DNA from: Anagrus nilaparvatae
Lineage: Eukaryota; Arthropoda; Insecta; Hymenoptera; Mymaridae
Length of the DNA stretch: 64,000 nucleotides
Assembly (NCBI GenBank): GCA_022575985.1
Contig: JAKSXM010000007.1
Coordinates: 62,278,501-62,342,500 of the forward strand
Direction: 5' to 3'
This document shows positions 1-64,000 of the stretch, in pieces; the first letter of the stretch is position 1, and every line of letters starts with the position of its first letter. The notes under the pieces are model-generated. The model had not been told where the DNA came from. It ran no database searches and saw only the letters and a program-made list of their open reading frames with translations. A program made the position numbers and the translations under genes.

Positions 1-3000
1 AGGTTTTGTTCCTCATTGCTAAAGTATATATGTGTGTGCGTGTGACGGTAGCACTTGGTCAACTTAGTTTATAGAGCTTTAGAGTCAGATTAATAAGCCA
101 CATACTTCATTTTAAAATATATATATATATATATTAGTTTGTTGTTCTTGCTTAAATTTAAAGCTTTTACGCATATATGGTCAACAATTTTTTTTATTTT
201 AAATAAAATATATATTTATTTAGTGTACATAAATACTTAAATATTATAAAAAATTATATATTTTCTTCTTATTAGTAAGTAAATTCAAATAAAAATATAT
301 ACATATTAGTTAAACAGTTACGTTAAAGATTTATTTTTGACACTTATATTTGGTTTTTGTGGTTTTAAAAAAAAAATAGTATTTATGATTAACTTTTTTT
401 TTTATTTCATAGCTTTATAAGTAATGTACATAAATATATGAAACTGAGGAATTCAATCTATGAAACAACAATCCAGTTTAGTTACAGTAGTACATACATA
501 TATATACAATCAAAAACTCTGTTTTCCCCCTATTATCCTTTTCTTCGTATGACATATGATCTTCCATATTGCTTATAATGTGTATATTACAAACATGTAT
601 CATATATATATATATATATTTATATGCTCTTTCTTTTTACTAAAAAATTTATATTTTGAGCTTTTTAGCTGTTTATATGCTAGGTACACTTGCATGTAAT
701 ATAAATATGCTTGTATGTGTAAATACCAAAAAACATTTATTTAACTATATATTATATTATTTTCATAAAGTTTTATGTATTTATGTACAGGTTTTTAGAA
801 AAAAAATAATGGAATAAGACTAACAAATGTCAGAATGTTGACAGGCATAAATTTAATAAATATAAGAAATTGTAGAGAGAAATACTCTTTTTTGTATCAA
901 ATATATGGTAAAGTAACATAATGAAAACAAAATTATTGTAAATTGTTATTACATTTAATATGAAAAAGCAAATGTTTGTAAAAATATACTTTTAGGTTAT
1001 GATAGATAATAACTTATCCAATAGACTATAACTTATCCAAAAATAAAAATAAATATATTATTAAGCCAATCTTTAAATTTTTTTAACTTAACGCATGACA
1101 CAATTTTATAACAATCATACTCTCACAAGTGAAATGAGATTCCAAAACTATATAAGTAGGAAGATACACTGTTTTTTAATATACATATAACTACATTTAT
1201 TCAATCAAAATTTTAACTGCTTAATGTATAAAGCATATATTTATTAACTTACAAGTTTACATTTACAATTACATTTTAAATTTGTATATTTTTTTGTTTA
1301 CAAATGGCAAATTTTATGATGTATTAATTTACGTTACCAAATAACCCTTATATTTTAGAGCAAGCAATCCATTGCATCTTTAAACATATTCAAGTGAATA
1401 AATAATTATATGTATAGATATTTCAGAATACAAAGTAAAAATTACTTGAAAACTTCGTACTATTGTATATTACAGAAATCAACTAATACAGTCAATAATC
1501 AATCAGGTTAATACACAGTGAGCAATACAATAATGTATAAACAAAATAAAAATTTTCTTAAATAAAAATACATTATAACTTGGTACAAAATTTTCAAAAT
1601 GTGTAACACTGTTTCATTTCTTATATAACCTTTAAACCTCATTTCGCTTGCGGGAATAATTTTTACATAAAAAACATAGAAGTTATAACTTATAAATTTA
1701 AATAACTTACTAAAATATAAAACGATTAAATTGTTAAAATTCTTTCAGTTTAAATTAATTTTAAAATTTTAAATAAATACTTTGTGAATCAACCAAAATG
1801 CTTTCGGTTGGTCTCATTTTTTGTCTAAGATTTTACTTTTAATCACTCTAAATCATAATTTTCTATTATCAATAAATTGAAATAATCGTTAAAAAATTAA
1901 AGCTATAATTTTACTTATTAATAGATATCGTTGATAAGTTTTTTAAATAAAAAATATTTATTTTACATTTGCAATTAAATATCAATACTTAATTTTTAAA
2001 ATATCACTGCACAACAAAATCCTATCAAAAAATATTTTATTTTTATAAATCTACCTATAAATAAAGTATCAGTAAAATATAAAAAATTTTTCACACATTC
2101 TTGAATAAAAAATATTATCATTCTACATCAAAAAAAAGGTATCTACAAAATTTATCGTATCACTAACTTTTATATAAAAATTTACAAATTTGTAAATATA
2201 TATTCATTCCTCCCTATATATTTGCCGGAAGATATACTCGAGAAACATATTACGGGACAATGAGGAACGGGGGGATTTATCTATTATTTGATTTTATTTG
2301 TACTATATTTATATATTGCACTAAAACTTGAAAATGTAAATTTAGTTTTTTCAACCCTGTATGTATAAAAATTTTTTTATTTATTTTATATTTATACGGT
2401 CAAGAATTGATACAACGAATTTTATGTATATTTTTAGCAGAAATAAAATAAAAAATTTGATTACATTTATTTTTTCAAAAAAATAAAATCTCTTAAATAA
2501 CGAAATCTCTAAACGACGACGCCTTTTAACACCCTTCAAAAAAAAAAAAAAAATTGTGTAAAATACAAAAAAAAAAATAAAAATAAATTCCTTTTATCCT
2601 ATCCGTCACTGTTATCAGTAAAATTGTACGTTTATTTTGTTATATCGTGGATATATTATAGGGGATTTAAAAAGGCGCGTGTAGTATAAAATTTTCATGT
2701 ATGTTATGTGGTATTTATATATTTGTGATGGTCTATACGACAAAATTTTAAAGAAAAACAGTGAAAATTTAAAGCTATATATATATATTTAAATTTTATA
2801 CAATTTTGGGGAGAGTTGAAAAGATTCGCGTTTTATCAGTATAAACGCTTATCGTTCGTCAGAGGGCTTATGTGGATTGCTTAACCTCTTTCTCTCTCTA
2901 TGCATATGTATCTATTTTTAAAACTAAAACTAACCACCCTTCGATTATATATTTTATCCTCGAAAATTACACGTATGTAACATATATTTTAAAAACAAGT

Positions 3001-3321
3001 ACTTGAAAATGGGTAATAACGCTTTTTTTTAAATTCAAATTTTTTTTTTTTTCTTACGTATATCTGATCTTATTTTGAACTTAATAAAATATATTATAGT
3101 CTTAAATAAAATCTACTATCTCAATTCATGTGTTACAAATTATAAAAGATTGTCTATTGAGGGTGTCGTATGCGAAATTCGATTATTATGTAGAATTTTT
3201 TTTTTCTTTTCTTTTACACATATGATTATATAAGTTTTTTTATAAAAATAAAAAGTTTCTATAAGGATGGTTTAATTTTCTCGTGCTTTTTTAGTATTTG
3301 TATTTTGTATTTATTGTTTAC
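1..3321. other. AT-rich non-coding DNA
   Basis: I see no supported gene here. The sequence has short (TA)n runs, for example near 120 and 605, and many A or T homopolymers. A slightly less AT-rich patch near 2820-2940 has no convincing frame or splice signals. Confidence 0.6.
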
Positions 3322-3358
3322 CTCTTTTGCACGTGGGCACACCAAGATTGGCAGAGGC
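3322..3358 (-). CDS. Candidate 37-nt coding exon, strand uncertain
   Basis: This short patch stands out as GC-rich in AT-rich surroundings. On the minus strand an AG precedes 3358 and a GTAAAC donor follows 3322. Joined to the phase-1 exon ending at 15606, the frame stays open and reads GLCQSWCAHVQK plus a split codon. The case is weak because the exon is tiny, the polypyrimidine tract is poor, and the plus strand also has a good GTAAGT donor at 3366. It could be a plus-strand exon or chance. I do not recognise the peptide. Confidence 0.28.
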
Positions 3359-3369
3359 CTTCAAAGTAA

Positions 3370-4890
3370 GTAACCAAAGTTCACTTTGGTTATTTTGGTT
3401 AAAAAAACTCACTTGTTTATAAAGTTGGGAAAAAAGTAAAACTCTGAGATTCAATTGAATTTAAAATAAAACACCAATATAAAAATTGATTATGAATGCT
3501 GGTTTTAGTTTAGGATTATTCTAGAAATTATTAAAAATAGGACCAAGAATTTTAATAAAAACTTCATTTTTTCAACAAAAAAAACCGTTTACTATAAATA
3601 AATCATTTTCAGTTTAGAAATCAAATTTGCAAATGTTCACATAAATTTTGGACAATAATTTCCATTTTGGGTGGGATAAATAAATAATAACTAAAAAAAA
3701 TATATTAAAAAATAAATTATTTTAATAATCATCTTCCTTATTTAAGCTCACAAAAAATTTAAATACAGTAATATTTATTTTAATTTATTCCAAAATAAAT
3801 TTCTTAATTAAAACAAAAAAACAGTAGAAATCAAGGTAATTAAAGAAACTGTACACCCTGATCATCATGAAGCATATATACATTAAAAAAAAATCAAGAA
3901 TGTTCATTTATTTTCTATTACTTTGTTTTTCACAAAAAAAAAAAAATAACAGAGTATATCATTACAAAAACAGTTAGTAGATACAATATTAAGAAAGTAA
4001 AGACTTTAAGTTTCTATGTTACTATTTGGCACCTTACTTATAATTTTTTTTTTTACAATATATATTTAATTTTAAATAAAGCTTGTCTTTTTTGCTCTAT
4101 ATATTTTCCCTTGTGCGACAATAATTTTACTTAATTAAATTCCGTTCTTTCTATACTAAGCTCGCGAAAAACTACTTTACGCTTTTGACTATACACTTGG
4201 ATGGCTAGTCATCACCCCAAGTACTTTAGTATTAAAGCTCTCTTTCTTTTAGTTAAAAAAAAAATTCTTGTTCAAAAAAGAAAGTGTCACTGATTTTTTT
4301 TTCTTTCTTAAAAAGATTTACTTGTATCCATAATATTGAGTATAATAAGATTTTTTTTTATTTAAAAGACATGTTGATCTAAAGTATTTTTTAATTAGGG
4401 AGTAAATGATTAGTGAAAATAGGCTTAAAGTTTTTATTGTAATAGGAATCTTGTTTTTGTTGTAATAAATATCTTTTTTTGTCTTCAGGTACTGATTTTT
4501 TTATAGTTGGGAAAACCTATACTATAATTATAAAAACCGGCAAGATGAATGATTCTGTAAGGCTCAATTTTTTTAACGCAATACGTTGTTATATGAGAAA
4601 TCGATTGGATCTGCTTGTACGTTGTCACCAAAAGTGTTCGCCAGTGTTAATAAAACTCAACTTCCTAACTAAGTTTCATAAATATGAGTACTGCTCTATT
4701 TTCAGATGCTAATTTAATACCTTTGTTGCAGAAGCAATTATTCTATTTGAATATCTCTTACTCACGCCATCCAACTCTCTGCCTAGAACTAGCTACCGTT
4801 ATCATCATTTTCTTCCACATATTCAATTGTACATATTATTTTTACCAGGCCTTTTATATATCATTCTAGTGACTTTATTGAATTACGTCA
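3370..4890. other. AT-rich non-coding DNA
   Basis: There are open frames of 60-80 codons on the plus strand between 4479 and 4869, but they lack recognisable motifs. They lie next to the Penelope-like element, so part of 4480-4890 may be its decayed terminal region. Confidence 0.5.
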
Positions 4891-4897
4891 ATATATA

Positions 4898-4930
4898 CGC
4901 GTTTTGGAACTTAATAATTTCATCATCAGG
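4898..4930 (-). ncRNA. Hammerhead-ribozyme-like remnant in Penelope-like element
   Basis: Read on the minus strand, this begins CCTGATGA, matching the CUGANGA half of the hammerhead core. An imperfect hairpin ending AAGTTCCA follows, then AAAACGCG where an active motif would have GAAAC. The stem II side has changes that break its pairing. Penelope-like elements are known to carry hammerhead motifs in their terminal repeats, and this lies about 400 bp beyond the endonuclease stop on the same strand. I infer a decayed, probably inactive copy. Confidence 0.4.
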
Positions 4931-5150
4931 GTTTAAAAAACACTAATATTATTTACATGTAGTCAATAAATTAAATATTTAAAACATTTACAACACCACC
5001 ACACTTATAAGTGAACATAACGTTTGCAAATATAACAAGCGCGCGTTTAGATAGCCGGCGTGGCACTGATGTGGTTTCATATTTTATTAAATAAATTTAG
5101 GGTTAATTTTATCAGTCAATAAGGAACCAGTAAATTTTTTTCCATAACTA

Positions 5151-5200
5151 TTTTATTATAGTGATAATTTCGGTAGTCTCATTACTACCCTCTTCAGACT
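5151..5200 (-). ncRNA. Hammerhead-ribozyme-like core in Penelope-like element
   Basis: On the minus strand CTGAAGA (5197-5191) is followed by a hairpin, GGTAGT pairing with ACTACC around an AATGAG loop and with one extra G, then GAAA (5171-5168). Next comes a 5-bp stem ATTAT/ATAAT with a CACT loop, placed where stem III should be and giving an AUA cleavage triplet. The order CUGANGA, stem II, GAAA, stem III is that of a hammerhead ribozyme. Stem I pairs poorly, so activity is doubtful. It lies about 130 bp downstream of the Penelope-like endonuclease stop codon. Confidence 0.45.
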
Positions 5201-5332
5201 AAAAAATAATAGTTTAAAATTTGTTTAATATTTTATTTTGAAGCTTAAATCTTGATTTAATAAAATTTAATTTTTAAATTCAAAGAATATTATGCCGTAT
5301 CTTTATATTTAGATGTAAATTTTTTGTTATTG

Positions 5333-5665
5333 TTATTGTTGTTGTTGCAGAATATTAATCACTGTATTATATAATGCACACGATTTAAAATGCAACTGAT
5401 CATTTAATATTTTAGTTTTAGAACCTTGGTTTTTAAAGGCTTTGTAAATTTCAAATTCTTCTAAGGCGTTCATGATGTTATCCTTATTGCATATATGAAG
5501 GGTGGTTAAATTATTTTGTAGTTGTTTATTACTGATGATGAATTTGGCATATTTAGACTTGACAATTTCTATAACTATAGGAGCTCTTGGATTTTTAGGT
5601 GGTATGTGCTCAGGATATCTAGCCATAAACTTCCTCCCAGTTTGATCGATGTAAAAGGAATCACA
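5333..5665 (-). pseudogene. GIY-YIG endonuclease domain of Penelope-like element
   Basis: About 110 codons stay open from NDCDSFYIDQTGRKF to the CAA-rich end before TAA. The FYI...QTGR block is the GIY-YIG signature; Asp replaces the usual Gly after YI. The ALEEFEIYKAF helix and LNDQL end match the family's nuclease C terminus. The open frame is separated from the RT part by a frameshift near 5665-5700, so no fused RT-EN protein can be made. It has no link to the host exons beyond sharing their strand. Confidence 0.85.
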
Positions 5666-6240
5666 ATCATTAAATTAAGCTTAGAAATTCTTGATTTTTG
5701 TTCTAAGGGTGTGTATTTTTTCTTCTTTATTAATTTAGATAACTTATTATTCGACTTGAAGCTTACTTGATAATTAAAATTTCTGAAAGCATTTATTAAT
5801 TTCCATATATTGCTGACATATATTTGGTTTCAGGTTTTATTTTACGGATTTTTTCTTGCAGATTAGTTTATCAATGATATTACTCTTGTATCAATTGACA
5901 ATAGCAATATATTTTATGGTGTGGATTTCATTAATATAATTTTCTTGATTTAAAGGTACTGTAAGCAATCTATGTATAAAGGAGTTGAAACTTGCCATTT
6001 TTTGTGTATGAGGGTGATCTGTAGTGGTTGTTTTCTATACATATCAAAGTGTTCAATGTTGAACCGCATATTCAACATTGAATATTCGAAGTTATAGCTG
6101 CAAATGTCTATTGACTTGTTGAATTTGTTGTTGTTTATTTTTGATGAATTTACCTTATCCAGACTCATTTTATTTTCTCCTACAGTGTTATATTTTGTAT
6201 GTAATCTGTTGATACCTCGATAACGTATGTTTAGTCAGGA
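5333..6240 (-). mobile_element. Penelope-like retroelement fragment, RT end plus GIY-YIG endonuclease
   Basis: This is the 3' coding part of a Penelope-like element, which replicates by target-primed reverse transcription with an RT fused to a GIY-YIG nuclease. In minus-strand order I see a YRK motif in the RT tail (HFDMYRKQP); then, one frame over, a segment with FIHRLLTVPL and NEIHTIKYIAI; then a connector (FKSNNKLSKLIKKKKYTPLE); then the nuclease with FYIDQTGRKF, RYPEHIP and EEFEIYKAF, ending LNDQLHFKS. All of these are typical of the family. The frame breaks at least twice, and a TGA sits where the family usually has Gly, so this copy is dead. The RT catalytic core upstream of 6240 is missing. 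Confidence 0.88.
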
Positions 6241-9200
6241 TTTCTGAGACTTATAATGATATTTGGATTATTGTGGTAAATATTTAGAAATCTAATTGTT
6301 TTCATACCTGCTTTTGGGGTTATTATATGGTGATTTATTTAAATCTAAGAATACATTTGTATATTTGAATAGAATAGTACATTTTCTGTGCGCTAGTTAA
6401 GATATTTCGTAAAACAATAACTGGAAAAAGCTTAGGTTTCAGGTATACCAGGCACAGATTACAAGTGGTCAGGTCAGTTTCCAATCTACATTCGATACCT
6501 GGACTTCAGGAGAATATGAATCCTATGCGACTTAGTAGAAATTTATCAAATTTAATAACACCCTTTTCAAATACTAATACAAACAACATGAACAAAACTA
6601 ATTGACTAAAAGATACAGGACCTGAAATAACTTGCCTGTCGCTCTCATGATGTCCCCATTTGGTCCGATAGTGAATCCGTGCAGCTCTTACATTCCTACT
6701 GCTCTGATTACAGCCACAAAATAGTGATAGATGATTGGAAATCTGATATGGCTGAAAGTGATTTTGACACTCGCTGCTTAGCTGACCATAAGTGATCTTT
6801 TAAAGTTCAATAACCAAAAGTTACCATCTAATTTGAAATATATTTTAAACTGAGCCCAATGAACTCTCTAATTCTATGTTTTCTAATTTGCAAAAGTTTT
6901 GATTTCTCAATTTTTCATTATCAAATTAAATCACATAAAATATATATCAAAGAACATTCCTGAATCATATTGCAATATTTTAATTAACATTTATTAAAAT
7001 ACCAAGAAAATTTAAAAAAACAAAAAGCTTCTTACGTAAATATATTTTTATTTTAATTAAAAAAACAAAAAATGAAGTAGAAAATAAATTAAAATTCAAC
7101 GGATCAGAAATTAAATCAGAACAATAAAATTGTCATGATATGTATATAATACTCTATGATATAAGTTTGATACAAAGAAAGACAACAAAAAGGGATAAAA
7201 ATTATTATTATTATTTTTTATCGTAATAAAACGGTTCTCGTTAAGTGCCCTAAAAAATTAAGAGGTTTCAAGATCTAAAGGCCAAGACGCAGCTATATAG
7301 AATCTTATTACCACTTCATCAGCAATTAACATTTATAACCGCTTGCTCAGAGTTCCCATCTTCATTTCTTTTTCTCTTTAGCACTTTTATACATTATTAC
7401 ATTATATATATATATAAAGCTTATGCTTTTTTCTTTTCTTTTTTATAAAACGCGCGAACTCGTGGAAAAACTAATTAAATATTCTTTAGCAAAAAAACCA
7501 GCCACGGATAAGAAACATTAAGGGGGAATACGGTATATATAGTTATATTCATACCTTCCGTATATTTTCAAACTAACGAATTTCACTAGGAAAACTTAGC
7601 CAATGAACTAAAGCGTGGTACTGTGTTTAATTAAATGTACACTAGTGTCTTTTCTACAGTCTTTATAGAATATTTTACTTAAGCTAGGTATTATTTAAGA
7701 TTCTTGTCTTTACACTGACTTATACTTGAATTTTACATATTATTATGTTATAAATTTTCAAACTGACACTTTTATAAATTTTATACGAAATTTAAAACTT
7801 ACAAATTTTTTTTAAAAATAACGTGTTTGAGATGTATTAATAAAATTTGACTTTATTGAAAATAATAATTTTACAAATAGCAAAGTTTTTGCATAAACTA
7901 ATGAAATAGTAAAAATTTCTAACATATCCTGAAAAATCAAAGATACTTAGGGCAAAAGACTTCTCATTCAAGTTAGAAATTCTTATTCTGCCCTAGTTTT
8001 CTAAAAATCATTTCAAAACTTGGAAGTAAAAATAAAATAACAATTTAAAAAAACTGTTATTATTTTAGTACAGAATCACATGTTACAGCAATGAAAAAAC
8101 AAAACAAAAAATATCTAAAGTTAAATTACTATAAAATAATTTTTTTCATAATAATTAGTGCTAAATACAACTTGAAATAAAATTTTATTTTTACACTTTA
8201 AAAAAAAATATTTTTTTTCTTATTTTTATATTCTTAATAAAAATTAGTTATTTTTTTAATATTCAAGCATTAAAAAATTTACAACTCTATTATTACAAAT
8301 ATTTTCAATTTTAACAAAATTTAAAAAAAAAACCATTAAAATAAAATTTCATTTTAGACTTAAATAAAAATGTTAGTCGGTTAATCTAACAACCTGCACT
8401 ATTATTTTTACAAAATTAAATACATACATGAACCAAAAACTATAAAAAAAAGTTATAAAACGACGTTTAAATTTGAGTTTCGATGGGTTAAATTTTTATA
8501 TGCTTGCTTTTAACATGAATAAAAAAAAAAAGAATAATAATAATTAAAAAAGTATAATACGTATAGAAGAGTTAAAAAAAATTGTCAGGGAACTTGATTT
8601 TTTTTTTTTTATTGAGGTTTAAGCATTAATTTAACTATAAAAAAAGTAAAAGAATTTAAAGCAGTTATGACACCAAATGGTGCGATGAAATTGATGGTTC
8701 TACATAGTTATTTACACGCGACCTTCTGGCTAAAACATTATTATTTTTTTAATACTTTTTGTATATATTTTAATATTGACATGTAAAAATAAAAAAAAAG
8801 TTTATGTAAAATTTTATAATTTTGAGGTTATGTTTTTAACTTTTATTATCTCAATTACAGAAGCTTTAAAAAAAACATTATTATTATGACTAATAATTTT
8901 TGGTTTTTTAAGTTTTGTCATTAAAATTTTAATTAGCATGTACATTAATTTGTGTTTTAGTGATACTTGTATTTTGTGTTTTATTTAATTGCTATTAACA
9001 ACAGGAATTATTTTATTTATCTTTTTTTAAAATAACTTTTTTATTTATTATACTTTTTCATCAAAGTGAATTATGTAACAGATTTTAATTTGGCTTATAA
9101 GTTTACCATTTGGGAGAATTGTTAACATTTTTTTGACAATGTATGAAAACTGTATTTATTTTATAAAACACAATACAATTTATTTATTAATATTTAAAAT

Positions 9201-10598
9201 CTCGTTATACAAAATAAAAATTAAAATAATTGATATCTTTAAATTTTATTCAGATCCTTATATATATTCTAAAAAATGCATTTATCTTACGAGAAAAGCG
9301 ACATCTATGATGTATAAAGTGTACTCTAAATTTTTAAATAAATTTTTCAACCTCAATACTAAAAGTTACTTTCTGAATAATTTTAAAGCTAAAATAAAAA
9401 TAATCATAATTAAAAAATTGTGAGAAAATCTTGGCATACCAGAACTTGTTAAATCTGTAATTTAGAATAGTGAAATCTATTAAAATATTAATAACAATAA
9501 TAAAAACAATAATGAGCAATATGAATGATAATCTCGATGATAATTAAGATTAAAATTTTAATAATGAAAATATTTTTTATATTCATCAGTACTTTTTAAA
9601 TAAAAATAAAAGAAAAAAAATCATTGTTTCAAAAATAATGATAGATGATTTTTTCATAACATATTAATAATTCATAAAGCACAAAACTTTTACATTAAAA
9701 TATCTAAATTTTTTTGCAATAATAAAAAATATTATTTTGATATCCTTTATCTGCATACAAGTGTAAGTAGTAAAAATGCATTGTAATACTAGACAATTAA
9801 TAACAAAAAAAATCACTGTTATTTTATGCTTATTATCCTATTGAAAACAGATAATATACCAATAATATCGTATTAATAAAAATTCAAGACAAAAGTAGCT
9901 CCGGATATTGAAATATAATTTTTTTGACGACTAATAATGTAGTTTTAAAATAATCTACCTTTTTTTAAAAAAAAAATTTTTAATGAAAAACTCTTTTATG
10001 TTATAATATAAATGAAAAAAATCAATAAAATATTTTTGAATTTATCTGTACTGTTATAGAGTCTAATTTTTGCATCGTTTTTTCAATGTTCATATGTTAA
10101 ATATAAGTGGATTAAAATATCAACACAATATTGGTATTATTATTTCATGTTTTTGTTTTGTATGCAATTGTATAAAGGTGCATACAGTGGAAAACGAAAA
10201 ATAATAAAAATAATTTTTCTATTGATGCTTTTAAAACGGTTCAGTTCTTTTTTAATATAAATTATTAAAATTTAACGAAAATTTGGTCAAATAGTTAAAA
10301 TTTTGAAATTTTAGAAACTAAGAAGTTAATTGCTAATCTACAAGTGTCAGTAGAGTAAAATGACCCAAAAAAATCTTGAAGGTTATAGAAAACTTCTATA
10401 ATTTTATCAATACACAGTTAGGTTGCTTTGCTTGTAATTTCAAGCTAAGCAGTCGTAAAGATTGGGGTCTTAAATCAGCCTATTAAAAATTAATTTGCGC
10501 ACTTTAATCTCATACAATTCTATAAAATCGGTATTTTAAAATGTTCTTATTTTGCTCTGCATGAGTAATTTACGAACATTGAGCTACCAAGCTTACTA
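6241..10598. other. AT-rich non-coding DNA
   Basis: I found no supported gene. The 96-codon plus-strand frame at 9133 is Lys, Ile, Phe and Tyr-rich in the way AT-rich non-coding DNA produces, with no motif and no splice context. Homopolymer A and T runs are frequent between 8180 and 8640. Confidence 0.6.
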
Positions 10599-12368
10599 GT
10601 CCTGTTGCCATCAATGCTATTTAATGCCCTAAAATGCCATAAAAGCTCCGTGGAAAAACATTTTGACAAACTATTTTGCCAAATTCGTGGTCAATTTTGC
10701 GAAATAGACCCCGGATTCGTGTTTAGTGGGTCAAAAAACATAAATACCACCCATTTTTTTCCATGGAGCTTTTATGGCATTTTAGGGTATTAAATAGCCA
10801 CGGTTCGCTTATAGAGGAAATAGGTCTGGCAAAAATGCCGAAAGATTCTAAGCATCGGGGGTCAATTTTGGTACCGTATATAAACAGAATTCACCTTCAA
10901 ATAAATCAAACTCGTTCCTTTTTTGCCAATTTTTAGATATTAATTAATTTTTAAAATCCAGTTTTTTTACATTTAAAAAAATTTTTTTTTTTGATAATTT
11001 GAATAATTATTATTATTTAGTGTAAAATATTATTTAAACTCGGTAAAAAATTATAATATAACTAAGATACTAGAATGAATTTTGGCCCCCCCCCTCCCTC
11101 CTCCTACAACGCCTTTCAAATGCTCTAAAATGGCTTAAAAATGGGAAAAATCATTTAGAAAACATAAACATATTTAAGTAATGTATATGTTTATATGTGT
11201 GTGTATGTGTGTGTGTGTGTTTATATATGAGAAGGTGTATATGCATGTGTGTTACTGGAATGTATATAAAAATACATAAAGTAAAATTAATGTTTTTTCT
11301 CTTAATATTACAATTATTATATATTTTAGAGTGGACCTAAAATTGGGGTTTTAAGAAAAATTTTGCTCCCCGGGTTTTTTCGTGAACTTTTGATCATAAA
11401 AAGTCCCCAGCTCCAAGGATTTTGCTTTCGCTTTTCAAAAACGCGTGCCTTTAAGCATCTCAATTTTCCCATTTAAATAACATGGGAATTTTGACTTTTT
11501 AGCTTTCTAATCTTTTACAAAGCTTAAAAAGTGTTTTGAACAGCTGCTAATCGATGAAAATACTATTTAAATATATAAAAAACGTTACCCAACCTCAAGT
11601 AGCAAAAAAAAATATTTTAGAAGCAATTTTACCGGTAATAAATGTAAAAAAAATCCTCATTGAAATCATAATAGAAAGATCTGGAGCTCTTTTTACGATG
11701 ATTGAAATAATATGGCTACATGTAATTTAAATGGAGCATTTTTTTATGTTTATTACCAGACAAGCAAAACCAAAATCCTTGGAGCTAGGGACTTTTTATG
11801 ACCAAATGTTAAGCAAAAAACCAAGGGAGCAAAGTTTATCTTAAAACTCCATTTTTAGATCCACTGTAAAGTATTTGCATTCATGAATGTACACACATAT
11901 ACACCTTCTCATTCATAAACACACACAAAACAACACGTATATAAGTAAATATATTTCTTATTTACATTTATGTTTTCTACATGATTTTTCCCATTTTTAA
12001 GCCATTTTAGAGCATTTGGTAGGCGTAGAAGAGGGGATATGGGGGGGGGGAAATTCATGCTAGTATCTTATTCATATAATTTTCTACCGAGATTAAATAA
12101 TTTTTTCCACTAAATAATAATTTTTTATTCGTTTTCAAAAAAAAATTAAAAAAAAAAGATTTTAACAAAAAAATGTAAAAAAAACTAGATTTTAAAAATA
12201 AAGTAATGTCTAAAAATTGGCAAAAAAGGAACGAGTTTGATTTACTTGAAGGTAAATCCTGTTTGTGTACGGTACCAACATTGACCCCCCATGCTCAGAA
12301 TCTTTCGGCATTTTTGCCAGACCTATTTCCTCTATAAGCGAACCGTGTAGCATTGTTGGCGACAGGAC
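10599..12368. mobile_element. Large foldback transposon with TA target duplication
   Basis: Two long inverted arms face each other around a centre near 11450-11740. Terminal GTCCTGT...ACAGGAC is flanked by TA on both sides (597-598 in the 10.5 kb line and 12369-12370), as for Tc1/mariner-type insertions. Arm blocks that pair include GGTTCGCTTATAGAGGAAAT, GGCAAAAATGCCGAAAGATT, a C-run near 11085 against a G-run near 12040, a TG-rich block near 11200 against a CA-rich block near 11920, and AAAGTCCC..CCAAGGATTTTG against its complement near 11780. No transposase frame is present, so it is non-autonomous. Confidence 0.85.
10620..10794. mobile_element. 175-bp palindromic MITE nested in the foldback arm
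   Basis: Inverted ends of about 40 bp (TTTAATGCCCTAAAATGCC at the left, its near-complement at the right, about two mismatches) are flanked by TA at 10618-10619 and 10795-10796. The opposite arm of the host foldback gives the empty site, ATGCTACACGG near 12345-12352, directly showing an insertion at a TA. It is younger than the arm duplication of the host element. No coding capacity. Confidence 0.85.
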
Positions 12369-12370
12369 TA

Positions 12371-15020
12371 CACGTAAAACCTAATTAAAAGTGTTATTAT
12401 TCGGATTTGAGGAGTAGCAAACTTATCTTAGCAAAGTTATCTATGCCATCAGATAACGTCTGACAGTCACCAAAAGTGAGATTTCTTAACAAGTATATTC
12501 TTGAAGAATTGTCCTTCCCCAGTTTAATAATTGTATTTAAATGTGTGCAAAGGTGTACTAGTAAAGTTGTTGTATGCATAGACATAGCTGTGTCCAGAAA
12601 TAATAAGGAAAAAAAAAGTAAAGTAAAAAGATGTAAACTTGTGTTTGTCTGAAAATAAATAAAGTGACAGAAAAAGATAAAAGTAACATTATAGTAAAAA
12701 AAAAATCACAAAATTGTAAGCACAAATTCATCAGTCAAAACCACTATTTCTTAAATACATTTCTTGCTTTTCTAAAACCAGCACCTAGATAGAACATAAT
12801 GAAATTTGGGCTAAAGATTGAATTTACCAATTCATTCACAAAATTACGCTAAAAAATGCAAAGTAAGTAAAGTAAACTTTATTTTTTATATAAGTTTTTG
12901 AATGTTCATTTTCATAATGGTATATTATATTCTGCATCCTAGGAATCTGAAAAAGTTTTCGGCAACAACACGATCATATTGAAATACGGTGACGTCCAAA
13001 TTTTACGCTTAGTTTGATAGAAAAAGTTTTTTTAAAAGGGCTAAAATTTAAATAATAAAAAATGAATATTTACAAAATAAATTAGAGGATATTCTAAATC
13101 AATAATTCACCTTAAGCTAATTGAAATATTTTATGACTACTATAGTGAAGCCTAATTAAGTTGAAATTAAATTAACTCTAAATTAGCACAAAATAATTGT
13201 AAAAAATTAGAAACTAAAAGTTAATCAAACTTCGTTTTTAGTCAAAAATTAAATCCATCTTCGATTTAACTCAACCTAACCTCACTTTAAACGTACTCAT
13301 CTTAAGTAAAATTTGCTAGCCCAAAAAAAGTAAATACTTTTTGGTTTTTGGGAAAATAATTTTAAAAAAATACTTTAAGGGAAATCTAAAATATTAAAAT
13401 ATACCTGAAATAGTTGATTATTTTATTGTTAAAAATAGAATATAAAAATTATAAAAAAACATTTTTATCATACCTGGTACAGTTGAAACTAAATAATTAT
13501 AATATTTTTTATAATATCAAAAAAAATAAATTTGCTAATACAATCTATAATTTTTATTACATTTATAAATAATTTAAAATACACAATATCAATAAATTTT
13601 ATTTAACTAAAATAACAATTAGTTCTATATATATGTAAATTATAAAAATTCTAATGACTATGTTACTGAATAAAAAAAAAAATACATCACATGCTTTAAA
13701 AATTTAATTAATCCAAAATAAACAAAATAATCAGTGCAAAATAAAGCTATAAAATATACTCTGTTAACAGCAAAGAGGAAAAATATATATGACAGATTTG
13801 TATGTTAATAAAAATTTTGTCAATTTACAATTTTATTATTAAGAGTAGTATTGAAAGTTATTATTTTAATTGCATCCAAATAATTAAAAAAAGTTTTATG
13901 AAAATTGGATTTGGAACGTCCAAAAAAAAAAAAAAAAAAAAGTTTGAATTCCAAAAAGACAACTTAATACTAGTGAAAGAAACGCTGCTCTAGGCTCTAA
14001 GCGCTGTTCTATTACGAATTTTAAATACTGGTTGAATTTTAATATGCAAATTAAAATCATACTGCAGACAGCTGCCGTATTCTAGAATTTTTTAGCCATA
14101 CAGAAATAATGGTAAAAAACATCTATAAATCCAAAATAATAATAATTTTTATTTTTGAAAAAATATTTTGATTAATAAATTTTAAAATACAAAACTAATA
14201 ATTTTCAATGAAGAACTTATATAGCATTCGAACTACATTTCTTTTACGAGAATTCGATGCGCCATCTAGATTCTAAATTCTGAATTATATATTTACATTG
14301 CTAAATTATGTTTTTCTAAACCAATAAAAGAATGAAAACAAATTAATCTGAAATACATTTTTATTTTACAAAAGTTTTTGTAATAATTAACTTTATTACG
14401 TATAATAAAAAATAACCTAAAAATTGTAAATTTAATTACTATATTTTTTAAAAAAAATTACAAATCTGTAAAATATATTTCTTACATTTTCTAAAACAAA
14501 GTATAATCAACATTACACCTAAAAATTATCAGTAAAAACATACAATAAATAAATTGTGCAAAACATAAAATTCAAAATTACAATTAAATATTATAATTAC
14601 ATCGTTAATAAAATTTTATGGTGTTAATTTTGTTATTTTCTCTTTCAAAAAAAAAAACCAACAATAATAATAACAAAAAATTAAACAAAAGAAAAATAAA
14701 ATATATAAGAAAGTAAAATATAAAAGGATAATAAGGATATTATAATATAAAAACACATATTTGTATATTTTAAAAGTTAAATATATGAACATTAATTATG
14801 TAAAGAAAACAATGAATATAAAAGGAAAAAAAAGATGAAAATGTTAGATTATAGAAGCCAAAAGCATTTTGTGTTTTTGTCTTTGTTATCTTGGTGTTAG
14901 AAAATTTATATTATTAGTTTCTGTGTTAATATTTTTTTAATAAAATTTTTAATTTTTTATATAAGCTTTTATACTTATATGTGTTAGTTTGGATGCCATT
15001 TCACAGGTTTTTTTAGGCTT
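12371..15020. other. AT-rich non-coding DNA
   Basis: No supported gene. A 62-codon minus-strand frame at 12397-12585 (RIYLLRNLTFGDCQTLSDG) is less biased than its neighbours but has no partner exon or family I recognise. A 19-base A run occurs at 13922-13940. Confidence 0.5.
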
Positions 15021-15023
15021 GAA

Positions 15024-15212
15024 AATTAATTGACTATTGATCAATTTGTGCCTCTTTGAAACAATACAAGGAGGTTCAAAATTGGCACAAAAAGGCACAG
15101 AGAACTTCTTACACTTATGTGCAGCTCCTCTGTACTTTTTTGCATTTCTTTTCACCAATTTTGAACCTCGTTGTAGTTCATCAAACATTCCACAAATCAA
15201 TAGAAAATTGGT
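15024..15212. repeat. Palindromic repeat, probable MITE
   Basis: The left arm (CTATTGATCAATTTGTG ... GAGGTTCAAAATTGG) and the reverse complement of the right arm (CTATTGATTTGTGG ... GAGGTTCAAAATTGG) match over about 70 bp with scattered differences. Two overlapping open frames here on opposite strands are mirror images of each other because of this palindrome and are not genes. Flanking duplication not resolved. Confidence 0.65.
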
Positions 15213-15605
15213 GCTAAGATTATCCATTCATAAAAATTGAGATCATTACATTTTCAAAAATTTGAACAATTTTTAATTGGGATATAAAAAAGTATCCTTT
15301 TTTAAATATTTGAATTAAAAATTGCTTAAAAACTTTAAAACATTGAAAATCTAAATTTTATTTGTGGCCAATTTTGCATTCAAGCCTGTTAAAAATCCTT
15401 AAAATAAAGCATCCAAGCTAAAAAATTAATTTAAAAAATAAAATGTGCATAATTATTTATATTATGTGCATAGCATGGGTAAAGTGAATATTAATTTAAA
15501 AAAATACATCAATTCTTAAAAAAAAACCGCGTTAATAAATTACAAAAATACAAAAAAAAAAAATGATGGGTTAAATAAAAAATTAAATTTAATATTGTTG
15601 CCTAC

Positions 15606-15740
15606 CTTGGTCAAATACAAGGCAGCGTGTGTTCTTGTTGGCGAGACCCGGGGGCAGAGCGAACCTGTAGGCCGGGTTAAGTGACATCAGCCCAAGACCC
15701 AGTGCCTCCGCGCCGCATCGGCCCCCAAACATATTTCCCA
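15606..15740 (-). CDS. GC-rich coding exon, unrecognised protein
   Basis: This exon encodes GNMFGGRCGAEALGLGLMSL followed by NPAYRFALPPGLANKNTRCL and VFDQ, with no stop in 44 codons. The acceptor is TTTTTATAG before 15740 and the donor is CAAG/GTAGGC after 15606. It is about 60 percent GC against roughly 25 percent around it. It starts with two bases of a split codon and ends with one, so its entry phase fits the exon ending at 59545, giving Met at the junction. The internal ATG at 15732 could instead be a start in an alternative first exon. I do not recognise the family. Coding status is well supported; membership of the 59-63 kb gene is inference. Confidence 0.75.
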
Positions 15741-16471
15741 CTATAAAAATAAATTTAACCCAATAAAATAATTTATCCCTTAAAAAATTTTTATTTATTA
15801 ATTAATTATTTAAACATATATATAATATAAACTCACACATACACACACATAATAAAAATAAATTTGAAAAAAAAATATATATATCATCAGGAGATTAAAT
15901 TAAAATCGATAAGGGTCACGTGACAATGTATTTATCATCGGATGTGTCCGCACTAACAAGTTATTATACTCTTTTTTTATTTCATGCTCAATTATTTTTA
16001 AAGCTTTCCTATTTATATATATAAACTTTTAGGTATTTGTAGATTAATAAAGAGATTTATTTATGTTTATACTATTTTAATAACTTTTATCATTACGTAA
16101 AAAAAAAGTTATTATATTCCCATGTGTATTATATTATAATGACAATTATAAACTGATACATATTTTAGATAAAAGAAAATGTATGTTTGTTAAAAGGGAT
16201 ATATTTAAAGCGTGATATGTCGACATTTATATATATTTGTTTTTACGGAAAATTAAGGAATTTATTATTATAATTTAAAAAAATATTTTTTTATTTTAAA
16301 TTTTGATTTTAAAAATGTTTATGATGCATTTTTCAGAAGTTCAGGCTTAATAATCTGAATTAATTGTTATTGATGATCTTACTGATTGTTAGATTATGAA
16401 CATTAAATATTTATAGAGGAAAGGGAATGCTGTTATTTAAAAATGGTTTTAAGATTTCCCGAAGACATGTA
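15741..16471. other. Intronic or intergenic AT-rich DNA
   Basis: I see no gene. There are CA-rich and TA-rich short tracts at 15815-15890. Confidence 0.5.
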
Positions 16472-16545
16472 GGCTCGTTAGCTCAGTTGGTTAGAGCGCC
16501 GTGCTAATAACGCGGATGTCGCGGGTTCGATCCCCCCACGAGCCA
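16472..16545 (+). tRNA. tRNA-Ile (AAT anticodon)
   Basis: A 74-nt cloverleaf with a perfect 7-bp acceptor stem (GGCTCGT/ACGAGCC) and discriminator A, D arm GCTC/GAGC, anticodon stem CCGTG/CGCGG with loop CTAATAA and anticodon AAT, and T loop TTCGATC. The A box (TAGCTCAGTTGG) and B box (GGTTCGATCC) for RNA polymerase III are intact. There is no intron. The T stem is GCGGG/CCCCC, leaving one C-C mismatch where isoleucine tRNAs normally have C-G. The anticodon A34 would be read as inosine. It is probably functional, though the mismatch allows a decaying copy. It is opposite in strand to the host exons. Confidence 0.95.
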
Positions 16546-16565
16546 TTTTTTTTTTTTTTTTTTTT
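16546..16565 (+). terminator. RNA polymerase III T-run terminator
   Basis: Twenty consecutive T residues start immediately after the tRNA discriminator base; RNA polymerase III stops at runs of four or more T on the sense strand. Confidence 0.9.
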
Positions 16566-16690
16566 AATAATTTTTTTTTCCTAATTTAATTTTTTAATTT
16601 TAATTTTTTTTCTTTTTTTAATATTTTATTCAATTTTCTGAAAAGATAAAAATTTAAGGGTTCCAAATCTGGTGCAGTTTCTCTAAATTG

Positions 16691-16985
16691 AAAGAAAAAA
16701 ATCCGATAGCCGTTTTAGGGGAATTCTGCTAGTGGCTAGCGGAATTTATTTCATGCTTGAACGAAAATTTGCAAATGACTTGTAACATAAAAAAATAAAA
16801 AAAAAATTTTTTCGCTCATTTAAGATATGTGCCTAAAAATATGATGAGCAATTTTAAAAAAGAATGAAAAAATTTGTTTTCTTAATTTTCTTTACGTTTC
16901 AAGCCATTTGCAATCGTTTAAACAATAAAAAAATTCCACTAGCCACAATCGGAATTCCGCTAGTCAATAGTGTATTTTTTCAGTG
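16691..16985. repeat. Palindromic MITE of the 'CTAGCGGAATT' family
   Basis: The left arm (ATCCGATAGCC ... GAATTCTGCTAGTGGCTAG) and right arm (CACTAGCCACAATCGGAATT) are inverted copies; AAATTTGCAAATGACTTG is mirrored by CAAGCCATTTGCAATCG. Other full or half copies occur at 23365-23460, 27985-28390, 60822-60905 and 61505-61625, so this is a dispersed family. No coding capacity. Confidence 0.7.
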
Positions 16986-16989
16986 ACTA

Positions 16990-17831
16990 TAAATATGTAA
17001 AATTATAAATATAAATTAAATTGCTTGGCATTAAAACTAAAATAAATAAATAATTATTTTGTTTTATCAAAAATCGTATTCGGATACAAAAAAAAAGAAA
17101 CACGTCTTTCATTGTCGATTATAGTTACATCAATTGATGACAGGTTAAAATTCATATATACCTATATATATATGAAAATCGAAATAATTCTATATATTAC
17201 TAAACATTAACAGAATAAATCTGAATGTACAGAAGTTCCGCGTTCGACAGTATACTGACTTTGTCAATTCTAATCTCCGGGGTACAACTGACGTACCACC
17301 AAAAGCCCTGTCAGTAAAAGCACTTCAGCCTAATTACCAATCGTATATATACTTCTACACATACATATATAGAAAATTTTACACATAGTATATATGAGAG
17401 ACACTGATTTTCGAGATAATCGGAAATTATACGCGAACCTGATGACGCGCTAGAGATTTAAGCTGTTGATTACCCACTTGACCATTCAATTTTCCAACGC
17501 GTTTGGTTTCGTTATATATGCTGTTGCTCTTCTCATACGCATAACCACATAATATTTACATGCAACATAAATTTTCAAATAATTTAAATTTCTTTTTTAT
17601 TGTCGCTATTTTATCTGACATTATTTTATTAATTTCATAATTCACGTGATATTAACGAATAATTGAAATTTGAACAAAAAAACTAACAAAAGCAATAATT
17701 CAATTACGCAAATAATGAAAAGTTTTTGTAAAGATTTAATTTAAGTTTAGAAATAATTTAACAAACTAAAAAAAAATTTTTTGACATTATTTTTTGCCCC
17801 ATTTTAAAATTCTACTTTTCGTTGTACTCTA
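16990..17831. other. Intronic or intergenic DNA with a less AT-rich block
   Basis: The block at about 17225-17560 has more balanced base composition than its surroundings and no splice-flanked frame. It contains ATCAATTGATGACAG at 17149-17163 (a palindrome plus a TGACAG core), which could be a binding-site cluster. This is only a compositional observation. Confidence 0.3.
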
Positions 17832-18152
17832 CACTGTAAAAAGTAACTTTCTTAGATTTACAAAAAAAATAGAATTTTTTCGAAAAATTAATGAATTTTC
17901 AAAAAATTTTGTAAATATTCGATAAAAATCGTAAATTTACTAAATTTAGTATATTATCGAAAAATTTGCAACTATTTTTCGTAAATTGACAACTATTTTT
18001 TGTAAATTATCAATTTTTCTTGCGAATTCACAAAAAAAAATCGAGAATACTCGAATTTTTTGTTAATATACTAAATTTAGTAAATATACGATTTTTTTCG
18101 AAAATTTTCTAATTTTTTTGTTTTTACTATAAGAAAGTTACTTTTTAAAGTG
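17832..18152. mobile_element. 321-bp MITE with TA target duplication
   Basis: The ends CACTGTAAAAAGTAACTTTC and GAAAGTTACTTTTTAAAGTG are inverted repeats, flanked by TA at 17830-17831 and 18153-18154. The interior is palindromic and rich in TTCGAAAA, ATATTCGA and ACTAAATTTAGT motifs, so it can fold along most of its length. It is Tc1/mariner-like by target duplication and carries no gene. Confidence 0.85.
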
Positions 18153-19040
18153 TAAATTTTGAAAAATACTGTATAAAACAAGTGCATAATAATTTAGAAT
18201 TCACTTAATTTTAAAAAAGGGTAAATTTTAAACACTTGTTGATTAATTTAGCATTTTATATATTTGTATACTTTTATAAAAAAACAAATAAAACACTTAA
18301 CCCTCTTTTACAAACAGGATACAAAGTTTTAAAATATTCAAAGCAATCACGCAAAATAAAAATACTTTTACATAATCTAAAGAAAATATTTTATATTATT
18401 TATGCAACATTGTAAAAATAGGTCAATAAATTTAAATTAAAAAAATTTTGGCATAATTATGATATAAAAATCAATTTAAAATAGATATATTTTTAGCTAT
18501 CTATACATGCTAAAATTAAATAATTATTAATAAAGATAAAATACTTTATTTTCCAATTTCCTTTTATTTAAAAAATTATTAATAGAAATACTGCTATTTT
18601 TATAATTTAAAATTAAAATATTATTTTATTTCCAGCCAATATATAATAAATTATTGATAAATGTTATCTATTTGAAAAATTTTATTTGTATGTCTATAAA
18701 TAAATCGATCCGCCAAACAAAGTAAGAATTTTTTAACTGACATAGTCTAACAGATTTCCGTTTCAGTTATTATATAAGTTTTATAAATTTTTAATTTTTA
18801 GCCTCTTTTGATATTATACGGGAAAAAGGATCCGACTGCTTAATCTCCTAGTATACCCATTCACGGTACTGTTTTATTCGTCGGTGCATCGTATAGTCGA
18901 GGGTAATCAACAATGAACGAATAAATGTCTCCATAAAATAGTGTAAACATCAATATACCAACGAAACAATATTGGCTAATACGTAGTAATTATATAGGTC
19001 CAAAAACTCATTTTACTTGCGAGAGCAAAATTAATATACT
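18153..19040. other. AT-rich non-coding DNA
   Basis: No supported gene. A moderately less AT-rich block lies at 18820-18960. Confidence 0.5.
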
Positions 19041-19149
19041 AAATTAGCGTGTTATTATATTATATAGGCGAGAAAACACGTCTGTTTCGGTCACGAAACG
19101 GCCGGGAAATACTTACTTTCTGTCCGCTGATAATAAAATTTAACATATT

Positions 19150-19566
19150 CTGGGACTTTCTCGAGACTTTCTACAATCATCCGAGAAGCTCTATCTTGCG
19201 GGCAACAGCAAAAGCTCTGCATGGGTCAACTGTATAGAAAATAAATAATTATAGATGTTTACATATCTAGGGTAACAAAGGCCTATTTTCTACCCGAGGG
19301 AGATGGATTTTTTGTCCATTATATGTAAAACTATGTATTAGAGCACGGGATAAAATATGGGGTTTAACTTTTGCATGTTGTTTGCACTCGCTTGCTACGC
19401 TCTCTCGAGCATACAACTGCATGCAAAGCCAAAACCAATATTTTATCCCTTGTTTAAATAAATAACTATTATTTTTATTTATCATTTACTTCAGTTGGAG
19501 CCACTACCTTACAGAGCTCTAGCGACCGCCCGCAAGAGTTTACCGGATGATTGTAAAAAGTCCCAA
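19150..19566. repeat. Inverted repeat pair enclosing a second palindrome
   Basis: The outer arms at 19150-19220 and 19512-19566 pair: GGGACTTT, ACAATCATCCG, TCTTGCGGGC and AGCTCTG blocks recur inverted. Between them, 19346-19450 is another palindrome with ends GGGATAAAATAT and ATATTTTATCCC. The small open frames on both strands here follow from these repeats and are not genes. Confidence 0.6.
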
Positions 19567-19569
19567 ATT

Positions 19570-22500
19570 CAAGCACAGCAATCGATATGAGTTATAAGGG
19601 TTAACTATAAGTGGTTAAATTACCCCCAAAAATAGAAAAAGATAAAAAAAAAATAAAATTATTTTTTTAAATTTTTAATCAATTATCTTTTTTTGAAAAA
19701 TCATCAATCCTCTAGTATACATAAATACAAGAAACATAAAAATTAAATAAAAGGAAAATAATTTAAAATTTATAAAATAAATAAATGAGTAAAAATATCT
19801 TAAAATAATCTAGACGAAAATTCATAAATTAAACAATTATTCATCGTTTAACATATATAACTGGAAATATAATCGTCGAAATCCTTTTACTTATATAAAT
19901 TTCCAAATTCAATGAATAATTCAAAGTCTTTTCGATATCCGTGGTATTTTCCTTCTCTTATACATCTTTTATATAAACTTTTATATTCTATAACACTTTT
20001 TTTTTCCTTCCTTATACTAAGACGTGCTTGGCTTCTCTCTTTTTTTTTTATAGATATTGGACAGCAGATTAAGATCACAAGTTTAAAAGCTGTCAACTGA
20101 CTATACTTCTCTTAAATCTTGTCTTGTAATAGTTTTTTTATTTATATGTATTACTTATGTATCAAATACAATATAAAAAAATTTTTTTTTTCTTTTAAAT
20201 CAAAGAGATGTAATTTTATGGCATTTTCTCTTTGACTTTTTATTTTTGATATTTTAGCTCTTTATTTATTGAGGGAATTGAGAACAGTTTTTATACTGTG
20301 ATTCATTTCATGTACTGAATCGTTTATACTTGAAAAATGAGATTATTAAATATTGAGATATTCGTTTACCTGACGATATTAGGTACACGACCCAGAAATT
20401 CAGAATTTTTTGGGGTTTTCGGATTTTCAGCCAGAGAAAATTTCGATTTACTCTGTATCAGCAGTACTTTTTTGATAAATTTCAGGTCCAAATTTATCTA
20501 AAAAAAGCTCAACTTTCGGGTATCTGATCTGAAGCTTTGGGTAAAGTTCTCGACAGATGCATGGTACGCGAAAATTGATTGTTCGGAAAGTAAAGCGCAC
20601 TGATAGTGTACCAGAATCTGTCGAGACCTTAAACGTACACCCCCAATATATACATGTTATGTATAAGTTGGGACATTAAAAAAAAGGTTTAATCTACCAT
20701 AAATTTCAAAGTATAAACTTTAAAATTGCATAACTAAAACTTTTTAAAATTGATTATATTTATTATTATCAAAGCTCCAAGAATGACAAAGTAACTTTGC
20801 AAATCCAATCAAACTAAATTTGATTGAATAAGCTCCTCATTAAGTGATTTTTGGGCTGAAATTAAAAAAGTCCTATTCGCAAAAAAACAAATTTCAAAAA
20901 AATGCCAATAGTCTTGATATTTAATTATTTAGGTATTTTTTAATAATAATAAAAGATTAATAAACTATAAAATAATAATTAAAAACGAAAGTAATTTAAT
21001 GAGAAGATATTAAATCGATATTATAAAGAAGAAAGGGAATTAAGATGAGAGTAGTATGATAGGGAAAATATAAGGAACACGAGCCAGTAAAGTTAGTTGT
21101 ATATATATAAGGATTGTGGTGAATTTAACCGGCAAGGGTATTTGCCACTTGAGATGAGATCAGCTGTTATTACATGCCGCAAGAATGCGTTTATAAGCTA
21201 TAACATGTTATAATGAATAAGAAATTTCATTTTATGAGAAAACATAACCAAAAAATTAGACATTTTTAATTTTTTAACTATTATTTTGTATTTTTATAGG
21301 TTAATAAATTTTGAAAAATATTTTTAATGAAAATTCTTTGGGGCTTTTATCAATTTATAGAATCCTGTTTGATTAATTAGACACAAGTTAAAAATAATAT
21401 CTCGTTTTATAAATTAAAAATTTTTGGAGATGGAATACAAAAAGTTGAAAGTATTTTGGTTAAACATATTGATTATTTTTCACACCTTATCTGTTTTGCA
21501 AATATTTTTCCAAAGAAATAATAATTTCAACAATTTTTCGGTAACAGGATTCAAATTTCGGAAACACAAACCTTATTTTATAAATATAAAACAGTAATTC
21601 AAAATTGGATAAAAATTGAAAATGAATTGCTTTCGCGAATTTGTATTCAAATATAAAAAAACTCATAAATGTATATTAAAAACATAATTAAATTATTCAT
21701 AATTAGCTTAAATTTAATTAAATATATGTTAATAAAATTACCGACATTATACTAGAGATTGGGTAAAAAAGTTTTAAAAAATAATGTATTAAAACAGAAG
21801 ATTCTCAGGGTAATCAAATTTCAAGTTGGTTGATATTACATACACAAAGAAAATGTAAAGATATATATAAGTCAAAAGACTTCATGCGTTGTTTAGAGAG
21901 TTCAGACGTTAAATTATATATATAGGTATTGTTTGAAAAGTGAGTAGATATTATTAACCCAATTGAGGATACTATATAAGAAACAATGTGTGGTTTTGAG
22001 AACGGATGAGGCTTCTCTTATTATATACTCTTGATGGTAGTCATCGTAGTACTGGAGATACTTCATCAATTGAATTCCTTCTTTTTTTAAGTCACTTTTG
22101 TAATTTTATAACCAGATATTGTTGACTGTTTTAAAAGTTAATATTAAATTTTGTTACTACTTTTACAAGGGGAGTGTCAACTGTTTGGGAAGCTGATTTG
22201 CTTTTAACTTTAAGGTCAGGTTGTGGTATGAAAAAACGTTCCCCATATTTATCTAAATAGGATTCCTGAGCCTAGAAATTGGACTCTTCTAAAATTGTGT
22301 TTTTAGGCTATCTTCAACTAAATTTTAGAATTAATAAATAGAAAAAACAGAAAAAAAATTTTAGTCCAAATATACTAAGTGGCCAAAAACAAAGTTTTTC
22401 CAAGATTTAAACAAACGATTCACTCAAATAATACAAAAAAATATAAGCTATAGAAAAAATATTTATTTTTTTATAAATCAGTTGTTAAAATAAGTAGAAA

Positions 22501-25500
22501 TATTTGTAATTATTCAGACTAAACTGGTAAGAGAACTAAGTACGCTTATGTGGGATTACATAGGTATTAGCTTTAGAGCTTGTTTCACATCACCTTCTAA
22601 AATCCTCGATAAGCTTTTGTTCATTTATGTATATATTTACTCTATATATACATTTATGTACATATATTTTCTTCTTAAAGTATTTGACCACTTTGACTTT
22701 GCATCTTTTCTGATAATCCAATATTTAAATTATATGCTTTTTCTGATACTTTTAGTGTAAAAAATTTTTTTGAATTTTTTAAAGTATAAATTAGAAATTT
22801 GTGTAAATTCTAATTTTTTAATATATTATTTTTGTAAGTCTCCTTTTTAAAAAAATTAAATTTTATTCACTTTGATTTTTTTACAAGGAGGGTTTTCAAA
22901 GCCTCCTTGCTTTTATAAGATTTTACTTAAAGCTCTTAAATTTTAAGATTTATGTACATACAAATTTATTTTTTCTGTTTAAGTGTTAATGCAAAATACA
23001 TAACTTAACACAACAAGGATTAATTTTTTTTTTTTCTAAAATCAATTATTTCATTTTTTTTCAATTAAACGATGATATAATTCAATAAACCTAATAAGGT
23101 CCAAATTTACTGATAACAGTATTGTTTTACAATTATTTTTGAAGCTGTATAGTTTATCTTCAAAAAAAATTTGTATCTTGCAAATTTTCTGTCGATACTT
23201 TATGATAATATAGCGTCCATTACTCAAAACTGGCTATCGAAAAATGGATGAAACCTTCAAAATCGGTTTCAGTGACCAAAAATACATACGTTTCATTGAG
23301 GTGGATCCTTTTTCGTGCAGGTAAAATTTTTGGATGCATTTAACTTTGTTGCCGCTTTAACTATATTTCTTAAAAATTTTCTTTACGTTTCAAGACATTT
23401 AAAATCGTTTGAAATGTAAAAAAAATTCTGTTGTCGCAAGCAAAATTTTTTTTAGTTTACTTTCCCCCGATAATCTACCCTTTGCTGCATTTTTAATAAT
23501 TTTAATAAACAGGTGAAAAGTAGTCACTATGATGAATAAATGTACTGAACAAAATTTCGCCATACTAAAAAAAAAATTCAGTAAAAACGTTAAACAAGAT
23601 ATACAACAAGGAACTTAGTTAACATCCTCTTTTCTTTTATGGAACATATAAATTATTCATACAGAAAAAAAGTACGATATTATGATCCAATACGTTTTTT
23701 TAGTTTCATCCTTCTTATGCTACTCGTATTATGTACGTACCAAAACCCTTAGTTTCTATCTGCTTTACTAAGCTTCTGAAAATTGCCACTCAAATTTTCA
23801 CGTAATTTATAAATTTATTGCATATTTTTTCTGTACACACTAAACCATGTATACAAAATAAATTATATAATGTTCTTTTTCTCTCGTAAAAGCAAATTGA
23901 ACTTAACATAATTTCATATTTAAGATAATTTGATAAATAAAAGATAAAATAAATAAAATGAGTTGAACTGTTAAATAAAAAAAATTGAATCTTAACGATA
24001 AAATTAAAAAAAGCCTATAATAAGACAGAGAAATTTCAAAATGTTTTACAAACTATTTAAATAGGGCAAGGTCAATAAATTATAGCAATATTTACATTAC
24101 TTGAGAATCTAATGCAAGATGAAAGCAAAGATGCCTAATATAATATTCCAAGTCTGGGACAATAACAATCAGGGACATTTTTCTTTAGAGGCAATGAAAA
24201 ATCTTTGCTGATTTTAGGTTCTTAAATATATATGAAGGCATGGGTTGATGGTTTTTGATGTAAAAATGACCTAGACAAAAATTCAGTGCAATCAGTTCTT
24301 AAAAATTTGTTATAATTTGCAATTACTGATTTTTACACGTTAAAAACCACTTCAGAATACGTTTAAAGTATCTTAATGATTTTTATACTTCTATTTTTTA
24401 AAAAAATGATTTGTACCCAGTATTAGTCAAAAATTTGAAAATCAAGATAACTTAATAGCTATTATTGATCTATTTAAAAAGGATTAATATGGTTTTTCTC
24501 TTATTGGCATACAAAAAGTGTAAAAAACATATCACTTTCAAAAGCGTAAAAAACAATTTGTACCAAAAAAAACGAAACCAAAAAGTAAGAATAATAAACA
24601 GTGTCCAAGCTTTATAAAATACGTAGTCAGAATGTATATCAAGTAACTTTTTTTATTCAGATAATCATGATAAACGTTCTATCTCGCGTTCTACATACAT
24701 ATTTACCACGTGCCTATATATTCATGTGTGAGTTAAAGACGATACCGACAAAACAATATTAACATACAATGAGATAGTTATTGTTTATTTTTTGATTCAA
24801 ATATTTATTTATCTTTGCTCTTTTTTTCTTTTTGCTAATACTCAACAATCTACTTTCAAGTATGCTAAAGTACAATCAAGTACAGAAGGGCAATAAACGT
24901 ATATATTTAAAAAAAAGTGTGTATATATATGTGGTAAAAAGAACGAAAATGGAAATATATATATAAAGTATATATAATAGGAAATTGAAAATTTTATAAA
25001 AGGGATGTTTTATGATGTAGATTATAAAACTTTTGCGGTGGAGTGTAGGATGTTCAAACGACCCTAAAGTGTTAAATTTGTCAATTTTGACATAAAATAA
25101 ATTTTTTTTTATTATTATTTGTTATATATATAAAAATAATTATTTCCTGTATTACAAAAATCAGAATTTTTTACTTATTTTAATTATTTTACTGTAATTT
25201 TTATCTATTTTTCAAAATTAGTAATTTTGCGCTTAAATTTTTATAAAAGTTGTGCATATTTTTATTATTAAAAAAAAGTATGTTGTTCATTTAAAATCGA
25301 TATTAAAATTTAATCGTTTTAATATGAAAGGGAGCGAATACATGTTGAATGCTACTATATTTTGATATTTTAAAGTGAGATATAACGATATTTATGTAGT
25401 TATCATATTATAGTAATAAAATTAAATTGAAAAACCAGATTAAATTTAATTGAAATATTTTATTTATTAATATTTTTTCAATAATATAATATAGAAACTA

Positions 25501-27280
25501 ATAGTTTTTGAAATTTAATTTAAGTTAATTAGAATATTTTTTTTAGGTGTAATAAGGAGAGTGAACAGAATTTTGATGATTTTTTCGTATATTTAAAATA
25601 TTGGATAATATTTTAGATGTTTAGGTGATCAATGAAATTTTCAACATGAAAAGCCTGTCAAGGCTGTAAAAATTTATAATTGATTTCTGTTTTTATACAA
25701 CCAACGGTCATAGAACATTTTTGAGTTATAAGAACTAGCACTTAAAACTTGGTAATTTAGGGTCTAAAGGTGTAAAACAGAACTTTTTACAAAACTATTT
25801 ATTAAAATTTCAATCCAAAAAATCCATTGCTACTATTACTATAAATAAATACGAAATAATTCTGGTTCCAAATACCACTGACTCTCCTTATTAATAAAAA
25901 TTAGATATTACTTTACTTTCACATAAACAATTATACAAGAAATCCTACATTCTCAATTAATAAAGTCAATAATATTTAAAACACGTTTTTTTTCAATTCA
26001 ATATAAATGCTAATAATTTTGAAAAAAAAAATTTTTTATAAATAAAAACATCATATAAAAATAAAGTAATAAAATACATTAATCAATCATGTTCTTATTA
26101 TATTTATTTTTGTTAAGAAAAAAAAAAAAATTAAAATAAATACATACTTACATACATAAAATAAAACAAGGTTTAAAAAAAAAAAAGTTGAATAAAAAAA
26201 AACCAAAAAAATCAGAAAGTTTTTTTTTCTATAAATACTCGCACGAAAACCCATTGTGTTTGGACGTTTTGATAAATTACCGAATAATTGTCAAACGCGA
26301 AAATAAAAAAGAAAACAATAAGATACTTTTTACAGCAACTTGACTTCGGCACTCTGAAGTATCTTTGTAAAAAGAAGAAGAAAAAAACAGTTACAAAGCA
26401 GAGTGTATATGCATTGTAAGTATAATGTAAAAAAAAATCTCGTTCGATGAATATAAAAATTGTCGACTTTATTTGTCCTGAATTGTACATAAATAAAGAA
26501 TATACTACGATTTTTTTTAAAAACTTTGAATGAGATTCAAAAAAAATAAAATGATAGTAAGTATTATACATACAATACACAAAGTGTTAAAAAGAGAGTG
26601 TTGAATTACATACAACAAGACATTTATACTCAAGGTTTTCACCCTTTTAAATAGTTTTTTTCAAAAAAATAAACTTGAGCTTATAAACATTATTGTATAT
26701 CATTGCAAAAACTTAAGAGTGTGGGAACCAATTTTATGCAAAATGTGTAACTAAATTTTTAGCATTTTTTACATCGATAGAATTTCCTATATTTAAGTTT
26801 ACAATATTATAAGAAAAAGGGACTTTCAGTTCAACTATTACATTTTTTAGCTTCTTTCTTTCCTTTTTTTTGTCTTATGTTATGTTATACACTTGGTTTT
26901 ACAAAATATGTGTCTCAACGACATATAATATCGCGTGTTAAAGCCAATGTAAGAATGTAACGAAAATTAAATTAAGTTATACTTTTTTTTTTTGGAAATT
27001 TAATCAAGTCTTCGGGTGAAACTGTTATTTTAATGCAATATTTAATTATTTTTTTATACACAAGTAGCAGGTTTAAAAATTAAACATTTTTTTTTTTTTT
27101 TTTGAAAATTTTGTACTTAGTTTTGTTAATAAAAATGGAAAATTTTATGAAATTCAGATATATGGATACGATTATCTTGACTCCCAACCTTACTTTTTAG
27201 AACTTTAGTTATAAAATACTATAAGAATTTTCTTAAATTTCTAAATTAAATAAAAGCTCTTTGCCAAAAGTAGTAAAGAG
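19570..27280. other. AT-rich non-coding DNA
   Basis: I found no supported gene in this 7.7 kb. A hairpin with a perfect 8-bp stem (CAAGGAGG/CCTCCTTG) lies near 22886-22911. A half copy of the CTAGCGGAATT MITE family lies at 23365-23460. The 122-codon minus-strand frame at 26212-26580 is Phe, Tyr and Ile-rich, spans T-runs and has no motif; I judge it a chance frame. Confidence 0.55.
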
Positions 27281-27284
27281 TGGT

Positions 27285-27800
27285 ACCAATCACTCGTGAA
27301 TTACCTTTCGAGGCGAAGCCGAGCAAATCTGTGATTTAAGAAATTCTTTTTTTAAGGACAAGGTTCGTATAGGCTGGTTCTACAAACGCCATAAAAGGGG
27401 GTCTTAGCGACAAATTTAGCCGCAACGCTATTCACACAACACAGTTTTTCGTATCTGCGCATTGCGTTGCGGCTACATTTGTGGTCGAGACCCCCTTTTA
27501 CGAAGTTTGTAGAACCAGCCATACGAATATTCTTTGATAGTGGCGAGAAAATACGTCTTTTTCGGGCGCACAGAGGTCAGAAAACAAGCGTTTTCTGGCC
27601 GCTGACAAGAAATAATATATTATGACCCATGGCTAGGAAAATAAAGAATAGCTCACATTTTACGTAAATTACCTTCCGAGGGGAAGCCAAGAATGGTAAT
27701 CTGCGTTTTAGGCCATTCTTTTTTTATGGCCAAGGCTCTTATACGATTTTTCTGAGTCAGTGGCGAGAAATTGTAGGAAATCGTACTTTCGTGGCTACTT
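27285..27800 (+). repeat. Two copies of the 'CGAGGCGAAGCCGAG' dispersed repeat
   Basis: Both copies read ATTACCTT, then CGAGG(C/G)GAAGCC, a run like GGTAATCTGCG, then CATTCTTTTTTTATGGCCAA and a TATACGA...GTGGCGAGAAA end. The first (about 27295-27610) is interrupted by a MITE at 27372-27520; the second starts near 27655. Further copies lie at 28168-28262, 33598-33712, 58250-58400, 61005-61090 and, reversed, 61905-61990. Confidence 0.7.
27372..27520. mobile_element. 149-bp Harbinger-like MITE
   Basis: Inverted ends GGCTGGTTCTACAAAC (perfect for 16 bp, then AAAAGGGGGTCT and GCCGCAACGC blocks) are flanked by a 3-bp duplication ATA at 27369-27371 and 27521-27523. Joining the flanks gives CGTATACG, as in other copies of the repeat it sits in, which provides the empty site. 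A 3-bp duplication and GG-start suggest PIF/Harbinger-type mobilisation; that assignment is inference. No coding capacity. Confidence 0.82.
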
Positions 27801-27984
27801 TCCAGAAAAAGTAATTCTTAATGAAAGTAAGATCTAAAAGGAAGATTGATTAGGTTTAGTATGCAAAAATTTGATGCCATGCTAATTTCGAAAGTTCTAT
27901 ATTTAAATATTAACAGACCTTTTTCGAATATAAATTTTTAAGTAATGTGTGAGATAAATTTTATATTATGATTTTTATACACTG

Positions 27985-28390
27985 AAAAAAAATCCGATTG
28001 CCGTTATCGGAATATTTGAAATTTCGGTTATTAGCACCGGATTTTCGGTTGCAGCTACTAGAATTCTGGCTGTGGTACCCGGAATTTTTTTTTCTTTTGA
28101 ATAGTTGCAAATGATATATAAAATCTAAAGCAAAGTTTAAAATAAAAAATTTTTTTGTTCAATAGTATATTTACGGCTCGTGTCCAGAAAAATAGAGAAT
28201 GACCCAAATCGCACGTAAATTATGGTAAACTGCGATTTGGGGCATTCTTTATTTATGGACAAAATCATTTTTTTATTTTTTATTTTTTTTTAAATTTGCT
28301 AAAAATTTCCAACCACTTACAATCGTTTAAACGAAAAAAAAATCCCTGCTGCCACAACTGAAATTTCGATATCCAAAACAAAGAAAATAG
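27985..28390. repeat. Diverged copy of the CTAGCGGAATT MITE holding another repeat
   Basis: The left part (ATCCGATTGCCG ... CTACTAGAATTCTGGC ... TTGCAAATGA) and right part (CCACTTACAATCGTTTAAAC ... CTGCCACAACTGAAATTTCG) are inverted relatives of 16691-16985. Between them lies a hairpin at about 28190-28250, in which CCCAAATCGCA pairs with TGCGATTTGGG, a copy of the CGAGGCGAAGCC family lacking its usual centre. Confidence 0.6.
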
Positions 28391-31300
28391 AAAAACTACC
28401 AGAAAATTGAAAATACGAATTGATTTCGAAAAAGTGGAAATTTGATTTTTTTCGGTAAATACTTTTTGAGAAATTACTTTAGTACTTAAAAACTCAAAAA
28501 ACGAATTTTCCCAATTTTCCAGTAAACATCATGTTTGCTAATCTGCTTTGATGTTTTTTTATTAGACACTTTTTAGCACAGTACATATAAATTCAGTAAA
28601 AATTAACTCACTTTACTAATTTATGACTAAAAGAAAAAAAGGTTTTAAAAAATTTAAATAACAAAAAAAAAATTTACGTTAAAAAGCATGGCAAATTAAA
28701 CTCTTAATCAACGATTTAATTTCAAAAAGAGAAATACATACACACTGTAAAACGATTAAAAAAAAAAGAGGAAGCTCTTTATACACGTTTATTTTTTCAA
28801 ACGATTCATGACCAAATATCCAGGATGACGATCTTTACCCTTAAAGGCATAAAAAGATTTATAAAAAAAAAATCCCCTAATTTCTTAATCGCGTTATACA
28901 AAAATTTCTTCTCTGAAAAAAAGAGTCAAAGACTTTAACTGACTATACTCAGTTATTATTATTATTAAAATAAAACAAAAATCGTCGATGCTTGAAAGAG
29001 TTTTTCAGTCCAACGACTATTACAACATCAAGTTTCTTTTTAACATCGTCAAGCATCTTTAAAAAAACATCTTTGCTTTAAGGGATAAAAATATGAAAGA
29101 TGATTTTTCATTTTCTTTCTTTTTTGATGGACAAAATGAAATTTTACACAAAAAAAAAATACTTTTATTACACTCATATTTTCATAAAATTGAATGACAT
29201 CACAATTTTTCTTACTTCAATATTGAATTATTACAAATTTAATTAATTATTTTAAAAAACTGTGTTTTTTATATGAAAAACTTGAAAATAATTAAAGCAA
29301 AAAAATAAAATTAGAGAATGAAACATAAAATAAAAGAGACATTGATAAAATGCTAAGCTTTTTTTTAAAAGATTTTAGTGGTAAATTTTAGTTAATTATC
29401 ATTGCTGTGGTTGCCATTTCTCAATCTCGAGCTAACATGTTTTTCATTCTTTTTTTAATACTAAAAAAAAAAAATGTTTTTAAGCTTTTACGATTATCAC
29501 AGAAAATCTTATTTGTTGATTAAGAGGATTCATTTAATTTTTCTTTTTTTTGCTATTTAATCTATATAAAATAGTTTTATAAATATTTTATACAAAATCT
29601 CTCGCTTTTTTTTTAGGTTATTTGTCACTTTTTTTTTTTCTTAAATTCATTAATTTAAACTGATTTATTATAATCAAAGATTTCTTTTTTATTAAAATTT
29701 ATGACTTTTATGTAAAATATAAATATAGAATGACGTTTATCAAAATTTTTTTGTTCAAAATACATGAAAATTAAAGTTATTATTAGTAACGGAAATACCA
29801 GTACATAATTTTTGAATTAGTTCTTAAATTATTCTTTTTTATGTTAATTTATAAATAAAATTTTTTTAACATTTAAAAAAAAATTGGTTTTAAGTTTTTT
29901 ATAAATGAAAATTAATAATAGATTACTGAATTATTTTTAGCAGTGAGTATAGTTAAAAAATATAACTCGTTCGATGCCCACTGGTATTTAACTTAAAAAA
30001 ACTCAAAATGTTGAATTTTCACCAAAATTTGACTTAGCCAAGGAATCTTTATTTTTATGTACTACGAGTTTTAAATTCATCAATTTATTTATTGAAAATG
30101 GTTGAAAATTCAATTTTCTTGAAAATTCAACCAATTGGTTGAATGTTCATTTGAAGCAGTGTTATCATATAGAGATTGGTGCTAAAACGAAATTTATAAA
30201 AATGCAATAGTTTTGTAGATTCTGTTATCAAAACAATATTCGGTTGATGACCGAATTCTAAAACTATAATCTAGGTATGATTACCTGTCGTTTGAAAAAA
30301 AAAATTACGTTTGTACGATAAGTACACTAAAAAAAAATTTCACTTGTCGCAAGCTAAAATATTTTTTTTATTTCTTAATGCATTTATTGCTTTTGTATAC
30401 AGGTCAAAGGATAATTTTGAAATAAATTTTTTTATACCCGAATATTTTAAAGCCATTTTTCTGGAAAATTTTTCCAAAATTCTAGAGGTCTGCATTTTTT
30501 TTTGAAAAGATAGTAAGTGCCAAAGTGGGCGAATCGTCTAATTAGGCGAAAAATTACCATTTGTTTTATTAACATGGATTATAGTGGAGGGAGCTTCGTG
30601 AAATCTGGAAGGGGACTCAATGTTTTTTTGTTCCTGAAAATTTTGTCTTATTATTACAGGAATCAATTAGTACTTAATTTTGAGATTACATTAGTTCTAA
30701 TTTACACGGGAGTCAAGTTTTGAGTCAAGTTTCCAATACTGTAAATCACAGACAGCCAGAAGCAATATTTAAATACTTACGTGAAAAAAATTTTATAAAA
30801 AATTTAATTTTCTTTAAAAAAAAAGCCCTAAAAATAAAAATTTCATTTCTTATTTTAAAAAAAACGAAGTTCCTTGATATAAACGTAAAACTTCCGTCAA
30901 ATAAAAAAAAAAATGGTAACAATTGTCATTTTGACATTCCCAAAAATCTATAAAAAAAAAAGATATGACTTTTACATACAAGAAGTTAAGAAAAAAAGAG
31001 GCTAAATAAAATGCTTTTAGCAAGTTTTTTTATAAGGGAAAAATTTCTAAGAATGAACATAAACGTCAAAGCTTTTGCTTGTTCATGCGGCAATCTCATA
31101 CTTTGAACCTTATACTATAAAATAATTTTGACTAGTTTTTTTTTATACAAGCTTTTTAAGATTTCAATCTTTTTTATTAATAAGTCAGTTAAATCACTTA
31201 TAATCCAAAAACTGTTAAATTTTTCAAAAAAAAATTTTATCATATAAAATAAAATTTTCAGAAAACACAAACGTACCTAATATATATTATCAAAAAAAAA

Positions 31301-33160
31301 AAAGAAGGTGAACGTAAATCAGTGAGTAATACATCTTAGAAAATCCAAACGTCCTTTGAAAGATTTACAGCTCTACAAAATAAGATTTTCCACCCTTATT
31401 TCAAATCTCTACTTACACACACATACCTAAATACTAACGTATATGTGATTGTACAAGATAAACCTAATTGAAGTAAAAGAGAAAAAAAGGGTCAGTAGTT
31501 AAATATAAATTAAAATAACGAAAATTTAATTAGATAATTTGATTTTAGCCGAAAAATTGATTAATTTAAAAATTATTATACCAAAAATATGAACTCATTA
31601 AACTATTAATAAATTTTCTATGCATGTGTATAACAAACCAACAAAACTGAAGACTCGATTTTATGTATTTATAGGGAGAAATATTATCATCAAAACATAA
31701 AATCAACCACATTATCTCGTAAAGCTCGAAAATCATATGTACAAAATGAAAACATATTAATAAAATGACAAAATGTACTTTAAAATAATATTATTTACCA
31801 ACACATTTTAAAATGCTAAATATAATATTAATGGTCAATATTTCGAAAAATATGTTACATTATACGAGATACGAACGTATACAAATATAGAAAATAACTG
31901 TTGGTGACATTTCAATTTGAAATTTTGGCGTTAAAGTGGTAGAAATTTAACCCACAAAAACCACAATTTTCTATACCCCACTTATTACTTTATGATTTCT
32001 GTCTCTTTCCAGACGATTTTCCAATTCAAATTTAAACGTTACTTCTCTCATTTTTGCGGTTCTAGGTCATTTTCTCACTTCCAGGTATCGCATATCCGGT
32101 CTTTATGTACCGTTTAATTATTGTTTTATATTATAGGATACGCTGTAATTAAAATAAAAACCAGGAACAATTATCAAAATGACTTTTTTTAAAATCATTT
32201 TTTTTAAACAGTTGCATAATTGGTTAGTTAATTTCGTAGAAATGTTAATATGATAATAGATATTAGGCGAAGCAATTTTCATAATACATATAATGTCAAT
32301 AGTACTATATTAAGTTTAAATCGTTTGAAACTGATCGACTGTCAAGTATGAATTCTACTTAATTGTACAATTAAACTTCATCGATTGACTTATGACACAA
32401 ATATATAAAATTAATCAATAGCTCTGTATGTACTAAATTTAATACATTCCCCTAGAAGTTATATGCATATGGAAACTATCAGAATCAGATAAGTCAATAA
32501 CACGATTATTATGTACGTAAGATAATTTATTGAAACTTTTACCATGAACATTTATACTTTTAATTAACATAGAGCTTTTTATAATTTTGGACGTAAAGTT
32601 TTCTCACAAGTGAAATAATTTTTCGACATAATGTAAAAATACTGAAGTTTTTGAATTTTCCAAGGCAGAGAAAAGACTATGAGATTCATTAAGAATTCTT
32701 TACTCTGAAAAGGTTATCGCGTCAATGATTGTCAAAGAATTTAACTTTTAGTCAAGTTATGTTACTAATTATTTGAAGTGTTTTCAGCCTAAACTAGAAG
32801 AATAGAACACCAAAACGTTACCTATTCGTCTCAAATAATGATTTGTTTTTGTTTTTATCAAGTTTTAAAATTTGTTGTAAAGTAGTTATAAAATTTTAGT
32901 CACACACCTAACTTTATATTGCAAAATTCTGAAATTTCAAACTAGAGGCCCTGAATATAGTAAATCAAAGAGAGTTTTAATATTAATGATTTACAGACGA
33001 AGTGATCAGAAATCCTAAATATTTTCAGTGTTTGCGAATTTCAGTCAAGTTTTCCCTCACTTTACCAATAAGGAATTTTCCAGGGTATCCAAATTTTCAA
33101 AATCGGAGCCATATAGGCGAAAGTTTTAAAATATTTACTTGCTAATATACTCAGAAATAG
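28391..33160. other. AT-rich non-coding DNA
   Basis: No supported gene. Small plus-strand frames between 30311 and 30953 lack motifs, and none has a paired splice signal with a coding partner. Confidence 0.55.
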
Positions 33161-33330
33161 GCTTGATCCGCTAAAGTCAGTTATAGTAGGAATAGAAGTG
33201 AAAATTTTTGTGCTAAAACCTAGACTCAGGGTTCTAAAAATCTGAATCTCTGTTCTGGGATAAATATTTTCAGTTCTGCTCCTACTATAATCGACTTTAG
33301 CGATTTAGTGTAGTACGCTATAGTCACCCT
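33140..33330. repeat. Palindromic repeat, probable MITE
   Basis: CGCTAAAGTCAGTTATAGTA at the left mirrors TACTATAATCGACTTTAGCG at the right, with GAAAATTTTTGTGCT further in mirrored by AGAACTGAAAATATTTATCC. The arms are about 45 bp. The 82-codon minus-strand frame across it is incidental. Confidence 0.6.
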
Positions 33331-35900
33331 TGGGGTAAAAGTAAGAATTTTTGTCCTTAGGTCAGAAATGGTTCCAGATTTAGCTTTCGAATCTAAAATC
33401 ATTTCAGAAAAAGTGTCTACGTTACCCCATTTAATTAATAAGACATTTTCTGGTTCAAGTTTCTTAAATTTCAAAATTTTTAATAAATGTAAAATGTAAG
33501 CATTAACGATGTGTCAATTAATGGCATTTAAAATTTTAAACTATATTATTCGTTTAAATAGTATATTACAACCTATAACCAGAAAAATAAAAATTGGACA
33601 TAATTATATAATACGTAATTTACATTCCAAGGCAAAACCAAGAAACTGCAATTTGGAGCAAGCTTTTTTTATATCCAAAGGTCGTATACAATTTTTAAAT
33701 GTGTAAATGTTTTTTTACAAAAAAACAACATTTTAATATTAAAATTTTAATTTATTAAAATATTACAAAGTATAAAAAAAAAAAATCTTTCAAAAATTCA
33801 ACAAATTTCCTCATTAAATTCTTTAGACACATAAAACAAAAGTGAAATATCATATAAGCTTATAACATATGATGTATAAAATCATTTCAAGAATGCACCA
33901 TATAACACTGTAGTTAAAATACCACCTAAAATTTACACATATGTACATTTGATACAAAAGGCGAGGAAACAAAATATAATACAAAACAAGAAAGAGATAG
34001 AGAATAAATAATGATAAATACGAATACATTGCAATTCAGTATGTAATATGTTTCATAAAAGATTAATATGCAAAACCAAGAGTTGCAGCTAAAATTTCAT
34101 ATATAGCATATTTTCCTCCCTTACATATATAACATAATTATTTATATATATCCTCTGTATTCTCTAACTCTGTTTTAATATTTCATCCAATCCAGTATTT
34201 GTTCTTTTAAAATGTTTTTTATAAGAGTGGTTACATAAACTGGGATATTTTTCATATAAGATTAACCTTATTTTAAACATAATAGTTATATAGATAAGGG
34301 TAAAACTCCTCCTCAAATAAGTATAGTGGTTCACCACGCCCATATAAACTATTTATATATATATAAAGTTTCTCTTTTATACTCTGGAGAACAAAATATA
34401 TAACTTAACTCCTCTCTATACTTTACTCTACTACTATACTACAACTATACTCCTCTTATATGAGGAGGAACTAACATTATTTCTATAAAGTTATATTCTC
34501 TATAACTGCAAGCTCCGCCTCTCTCTTTCTCTTACTCTCTTTGGTTAAACATATATATTTTTTTTATTATTATTTTAACTATCTTTATCTTTTATCTCAA
34601 ATGTCTTCTTTTACTTCCGGTGTGTATGTTTATATTAAACGAAACGATGATATAAAATTTTATATCAAGTAATATAAAAAAGCGCAAGCGCTAAAGAGGA
34701 ACTTTATATATATAGAAAATTGAAGAATCAAATATATATATGTATTGAAAAGTCAACTCCGCCTTGAGGAGGAAAACTATACTTTTACTAGATATATATA
34801 GAAAGATTTTATGTTATTTTACCTTATGTTATATACCCGCCTCTTTACTTCAATTATCCCCACATGTACACAAAAAGAGGTTATAAAATTATACTTTTTT
34901 CATACAACTTAATATTACGTATCTATACAGCTTTTTTTTAGAAAGTTGAGTTAAGATAAAACCATATTTTGATAACTATACTACTGGTGAACTAACTTGG
35001 TGGGTGTTTTTAAGACTATAAATATGTGGGCTGGATATATAAATATATATATATAGTTTGTGGGTTGACTTTTCAGAGTTATATTCTATTTTTTTAGCAC
35101 AACTTGAATTATGAAAAAGCTCTTACTGTATTTTAGTGACTGGATGTCGTATATGTGAATGTATTTGTGTGGGAAGTTATAAAAGATGCCATTTTTTTTT
35201 AAATATGTTTTTTTTTATTAATTTACCAAGATCATGAAAATTTTAGATTATTAGACTTTGCTTTTAAATGGTACCAGTAAATTTTGAAGGCTCGAGTTTA
35301 TTTTATAGAATTTTTCGAAGTTTTGTTGTTTTTTGAATCTTTTAAACATAATTACTTACTGGCTACTAGCTTTTTTTGTTTAAAGGTATCTAAATACTGA
35401 TTTAGAAGCAAGTACACGATAGCTTATTTAACCCTTTCAAATCTGAATTTTTTTATTAGCCTGAAATGCTCCAAAAAAGGTCTGAAAATGTTTTTCTTTG
35501 CAGAAATATGCAATTTCATGCAAAAAAAACGATTTTTTTTTGTGATTTACGAATAACTGAAAAGAAATTTAAAAAATAAATGGCACCATCATGTAGCCAG
35601 GGAAATTTCAGATTTTAAGATAGTACTGAAAAGTTATAATTATATCTTAACCCCGAAAACAAATATTATTCTACTGCTATCTTAACTATAATGACTGAAA
35701 ATTTTTAGAGTAAAAAAAAACCTATTTAGGGCCCTACTCTTATGGGAAAATAGGGGTTACGTTCGAAGAAATTCAAATGATATAAAAATTAATTTTATTT
35801 TTTATAAAAATGATTTTTTGTCTAAAAGTACGTAAATTTATTTCAAAAAATACAAAATTTCAATGAAAGTAAATTCAGGATCAATTTTTCTGTTCAAAAA
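33331..35900. other. AT-rich non-coding DNA with a CT/TATA-rich block
   Basis: A diverged copy of the CGAGGCGAAGCC repeat lies at 33598-33712. The 34300-34900 block combines many TATATA runs, CTCTCT tracts and repeated CTCCTC/GAGGAGG motifs, including TCCTCTTATATGAGGAGGA. It might be a promoter or enhancer, but I see no adjoining gene start. Confidence 0.35.
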
Positions 35901-35901
35901 A

Positions 35902-36480
35902 GTCTGTCATCCGCGATTATTTTGCTTGACTTAAAACATCTTCATATAACTCTTCATAAATTTCTACTGCTTTTTCACAACTATGTTTGAAACTCAAACT
36001 CCTAGTCATTATTGGATCATAATTCATTGCCAAATCAATGGCAGTTAGCAAGGAATTTATGATTTGTAAAATGGTTTTTCCGTTGAGAGAAACTTCGACA
36101 TTTGGTTCGGTTACTGGCACTTCTGATAAGGGTGTGGCTAGTTATTCAGTTTCTTCTGGCGTTAAATTTGCTGAATGCAACATTAAATCTAAAATGTCAG
36201 TATCTTAAAGATCGGCAAATCCCTCTCCAACTATCGTTCCAGCCAGATTTACGGTGGTTCGAACACTCTTAATATTCTCTTCTATCGATTTTTCTTTAGG
36301 TGGCAAAACATTCGGCCAAACTCTTCTTCAGCAAGAATTTAAAATAGGTTCTGTAATTTCAGCCCAAGACACTTGTGTCATTGTGATGGCATCCATAATG
36401 GAAAAATCTTTCCTACACTGTTTCACTACGTTGATAGAATTAAATTCTTCATAATTGCGATGGTGATTGACAGTCTACTA
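35902..36480 (-). pseudogene. Tigger/pogo-type transposase C-terminal fragment
   Basis: One frame runs through about 190 codons with three in-frame stops (TGA near 36334, TAA near 36207 and 36147). It reads MDAITMTQVSWAEITEPILN, resembling the V..AW..VT..TI..CF motif that follows the catalytic domain in Tigger/Jerky/CENP-B-like transposases, then an acidic DTDILDLMLHSANLTPEE block and a helical tail (SCEKAVEIYEELYEDVLSQ). No catalytic core or terminal repeats are visible. Family placement rests on motif resemblance only. Confidence 0.6.
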
Positions 36481-37690
36481 TTTTTTCAATGACTGTCATC
36501 AAATAATATGATTTAAACGTAGCTATCACAGTTTGATAACAAGAATTCTCCCGCGGATAACGAGGGATTCCTGTATGCAAAACTATGTTCTAAATCAAGG
36601 GACAAAATCTAATATTTTTTCCTTTGTTTGAAAAATAGCTATATTGTATCTAGATGCTTTTAATATACAACAAAATTACACCTTTGATACCAAAATCATC
36701 ATTTTCTATGGTTTATTGGTATGTATTGAATTATTTTCTCATCACTAATTATGGTTTTATAAAATTTTCTTTATATTTTTATAGCAGATATTCCCACACT
36801 CAAATATCTTTTCCTACATCGCTTTCTTATAATTTATACGTCGAACTAATATCTTACTTTCAGTTTAAAAAAAACTATTTTTACATATTTCGAAAACTTT
36901 TCCCATATAAATAATCATTACTTATTAAAACCTATATTCATTATTATCAATACATTGAAAATTTAATAAAATTTAAAACTTATAAAAATGCATTTTATGA
37001 AAATAATTTAAAGATACTTGCATTAATAATCGTTAAAGTATTCTAAAATATGATTAAATTAAACATTTTATTTTCATTAAACATATATTAACTTGGCAAT
37101 TATTTCTATAAAGTATTAAATTTTTGTATACGTTAAATTACTATTAACCAAAAAAAATTAAATCCTTAAGATGTCAACTCCTAATAATATTTATAACAGA
37201 ACGTTAAATTGAGCAAATATTGATCACATGCAGCTTTAAATAAAATTTTCAAGATCCTAATTTTCTTTTTTTAATTCAATATTTATTACCCAAAGAAATT
37301 TAGATAAAACCAAATTTTTAATAAATCGTCTAAGCTAATGTATAAACTTTTATACGTAAATAAAAACGTAATAAAATTTATTTTATGTATATATTTAAAT
37401 TATGTATGTAGAAGGTTTAAATGCATTTATAATATTTTATATCATGTACTTTTAAGAAAAAAAAAATTTTTTTATAACCTATAACTTTGTAAATCATGGA
37501 TTTCTTGTATTTTTTTATTAATGCCTACAACTTCAAAGATATAATGTTCAAATACCTTTTAACTTTTTACTTAATTTTCAGTATTTAGAATTTATTTATT
37601 TTACATTTACTTGTTTATGTTCGCTTGTAATGCTTGGTAATATTTGCTATACTTGATATGGAACACAGTACTAAGAGTAGAGAAATCCCC
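36481..37690. other. AT-rich non-coding DNA
   Basis: I see nothing supported here beyond short chance frames. Confidence 0.55.
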
Positions 37691-37995
37691 TGCAAATATT
37701 ACTATCTATTATTTGTTGGAAATAGACAGGATTTTATGGATCAACAGTGGGTTTGTTAACCGGCATGCTAAATTTTCTTTACGTTTAATTACATATCCCT
37801 CTGGCTGTTGCATGTAAATTATTTCCTTTAAAATTCCATTAAGGAAAGCTGTTTTTGCATCATAATGCTTGACAATGAGTTTCTTGTTACCTGAAGCTGC
37901 TAAAAGAGTTCTACAGGTAGCTTGTTTTATAACTGGAGAATTTCATCGTAGTCAACACCGTATTTTTGCGAAAAACCTTTTGCTACTAGTCGAGC
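37690..37995 (-). mobile_element. Copia-type element, downstream half of split RT
   Basis: Read on the minus strand from 37995 the frame continues VAKGFSQKYGVDYDEI, then after a 2-bp deletion VIKQAT-like sequence, NKKLIVKHYDAKTAFLNG and QQPEGYVI, all classic Ty1/copia reverse-transcriptase blocks. The RT then stops abruptly at a segment (AACAAACCCACTGTTGATYC, ending in CTATTTCCAACA) that is repeated near 49962-50010. I infer that this is LTR end and that the rest of RT and RNase H were deleted. The element is dead: internal deletion plus frameshift, then split by the large insertion at 37996. Confidence 0.85.
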
Positions 37996-38429
37996 CAGGA
38001 CTGGATTACGCGATACCAATGATACCAGTGATACCAGTGATATTGGTATCACTTTTAATATTGGTATTGGTATCGGTATCACTTTTGTTATATTTATTAA
38101 TTATTAATTTTGAAAGGTTTACTATAGGTTTTTTGGGTCGCTGAATCCGAATCCGGGGTCGAAAATTGCTGGAAAATAAGGGAAAACCTTTAAAACAGCA
38201 AAACTACCCATTTTTAGAGTTATTTTTGCAAAATAATGGGACTGAAGCTAAAATTATCAAGTAAATGCCATTTTTTCAAGATTATTTAACAAAACATTGA
38301 GTGAACTTGATAACACACCAAAAGTTGTTAAGTAGGGCAAATTATAGGGGAGAAAAACTGCCCCTAGAATAAGGAAAATTACAAAAAACATAAAGAAAAG
38401 AACATTTTTTCTATTTTTTATCTCTGTTT

Positions 38430-39060
38430 CTAGTATTTATTAATATTTTATGGTATTTAATAATATTATGACATATTAATCATCCTTCGGGGAGGGGGGT
38501 GAAAACGGATAGAAACTACCCCAAAAATTAAAAAAAAAATTAAAAAACGGTTAAATTTTTTTTCTTGCTTTTTCTTTTGCAACCGAAAAAATAGCAATAT
38601 AAGTAGTACAAAAAAATTTTTCAACCCCCCATCCGTGAGGGTAAACCCACCCCTAAATTTGAAAACTATGAAAATCATAATGAACAATTTTTTTTTTTAA
38701 CTTTTCAATCTAAAGTCTAGTATTTAATAACATTTCGTGGCAATTTACCCTTCTGCAATATGTTAGTCGTCCCCAGGGCTTAAAAAGTGGGTGAAAACTA
38801 CCCTTAAAAATCATAAAAATATTAGAAAAATAGTTAAAATTTTCTTTTACTTTTTGTTATGCAACAGAAAAAATAGAAACTTAAAAAGTAGAAAAAAAAT
38901 TCAGCAACCTGGGTGGGGGGAGGGACACGCCCTTAAATATTAAAACTATGCAAAAAGAAACAAACGACTCTCTTTTACTTTTCAATCTTGAATATTTAAT
39001 AACATTTTATGAAATTATACACACCATAAAACATATTAACCCCAGGGAGCAAAAATGTGT
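38430..39060. repeat. About 270-bp tandem repeats, three copies
   Basis: TATTTAATAA..ATTT recurs at 38454, 38721 and 38993. Each unit has a GGGTGAAAACT.ACCC block, a GCAAC.GAAAAAATAG block and a G- or C-rich block (AACCCCCCATCC / GGGTGGGGGG). A further diverged copy in the same orientation lies at about 48420-48640, near the other end of the transposon. Confidence 0.75.
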
Positions 39061-39289
39061 AAAAAATATCCCGACAATTTAAAGAAAAGTAGGATTCCGT
39101 ATTTCTGGACACATAACCTAAGGAATTAATATTTTAAATAAAAAAACTTATAACCGGTTTGTGTACACACAACCAAAATGCATGGAACATGTTTACTTAC
39201 ATCTGTAATCTTACAGCATAGACACACAAAAAACAATACAATTTCCTATTTTTATAATTTGTAATTATCACATTTACTAAATGTTAAGA

Positions 39290-39595
39290 TTCTAAACCCA
39301 AACTATTATGATTTCCTAAACGCGTATTATTCTAGGTCCCTCAATCAAAAAAATTTGTTAAGTCCCTAAACCCAAATTATTCTATAAGTATATTTTATAA
39401 GTCCCAAAATTGAAATTATTCCAAGTCCCATTTGACCCCCCCGCTTAAATGGGACATATTTGACCCCCCCCTTAAATGGGACAAATTTGACCCCCCCCCC
39501 CTTAAATGGGACAAATTTGACCACCCCCCTTAAATGGGACATATTTGACCACCCCCCTTAAATGGGACAAATTTGACCCCCCCCCCTTAATTTTC
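39290..39595. repeat. C-rich 28-bp minisatellite with degenerate AAGTCCC repeats
   Basis: From 39430 to 39590 about six copies of a unit like AATGGGACAAATTTGACC followed by a C-run and TT vary mainly in C-run length (6-11). Just upstream, units with AAATTATTCTA and AAGTCCC recur every 35-40 bp. An inverted relative lies at 48120-48300 and another G-rich relative outside the transposon at 53140-53220. Confidence 0.85.
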
Positions 39596-39734
39596 AAATT
39601 CTGAAGTACCCCCTCCCTATAAACATGTTCCATGTTAACAACACCCCAAGCCTTATATCCATATTTATCAAGAACGTGTTAAATAAAAAAAAAAACTATA
39701 CCACAAGCCATACACTTCGCATTAATCCAGAGAC

Positions 39735-40060
39735 TTTTAGAACATTAATCCAGAAAATAGGTATATTTCGTGTTTCAAAACTAGATTTAACTAAATGTAC
39801 TGATTTGAAACAAGAAATAAGCAAAATTCGGAAGAATTTGATTTTCTGGCTTTAAAACAAAAAGATATAATCTGGAAAAGAAGAGAGAAATTATTTTTTG
39901 ATTAAAACCAAAAAATAGATTTCTTCTGTTTTGTAAACCAGAGTTTTAATTATTTCTAGATTTGAAACACGAAAGTAGATTTTCAAAAATTATAACAAAA
40001 TAACTTCTGGATTTAAAACCAGAAATTAATTAAATTCCGTTTTACAAAATAGAATCAATA
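39735..40060. repeat. Degenerate palindromic short repeats (TCTGGATTTAAAACCAGA)
   Basis: Variants of TTCTGGATTTAAAACCAGAA recur roughly every 35-60 bp, e.g. near 39840, 39900, 39950 and 40000. The 76-codon plus-strand frame at 39625-39855 passes through them and is not supported as a gene. Confidence 0.5.
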
Positions 40061-41340
40061 TATTTTCCTGCAATGTATCAAATAAATTGAATCTCCAATA
40101 GGAACATGTAATTTTTTTTTTAACAAAAAATTTTCACTGTTAATTAATACATTTCTCTATATTTATAATTTTCTTATGAAAGTCACGCTATCGTCCAAAA
40201 ATACCATCCAAAGTTTTACGAAAAAAAGTTTATCTTTATACAAAAGATAATAAAATATAAAAATTAAATAAAACTTAAATTAACAAATCTAACAAAAATT
40301 AAGGTACCAAATAAATAATTAAAAAGAATATATATTTGGCTCATAAATGTTATAAACAATTAAGCTGTTAATTAACAATTAGCGTTTTGGGGTCCATCCG
40401 TTATATTTTTGAAAGATTCATTTTATTTGATTGTTATAATAAATATTAACTCTTTGCCACCATGCTAAATATTTTAGAGTTGACTAGGTAATTGTAATAA
40501 ACAATTAACTTTTCAAATGGATTTAAGAAAATTTGAGTTTAAAATCTTAGCATCTACTATAGGTAATAATTACAAATTATAATTATTAAAAATTTTATTG
40601 TAATTATCCCATATTCAAGGCAAATAAAATTACTAAATTCATTTCTAATTAAGTCTATACCCATATAACATATGATAGGGATCCTTTTCTTAAAAAGGAC
40701 ATGTTGATCGCAACAGTAACTATGTACATTGTTATAGCTAAAGAGTCATTCTGATTGGTTCTCACAATAATGTAAACAATACGCATACACAAATTCAAAT
40801 TTTAAATGCAATAACATAAACATCAAGTCAGCCCAAAAAGTTAGGTTATATAATTTATTTAGGTATTCCAGTATTCAGTGCAGTAAAAAAAAAAAATAAA
40901 AAATTTAATTCAAATATAAAAATAAAATTTCTTTGTGGATGAAAGGTTATAATTTTTTTTTTTATGGATGGATTGAGATATTTAGTTTTTTTTTATTTAT
41001 TAATTTATCCCGCATAATACATAATATATGTATTGAACGATCTAAACGGTGTCAAGTTTTACTTAGTCCTATCTAACCAAGTAAAATTAAATTTTACGAA
41101 AAATATTTCCAAATAAGTGGACACTATTAAAAAAACGCTGCCAAGTGATTGGCACTATATATGGTTCCTCATTAACAATAGCAAAATATTTATAATGGTC
41201 TATTTTATCTAATAAAAATTATAATTTGAGATATCAGTATTTCATAAAAAAAAGTTAAATACCGTATTTTAAAAGAAAAAAAATGTTGCTGTGATTTAAT
41301 GTTTTTTATTTAACAAATTTGTAGAAAAAAATTTTCAATA
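40061..41340. other. AT-rich interior of the large transposon, unclassified
   Basis: I find no gene or clear repeat. GGTTCCTCATT near 41163 is inverted as ATGAGGAACC near 42394-42403, suggesting that the satellite block between them is a unit of its own. Confidence 0.4.
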
Positions 41341-42238
41341 AACTAGGTATTACACTTAAAAAAAAAACAATATATATTACAGATTTTTTAATTTTTTTGT
41401 TTTATTAATATTGAGAAAAAAATTTTGAAAAAATTAGGTATCAGGTCCAAAAAAATGCTATAAACCATAGTTCTAAAACTAGTACTCTCAAAGAAATAAA
41501 TTAGGTACTACGTCCAAAAAGAAAAAAAAAATTAGTGTTTTTTGTATTTTTTTGTGAAAAAAATTTTGAGAAAAAAATTTTCAAAAAATTAGTTATCAGA
41601 TTCGAGATATCGAGTAAAAATCGTACTTTCAAATATAGGTACTTTCGTGGAAATAAATGAGGTATTACATCCAAATTAAAAAAAAAAAAAAGTAGTTTGA
41701 GATTTTTTGATAAAAAAATTTTTGAAAAAAAAATTAGGTCTTAATTCCATAATGGTTGTTAAATACCACCGATTGCAAAATTTTCAAATATTAGTACTTT
41801 CATGGAATTAAAGGAAGTATTACACTAAAAAAAAAAAAAATATTACAGATTTTTTAATTTTTTTGTTTTTTTAATTTTGAGAAAAAAATTTTGAAAAAAT
41901 TAAGTTTCAGGTCCAAAAAATTACTATAAACGATATTTCTAAAACTAGCAAACTCATAGAAATCAATTAGGTACTACATCCAAAAATAAAAAAAAATTAA
42001 GTTTTTTTTGTATTTTTTGGTGAAAAAAATTTTGAGAAAAAAATTTTCAAAAATTAGTTATCAGATTCGAGATATCGAGTAAAAATCGTACTTTCAAATA
42101 TAAGTACTTTCATGGAAATAAATGAGGTATTACATCCAAATTAAAAAAAAAAAAAAGTAGTTTGAGATTTTTTGATGAAAAAATTTTTGAAAAAAAAATT
42201 AGGTCTTAATTCCATAATGGTTGTGAAATTTCACCGGT

Positions 42239-42240
<2 letters not shown>
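41340..42240. repeat. Higher-order repeat: about 156-bp monomers in a 467-bp A-B-C unit
   Basis: Six monomers of about 155 bp start with variants of (T)(T/G)AGGTA(C/T)TAC near 41340, 41501, 41658, 41812, 41968 and 42125. Monomers one and four, two and five, three and six are most alike: AGGTACTACRTCCAAAAA at 41503 and 41969, and AGGTATTACATCCAAATT at 41659 and 42126. That spacing of 466-467 bp is a two-copy higher-order repeat, with the last monomer cut off by the (AC)n tract. Confidence 0.8.

Positions 42241-42290
<50 letters not shown>
42241..42290. repeat. (AC)n microsatellite
   Basis: CATACATA leads into about 20 uninterrupted CA units. The Thr-His and Cys-Val open frames reported by translation on either strand are artefacts of this tract. 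Confidence 0.97.
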
Positions 42291-44160
42291 GACTTTTTTT
42301 AAAAACTGGTTTTTTAGCTTCCTGAGATCCCAAAACGTGCTTATATGCCAAAAAATCAAAAATCAAAATTTCATCTATCACAAAGGTTCCTCTATGAGGA
42401 ACCAAAAATAATTTAAAAAACTGATAATTCAGATAAAATGTGAAATAATTAGATTTTAATATATTAATAAGGAACATATTCAAAAGCAGGGGTTCTCCAT
42501 CAGGTCCAGTAATCGAGATAGCAAGGGGATGTGAAATTAGACTTCAAATTATTCGAGTATTGGCATTTCAAATAATTTCAATTTAAAGACTTAATAATTT
42601 AAAAATTATTTGACCTCTGAAGGGGGGGGGGGGGGGTGAGCAACTTAAATAATGAAAGAAAGTCTACTAAGGGTATTTTCGGATCGCTGATTCTGAAAAT
42701 CAGAGTTTAGCTCAGGGAAAAATATGTCTAACCCCCTTAATTAAGCAAAATTATCCCTTTTAATGGTGACTTTGCAACATTCACTATTTGTAGGAAGATT
42801 TAGCCTATTACATAGGTTTTTGGAGCTGCTAATTTCGAATTTCAATATCCCATGCATGGGAAATGGGTCAAACATCCTTAAATTACTAAAAAAATCTCTT
42901 TTTAGGGGTGATTCTTAGATAATCGCAAATTTTGAGAATTTTTCACACGCAAGACCCTAGAATTCGAGATTTGTGACCGAGGAACGTACTTGGAGCAAAA
43001 ATTTGTTAAGACTTGCGAATACAGTTATGACATATTCCTGGTGAAGGGTATTTTTTTATTAAAGGATGGTTGATCCATTTTCCATGTACGGGATCTTTAT
43101 TTAATAACCTAAATCTCATTACATGATGGCCAGGAAATCGAACTTTATTGGCCACTGTCCATAAAAATTAATTATGCATTCAAAGAACGTTTTCAAAATA
43201 CGTTTTTGCGTGGAAAAAAAAAATTTTCATATATTTTTAAAAATAATCAAATAGTTGCAAAAAATCTAGAATCGAGAGGAAGCTAAAATTTAAAAAAAGG
43301 ATTATTTTTATGATATAGAATAAAATAAAACGATTAGCAGAGAAAAACAGGAGTTAAAAGTTATTTATTTTTGTAATATTTAATATTAAAAAACATAAGT
43401 TAGATGTAATTTAAAAGATGAAATAAGCTTAAAAAAGTTACAATGCTCATAAAATTGAAACTTTTGGGAGTAACCTATTAAGAAAAATATAGGAGATGGG
43501 TAGGAAATCCATAAGAGGTGTTAAGACATGTATAGAAGATATAAGAAAGGTACCAGAGATTAATTAAAAGGGTAGGTCAAATCGGTTTAAAATGATTTTA
43601 AAGTTAGATAATTACCGAAACAAATTGATTTGGTGAATTTAAAAATAGAACGGGGTTCAAAAATTCCTGACTTAAGGGGAAGGGGTTAAACGGGTTTTAA
43701 AATAATTTAAATTTAGGGACTTAAAATAATCCGGTTTGAGAGAAGTAATAATAATTTGGGCTTTAAGACGTAACACCTACTATGCATAAAAATTTCGAAT
43801 TATAAAATTAGCGATTTGTTTTGTTGCAGCATACAAGTTCCATGTATTTAAATTGTGTTTAACTTGAAAAATTACAATTTTTTTTTGTAATTCATCTTTT
43901 TTTTAAGAAAAATAAGTGTTATTCAAAGAATTATCGAAGCAAAGAAATATCAGTTAAGGAAATCTTTTTTCATGATGCTTATTCGTATATGTAAATTCCT
44001 AATCAATATAAATTATAGTCACAACAGTTAATTCGTAATTTCTTAAGCAAAAATTTACTATCATGATCAAAATAAATATTATTTCTTATACTGAACAGAA
44101 GTTTAATACAGAAAGTGTAGTCTCTGCGCGAAGCGCAGTTGAATCTAGTAAATAAAAAAA
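42291..44160. other. Transposon interior with diverged repeat blocks
   Basis: It contains a run of 15 G (42622-42636), two blocks related to a 'TTTTGGGTCGCTGAATCC' repeat (42670-42900), and AAATTTAGGGACTTAAAATA near 43720, an inverted relative of the 39300 repeats. A small perfect hairpin (CTGCGC GAA GCGCAG) lies near 44126-44140. No gene is seen. Confidence 0.5.
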
Positions 44161-44164
44161 GGAA

Positions 44165-45090
44165 TAAATAAAAAAAAATCAGGCCTTACAGCGCATTCAT
44201 AGTGAGTAAAAGTGATCGGTCGATCGATCGACTGATCTTATCAAGAGTATTATAATCGCATTGTTTTTTAGATCCGGGTAGATCTGCAGCTACTAGCTGA
44301 ATCTAGGAAGTCAAAACACGACCCAGACACAAGATATAAATAAAAACATTTAAAAATTTTTTAATAATATCAGTTGATCGATCGACCGGTCAGTTATACT
44401 CACTATGAACGCGCCCTTCCTCCCACATAATTTAAGAGAGTAATTTATAATAAAAAATGAAATGTCTGGCCTTGCACCTACATAACCTAAGGAAGTATTT
44501 TTATTTATAATAAAAACGAGACGTCAAGCCTTACACCCACAAACCTAAGGGAGTATTTTATAATAAAAAACGACATGTCAGGCCTCATACCCACATAACC
44601 TAAGGGAGCGAATTTAACAACAAACGATACGTCAAACCTTACACCCCCATAACCTAAGGGAGTAATTTATAATATAAAACTGCACTTCAGGCATTATACC
44701 CACATAACCTAAGGCAGTAATTGATAATAAAAAACTTTACGCTAGGCCTTAAACCCACATAACCTAAGGTAGGAATTTATAGTAAAAGAGTTAATTTAAA
44801 ATAAAAAATGACACGTCATGCTTTACACTAACATAAGCTAAGGCAGTAATTTAAAATAAAAAACACCTCAAGCCTTACACCCACATAACCTATGGGAGTA
44901 ATTTATAATAAAAAATGACACATCAAGCCTAATCCCAAAATAACATACAGGAGTAATTTATAATAAAAAACGAGATGTTAAGCATTAACCCCAAATAACA
45001 TAAAGGAATAATTTATAATAAAAAAGACACATCATGCCTTACAGCCGCATAAACTGAGGGATTTATTTCTGGTAAAAAACGAAACGCCAG
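44165..45090 (+). repeat. About 57-bp satellite array, forward orientation
   Basis: Roughly 12-15 degenerate copies contain ACGTCAAGCCTTACACCCAC, ATAACCTAAGGGAGTAAT and TTATAATAAAAAACGAC. Copies differ by point changes and small indels, as expected of an ageing array. It is interrupted by a MITE at 44191-44414. At about 45090-45110 the array reverses orientation. Confidence 0.9.
44191..44414. mobile_element. 224-bp MITE inside the satellite array
   Basis: Inverted ends of about 45 bp start GCGC(A/G)TTCATAGTGAGTA and contain GGTCGATCGATC. The flanks CCTTACA and CCTTCCT both correspond to the same place in the satellite unit, so they are probably a diverged 7-8 bp duplication. The end sequence resembles hAT termini, but the exact boundary is not resolved. 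Confidence 0.7.
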
Positions 45091-45099
45091 TTGCAAGTC

Positions 45100-47335
45100 C
45101 TGACGCGTCGTTTTTTATTATAAATTACTGCTTTAGTTCATGGGGGTTTGAGCCTGGACATGTCGTTTTTTATTATAAAATCCTACCTTCGGTTATGTGG
45201 GTATAAGGCCTGGCGTGTCGTCTATTGTTTTTAATTACTACCGTAGGTTATGTAGGTGTAAGGCTTGACATGTCATTTATTATTATAAATTATTAACTTA
45301 GGTTATATGGGTAAAAGGCTTGACGTGTAGTTTTATATTATAAATTACTGCCTTAGGTTATGTGGGTGTAAGGCTTGACGTGTCGTTTTTTATTATAAAT
45401 GCATACTTTATGTTATTTGGGGGTAGTCAACTTTTTTTTATTATAAATTACTCCCATAGGTTATTTGGGTGTAAGGCTTGACGTGTAGTTTTTTAATTTA
45501 AATTACAGCCTTAAGTTATGTTAATGTATGGTCTGATGTGTCGTTTTTTATTATAATTTACAGCCTCAGGTTATATATTGGTGTAAGTCCTAAAATGTTG
45601 TTCTTTATTATAAATTCCTACATTAGGTTATGTGGGCGTAAAACCTGGCGTATCGTTTTTTACCAGAAATTACTCCTTTATGTTATGTGGGTGTAAAACC
45701 TGAAGTGTCGTTTTTTAATATTAATTACTACCTTAGGTTATGTGAGTATAAGGCTTGACGAGTAGTATTATATTATAAATTACTCCCTTAGGTTATGTGG
45801 ATGTAAGGCTTGAGTGTCGTTTTATATTTTAAATTACAGTTTTACGGTACCTGGGTGTAGGGCTTGAGGTTTCGTATTTTATCATAAATTCCTGTCTTAG
45901 GTTTTGTTGATGTAAGGTCTGACATGTAGTAAATTATCATATATTCCTACCTTATCATATATTCTTACCTTATCATAAATTCCTTTCTTAGGTTTTGTTG
46001 GTGTAAGGTCTGACATGTAGTAAATTATCATATATTCCTACCTTAGGTATCGTGGGTGTAAGGATTGGCATGGCTTTTTTTATTATAAATTACTGCCTCT
46101 GGTTATGTTGGTGTAAGTCCTAAAATGTTGTTTTTTAATCTAAATTCCTACCTTAGATTATGTGGGTGTAAGGCCGGACGTGTCGTTTTTTACCAGAAAT
46201 TACTCACTTAATTTATGTTGGTGTAAAACCTGACATATTATTTTTTAAGATTAATTATTACCTTAAGTTATGTGGGTGTAAGACTCGATATGTCATTTAT
46301 TATTATAAATTATTCACTTAGGTTGTGTGGATATAAGGCTTGACGTGTAGTTTTCATTATAAATTACTCCCTTGGGTTATGTAGGTGTAAAGCTTTACGT
46401 GTCGTTTTTTATTATAAATGCATACTTTATGTTATTTTTGGGTAGCCATTTTTTATTATATATTACTCCCCTAGGTTATTTGGGTGTAAGGCTTGACGTG
46501 TCGTTTTTTATTATAATTTACTCCTTTGTGTTATTTGGTGGGTAAGGCTTGATATGTCATTTTTTATTATAAATTACTCCCATAGATTATATGGGTGAAA
46601 GGCTTGACCTGTCGTTTGTTATTCAATTTTCTACCTTACGTTATGTGGGCATAAAGCCTGACATTTAGTTTTATATAATAAATTTCTCCCTTAGGTTAGT
46701 TTTTTATTTTAAATTACTGCCTTAGGTTATGTTAGTGTAAGGCCGGACGTGTCTTTGTTATTATAAGTTACTCCCTTAGTTTATGTGGGTGTAAGGCTTG
46801 ACGTGCCGTCCTTTATTATAAATTACTCCCATAGTTTATTTAGGTGTAAAGCTTGACGTGTCGTTTTTTATTATAAAATACTCCCTCATGGTATGTTGGT
46901 GTAAGGCTTGACGTGTAGTTTTATATTATAAATTACTCCCTTAGGTTATGTGGGTGTAAGGCTTGACGTTTTTTTTTTATTTTAAATTACTGCCTTAGGT
47001 TAAGTGGGTGTAAGTCTGGATGTGTCGATTTTTGTTACCTAAAATAAATGTGGATGTTAGGCTTAGCGTGTTTTTTTGCCAAAAAGTACTCCCTTAGGTT
47101 ATGTAGATATAAGGCTTGAAGCGTCGTTTTTTTTTTTTTAATTACTCTCTTAAGTTATGTGGATGTAAGGCCTAGTTTGTCGTTTTCTATTATAAAATAC
47201 TCCCGCAGGTTATGTGGTTGTAAGGCTTAACGTGTCGTCTTTTATTATAAATTACTGCCGTAGGTTATGTGGGTGTGTGGCTTGTCGTGTCGTTTATTAT
47301 TATAAAATACTCCCTTATATTATGTGGGTGTACCA
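45100..47335 (-). repeat. About 57-bp satellite array, reverse orientation
   Basis: About 38 copies of the same unit as 44165-45090 but inverted (CTTAGGTTATGTGGGTGTAA, GGCTTGACGTGTCG, TTTTTTATTATAAATTACT). Larger periodicities are superimposed: TGCATACTTTATGTTATT occurs at 45401 and 46418 (about 1,017 bp apart), the TTTTTACCAGAAATTACTC variant near 45658 and 46186, and a 112-bp duplication at 45900-46045. These show higher-order amplification. Confidence 0.9.
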
Positions 47336-48050
47336 AAGGTAGGAATTCATGATAAAATTCGACGTGTCAACCCTTAAACTAAGATAACCTTAAAACAGAA
47401 AAAGTACCTATTTTTAGGATTATTTTATAATATTTTGTAACTGAACCAGAAATGATGAAATAATTATTTAACAATGTAGAAATTGCATTAATATACGTGT
47501 TGATTTTTTTTTGTGAAGCTTATAAATAGATTTTATTGGTCTTTATTTTTGCAAATAAATGTCCTTACAGTCCTTATAATTATGATACTTATAAATCGGG
47601 ATCAAATTTTGGTATACACCCTGCAAAAGTAACTAACAAAATGTTAGTTTTACTTAATGCTAAAGCATAATTGGGATATAAGGGTATATTTTAGGGGGGA
47701 AAATCTACCCCCAATATGAGAAAAACTACAAAAATGATAATAACTATAAAAACATAAGATATTTTTTAATTTTAACGACCTTTTACGAATGCAGATTTTA
47801 TATACTTTTAATCATCATTATACTGCTTTTAAATATTTACATATGAAATACAATGTATTTTCATACTATGTAGAAGCAGTTTTTAAATAATTTTTTAAAA
47901 ATACTAGATCTTTTTGTAAATAATTTTTATAAACTTTTTTAAGCTAATTAAAGCTTAAAGAAGCTAATTCTTGAAGAAAAAAAATGTCCATCATTAAATG
48001 TCCGTCGTTAAAATTAAAAAATATTAATTTACTATCGAATGTATAAAATT
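47336..48050. repeat. Re-inverted satellite copy and direct copy of the left transposon segment
   Basis: At 47336-47390 one satellite unit returns to forward orientation. Then ACCTTAAAACAG.AAAA and GGGGGAAAATCTACCCCC blocks repeat, in direct orientation, the segments at 38180 and 38350. So the right half includes a direct rather than inverted copy of part of the left half. Confidence 0.6.
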
Positions 48051-48640
48051 TCTTTCTTACATAAGATATTTTTTGTATATTAACATGGAAGATATTTATA
48101 GGCAGAGGGGGTTTTTCAAGCAATTCATTCGGTTGGGGGGGGGGGTGTGCCGCATTTGGGGGATGGGTCAAATGGACTAAGCATAATTTCGATGTAGGGA
48201 CTTAAAATAATTTGATTTTAGGAACTTAGAATAATTCAGTTTTAAAGAATTAAAATAGTTCCGATAAATGGCTTTAGAATAATATGGATAATAGGAGCGC
48301 TTAAAATTATATTTTTTTGGTTTAAAGATTTCAAATTATAAAGGTTTTAAAATTAAAAAAATATATTTGAACATGTTTTATCATCGGTGTGGTTCTGAGT
48401 TCCACACCGGTTGTTTTTTTAATTTTTGAATATTGTATTAAATAATATTTAATGATATTTTACTATTCCACGACTTAAAAACCCTTCAATAGAGGGTGAA
48501 AAAGGGTAAAAACTGCCATTTATTTTAAAAAAGTAAGGCAATCAAAATTTTTTTTAAAACCTTTCTTTTAGCATTCAAAAATACATCAACATAAGCAGAC
48601 ACGTATCCAGAAATTTTTGTCAGGGGGGTGGGGGGGAGGA
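48050..48640. repeat. Inverted copy of minisatellite block plus direct 270-bp unit
   Basis: TTAACATGGAAGATATTTAT, GGTTGGGGGGGGGG and TGGGTCAAATGGACT, then AGGGACTTAAAATAATTTG units, are the reverse complement relatives of 39300-39640. After 48420 a copy of the 270-bp repeat appears in direct orientation. The Pro-rich frame at 47944-48171 is produced by the G-run and is not a gene. Confidence 0.65.
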
Positions 48641-49490
48641 ATAGAATTTTTTGTAATATTTTTATGTAGTTTTTATATCCGAAAAAAAGTTTACAATCAT
48701 AGTTGAAATACTCCTTGGATCCTTGAATGAAAAAATGGAAACTGTCGCCTACTATCAGTGAAATTTATAAATTAAGCATTTTATAAACTTCTTTGATCAT
48801 GAAATCGATTATTATTTGATAATAGAATATATTTTTCTAGTATATAAATATCAAAAAAAAAAAGTTTTAGTGTTTAGAGATGATTGATATCATAATAATA
48901 ACCCAATTACATGTATAAGAGACAGGATAAAATTAAGCTACTGACCTAAAAATAATCTTTGTCTATAACTATTTTATCAAAAAATTGAATGTTTTATTGC
49001 TATATTTTTTCTGGAATCATGAATAAAACAGGACAGTATTGATATAAAAAACAATTCTATAATTATGTTTGAAAACCTAAAATTTTATAGATTTTATATT
49101 GGTATGCATCTAAAATACGATTTTTAGAAAGAGCAGCAGTTCTAGTTTTTTGCCAGGTGATTTTGTCAAGTATAAAGTATCTTTATTGAGTAGAAACAAT
49201 CCGTTCTTGTTAGCATTTTGATTCAGTTATATTTTCATTCTGGACAGGTGTGAATGGACATAACATTACTTTTTACCCTTTACGGGGGTTGGCGCGTGGA
49301 GGGTGCAGGGGCGGAGCCTCTAATTTATGTATATATTTGATTGTTTTATTAATTAAAACATTTATTTAACGTTAAAATAAGAAAATTATAAAATTTTATA
49401 GTGATACCAATTATACCAGTGATACCAATGATATTGGTATCACTTTTGGTATCACTTTTGTTGGTATCGGTATCGCGTAATCCAGTCCTG

Positions 49491-50010
49491 AGTCGAGCCT
49501 TGTATCTAATTACTCTTCCTTCTGCATCTTGTTTTTTTTTAAATACCCATTTGCTTATCATTTGTCGTCCTTGTGGAATTTCCTCAAGATTCCAAGTACC
49601 ATTTTCAATTAGTTATTCAATTTCTTCGTTCATTGTTTGAATCCAAAAATCCTTTTCTGGACTATTTAAGGCTTCTTCTACACTTCTAGGTTCATCCTCA
49701 ATTACCATTTTTAAGGTACCCATATAGCAATCAGGTGGTGCACCTGTATTTTCCCTTCCTGAACGTCTTAATTCCGTTTCATGCCTTAACTTGATATTAT
49801 TTCCATCTTAAGTATCATAGAATTCTTCATCTGCATCTTTAAATAGTAAACTATTTTCTTTATTTAACGTGAACCTTATTTTTATTTTTATAATTTTTTT
49901 TTCATGTAAACTGGTTTGCATTTTATTATTTATAACACTCTATGCGATCCTGGATCCATAACCTGTTAGAAATAGACGCAGGATTTTTAGAATCAACAGT
50001 GGGTTTGTTA
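49491..50010 (-). mobile_element. Copia-type element, upstream half (integrase end and RT start)
   Basis: Minus-strand reading from about 49860 gives FKDADEEFYDT, RRSGRENTGAPPDCYM, EDEPRSVEEALNSPEKDFW, NGTWNLEEIPQGRQMISKWV and KKKQDAEGRVIRYKARL, the standard junction between integrase tail and reverse transcriptase in Ty1/copia polyproteins. Two in-frame TAA stops occur (near 49810 and 49615). The frame continues into 37995 once the 11.5-kb insertion is removed. CTGTTGATTCTAAAAATCC and CTATTTCTAACA near 49962-50010 match 37690-37750 and are taken as LTR end. Gag, protease and most integrase are absent. Confidence 0.87.
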
Positions 50011-52730
50011 TAAATAAACAACACAATAGTTTAGTTCTAATGTAAATTAGAATGTAAATTTTTAAATTCTAAAATTTTCTCATGTAAATACTCACAAAAA
50101 GGTTTCATTTCTATAAGTATAATTTTCATCAGTTCCTCAAAAAATGCTTCTTCTATCTCTTCATGATAAAGCCACGGTAACTGAAAAAACCATCTTAAGC
50201 ATTTTCTAGTTTCAATTTCACCATCTTTGTAAAAATGAAAAAACCCAATTTTTTAATTTTCCTGTACCAAGCCTGACTCTTTAAAATGTTTGAAAAATTT
50301 TTTTGCTAAAATTTATAATAATTTTGCGGGATGTAAACAATCATATTTATTTACAACACGGGCACAAAAAAAATCCAGGCAAATTCAAGTATTTTTATCG
50401 AATGTTGACTACTACCAAACTATGGATTACAGATCCTGCAGTTAAGATTTTTGAATATCGTAGAAGGTGCTAAGAAAATTTTCTTTAAGATTTTTGTATA
50501 TGTAGTAGAAGGTGCTAAGAAGCATTGCACAATTACATAAATTTTAATAAATATAAAAACCAATTATTTGAAAAATATATTTAATTGTACAATCCAACGC
50601 ATACTTTTTTGTCGTAAAAAAAATTTGTTTAAACAATAAATATTCAGTAAAAAAAAAATCATAATCTAAATCTTTATTTATGAATGTTTATATTATTAAT
50701 ATTAAATCGGATAAAATTTATTTGATTTACTATTTTTTTTTTGCCAATACAAAATATAATGAAATACAAATGATTAACTAACAAAAATGTATATATTTTT
50801 AAAAATTAATAATTACAAAAATAACAATAATAATTATTGTAACTAGTATGCGTATAACGAATAAAAAAAGGGGACAAATTCTTTATAAAGAATCAATCAA
50901 AATTGAAAAAAACTATATAATCGCTTTTATAATATATACATATTGCATATATAGGTATGTAAAAAAAAGTACATTCACAATATGATATGATATCAACGAA
51001 TGGCATTTTTATTGCATTCTACCAATTAGCGAGTGCGTTGAAATAAAGAGCATATATATATAAATAACAAACAAACACAAGGGATATTGAAACCGATTGA
51101 ATGTTAAAAAAAAAGAATTAAAATTAAAATGTAGTAACGAAAACTGTGCGGTATAACAACATGTATAAAACATTGTAAAAAAAATTTAAGTTATATAACG
51201 ATGCGTTTTTGGAAAATGAAAGAATAATGAGAAAATTATAGCATGTGAATTACTTTTGGAAATATGTTTGTTTTAATTTAAATTTTGAATATAGGTACTA
51301 TTTCATCTAATCACTTTTCTTTTGTCGAAAGATCTATTAAATTTTTCATTTGGTTTTTATGTTTTTTGAGTCGTTGAATACGAATATGAAATCTGTTTTT
51401 ACCAAAGAAACACTGGTTGTCCACAATAGGAATTTAATGGTTATGTTTTGCAGGTTTTTAATGATTTTTATTTGTTGATTTTGTTTTTTAGGTCCCTTTA
51501 CAAAAATATGATATTTGTTTTCAGCCTTAAATGGCTAGTTGTCCACAAAAGGAAATGTATAAATTCTGTAAAAAATAACCTAAAATTTCTTATTCTATGC
51601 AACTGGTCCATTCATGTTGAAAAAAAATATAATTTTGTTAAGGGACCTGAAAAACCAAATCTACTGGTAAAAATCATTGTGATATGAAATTAAAAAAAAA
51701 AATGACACAGTTGAATCCAAACGCACCAATTAGATATAAAATTTATTTTAAGCGAATACTGAAAAATATTATATAAAAATATTTTAGTTAAGGGTTGAAA
51801 AAAAAAAATCAACCCCAAAGTTTACATCGTTCAGAATGTGCAGCATGAAATTATAAGTAGAATAGGTAAAAAGTAAAAAACCGTAAATTTAATTACACTA
51901 AAAATTGTAGTACAAAAGTGTTTTCCCTATATTCTTTTAGAATATTAATAATAAAAACATAAAAGAAATAGTACAATAAAAAAATATAAATTGATTTGTC
52001 AGTCCTTAAAATACATGTAATTGAAAGGACATCAGATTTAATAGAATAAAATAAAAGTAAAAAAAAGTAGTAACAACGCAATTTAACCCTTTCTATATAT
52101 ATATATATATAAATTATATTTGGCTTATTTTATACATACGTCATGTTGCATTTATACATACGAAATAACAGTTTAACCTCATTTGTATTCTTAGTGCGAA
52201 AGTACACGAGTGTTCTCTTGCTGCCTCGATTTAGTATATCCACGTAATACGAATTATTTAGTAATCAAATCTCTCTCGCGGTACTAACAGATCTCGTCTT
52301 TTATTTTCTCTATATCTATATAACGTTTACACAGACATATGTATTTAAATATGTATATTTAAGTTAGTATGTGTAACAACAAATTGAAAGTAAAAGACTT
52401 GAAAAATTGCTGGTTTTATTTTATTTTTTATTTTCAGAATGATTTCTCTATTTTACGGTCTTATCGTGAGATAAAAAAAATTTTTTCTCTACGTGCATAT
52501 ATACTTAACGCTATTTTTTTTTAAATTTGAAATTTTTTTTTTAAAATAATTAATTTACTCTTAAAATTAAGAATTCAAATTTTGTTTTAATTCTTAAATT
52601 GGAATTAGTAAATGACAGTGAAAAACAAAACATATTGTTGCAATTTTAGAAAAGATAAATATTTTCAAGGAATTCGCTTTTTGAAAAAGTTTACTGGACC
52701 TTCAAGTGTATAAAAATATTTGATAATTGA
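50011..52730. other. AT-rich non-coding DNA
   Basis: No supported gene. At 51360-51690 TTTTTTGAGTCGTTGAATAC and TTTTAGGTCCCTTTAC mark two diverged units of the 'GGTCGCTGAATCC' dispersed repeat. A less AT-rich block is at 52190-52330. Confidence 0.5.
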
Positions 52731-53290
52731 ACATGTTTATAGGAAGTGATATTTGGTGAACTTAAAATCAAGGGGTAGTTAAAAGTAGTAAGGGCCTGAC
52801 CAGGACCTAATGAACATAAGAAACTTAGTAATTTACTATTAGTTATAGAAGTACTTTAGATTGAAGTTTTAAAGGTTCTAAAATTGAAATAATTAAATAT
52901 TACTTCTCGTGGTAGTTAAAGCTTTAAGTATTTAAGAAGTTTAGGTAGTGACACAAGCATTTTAAGTAGTATTTTAGAAAGTAGTAGGAACTATTTGTTA
53001 ATTTAGCTAATTATAATTTTTATCATTATTTTAATTTTTTATTATTACTTCCCTGGTTTTGAATACTGACAAAAATATTTTTAAATTTCAAGCACTGTTA
53101 TGTATTCTGGAAAAGATTTTGACATGGAACGTGTTTACAAGTTGGGGGAGGGGTCAAAAAACATGTCATTGGAGGTGGGGTCAAATGTGCCATATTTGGG
53201 GGGGAGGGTCAAATGGACTTTTTTTGCTTAAAATTATAAAGGCTTCAAGATTCAAAATGTAAATTTAAACATATTCCATGTTTGTTGTTT
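52731..53290. repeat. G-rich minisatellite block related to the transposon's repeats
   Basis: At 53140-53220 three units of TTGGGGG..GGGTCAAA type are followed by AAATTATAAAGGCTTCAAG and AACATATTCCATG, the same order as at 48120-48380 inside the large transposon. This lies outside the transposon, so the repeat family is dispersed or part of the transposon was copied here. Confidence 0.65.
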
Positions 53291-54690
53291 CGTAAATTCA
53301 CAAACTGATTGTAAGTTTTACGAGCTACTTCTTAAAAAATATTGCTTTCAGAAATTATATTAAAGTTTGCTTATTTTTGACATGTCATTTCGGGGCAATA
53401 AATGACTATGAAACTTTACCATTGATTTCATAAGTGAAATTTTGTCTAAATCAAGTTCCAGTCGAACAGAAAAAAGGTACAGAATTTAATATAAACTCAC
53501 AAAACAGTCAAATAATATTGCAGAACTAGCCCATTCTTAAATCACGAAATTTCCCTTAAATAAAAATCATTATAACATATAAAAAAGTCATTATTTAATC
53601 AATAAAAATATAAATATTTTTAAAAAAAACTCAACTTTAAACGTACATAGTTTATACATACAGTAAATATATATAGCAAACTAATTTGAAACATTTCACG
53701 TTTTGTTAGCAAATTTACTTTTTTTATTCAGTTTTTTTTATAACAAACAACCACACACATCACTACTATAGAATATATAACTCTTTTTTTTCTATATATA
53801 TAAATGAATAGTCAACTAGCAATATATATATATATATGGACTTTCTATATAATATAAATGGCACAGCTGTGTTACTTGTATATTTCGCATTAACTTTTTA
53901 TAAAGCAATACATACACCTAGTATAAGTTAAATTGGTAGTACGTCAATATCATCTATATTAAATATTTTTTTTTTGCATATATATAAAAAGTTATAATAA
54001 TAATAACAAAAGTCAATGTAAATATTTATTTTTATTTTTTTTTTTAATTTTGTACAAATTATAAAATATTAATAAAAACAACAAATACTATAAAAACGTC
54101 AATTTAATTTTGATCTGTTATTAATTGTTTTATTAATTAATTACCAAAAAAAATAAACATAATTATTTACAAAAATTTAATTTTATTAAAATACCATAAA
54201 GTTATATATATATTTAAATAGGCATGGATTTTTGACAATTTGATATCTATCTATAACGACAAGGGTCATTTCAATTAGTAGTACTCTGATGATGGAGCAA
54301 TAAAATTTTCGTAATAACAGCAACTATATAACCAAATACATGAAAATTTTATAACAAAATATCTTTTACATAAAAGTTTTTTTTTTTATATTTGACATTT
54401 TGTATAGTTAAAATATAAAAATTTATAATTAATTGATCCAAAAAGGGCAAAAAAAAATATTTTTTTTTTAATTTAAGCTGATTAAATAGGTATTACAACC
54501 TATATGTATAAAATTGAAAAGCAATGACGTGAATATTTAGTAGATAAATAATAAATCATTTTTAATAAGTTTTTTTCAACTGTTTTTTATGCTTTTAAAC
54601 AATCTTTTTGGAATGGTTTTGAATGGAACCTGAAGGTTCGAACCAGGGTCGCTTGTAACTTTAAAATTGTTAAACTAAAATTAATAAATA
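53291..54690. other. AT-rich non-coding DNA
   Basis: I see no gene. Short (TA)n runs occur at 53820-53840. Confidence 0.55.
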
Positions 54691-54695
54691 AGTAA

Positions 54696-55880
54696 TTAAC
54701 AATAAGTAAATGTAGTAAAATAAGTCAAAGATTGTAAAGTTTTTGGTTGTGGAGGTATAACAGCAGTTGGCCTAATAGTTTCGGTAACTACGTTTGTCAC
54801 AGTTTTAAATCTACTGCTCGATCTACTGACAACATGAGTAGCATCTCCATTATAGATTGTTGTAAAATAAGTTTAAGTTGTGTATGATGCTTCAAATAAT
54901 AGGGTTGGTACAGGTCCTACTTCGTGATTATTTGATTCAGACAATACTTGATCTTATGGAATTTCTTTTATCTGGGTTATCAATCACAGTGCTACCACCT
55001 GAGCTAGAAGTAAACACTACATCAGTTTTCATTGAACTTATGACTTCGACATCATTTGACGTTCTTTCGGTAGTAATGATATCGTCCATTGTTGTAGTTT
55101 CATCGGATATAAAATCTGTAACGTCTTCTGTGATAGTTTCATTTGCTACCTCATTAGTACTTTGTAGTGTTTTAACTAATTTAGACTCTTCTTGAGATTT
55201 TTGTTTCTTCAGAGCCTCTAAATAAGCTAATATTTCGGGCAGAGGTACTGGTTTGAAAGAATTTACAACAGTTGTTGATTTTATTACTGGTATAACACTT
55301 GATGGATTAATAGTTTCCTTCACAATATTACTAAAAACTTCAGAACGAGTTTATGTTTCTGCTTGATCTTCCCCGATCTTCTCCGATACTTGTTGTAAAA
55401 TTAGTGTAAGTGGTATAATAAGTCTCAAGTACTTCAGTTGGTTTTATACTTGACCAGAAACTTGGTTGGAGAGATATAATATCGTCTTTTTCTTGCGCAG
55501 TTGTGAATTCAGTAGTTTCTTCATCTTCAATTGTTGTTATTTTATCGGAAGTAGTAGTCAATAAGTCTTCTGGGTTTTCTGTAGTAATATAGTTATCTTC
55601 ATTGTTATTATTAACAATTGAAAAGTCTTGATTTAATTTTGATGTTGAAGGAAAACCATCAGATATTTTTGTTAGCGATAATGAAAGGTTTTGAGTTTTC
55701 GGTTTTGGGTATTGAGTCTTTATTTAAAGATTTTTGTATTGCAGAATTTGGATTAATTGTTTCTGTAATAATATTTGTTGCTGTAACTTTGCTACTTGAA
55801 ATACTTGTAGTTAAATCATCATAAAATGTAGTTAAATATCGTAAAATGTTTTTATTTTTATTTCTTTCTTATGCTTGGCT
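54696..55880 (-). pseudogene. Decayed repeat protein with TTYT/VVTETI-type modules
   Basis: Three modules and the start of a fourth occur in order: LRYLTTFYDD..TNIITETINPNSAI (about 55846-55735); ETYYTTYTNFTTSIGED..TRSEVFSNIVKETINPSS (about 55435-55290); YTT-TYFTTIYNGDATHVVS then TVTNVVTETIRPTAVI (about 54890-54745); and LTYFTTFTYC before TAA. The consensus TTYT.FTT...G...V.SR.....NVVTETI.P..VI resembles repeats I associate with secreted Thr-rich arthropod proteins; I cannot name the gene. Ser/Thr/Glu/Asp-rich spacers separate modules. At least three frame changes and two in-frame stops disrupt it, including a near-duplicate GAAGATCGG/GAAGATCAA at about 55365-55385 that shifts the frame. Sequencing error is the alternative. 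Confidence 0.7.
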
Positions 55881-58235
55881 CCAAATTGTAATATTCATGA
55901 TTTGCAATACTTAATAAGTCCATTGTCTTTAATTTTACTTAAATTTTTACAATTTATTCTTCATCAACTACTACTAATTACGGAGACTAATTATGAAAGT
56001 AAATTCTCATCATCCTCATCATCGGATTAATTTTTTTTTATCATCTTATTAAATTAATTAATGAAAAGTGTAAATTAAATCGATGAAACTTGCAGGAAGG
56101 GCACTACGTACAAAATTAAATATTTAGTAGTAATAACCATATAGACACATATATGTTAATAACTAAACGCTCGAGGCATTGCATTGCATATTACAATATT
56201 CTAATTATCTTCAAAACTCAATCAAATATTCTTGTAAGCGTATACATGTAATAAGTCAAAACCGAGGTCAAAATTAAATAAATTAAAGAGAAAAATATTT
56301 ATCTGGAAATTGGGGTGTATCAGCTCAGTTCTACACCCAAATATAAATAAGCATAATTAATAAATTTCACATTAAATTATTTCTAGGAAAACAAAATATC
56401 ACACGTGTATTAAAAAATTCAAAGAAGATACCTACTGAGTTAAAAAATTTTTACTGTCTTTAATAAAAAATATATATAAACTAAAGTACTGATTTAGAAA
56501 TAGTTAAAAATATACTTTTTTGCTTGTATACCAATAAAAAGCCGAAATAAACAAAAAGGAAAAAATAATAAGTGCAGAATATAGGATCGAACATAAATTT
56601 ATATTATATATTCTCTAATACGTTTGGGAATCCTTTCTTTTCAAACTATAATATTCACAAAAAAAAGTACTTTATATTTAATATTTTTTTTAAAGCTTCC
56701 TAAAATACGTTAAAATCTTTGATATTTCTAGATCTATAAGAAAAAATTTTCTTTTTATACAATTTTTATATTCTTATATCTAAAATTGTCACATTTTTTA
56801 CACAGGATTTTGTATTTTTATTATCAAATAAATATTTATTCGCACGATAAGGTTTTTAATTAAACACAAAATATATTTGATTAAAATTTAATAATTAATT
56901 TATTTTTTTTTTGTAATTTAATTTTTCTGTAAAATATGTATATTTATACTGTGCTTGATATTGGTTTTCTGCAGTTTTTCTTTAATAATAATTTAATTAT
57001 TAATCTCGGCTAAAGATTTCAAAGTCACCTGCTAGTGCACGCCACCTCAACCCCTTCTATTTATTAGTACTCAGTGCCCTACATCGGCTACCCCTAAATA
57101 TGCTAATTATAAGTATAGCCAAGAGTATTTTCGAAGTATTTTATAACAAACGGTCTAAAAGAATTTTTCAAATTTTGGTAGCAGACGATAAATTATACTT
57201 TTTAAAAAATATGCACTTTGAATTGCAACTGATAAAAGAATATAGTCTAAATTTTAAATGCAAAACATTTTTGAAAATTGTCTTAAAATACGTAAAATTA
57301 ATACAATAGTTATAAAAATAAAAAATTAGTACTCTTTAATACGTAAAAATACAAAATAAAAAGCTCCTGAAGTATAATAAAATACTTAAATTAAAAACTA
57401 ATAATTCAAGTAAATAATCCGATAATTTGTTTACTGTGTAAAAATTATATATGTTTTATGATTATTTATACAACACGTATCAAATATCAATGACAGATCA
57501 GAAAATGTTTTTGAATATTATGTGTATTTTATGATTTCTATCTATACCGTATTGTAAATGTAAAAAGGGTGACTAAATATTATATTCACACAAAATTATT
57601 ATTACGAATTATCAAATTTCAAAATATCAAAATTATTTTATATATATATATATATATATAATATTACTGCTGTACATAAATGTATTATTTCCTGTAAAAT
57701 ATTTTAATAATTTTATATATTTTAACACTTCTTTTTCTGTGTTAATTCATACACAAACAAATAATATTTTTTTTGGTATATTACTTTTTCATTGAATGAA
57801 AATTTTATTCAAAAGCAAAAAGAAATTAGTACATATATATTATTTTGGCTATTTTAAAAATATTTTTTATTTTATATTGACTTTTTGTCAAACTATTTAT
57901 AAATTAAAATCAACAAAAAAAGAGAATAATTAAGAGAATAATCGAATTTTATATATATTTTTTGGTTTTTACGATTGATATATTTAGCTGAAATAATTTT
58001 TGTGTTATTTATCAGTTTAATTCATTTAATTTCAATATCGAATGAAATATTCAAAGGATAATGTAATTTTTACTATTAAATGATTATCTTGTTTTTAAAA
58101 ATATTTTGTAAAAATTACTTATTTTATTTGATTCATTTCAGTATAGAATAGAATTTATGGCTGAAATTTGAGCTGAATCTGCATTTAGTAGTTACTGAAT
58201 GCAGCTGTTAGAATTTCTCTTTAAAACAAAAAATG
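55881..58235. other. AT-rich non-coding DNA
   Basis: No supported gene. A (TA)n tract lies at 57635-57660. Confidence 0.55.
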
Positions 58236-58249
58236 GAATCTAACGACAA

Positions 58250-58400
58250 ATGGCTAGAGAAGTAAAGAATGATATGTAAATTAATAGCCTAGGCGAAGCC
58301 AAAAGGTGGTAACTGGCACTTTGGGACGTTATTTCTTTATCGCCTAGGGTTGTATATTTGGTTTTGTATACGATTTTTCTTTGACAGTAAGATAAAAAAA
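58250..58400 (+). repeat. Copy of the CGAGGCGAAGCCGAG dispersed repeat
   Basis: It reads AAAGAATGATATGTAAATTA, CCTAGGCGAAGCCAAAAGGT, GGTAACTGGCACTTTGGGAC and TATACGATTTTTCTTTGACA, aligning block by block with 27655-27790. Confidence 0.7.
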
Positions 58401-59544
58401 CATGACTTTCTTGACAGTGCTGTGGCCGAAAAATACGTAGTTTTTAAATTTTAACAAAAACTCGCAAAAATTATTCTTTTTTACCTCCTTTTTGAGCCAA
58501 AATTTGCCAATGTCAGGTCACATCGATTAGCTTTTAAGCGAAATTCAAGCAGTATCTTTTACATTTATTTTGATGTAAATTGCTTCATACGATTCAATAC
58601 AATAAACAAAATTCAAGGTAACTAAAAACATCCTAACCTTTATTAGATTTCGCCAATTTCACCAAAATCTCGGCTGAAATTAAGACCAGTCACCATACCT
58701 TTGGTCTATATCTCTTTTTAATTAATATGATAAAAAAAGACAGCAATTAAAACTTTATGCAGCCTGATATATTAATTACAACACAGGTCATTTTTTTTAA
58801 CCTTACACTTAGCTGCTCCGCATTGCTAAACTTTCTTGGAAATCACGCATCGTAAATATATAAAACTGCACAAATATATATTAATTTCTTTTTTTTAAGC
58901 AAAAGAAAATAACATAACAGCAGTTACATTAATAAAAAATCTTTAAAAAAGAGATAATATGAGCTCGTTATATGAATATTAGCTTCTAAAAAAATAACTT
59001 ATTTTTAGAGCAAAAGAATTTCTTTTTTTGTTCTTTTGCAAACTCGTAGAGGACAAATTTTTGCATTCTTTTTTTTTTAAACATTATTTATTTGTGAAAA
59101 CCCCAAAAGACTTGTATAACAAAAGCTAAACTAAAGTTTAACTTTACGCATATTATAAAAAATCTTTATCTTTCTATGTATATAGTAGTGTGACTATAAT
59201 TAAAAAGAATAAATATATATATATTTATATATCACCCAAAACTAACCATTAGCACACTTGTGTTAGCACAAGAAAAATGAATAGCTCTATCATTTAGTAA
59301 TTACGCCCTCAACGTCGCTTGAAAGAATAAATATAAATGGTACTATATATGAAAAAAAAAGACGCGTTAACCGGAATAAAAAAATCACCCTATGGACAAA
59401 ATACAAACTCGACATTCATACAGCGTAGTAAAACTCTCGGATACATAAAAAAATGACAAAAAAAAACTAAATTTTATACATTTATAAATATTCAAAAACA
59501 ATTTATGAACAATAAATTATATTTAAAATTTAAAAAAAACTTAC
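58401..59544. other. Intronic AT-rich DNA downstream of exon 59545-60079
   Basis: It begins the intron after the donor at 59544. I see no further exon with a convincing frame and paired splice sites. Confidence 0.5.
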
Positions 59545-60079
59545 TTCTAAATGGTCGTCCTTCTTCCGGTGTTGACCTTTCGGTAATTTCTGAACAGGGT
59601 GTTGCACTAGCTTCTCTATCTTCATCATCGGGCGACGGACCACGAATAGTCGATGGTGGTGCCGTAGCTGGTGACGATCTCGTTGTTGAATTAGCTGGAC
59701 TAGCAGCTGTTCCTAAATGATCACTTTGTGCACCAGGTGTTGTTGGTGGTGGTGCAGTTGCACCTTGAAATATATTTGACATGCCAGTTAATGCAGCAAT
59801 TCCACCAGTTACAGATATATTTGTACTATTTGATGTTGGTGTTGTAACAACAATTCCTGGTGTTGTTGATTGACTTGTATTTGTATCGTTTTCTAATTTT
59901 AAACGTTTTTGTGGTGGTGCGAATGCCGACGGTGCTAATGGACGAAATGCACTACCGAATGGTATACGATGCTCAAATGGATGGAGAAATTGATGTTGAA
60001 GATGTAACATATGATGAAGACGATAATCAAGTGTTGCTGCTGCACTAAATGGACTTTGAAGCTCTTTTGTATCACCGAT
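59545..60079 (-). CDS. Long coding exon of a probable nuclear regulatory protein
   Basis: The exon encodes 178 codons plus one base. The acceptor is TTTGAATAG before 60079 and the donor is a strong GTAAGT after 59545. It enters in phase 0, matching the exon ending at 62865, and leaves in phase 1. It opens IGDTKELQSPFSAAATLDYR, followed by a His/Leu/Phe-rich stretch (LHHMLHLQHQFLHPFEHRIP), FGSAFRPLAPSAFAPP, a basic QKRLKLE patch like a nuclear localisation signal, a long Thr/Ser/Asn/Pro-rich low-complexity region and an acidic Ser-rich tail with PSPDDEDREAS. This composition is common in transcription factors, but no DNA-binding domain is visible, so the family is unknown. Codons end mostly in A or T. 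Confidence 0.85.
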
Positions 60080-60820
60080 CTATTCAAACATTTTTATTTT
60101 TTGTTGTTTAGTTTTATAAAATTATAAGAAATATTTTTTGACAAATTATTCTATACGAGTCATTATTAACTAAAAAACAAACTTTAAGGTTTGGCTTCAG
60201 AATTACAACAGTTAAGCTCAAAAGTTTATTATTTATACCAAATATTATTAAATCCTTGTTTTCCGAGTATCCAAATTTAAATTATTTTCGGAAAATTGCA
60301 ACCAAAACGAATTCAAAATATTAAAAAAAATTTATTATTTTTTAAACAAAATTTCTAGGATGCTTTTGAATGAATAAAAAAAATGATTATTTCGGGCCAA
60401 TAAAACAGTATAATTTTGGCAATACAAATAAATTTTTAGAAAAATTTTAGTCAAATACAAAATACAAAATAAAATTAACTCTTCTAAATTCTTGTAACAT
60501 AATTCCTCAAAATTTGTTTCTAACATTCATAATGACCTTGAATTAATGGTTGATCAATCTAATTGTCATGTTTCATTTTGAAAATATTAAAATTTATCAA
60601 TTTACTACAGGAAGTACAGAACTTTTAAATAATAATAAATGTTCGTAAAATATTTCTAAATTTATTTCAAAATTAAAAAAAAATTTTGTTAAAGTTAGAA
60701 AAATGAAGCAGTTTAAATGAAACTTATTATCAAAACATACTAAACTATTTCTCTACAGCAGTTAATTTGCTACAAAACCAACTTTTTTTTTAATTTAAGC
60801 AAACACTTGAATCTAAATAG
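60080..60820. other. Intronic AT-rich DNA
   Basis: Part of the intron between 60079 and 62865; nothing else seen. Confidence 0.5.
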
Positions 60821-60821
60821 T

Positions 60822-60905
60822 CCATTGAAAAAAAATCCACTTGAAACCAGTGGAAAGATTCCGCAAATGACTTAAAACGTAAAGAAAAAGTAAAAAAATT
60901 TTTTG
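60822..60905 (-). repeat. Half copy of the CTAGCGGAATT MITE family
   Basis: GATTCCGCAAATGACTTAAA and ACGTAAAGAAAA match, on the minus strand, the TTTTCTTTACGTTTCAAG..ATTTGCAA block shared with 16900 and 61515. Confidence 0.55.
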
Positions 60906-61004
60906 CTATCTTTTCAAGAATATTTTTTTTTTTTTGGCCCATCACACCGCTGACATTTCTTATATGAGCGAAAAATAATACATTTTTAACCAAAGGAGCA
61001 AGAA

Positions 61005-61090
61005 AATAGAATGGCCCAGATCAAATGTCATTTAGCATCCGAGGCGAAGCCGAGGGTAGGAAACGGCGATCTGGGATACACTTTTTTTTC
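61005..61090 (+). repeat. Copy of the CGAGGCGAAGCCGAG dispersed repeat
   Basis: GAATGGCCCAGATCAAATGT, CATCCGAGGCGAAGCCGAGG and GGAAACGGCGATCTGGGATA can fold, the GGCCCAGATC arm pairing with GATCTGGG, as in the 28190 hairpin. Confidence 0.75.
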
Positions 61091-61109
61091 TCCCATTACT
61101 CTAGTGAAT

Positions 61110-61430
61110 TTGTTAGACTCTACTTCTATTATAGATTTTTTGGGATGCTGAAACCAAATTTCAAATACTCGTTCATGGGAAATGTGCGTACGGCCCTTCA
61201 ATTACCAAAAAACAACCCTACAAGAAGGTGTTTTGCCATATTCTTACTATGAGCAATAATTTTGCCATAGTATAGGTTCTGTGGGTCGCCGAATCAAAAT
61301 TTCAGGTCATTTTTTATAAAAAATGCGAAATTCGCCCTTGAATTGGTAAAAACCAACCCTGAAATGGGTTATTTTGCTATATTTGCTATATTCTTACAAT
61401 GAGCCTTAAGTTACATAACGCAATTTTTCT
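61110..61430 (+). repeat. Two tandem units of the 'GGGTCGCTGAATCC' dispersed repeat
   Basis: Units beginning TTTTTTGGGATGCTGAAACC (61135) and TTCTGTGGGTCGCCGAATCA (61274) each continue with AAATTTCA, then CATGGGAAATG or a variant, a CCCTT.AATT...AAAAACAACCCT block and TTTTGCTATATTCTTAC. Relatives lie at 38130, 42670-42900 and 51360. Confidence 0.65.
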
Positions 61431-61504
61431 TTTTCAAAGGGGAGAAAACGCGTTTATTTCTATCGCTTCGCGGGGTGAAAATAGTGCTTTCGACCCACTT
61501 GTAA

Positions 61505-61625
61505 GAAAAACTTTTTTTTAGTTTTCTTTACGTTTCAAGTCATTTGCAATTGTTTAAGCATGAAAAAAAATTCCGCTAGCGGCTAGTGGAATTCTGCTAA
61601 CCATAAGCAGGTTTTTTTTAATTGA
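61505..61625. repeat. Half copy of the CTAGCGGAATT MITE family
   Basis: TTTTCTTTACGTTTCAAGTC, ATTTGCAATTGTTTAAGC and TTCCGCTAGCGGCTAGTGGA match the right arm of the 16691-16985 element most closely. Confidence 0.7.
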
Positions 61626-61904
61626 CTACTCAGGGAAGGAAGCTTGCATTGGTCAGAGTTTTAATAATTTTTTGCACAATTTGAAACTGGATAAAAAAAT
61701 ATTTAAATGTTGACCCACGTAAGCCTCCTATTTTAAAAATAATATAGTAGCTGAAAATTTGAAGTTATACATGCGTATACCAAGCACAGCAACTTATGTT
61801 CAAATGATTATGATTCAAAGTTTGTCATTTAGTTTCTTAAAAAATGTTTGCTAACTTTCATTTCAATATTCATAATTCAAAAAGTAGTTAAAAGGCAAGA
61901 ATTA

Positions 61905-61990
61905 AATATACGATCCTTGGCCTGATCCTTGGCCATAAAAAATAAATGCCCAAAATCGCAGTTTACCATCCTCGGGTTTTCTCGCCATGT
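61905..61990 (-). repeat. Reversed copy of the CGAGGCGAAGCCGAG dispersed repeat
   Basis: GGCCATAAAAAATAAATGCC and CCAAAATCGCAGTTTACC then CCTCGGGTTTTCTCGCCA are the reverse complement of the 27690-27780 blocks. Confidence 0.65.
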
Positions 61991-61999
61991 GCTTTGTAA

Positions 62000-62864
62000 T
62001 GTATTCTCATCGGTAAGGTAACAAAAATAAGATAATTGTTTTTCTGGATACTCAACAGAAACAGCGCATTTTCCGTCGCTATTTTAAAAAAATGTTGAAA
62101 AAAATAAAATAAAAATAATGTAAGAACTTTATTAAAAAATTTTTGATTCCTCTTAAAAATAATGAAAACTTACATAAGATTTAGGGCATTCTTTACTTTT
62201 GAAGCTTTATGCATAAATGTACTTTATATCAAATTACAAATTTACGTAGTAGTAATTTTACTGAATTTATTAACCAAATGCAATTCTTGTCAACTCTTAC
62301 GTTGCAAAACATGTTTCAAGAATAATAACTTTGTTTTTTAATTAACGTCAATTTGAATTCTAAGCTAATCACAATATTTAATATTATTTTCCTTTTTCAA
62401 ATAAACAAGGTTTCAATATATTAAAACTCGAGAATTAAAATGACTAAATAGTCATTAAAAAAATAATAAAATAAAATACCAATATATTAAATAACAATAA
62501 AAATGTACAATAAACGTAAATAGGTAAGTAGTAAATGAATAAAGGAAGAAATAAAATGAATACAATATTCTCATCTTTAGAGTTATGAAATTTTTTTTTT
62601 CAAGTAAATTTTTAAAAATGACACATAATCATTCGAACGTTATTATGTACGTCTTCTTCTTTGTTATAAATTATTATAGAAGTGTGCATCTATAAGCTAT
62701 AAATCATAAAAAAGCCTGAAAAAAAAAAGCATTCCAAAAAAACATTGCATGCACATTTATTGTTTTCTTGAATATTTAGTCGTGTGCAAAGAAGATATTA
62801 AAATTATTAACAATAGATTTATGCATGTAAAAAGGAATTTTTTGTTGGATATTTGGATACTAAC
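62000..62864. other. Intronic AT-rich DNA
   Basis: This is the remainder of the intron between 62865 and 60079; no other feature is seen. Confidence 0.5.
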
Positions 62865-62978
62865 TTGTGGATTGAAAGGTCTTTGCATTCTAAGGGCTGC
62901 TTCAGAAAAACCCCCAGCTTGTGAAAACACAACCAACGGTGGTGGTAACTGATTTGGTACGTATGCTGAATTATCCAT
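62865..62978 (-). CDS. First coding exon of the minus-strand gene
   Basis: Thirty-eight codons start MDNSAYVPNQLPPPLVVFSQ and end AALRMQRPFNPQ before a GTTAGT donor. AATTTTAG lies directly before the ATG at 62978, so the exon begins at the start codon itself or is an internal exon opening with Met. An upstream candidate exon ending at 63983 would put a TAG in frame just before this ATG, supporting it as the start. It ends in phase 0, matching the 60079 acceptor. It is Pro-rich with no recognised domain; I cannot name the family. Confidence 0.8.
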
Positions 62979-63982
62979 CTAAAATTTCATCGAAGGTTTT
63001 TTTTTCGTTTTTGGCCGAATTTTTTTATTTTATGAACCACTGGTTATTTTTGTAAAAAAATTTTTAATTTTCAGTATGAAACTTGATAATTTCATTTTTA
63101 AGGGAAGTGTATCAAATTTTATCAAATTTTTGAAGTTTTAAAGTTGAATAAATATCAAATTACCTGGATGAATCCAAGTAAAATTCAATTTTAATAAATT
63201 CTTTAAATTTTTCATATTGACTAGCTTATTGTGTGATCTGCATTTGGTAATTGAGTTATTAATGAATAAATTTGTATTTAGTCTTACAAAAAAATATTTA
63301 TCTGCAAAAATATTTTATTTCACTGTAAAAAAACAACTGATTTTTTATCATCGATAAAATATTATAAGATTAAACATGTGTGTACATTTTCAAACAGGTT
63401 TAAGTTATAAAGATCTTAGCTATAGTTCTTTATCAAAGTCTTTCTTTGATACCAAAATTCATTGAAAAATGAAATAAGTAAAAATAAAAATTTTCTTTGA
63501 GAATTCTCAGTATTTTATAAGACCAGGTTGTGAAAATTAGTAAAAAAGACAGATTTTGAAGAATCTCGAATTCTTTTCTGAGATTTTTTGTACTTTATGA
63601 CATAATTTACGCAAAATTCTGCAAATTAAAACATGCAAAACGCGAGGTACTCAAGAATTAATCAGTTCAAACAATTTTTTGCATGCGTTCAGTTTTGGTA
63701 ATCAAAATGTTAATTTTTTGCAGAAAATTATTTGTACCGGGACACACTTTCAATTTTTTTTTAAGTGCATGGTCCTTACCTCGGTCTTTACTAATATTTA
63801 TGATTATTCAAGTTTACTTTCAGGTGGCTTAGAAATTTATCGTTAATCCATAAAATATTAAATATTATTCACAAAAATTAATTTTAAAACAATTAACTCT
63901 TAAAATATTAAAAGCGTAAAACCATCCGCAGAATCTTTAATTTAAAAATACCTTCTTTAAATTTTAAAATACGAATTTTTAC
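62979..63982. other. Probable first intron
   Basis: AT-rich sequence between the candidate untranslated exon and the first coding exon. No other feature was found. Confidence 0.4.
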
Positions 63983-64000
63983 CTAAGACTGATTGGGCAG
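63983..64000 (-). other. Candidate 5' untranslated exon, truncated by window edge
   Basis: The minus strand reads CTGCCCAATCAGTCTTAG followed by GTAAAAA, a plausible donor. Joined to 62978 it places TAG in frame immediately upstream of the ATG, as expected for 5' untranslated sequence. Only 18 bases are visible, so this is tentative. Confidence 0.35.

What the first reader, a model, noticed from the sequence alone, without database searches (positions are those of the whole stretch)
37996..49490. Giant (11.5 kb) hAT-type transposon with no transposase that carries satellite arrays
Perfect 22-bp inverted ends starting CAGGACTGG, an exact 8-bp duplication AGTCGAGC and a restored Copia frame on excision define the insertion. 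Most non-autonomous hAT elements are under a few kb. This one holds at least four tandem-repeat families and no gene. A mobile element that moves whole satellite arrays would offer a route for satellites to spread, and it may be undescribed.
Basis: partly seen in the sequence, partly recalled or inferred. Interest (0 to 1): 0.9.

Follow-up and report, generated by a model that had tools for sequence, protein, structure and literature searches.

The report
Giant transposons that carry satellite arrays
In this insect genome, likely a wasp's, at least 16 closely related giant jumping elements of 8 to 17 kb each carry the same kind of satellite DNA array to new places, and they are likely moved by a P-element-like enzyme encoded in a larger relative, so satellites can spread here by riding a transposon.

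Summary
The insertion is real and is one of a family. It is 11,495 bp, with 22/22-bp inverted ends, an exact 8-bp target duplication and a seamless Copia empty site. The window's own genome holds 19 forward and 19 reverse perfect copies of the end (reversed-pattern control 0). They pair into 17 elements of 8.0-26.9 kb, and 17 of 17 have exact, mutually different 8-bp duplications. Sixteen form a close family, and all 16 carry the 55-bp array (44-59 monomers). Two copies on different contigs are 99.92% identical over 8.8 kb.

"hAT" is not supported. The 17th copy (26.9 kb, same 22-bp ends, adjoining sequence 87-89% alike) encodes an 868-aa protein whose model's best PDB match is P-element transposase (E 1e-12; hAT Hermes 2e-5). 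I infer that this lineage drives the gene-less copies in trans. The same relative encodes a baculovirus-F-like envelope-type protein and a Ulp1-type protease. The 155/466-bp and (AC)n repeats are private to the window copy; only the 55-bp array is family-wide.

Not settled: whether the array also exists outside the elements, and whether the family is active today.

The parts
37988..37995 (.). left copy of the 8-bp target duplication AGTCGAGC
37996..38017 (+). left terminal inverted repeat, 22 bp perfect
38012..38080 (.). left subterminal block of GATACC/GGTATC motifs, palindromic (possible transposase binding region, inferred)
   Evidence: nearly the same letters in the 15 other close copies
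37996..40682 (+). left arm, matched in 14-15 of 15 close copies except 39246-39745 (9-10 of 15)
39430..39590 (+). 28-bp minisatellite, 5.7 copies; matched at its place in 10 of 15 close copies
40683..44148 (.). segment missing from most close copies (present in part in 1 of 15); no duplication seen at its borders, so a deletion in the others is as likely as an insertion here
41347..42236 (+). 155-bp repeats in a 466-bp tandem duplication, private to this copy (0 of 15)
42240..42290 (+). (AC)n microsatellite, private to this copy
44191..44414 (.). palindromic MITE-like insertion inside the satellite (outer 60 bp of arms 49/60 identical); present at 96-100% in 13 of 15 close copies, 41 bp of it in the other 2
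44438..45059 (-). 55-bp satellite array, 11 monomers in reverse orientation
45092..47312 (+). 55-bp satellite array, 39 monomers in forward orientation (one more reversed monomer at 47341-47390)
47759..49490 (+). right arm, matched in 13-15 of 15 close copies from 47996 on, in 8 of 15 before
49403..49474 (.). right subterminal block of GATACC/GGTATC motifs
49469..49490 (-). right terminal inverted repeat, 22 bp perfect
49491..49498 (.). right copy of the 8-bp target duplication AGTCGAGC
49499..49858 (-). interrupted target: decayed Copia reverse transcriptase, first part (ends ...VIRYK)
37717..37995 (-). interrupted target: decayed Copia reverse transcriptase, second part (starts ARLVAKGF...)

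Best explanation
The window element, which encodes no recognisable transposase, is one of sixteen closely related giant DNA transposon copies that each hold a 55-bp satellite array between perfect 22-bp inverted ends, and they are likely cut out and reinserted in trans by a P-element-like transposase encoded in a 26.9-kb relative with the same ends. Shown: the ends, the 17 of 17 exact target duplications, the empty site here, the array in 16 of 16 close copies, and near-identity of some copies at unrelated sites. Inferred: that the transposase of the 26.9-kb relative (or of a sister) recognises the 22-bp ends and the adjoining GATACC repeats, joins both ends and moves everything between them, so that the array, an old MITE-like insertion inside it, and in some copies a second transposon nested in the array travel as passengers. 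Array length varies between copies (44-59 monomers).
For:: 19 forward + 19 reverse perfect ends, reversed-pattern control 0; 34 of the 38 pair as 17 elements of 7,971-26,880 bp, 4 stand alone; 17 of 17 pairs have exact, all different 8-bp duplications; the 15 other close copies align to the window copy over 51-81% of its length at a mean 91-98% (left arm 96-99.7%); 16 of 16 close copies hold 44-59 monomers of the 55-bp repeat; the 10-kb stretches at the 4 one-ended loci hold 46-60; the copies at C62:11.36 Mb and C196:10.91 Mb are 99.92% identical over 8,806 aligned bases, with different target duplications; three copies share, at 99.6-99.7%, a transposon nested in their array (a fourth holds part of it), so the array moved after that nesting; the MITE-like insertion in the array is in 13 of 15 copies. 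Relative at C196:17.63 Mb: 22/22 same ends, exact duplication, 670 bp at 87% and 212 bp at 89% next to the ends. Its 868-aa protein: Foldseek best hits are P-element transposase 6p5a/6pe2 (E 1.2e-12, probability 1.00; Hermes 2bw3 E 2.2e-5); 13 of 46 aligned family members match Pfam TNP-like_RNaseH_N, best E 1.6e-4; invariant D154, D265 and QxCE491 fit a DDE active site (the reading is mine).
Against: The 868-aa protein itself misses every Pfam cut-off (Tnp_P_element E 0.035), only 3 of 46 members match that HTH model, and no THAP domain was found. The P-element match covers only part of the model (TM-score 0.36 by query length, 0.64 by target length, rmsd 7.8). The 26.9-kb relative has none of the 55-bp array and matches the window copy over only 8.7% of its length, so the trans link rests on the ends. 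A hAT transposase elsewhere using the same ends was not searched for. Seven of the 15 close copies match the window's array at below 90% in much of its length. No activity, insertion polymorphism or read support was tested.
Confidence: 0.8

Rival explanations
1. A hAT family: the giant copies would be mobilised by a hAT transposase.
For: 8-bp duplications and 22-bp ends fit hAT (10-25 bp ends, 8-bp duplications: PMC3942097, passages). The CAGG... start resembles hAT ends (recalled).
Against: The one relative found with identical ends and a transposase-like gene has a P-type fold (Foldseek P element 1.2e-12 against Hermes 2.2e-5; 13 of 46 members match TNP-like_RNaseH_N). No hAT domain in six frames of the window copy. 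8-bp duplications are equally a P feature (PMC1562414, passages).
Confidence: 0.12
2. A composite or macrotransposon: two short palindromic elements in direct orientation flank unrelated DNA and move it, as linked Ac/Ds elements do in maize.
For: Beyond the 16-bp tip the two ends resemble each other more in direct (score 51) than in inverted orientation (31), and each is palindromic. Maize macrotransposons of 10.3 and 28 kb, and up to 100 kb, are described (PMC9910405 and PMC3260210, passages).
Against: No short pair of ends was found: the smallest of 17 pairs is 7,971 bp, although only perfect 22-mers were searched. All close copies keep the same asymmetric ends and arms, so they multiply as one family now.
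Confidence: 0.05
3. A short element inserted first and the satellite grew or landed inside it afterwards, so the array never moved.
For: Tandem arrays can expand inside transposons, as in Tetris of Drosophila virilis (PMC4079207, abstract).
Against: Sixteen of 16 close copies at different sites hold the array, two of them 99.92% identical throughout. Monomers differ by a mean 21.6% (46 of 51 monomers) while the 30 bp of ends and duplication here differ by none; at 20% divergence an intact 30 bp has a chance of 0.0012.
Confidence: 0.01
4. Assembly artefact: unrelated DNA joined between two Copia halves.
For: No reads could be inspected.
Against: Seventeen pairs with exact, different duplications are hard to get by misjoining, and the contig is large (C62 is 74.1 Mb).
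Confidence: 0.01

Closest known systems
P-element superfamily and its MITEs (Anopheles gambiae P elements, PMC1562414, passages)
   Same: 8-bp duplications, inverted ends, transposase fold of the 26.9-kb relative, non-autonomous derivatives that keep only the ends
   Different: 8-17 kb non-autonomous copies with a satellite array; 22-bp ends against 27-31 bp in A. gambiae; no THAP domain seen in the relative's protein, which the paper says all known P proteins have; the relative is 26.9 kb and holds virus-type genes
Cg_HINE non-autonomous Helentrons of Pacific oyster (PMC7492417, abstract)
   Same: non-autonomous elements whose central tandem repeats are carried through the genome
   Different: Helentron, which I recall as rolling-circle type without inverted ends and 8-bp duplications; here inverted ends with 8-bp duplications and an array that turns direction inside the element
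Tetris foldback transposon of Drosophila virilis (PMC4079207, abstract)
   Same: non-autonomous DNA transposon that feeds satellite DNA
   Different: its repeats lie in the inverted ends; here the array is central and the ends are 22 bp
hAT-derived MITEs of Atlantic cod (PMC12368964, passages)
   Same: elements without transposase that hold tandem and inverted repeat units (167-169 bp) over several kb
   Different: mean lengths 1.3-5.8 kb, tied to inversion breakpoints; here a dispersed family with exact target duplications and a separate internal satellite
Ac/Ds macrotransposons of maize (PMC9910405, PMC3260210, PMC4270019, passages)
   Same: cut-and-paste movement of 10-100 kb of passenger DNA between transposon ends
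   Different: arise from two linked elements of hAT type; here a multiplied family with a shared architecture
Teratorn of medaka (PMC10175614, start of abstract in a listing and one reference passage)
   Same: a composite of a DNA transposon with other mobile DNA, comparable to the 26.9-kb relative
   Different: piggyBac-like, 180 kb, joined to a herpesvirus (the last recalled); here P-like with one F-like gene and a protease

Membership tests
hAT superfamily | 8-bp target duplication | tested here: met
   17 of 17 pairs; shared with P elements, so not decisive
hAT superfamily | inverted ends of 10-25 bp | tested here: met
   22 bp; range from PMC3942097 passages
hAT superfamily | hAT-type transposase in the family | tested here: not met
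   window copy: none in six frames; relative with the same ends: P-type. Genome-wide hAT search not done
hAT superfamily | length 2.5-5 kb | tested here: not met
   7,971-26,880 bp in 17 pairs; range
P-element superfamily | 8-bp target duplication | tested here: met
   17 of 17; PMC1562414 passages
P-element superfamily | P-type transposase fold in an element with these ends | tested here: met
   26.9-kb relative: Foldseek 6p5a E 1.2e-12, TM-score 0.64 by target and 0.36 by query length; model pLDDT 79.9; 13 of 46 members PF21787
P-element superfamily | N-terminal THAP DNA-binding domain | tested here: not met
   no THAP match in the 868-aa protein or in any of 46 aligned members; a separate upstream ORF with zinc-finger-like cysteines was not scanned. 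So: P-like, beside rather than inside the classical P elements
P-element superfamily | ends of about 27-31 bp | tested here: inconclusive
   22 bp perfect, then imperfect motif repeats
Satellite-carrying non-autonomous DNA transposon | tandem array present in independent copies at different sites | tested here: met
   16 of 16 close copies, 4 of 4 one-ended loci
Satellite-carrying non-autonomous DNA transposon | same satellite also free of the element | not tested
   the pattern search was sent 7 times and never answered; none elsewhere in the window

The most novel reading that the evidence does not exclude
The parent of this family is a virus-like P-type transposon: a 26.9-kb element with its own P-like transposase, a Ulp1-type protease and an open baculovirus-F-like envelope gene as integral parts, which could pass between cells or species, while its gene-less 8-17 kb derivatives act as dedicated satellite shuttles that seed new arrays across the chromosomes.
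Probability: 0.25. Interest if true: 0.88.

Novelty: new variant of a known kind. Interest (0 to 1): 0.66.

Why it matters
How satellite DNA spreads to new chromosomal sites is an old question, usually argued from short repeats inside small elements. Here an array of 44-59 monomers of 55 bp is copied whole, in 16 related copies that can be ordered in time, with its inner turn of direction and nested insertions as markers. That lets one follow how arrays change after each landing. The P-like relative with an envelope-type gene would, if that gene is integral, add another kind of DNA transposon that has taken up virus genes.

Tried and rejected
Composite of two ~100-bp MITEs: formed from the direct similarity of the ends, dropped when the genome showed no short pairs of perfect ends. 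In-situ growth of the array: argued against by divergence, then refuted by the copies. Scans for ends and repeats: 0 hits for four patterns in viral contigs and for the ends in genome contigs; the GATACC pattern gave 2 viral contigs, of which the one I read is 65.7% GC and taken as chance (the script stopped before the second). A dispersed G-rich repeat in and outside the element (48080 against 53140) was borderline against 200 shuffles (68 against a maximum of 60; 73 against 71) and is not claimed. A host-gene search with a second ORF found nothing. None of the listings of my ten paper searches showed a P-type or hAT family of this size carrying satellite arrays; that is limited to open-licence papers, to those words and to the titles and abstract openings listed.

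Full report
What is there. The window element spans 37996-49490. It has 22/22-bp inverted ends and an exact 8-bp duplication, more than chance in this AT-rich window. It sits in a decayed Copia reverse transcriptase whose two halves match RVT_2 positions 1-35 and 36-54, so the site closes without a missing or extra residue. The host is a hymenopteran by its RNF220-like gene at 59495-60079: among 55 hits the best-scoring named ones are wasps, bees and ants; parasitoid wasp is my guess. The genome is 488.7 Mb in 393 contigs and the window is C62:62278501-62342500.

A family. The 22-bp end occurs 19 times forward and 19 times in reverse, with a reversed-pattern control of 0. Thirty-four of these 38 pair head to tail as 17 elements of 7,971-26,880 bp; 4 stand alone. 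All 17 pairs, the window copy included, have exact 8-bp duplications and no two are the same. I fetched the other 16 pairs and 10 kb at each of the 4 single ends. Fifteen of the 16 share arms with the window copy, mostly at 96-99% on the left; the sixteenth, at C196:17.63 Mb, shares only the ends.

The satellite moves. The 55-bp array of the window copy has 39 monomers in one direction and 12 in the other; the 46 of 51 that I compared are on average 78.4% alike. All 16 close copies carry it, with 26-41 forward and 12-18 reverse monomers, and so do the 4 single-ended loci. Eight of 15 match the window's array at 90% or more over most of its length, the others less. C62:11.36 Mb and C196:10.91 Mb are 99.92% identical over 8,806 bases with different duplications. 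A MITE-like palindrome inside the array (44191-44414) is present at 96-100% in 13 of 15 copies and cut to 41 bp in 2. In C62:28.35, C113:12.16 and C147:9.66 a second transposon sits at the same place in the array at 99.6-99.7% identity over the stretch, and C195:11.24 holds part of it. I read that nested element as pogo/Tigger-like from its ORF, by recall and without a family scan. Since these copies lie at different target sites, the array plus its nested insertions moved as one piece.

What is private to the window copy. Positions 40683-44148 are absent from most close copies and partly present in one, C113:13.9; I saw no duplication at the borders. The 155/466-bp repeats and (AC)n inside it occur in 0 of 15. 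The 28-bp repeat is matched at its place in 10 of 15.

Which transposase. In the close copies ORFs of 100 aa or more are few, and the large ones lie in inserts absent from the window copy. Pfam was run on the window copy only, and the control of that scan found 1 of 2 Copia pieces. The 26.9-kb relative has the same 22-bp ends, an exact duplication, and 670 bp at 87% and 212 bp at 89% beside the ends, with further weaker matches inward. It encodes an 868-aa protein with 154 relatives at E 0.001 or better; all those that bear an organism's name among the 120 listed are insects. From 45 of the 120 listed relatives, picked by hand mostly for coverage, plus the query I made alignment A1. Thirteen of 46 members match Pfam TNP-like_RNaseH_N and 3 match Tnp_P_element; the query alone stays below cut-off. 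NCBIfam gave nothing for it. Sequence searches of the PDB gave nothing useful. The AlphaFold model (pLDDT 79.9) finds P-element transposase first (E 1.2e-12), ahead of Hermes (2.2e-5) and RAG1 (7e-4 and weaker). I therefore place the lineage beside the P elements, without a THAP domain in this protein. In the genome the protein has 58 matching stretches, a lower bound; the next best copy, C317:14.22 Mb, is 83% identical with one stop.

The relative's other genes. The 26.9-kb element also holds a 608-aa Baculo_F match (E 4.3e-18) and a 390-aa C48/Ulp1 protease match (E 1.8e-5), a further ORF with zinc-finger-like cysteines, and its own ~309-bp tandem repeat. No direct repeats of 100 bp or more flank the F-like gene as LTRs would. 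Whether these genes belong to the element or are passengers is open: one copy was seen and the follow-up search did not complete.

Known or new. Transposons that carry satellite-like arrays are known: Helentrons in oyster (PMC7492417, abstract), Tetris in Drosophila (PMC4079207, abstract), several MITEs listed in PMC9659126 (passages), and hAT-derived MITEs with long tandem units in cod (PMC12368964, passages). Large passenger transposition by cut-and-paste is known from maize (PMC9910405, PMC3260210, PMC4270019, passages). What the listings of ten searches did not show is a multiplied family of 8-17 kb elements with inverted ends, P-like by its relative, built round a satellite array.

Limits. 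The genome search answered twice only. Imperfect ends, free arrays, hAT genes and the F-like gene were not searched genome-wide, so family size is a lower bound. Function, activity and trans-mobilisation are inferred.

Noticed in passing
26.9-kb relative, L031-L033 (C196:17630680-17657559): Same 22-bp ends; encodes a P-like transposase, a baculovirus-F-like 608-aa protein and a Ulp1-type protease.
   Followed up: partly
window 10799-12347: A 1,549-bp element with 51-bp perfect inverted ends starting CACGGTTCGC, long imperfect arms, and TAGC on both sides.
   Followed up: partly
window 37703-37758 and 49953-50010: The Copia fragment is bounded by a ~57-column direct repeat on both sides, perhaps LTR remnants.
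   Followed up: no
window ~36540-36580: CCGCGGATAACGAGGGAT, close to the end of the transposon nested in the arrays of C113_12.16 and others.
   Followed up: no
window 44438-47312 and the close copies: The satellite array changes direction inside the element; all 16 close copies have monomers in both directions.
   Followed up: partly
C62:71608194-71625022 (L016-L017) and C156:5590497-5603110 (L025-L026): Close copies enlarged by further inserts with long ORFs (518 aa; one that looks like a reverse transcriptase, not scanned).
   Followed up: no
C147:12073461-12080138: Cluster of broken copies of the P-like transposase gene with many stops.
   Followed up: no
window 59495-60079: Exon of an RNF220-like gene, which points to a hymenopteran host.
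   Followed up: yes
window 16472-16545: tRNA-Ile (AAT) gene.
   Followed up: no
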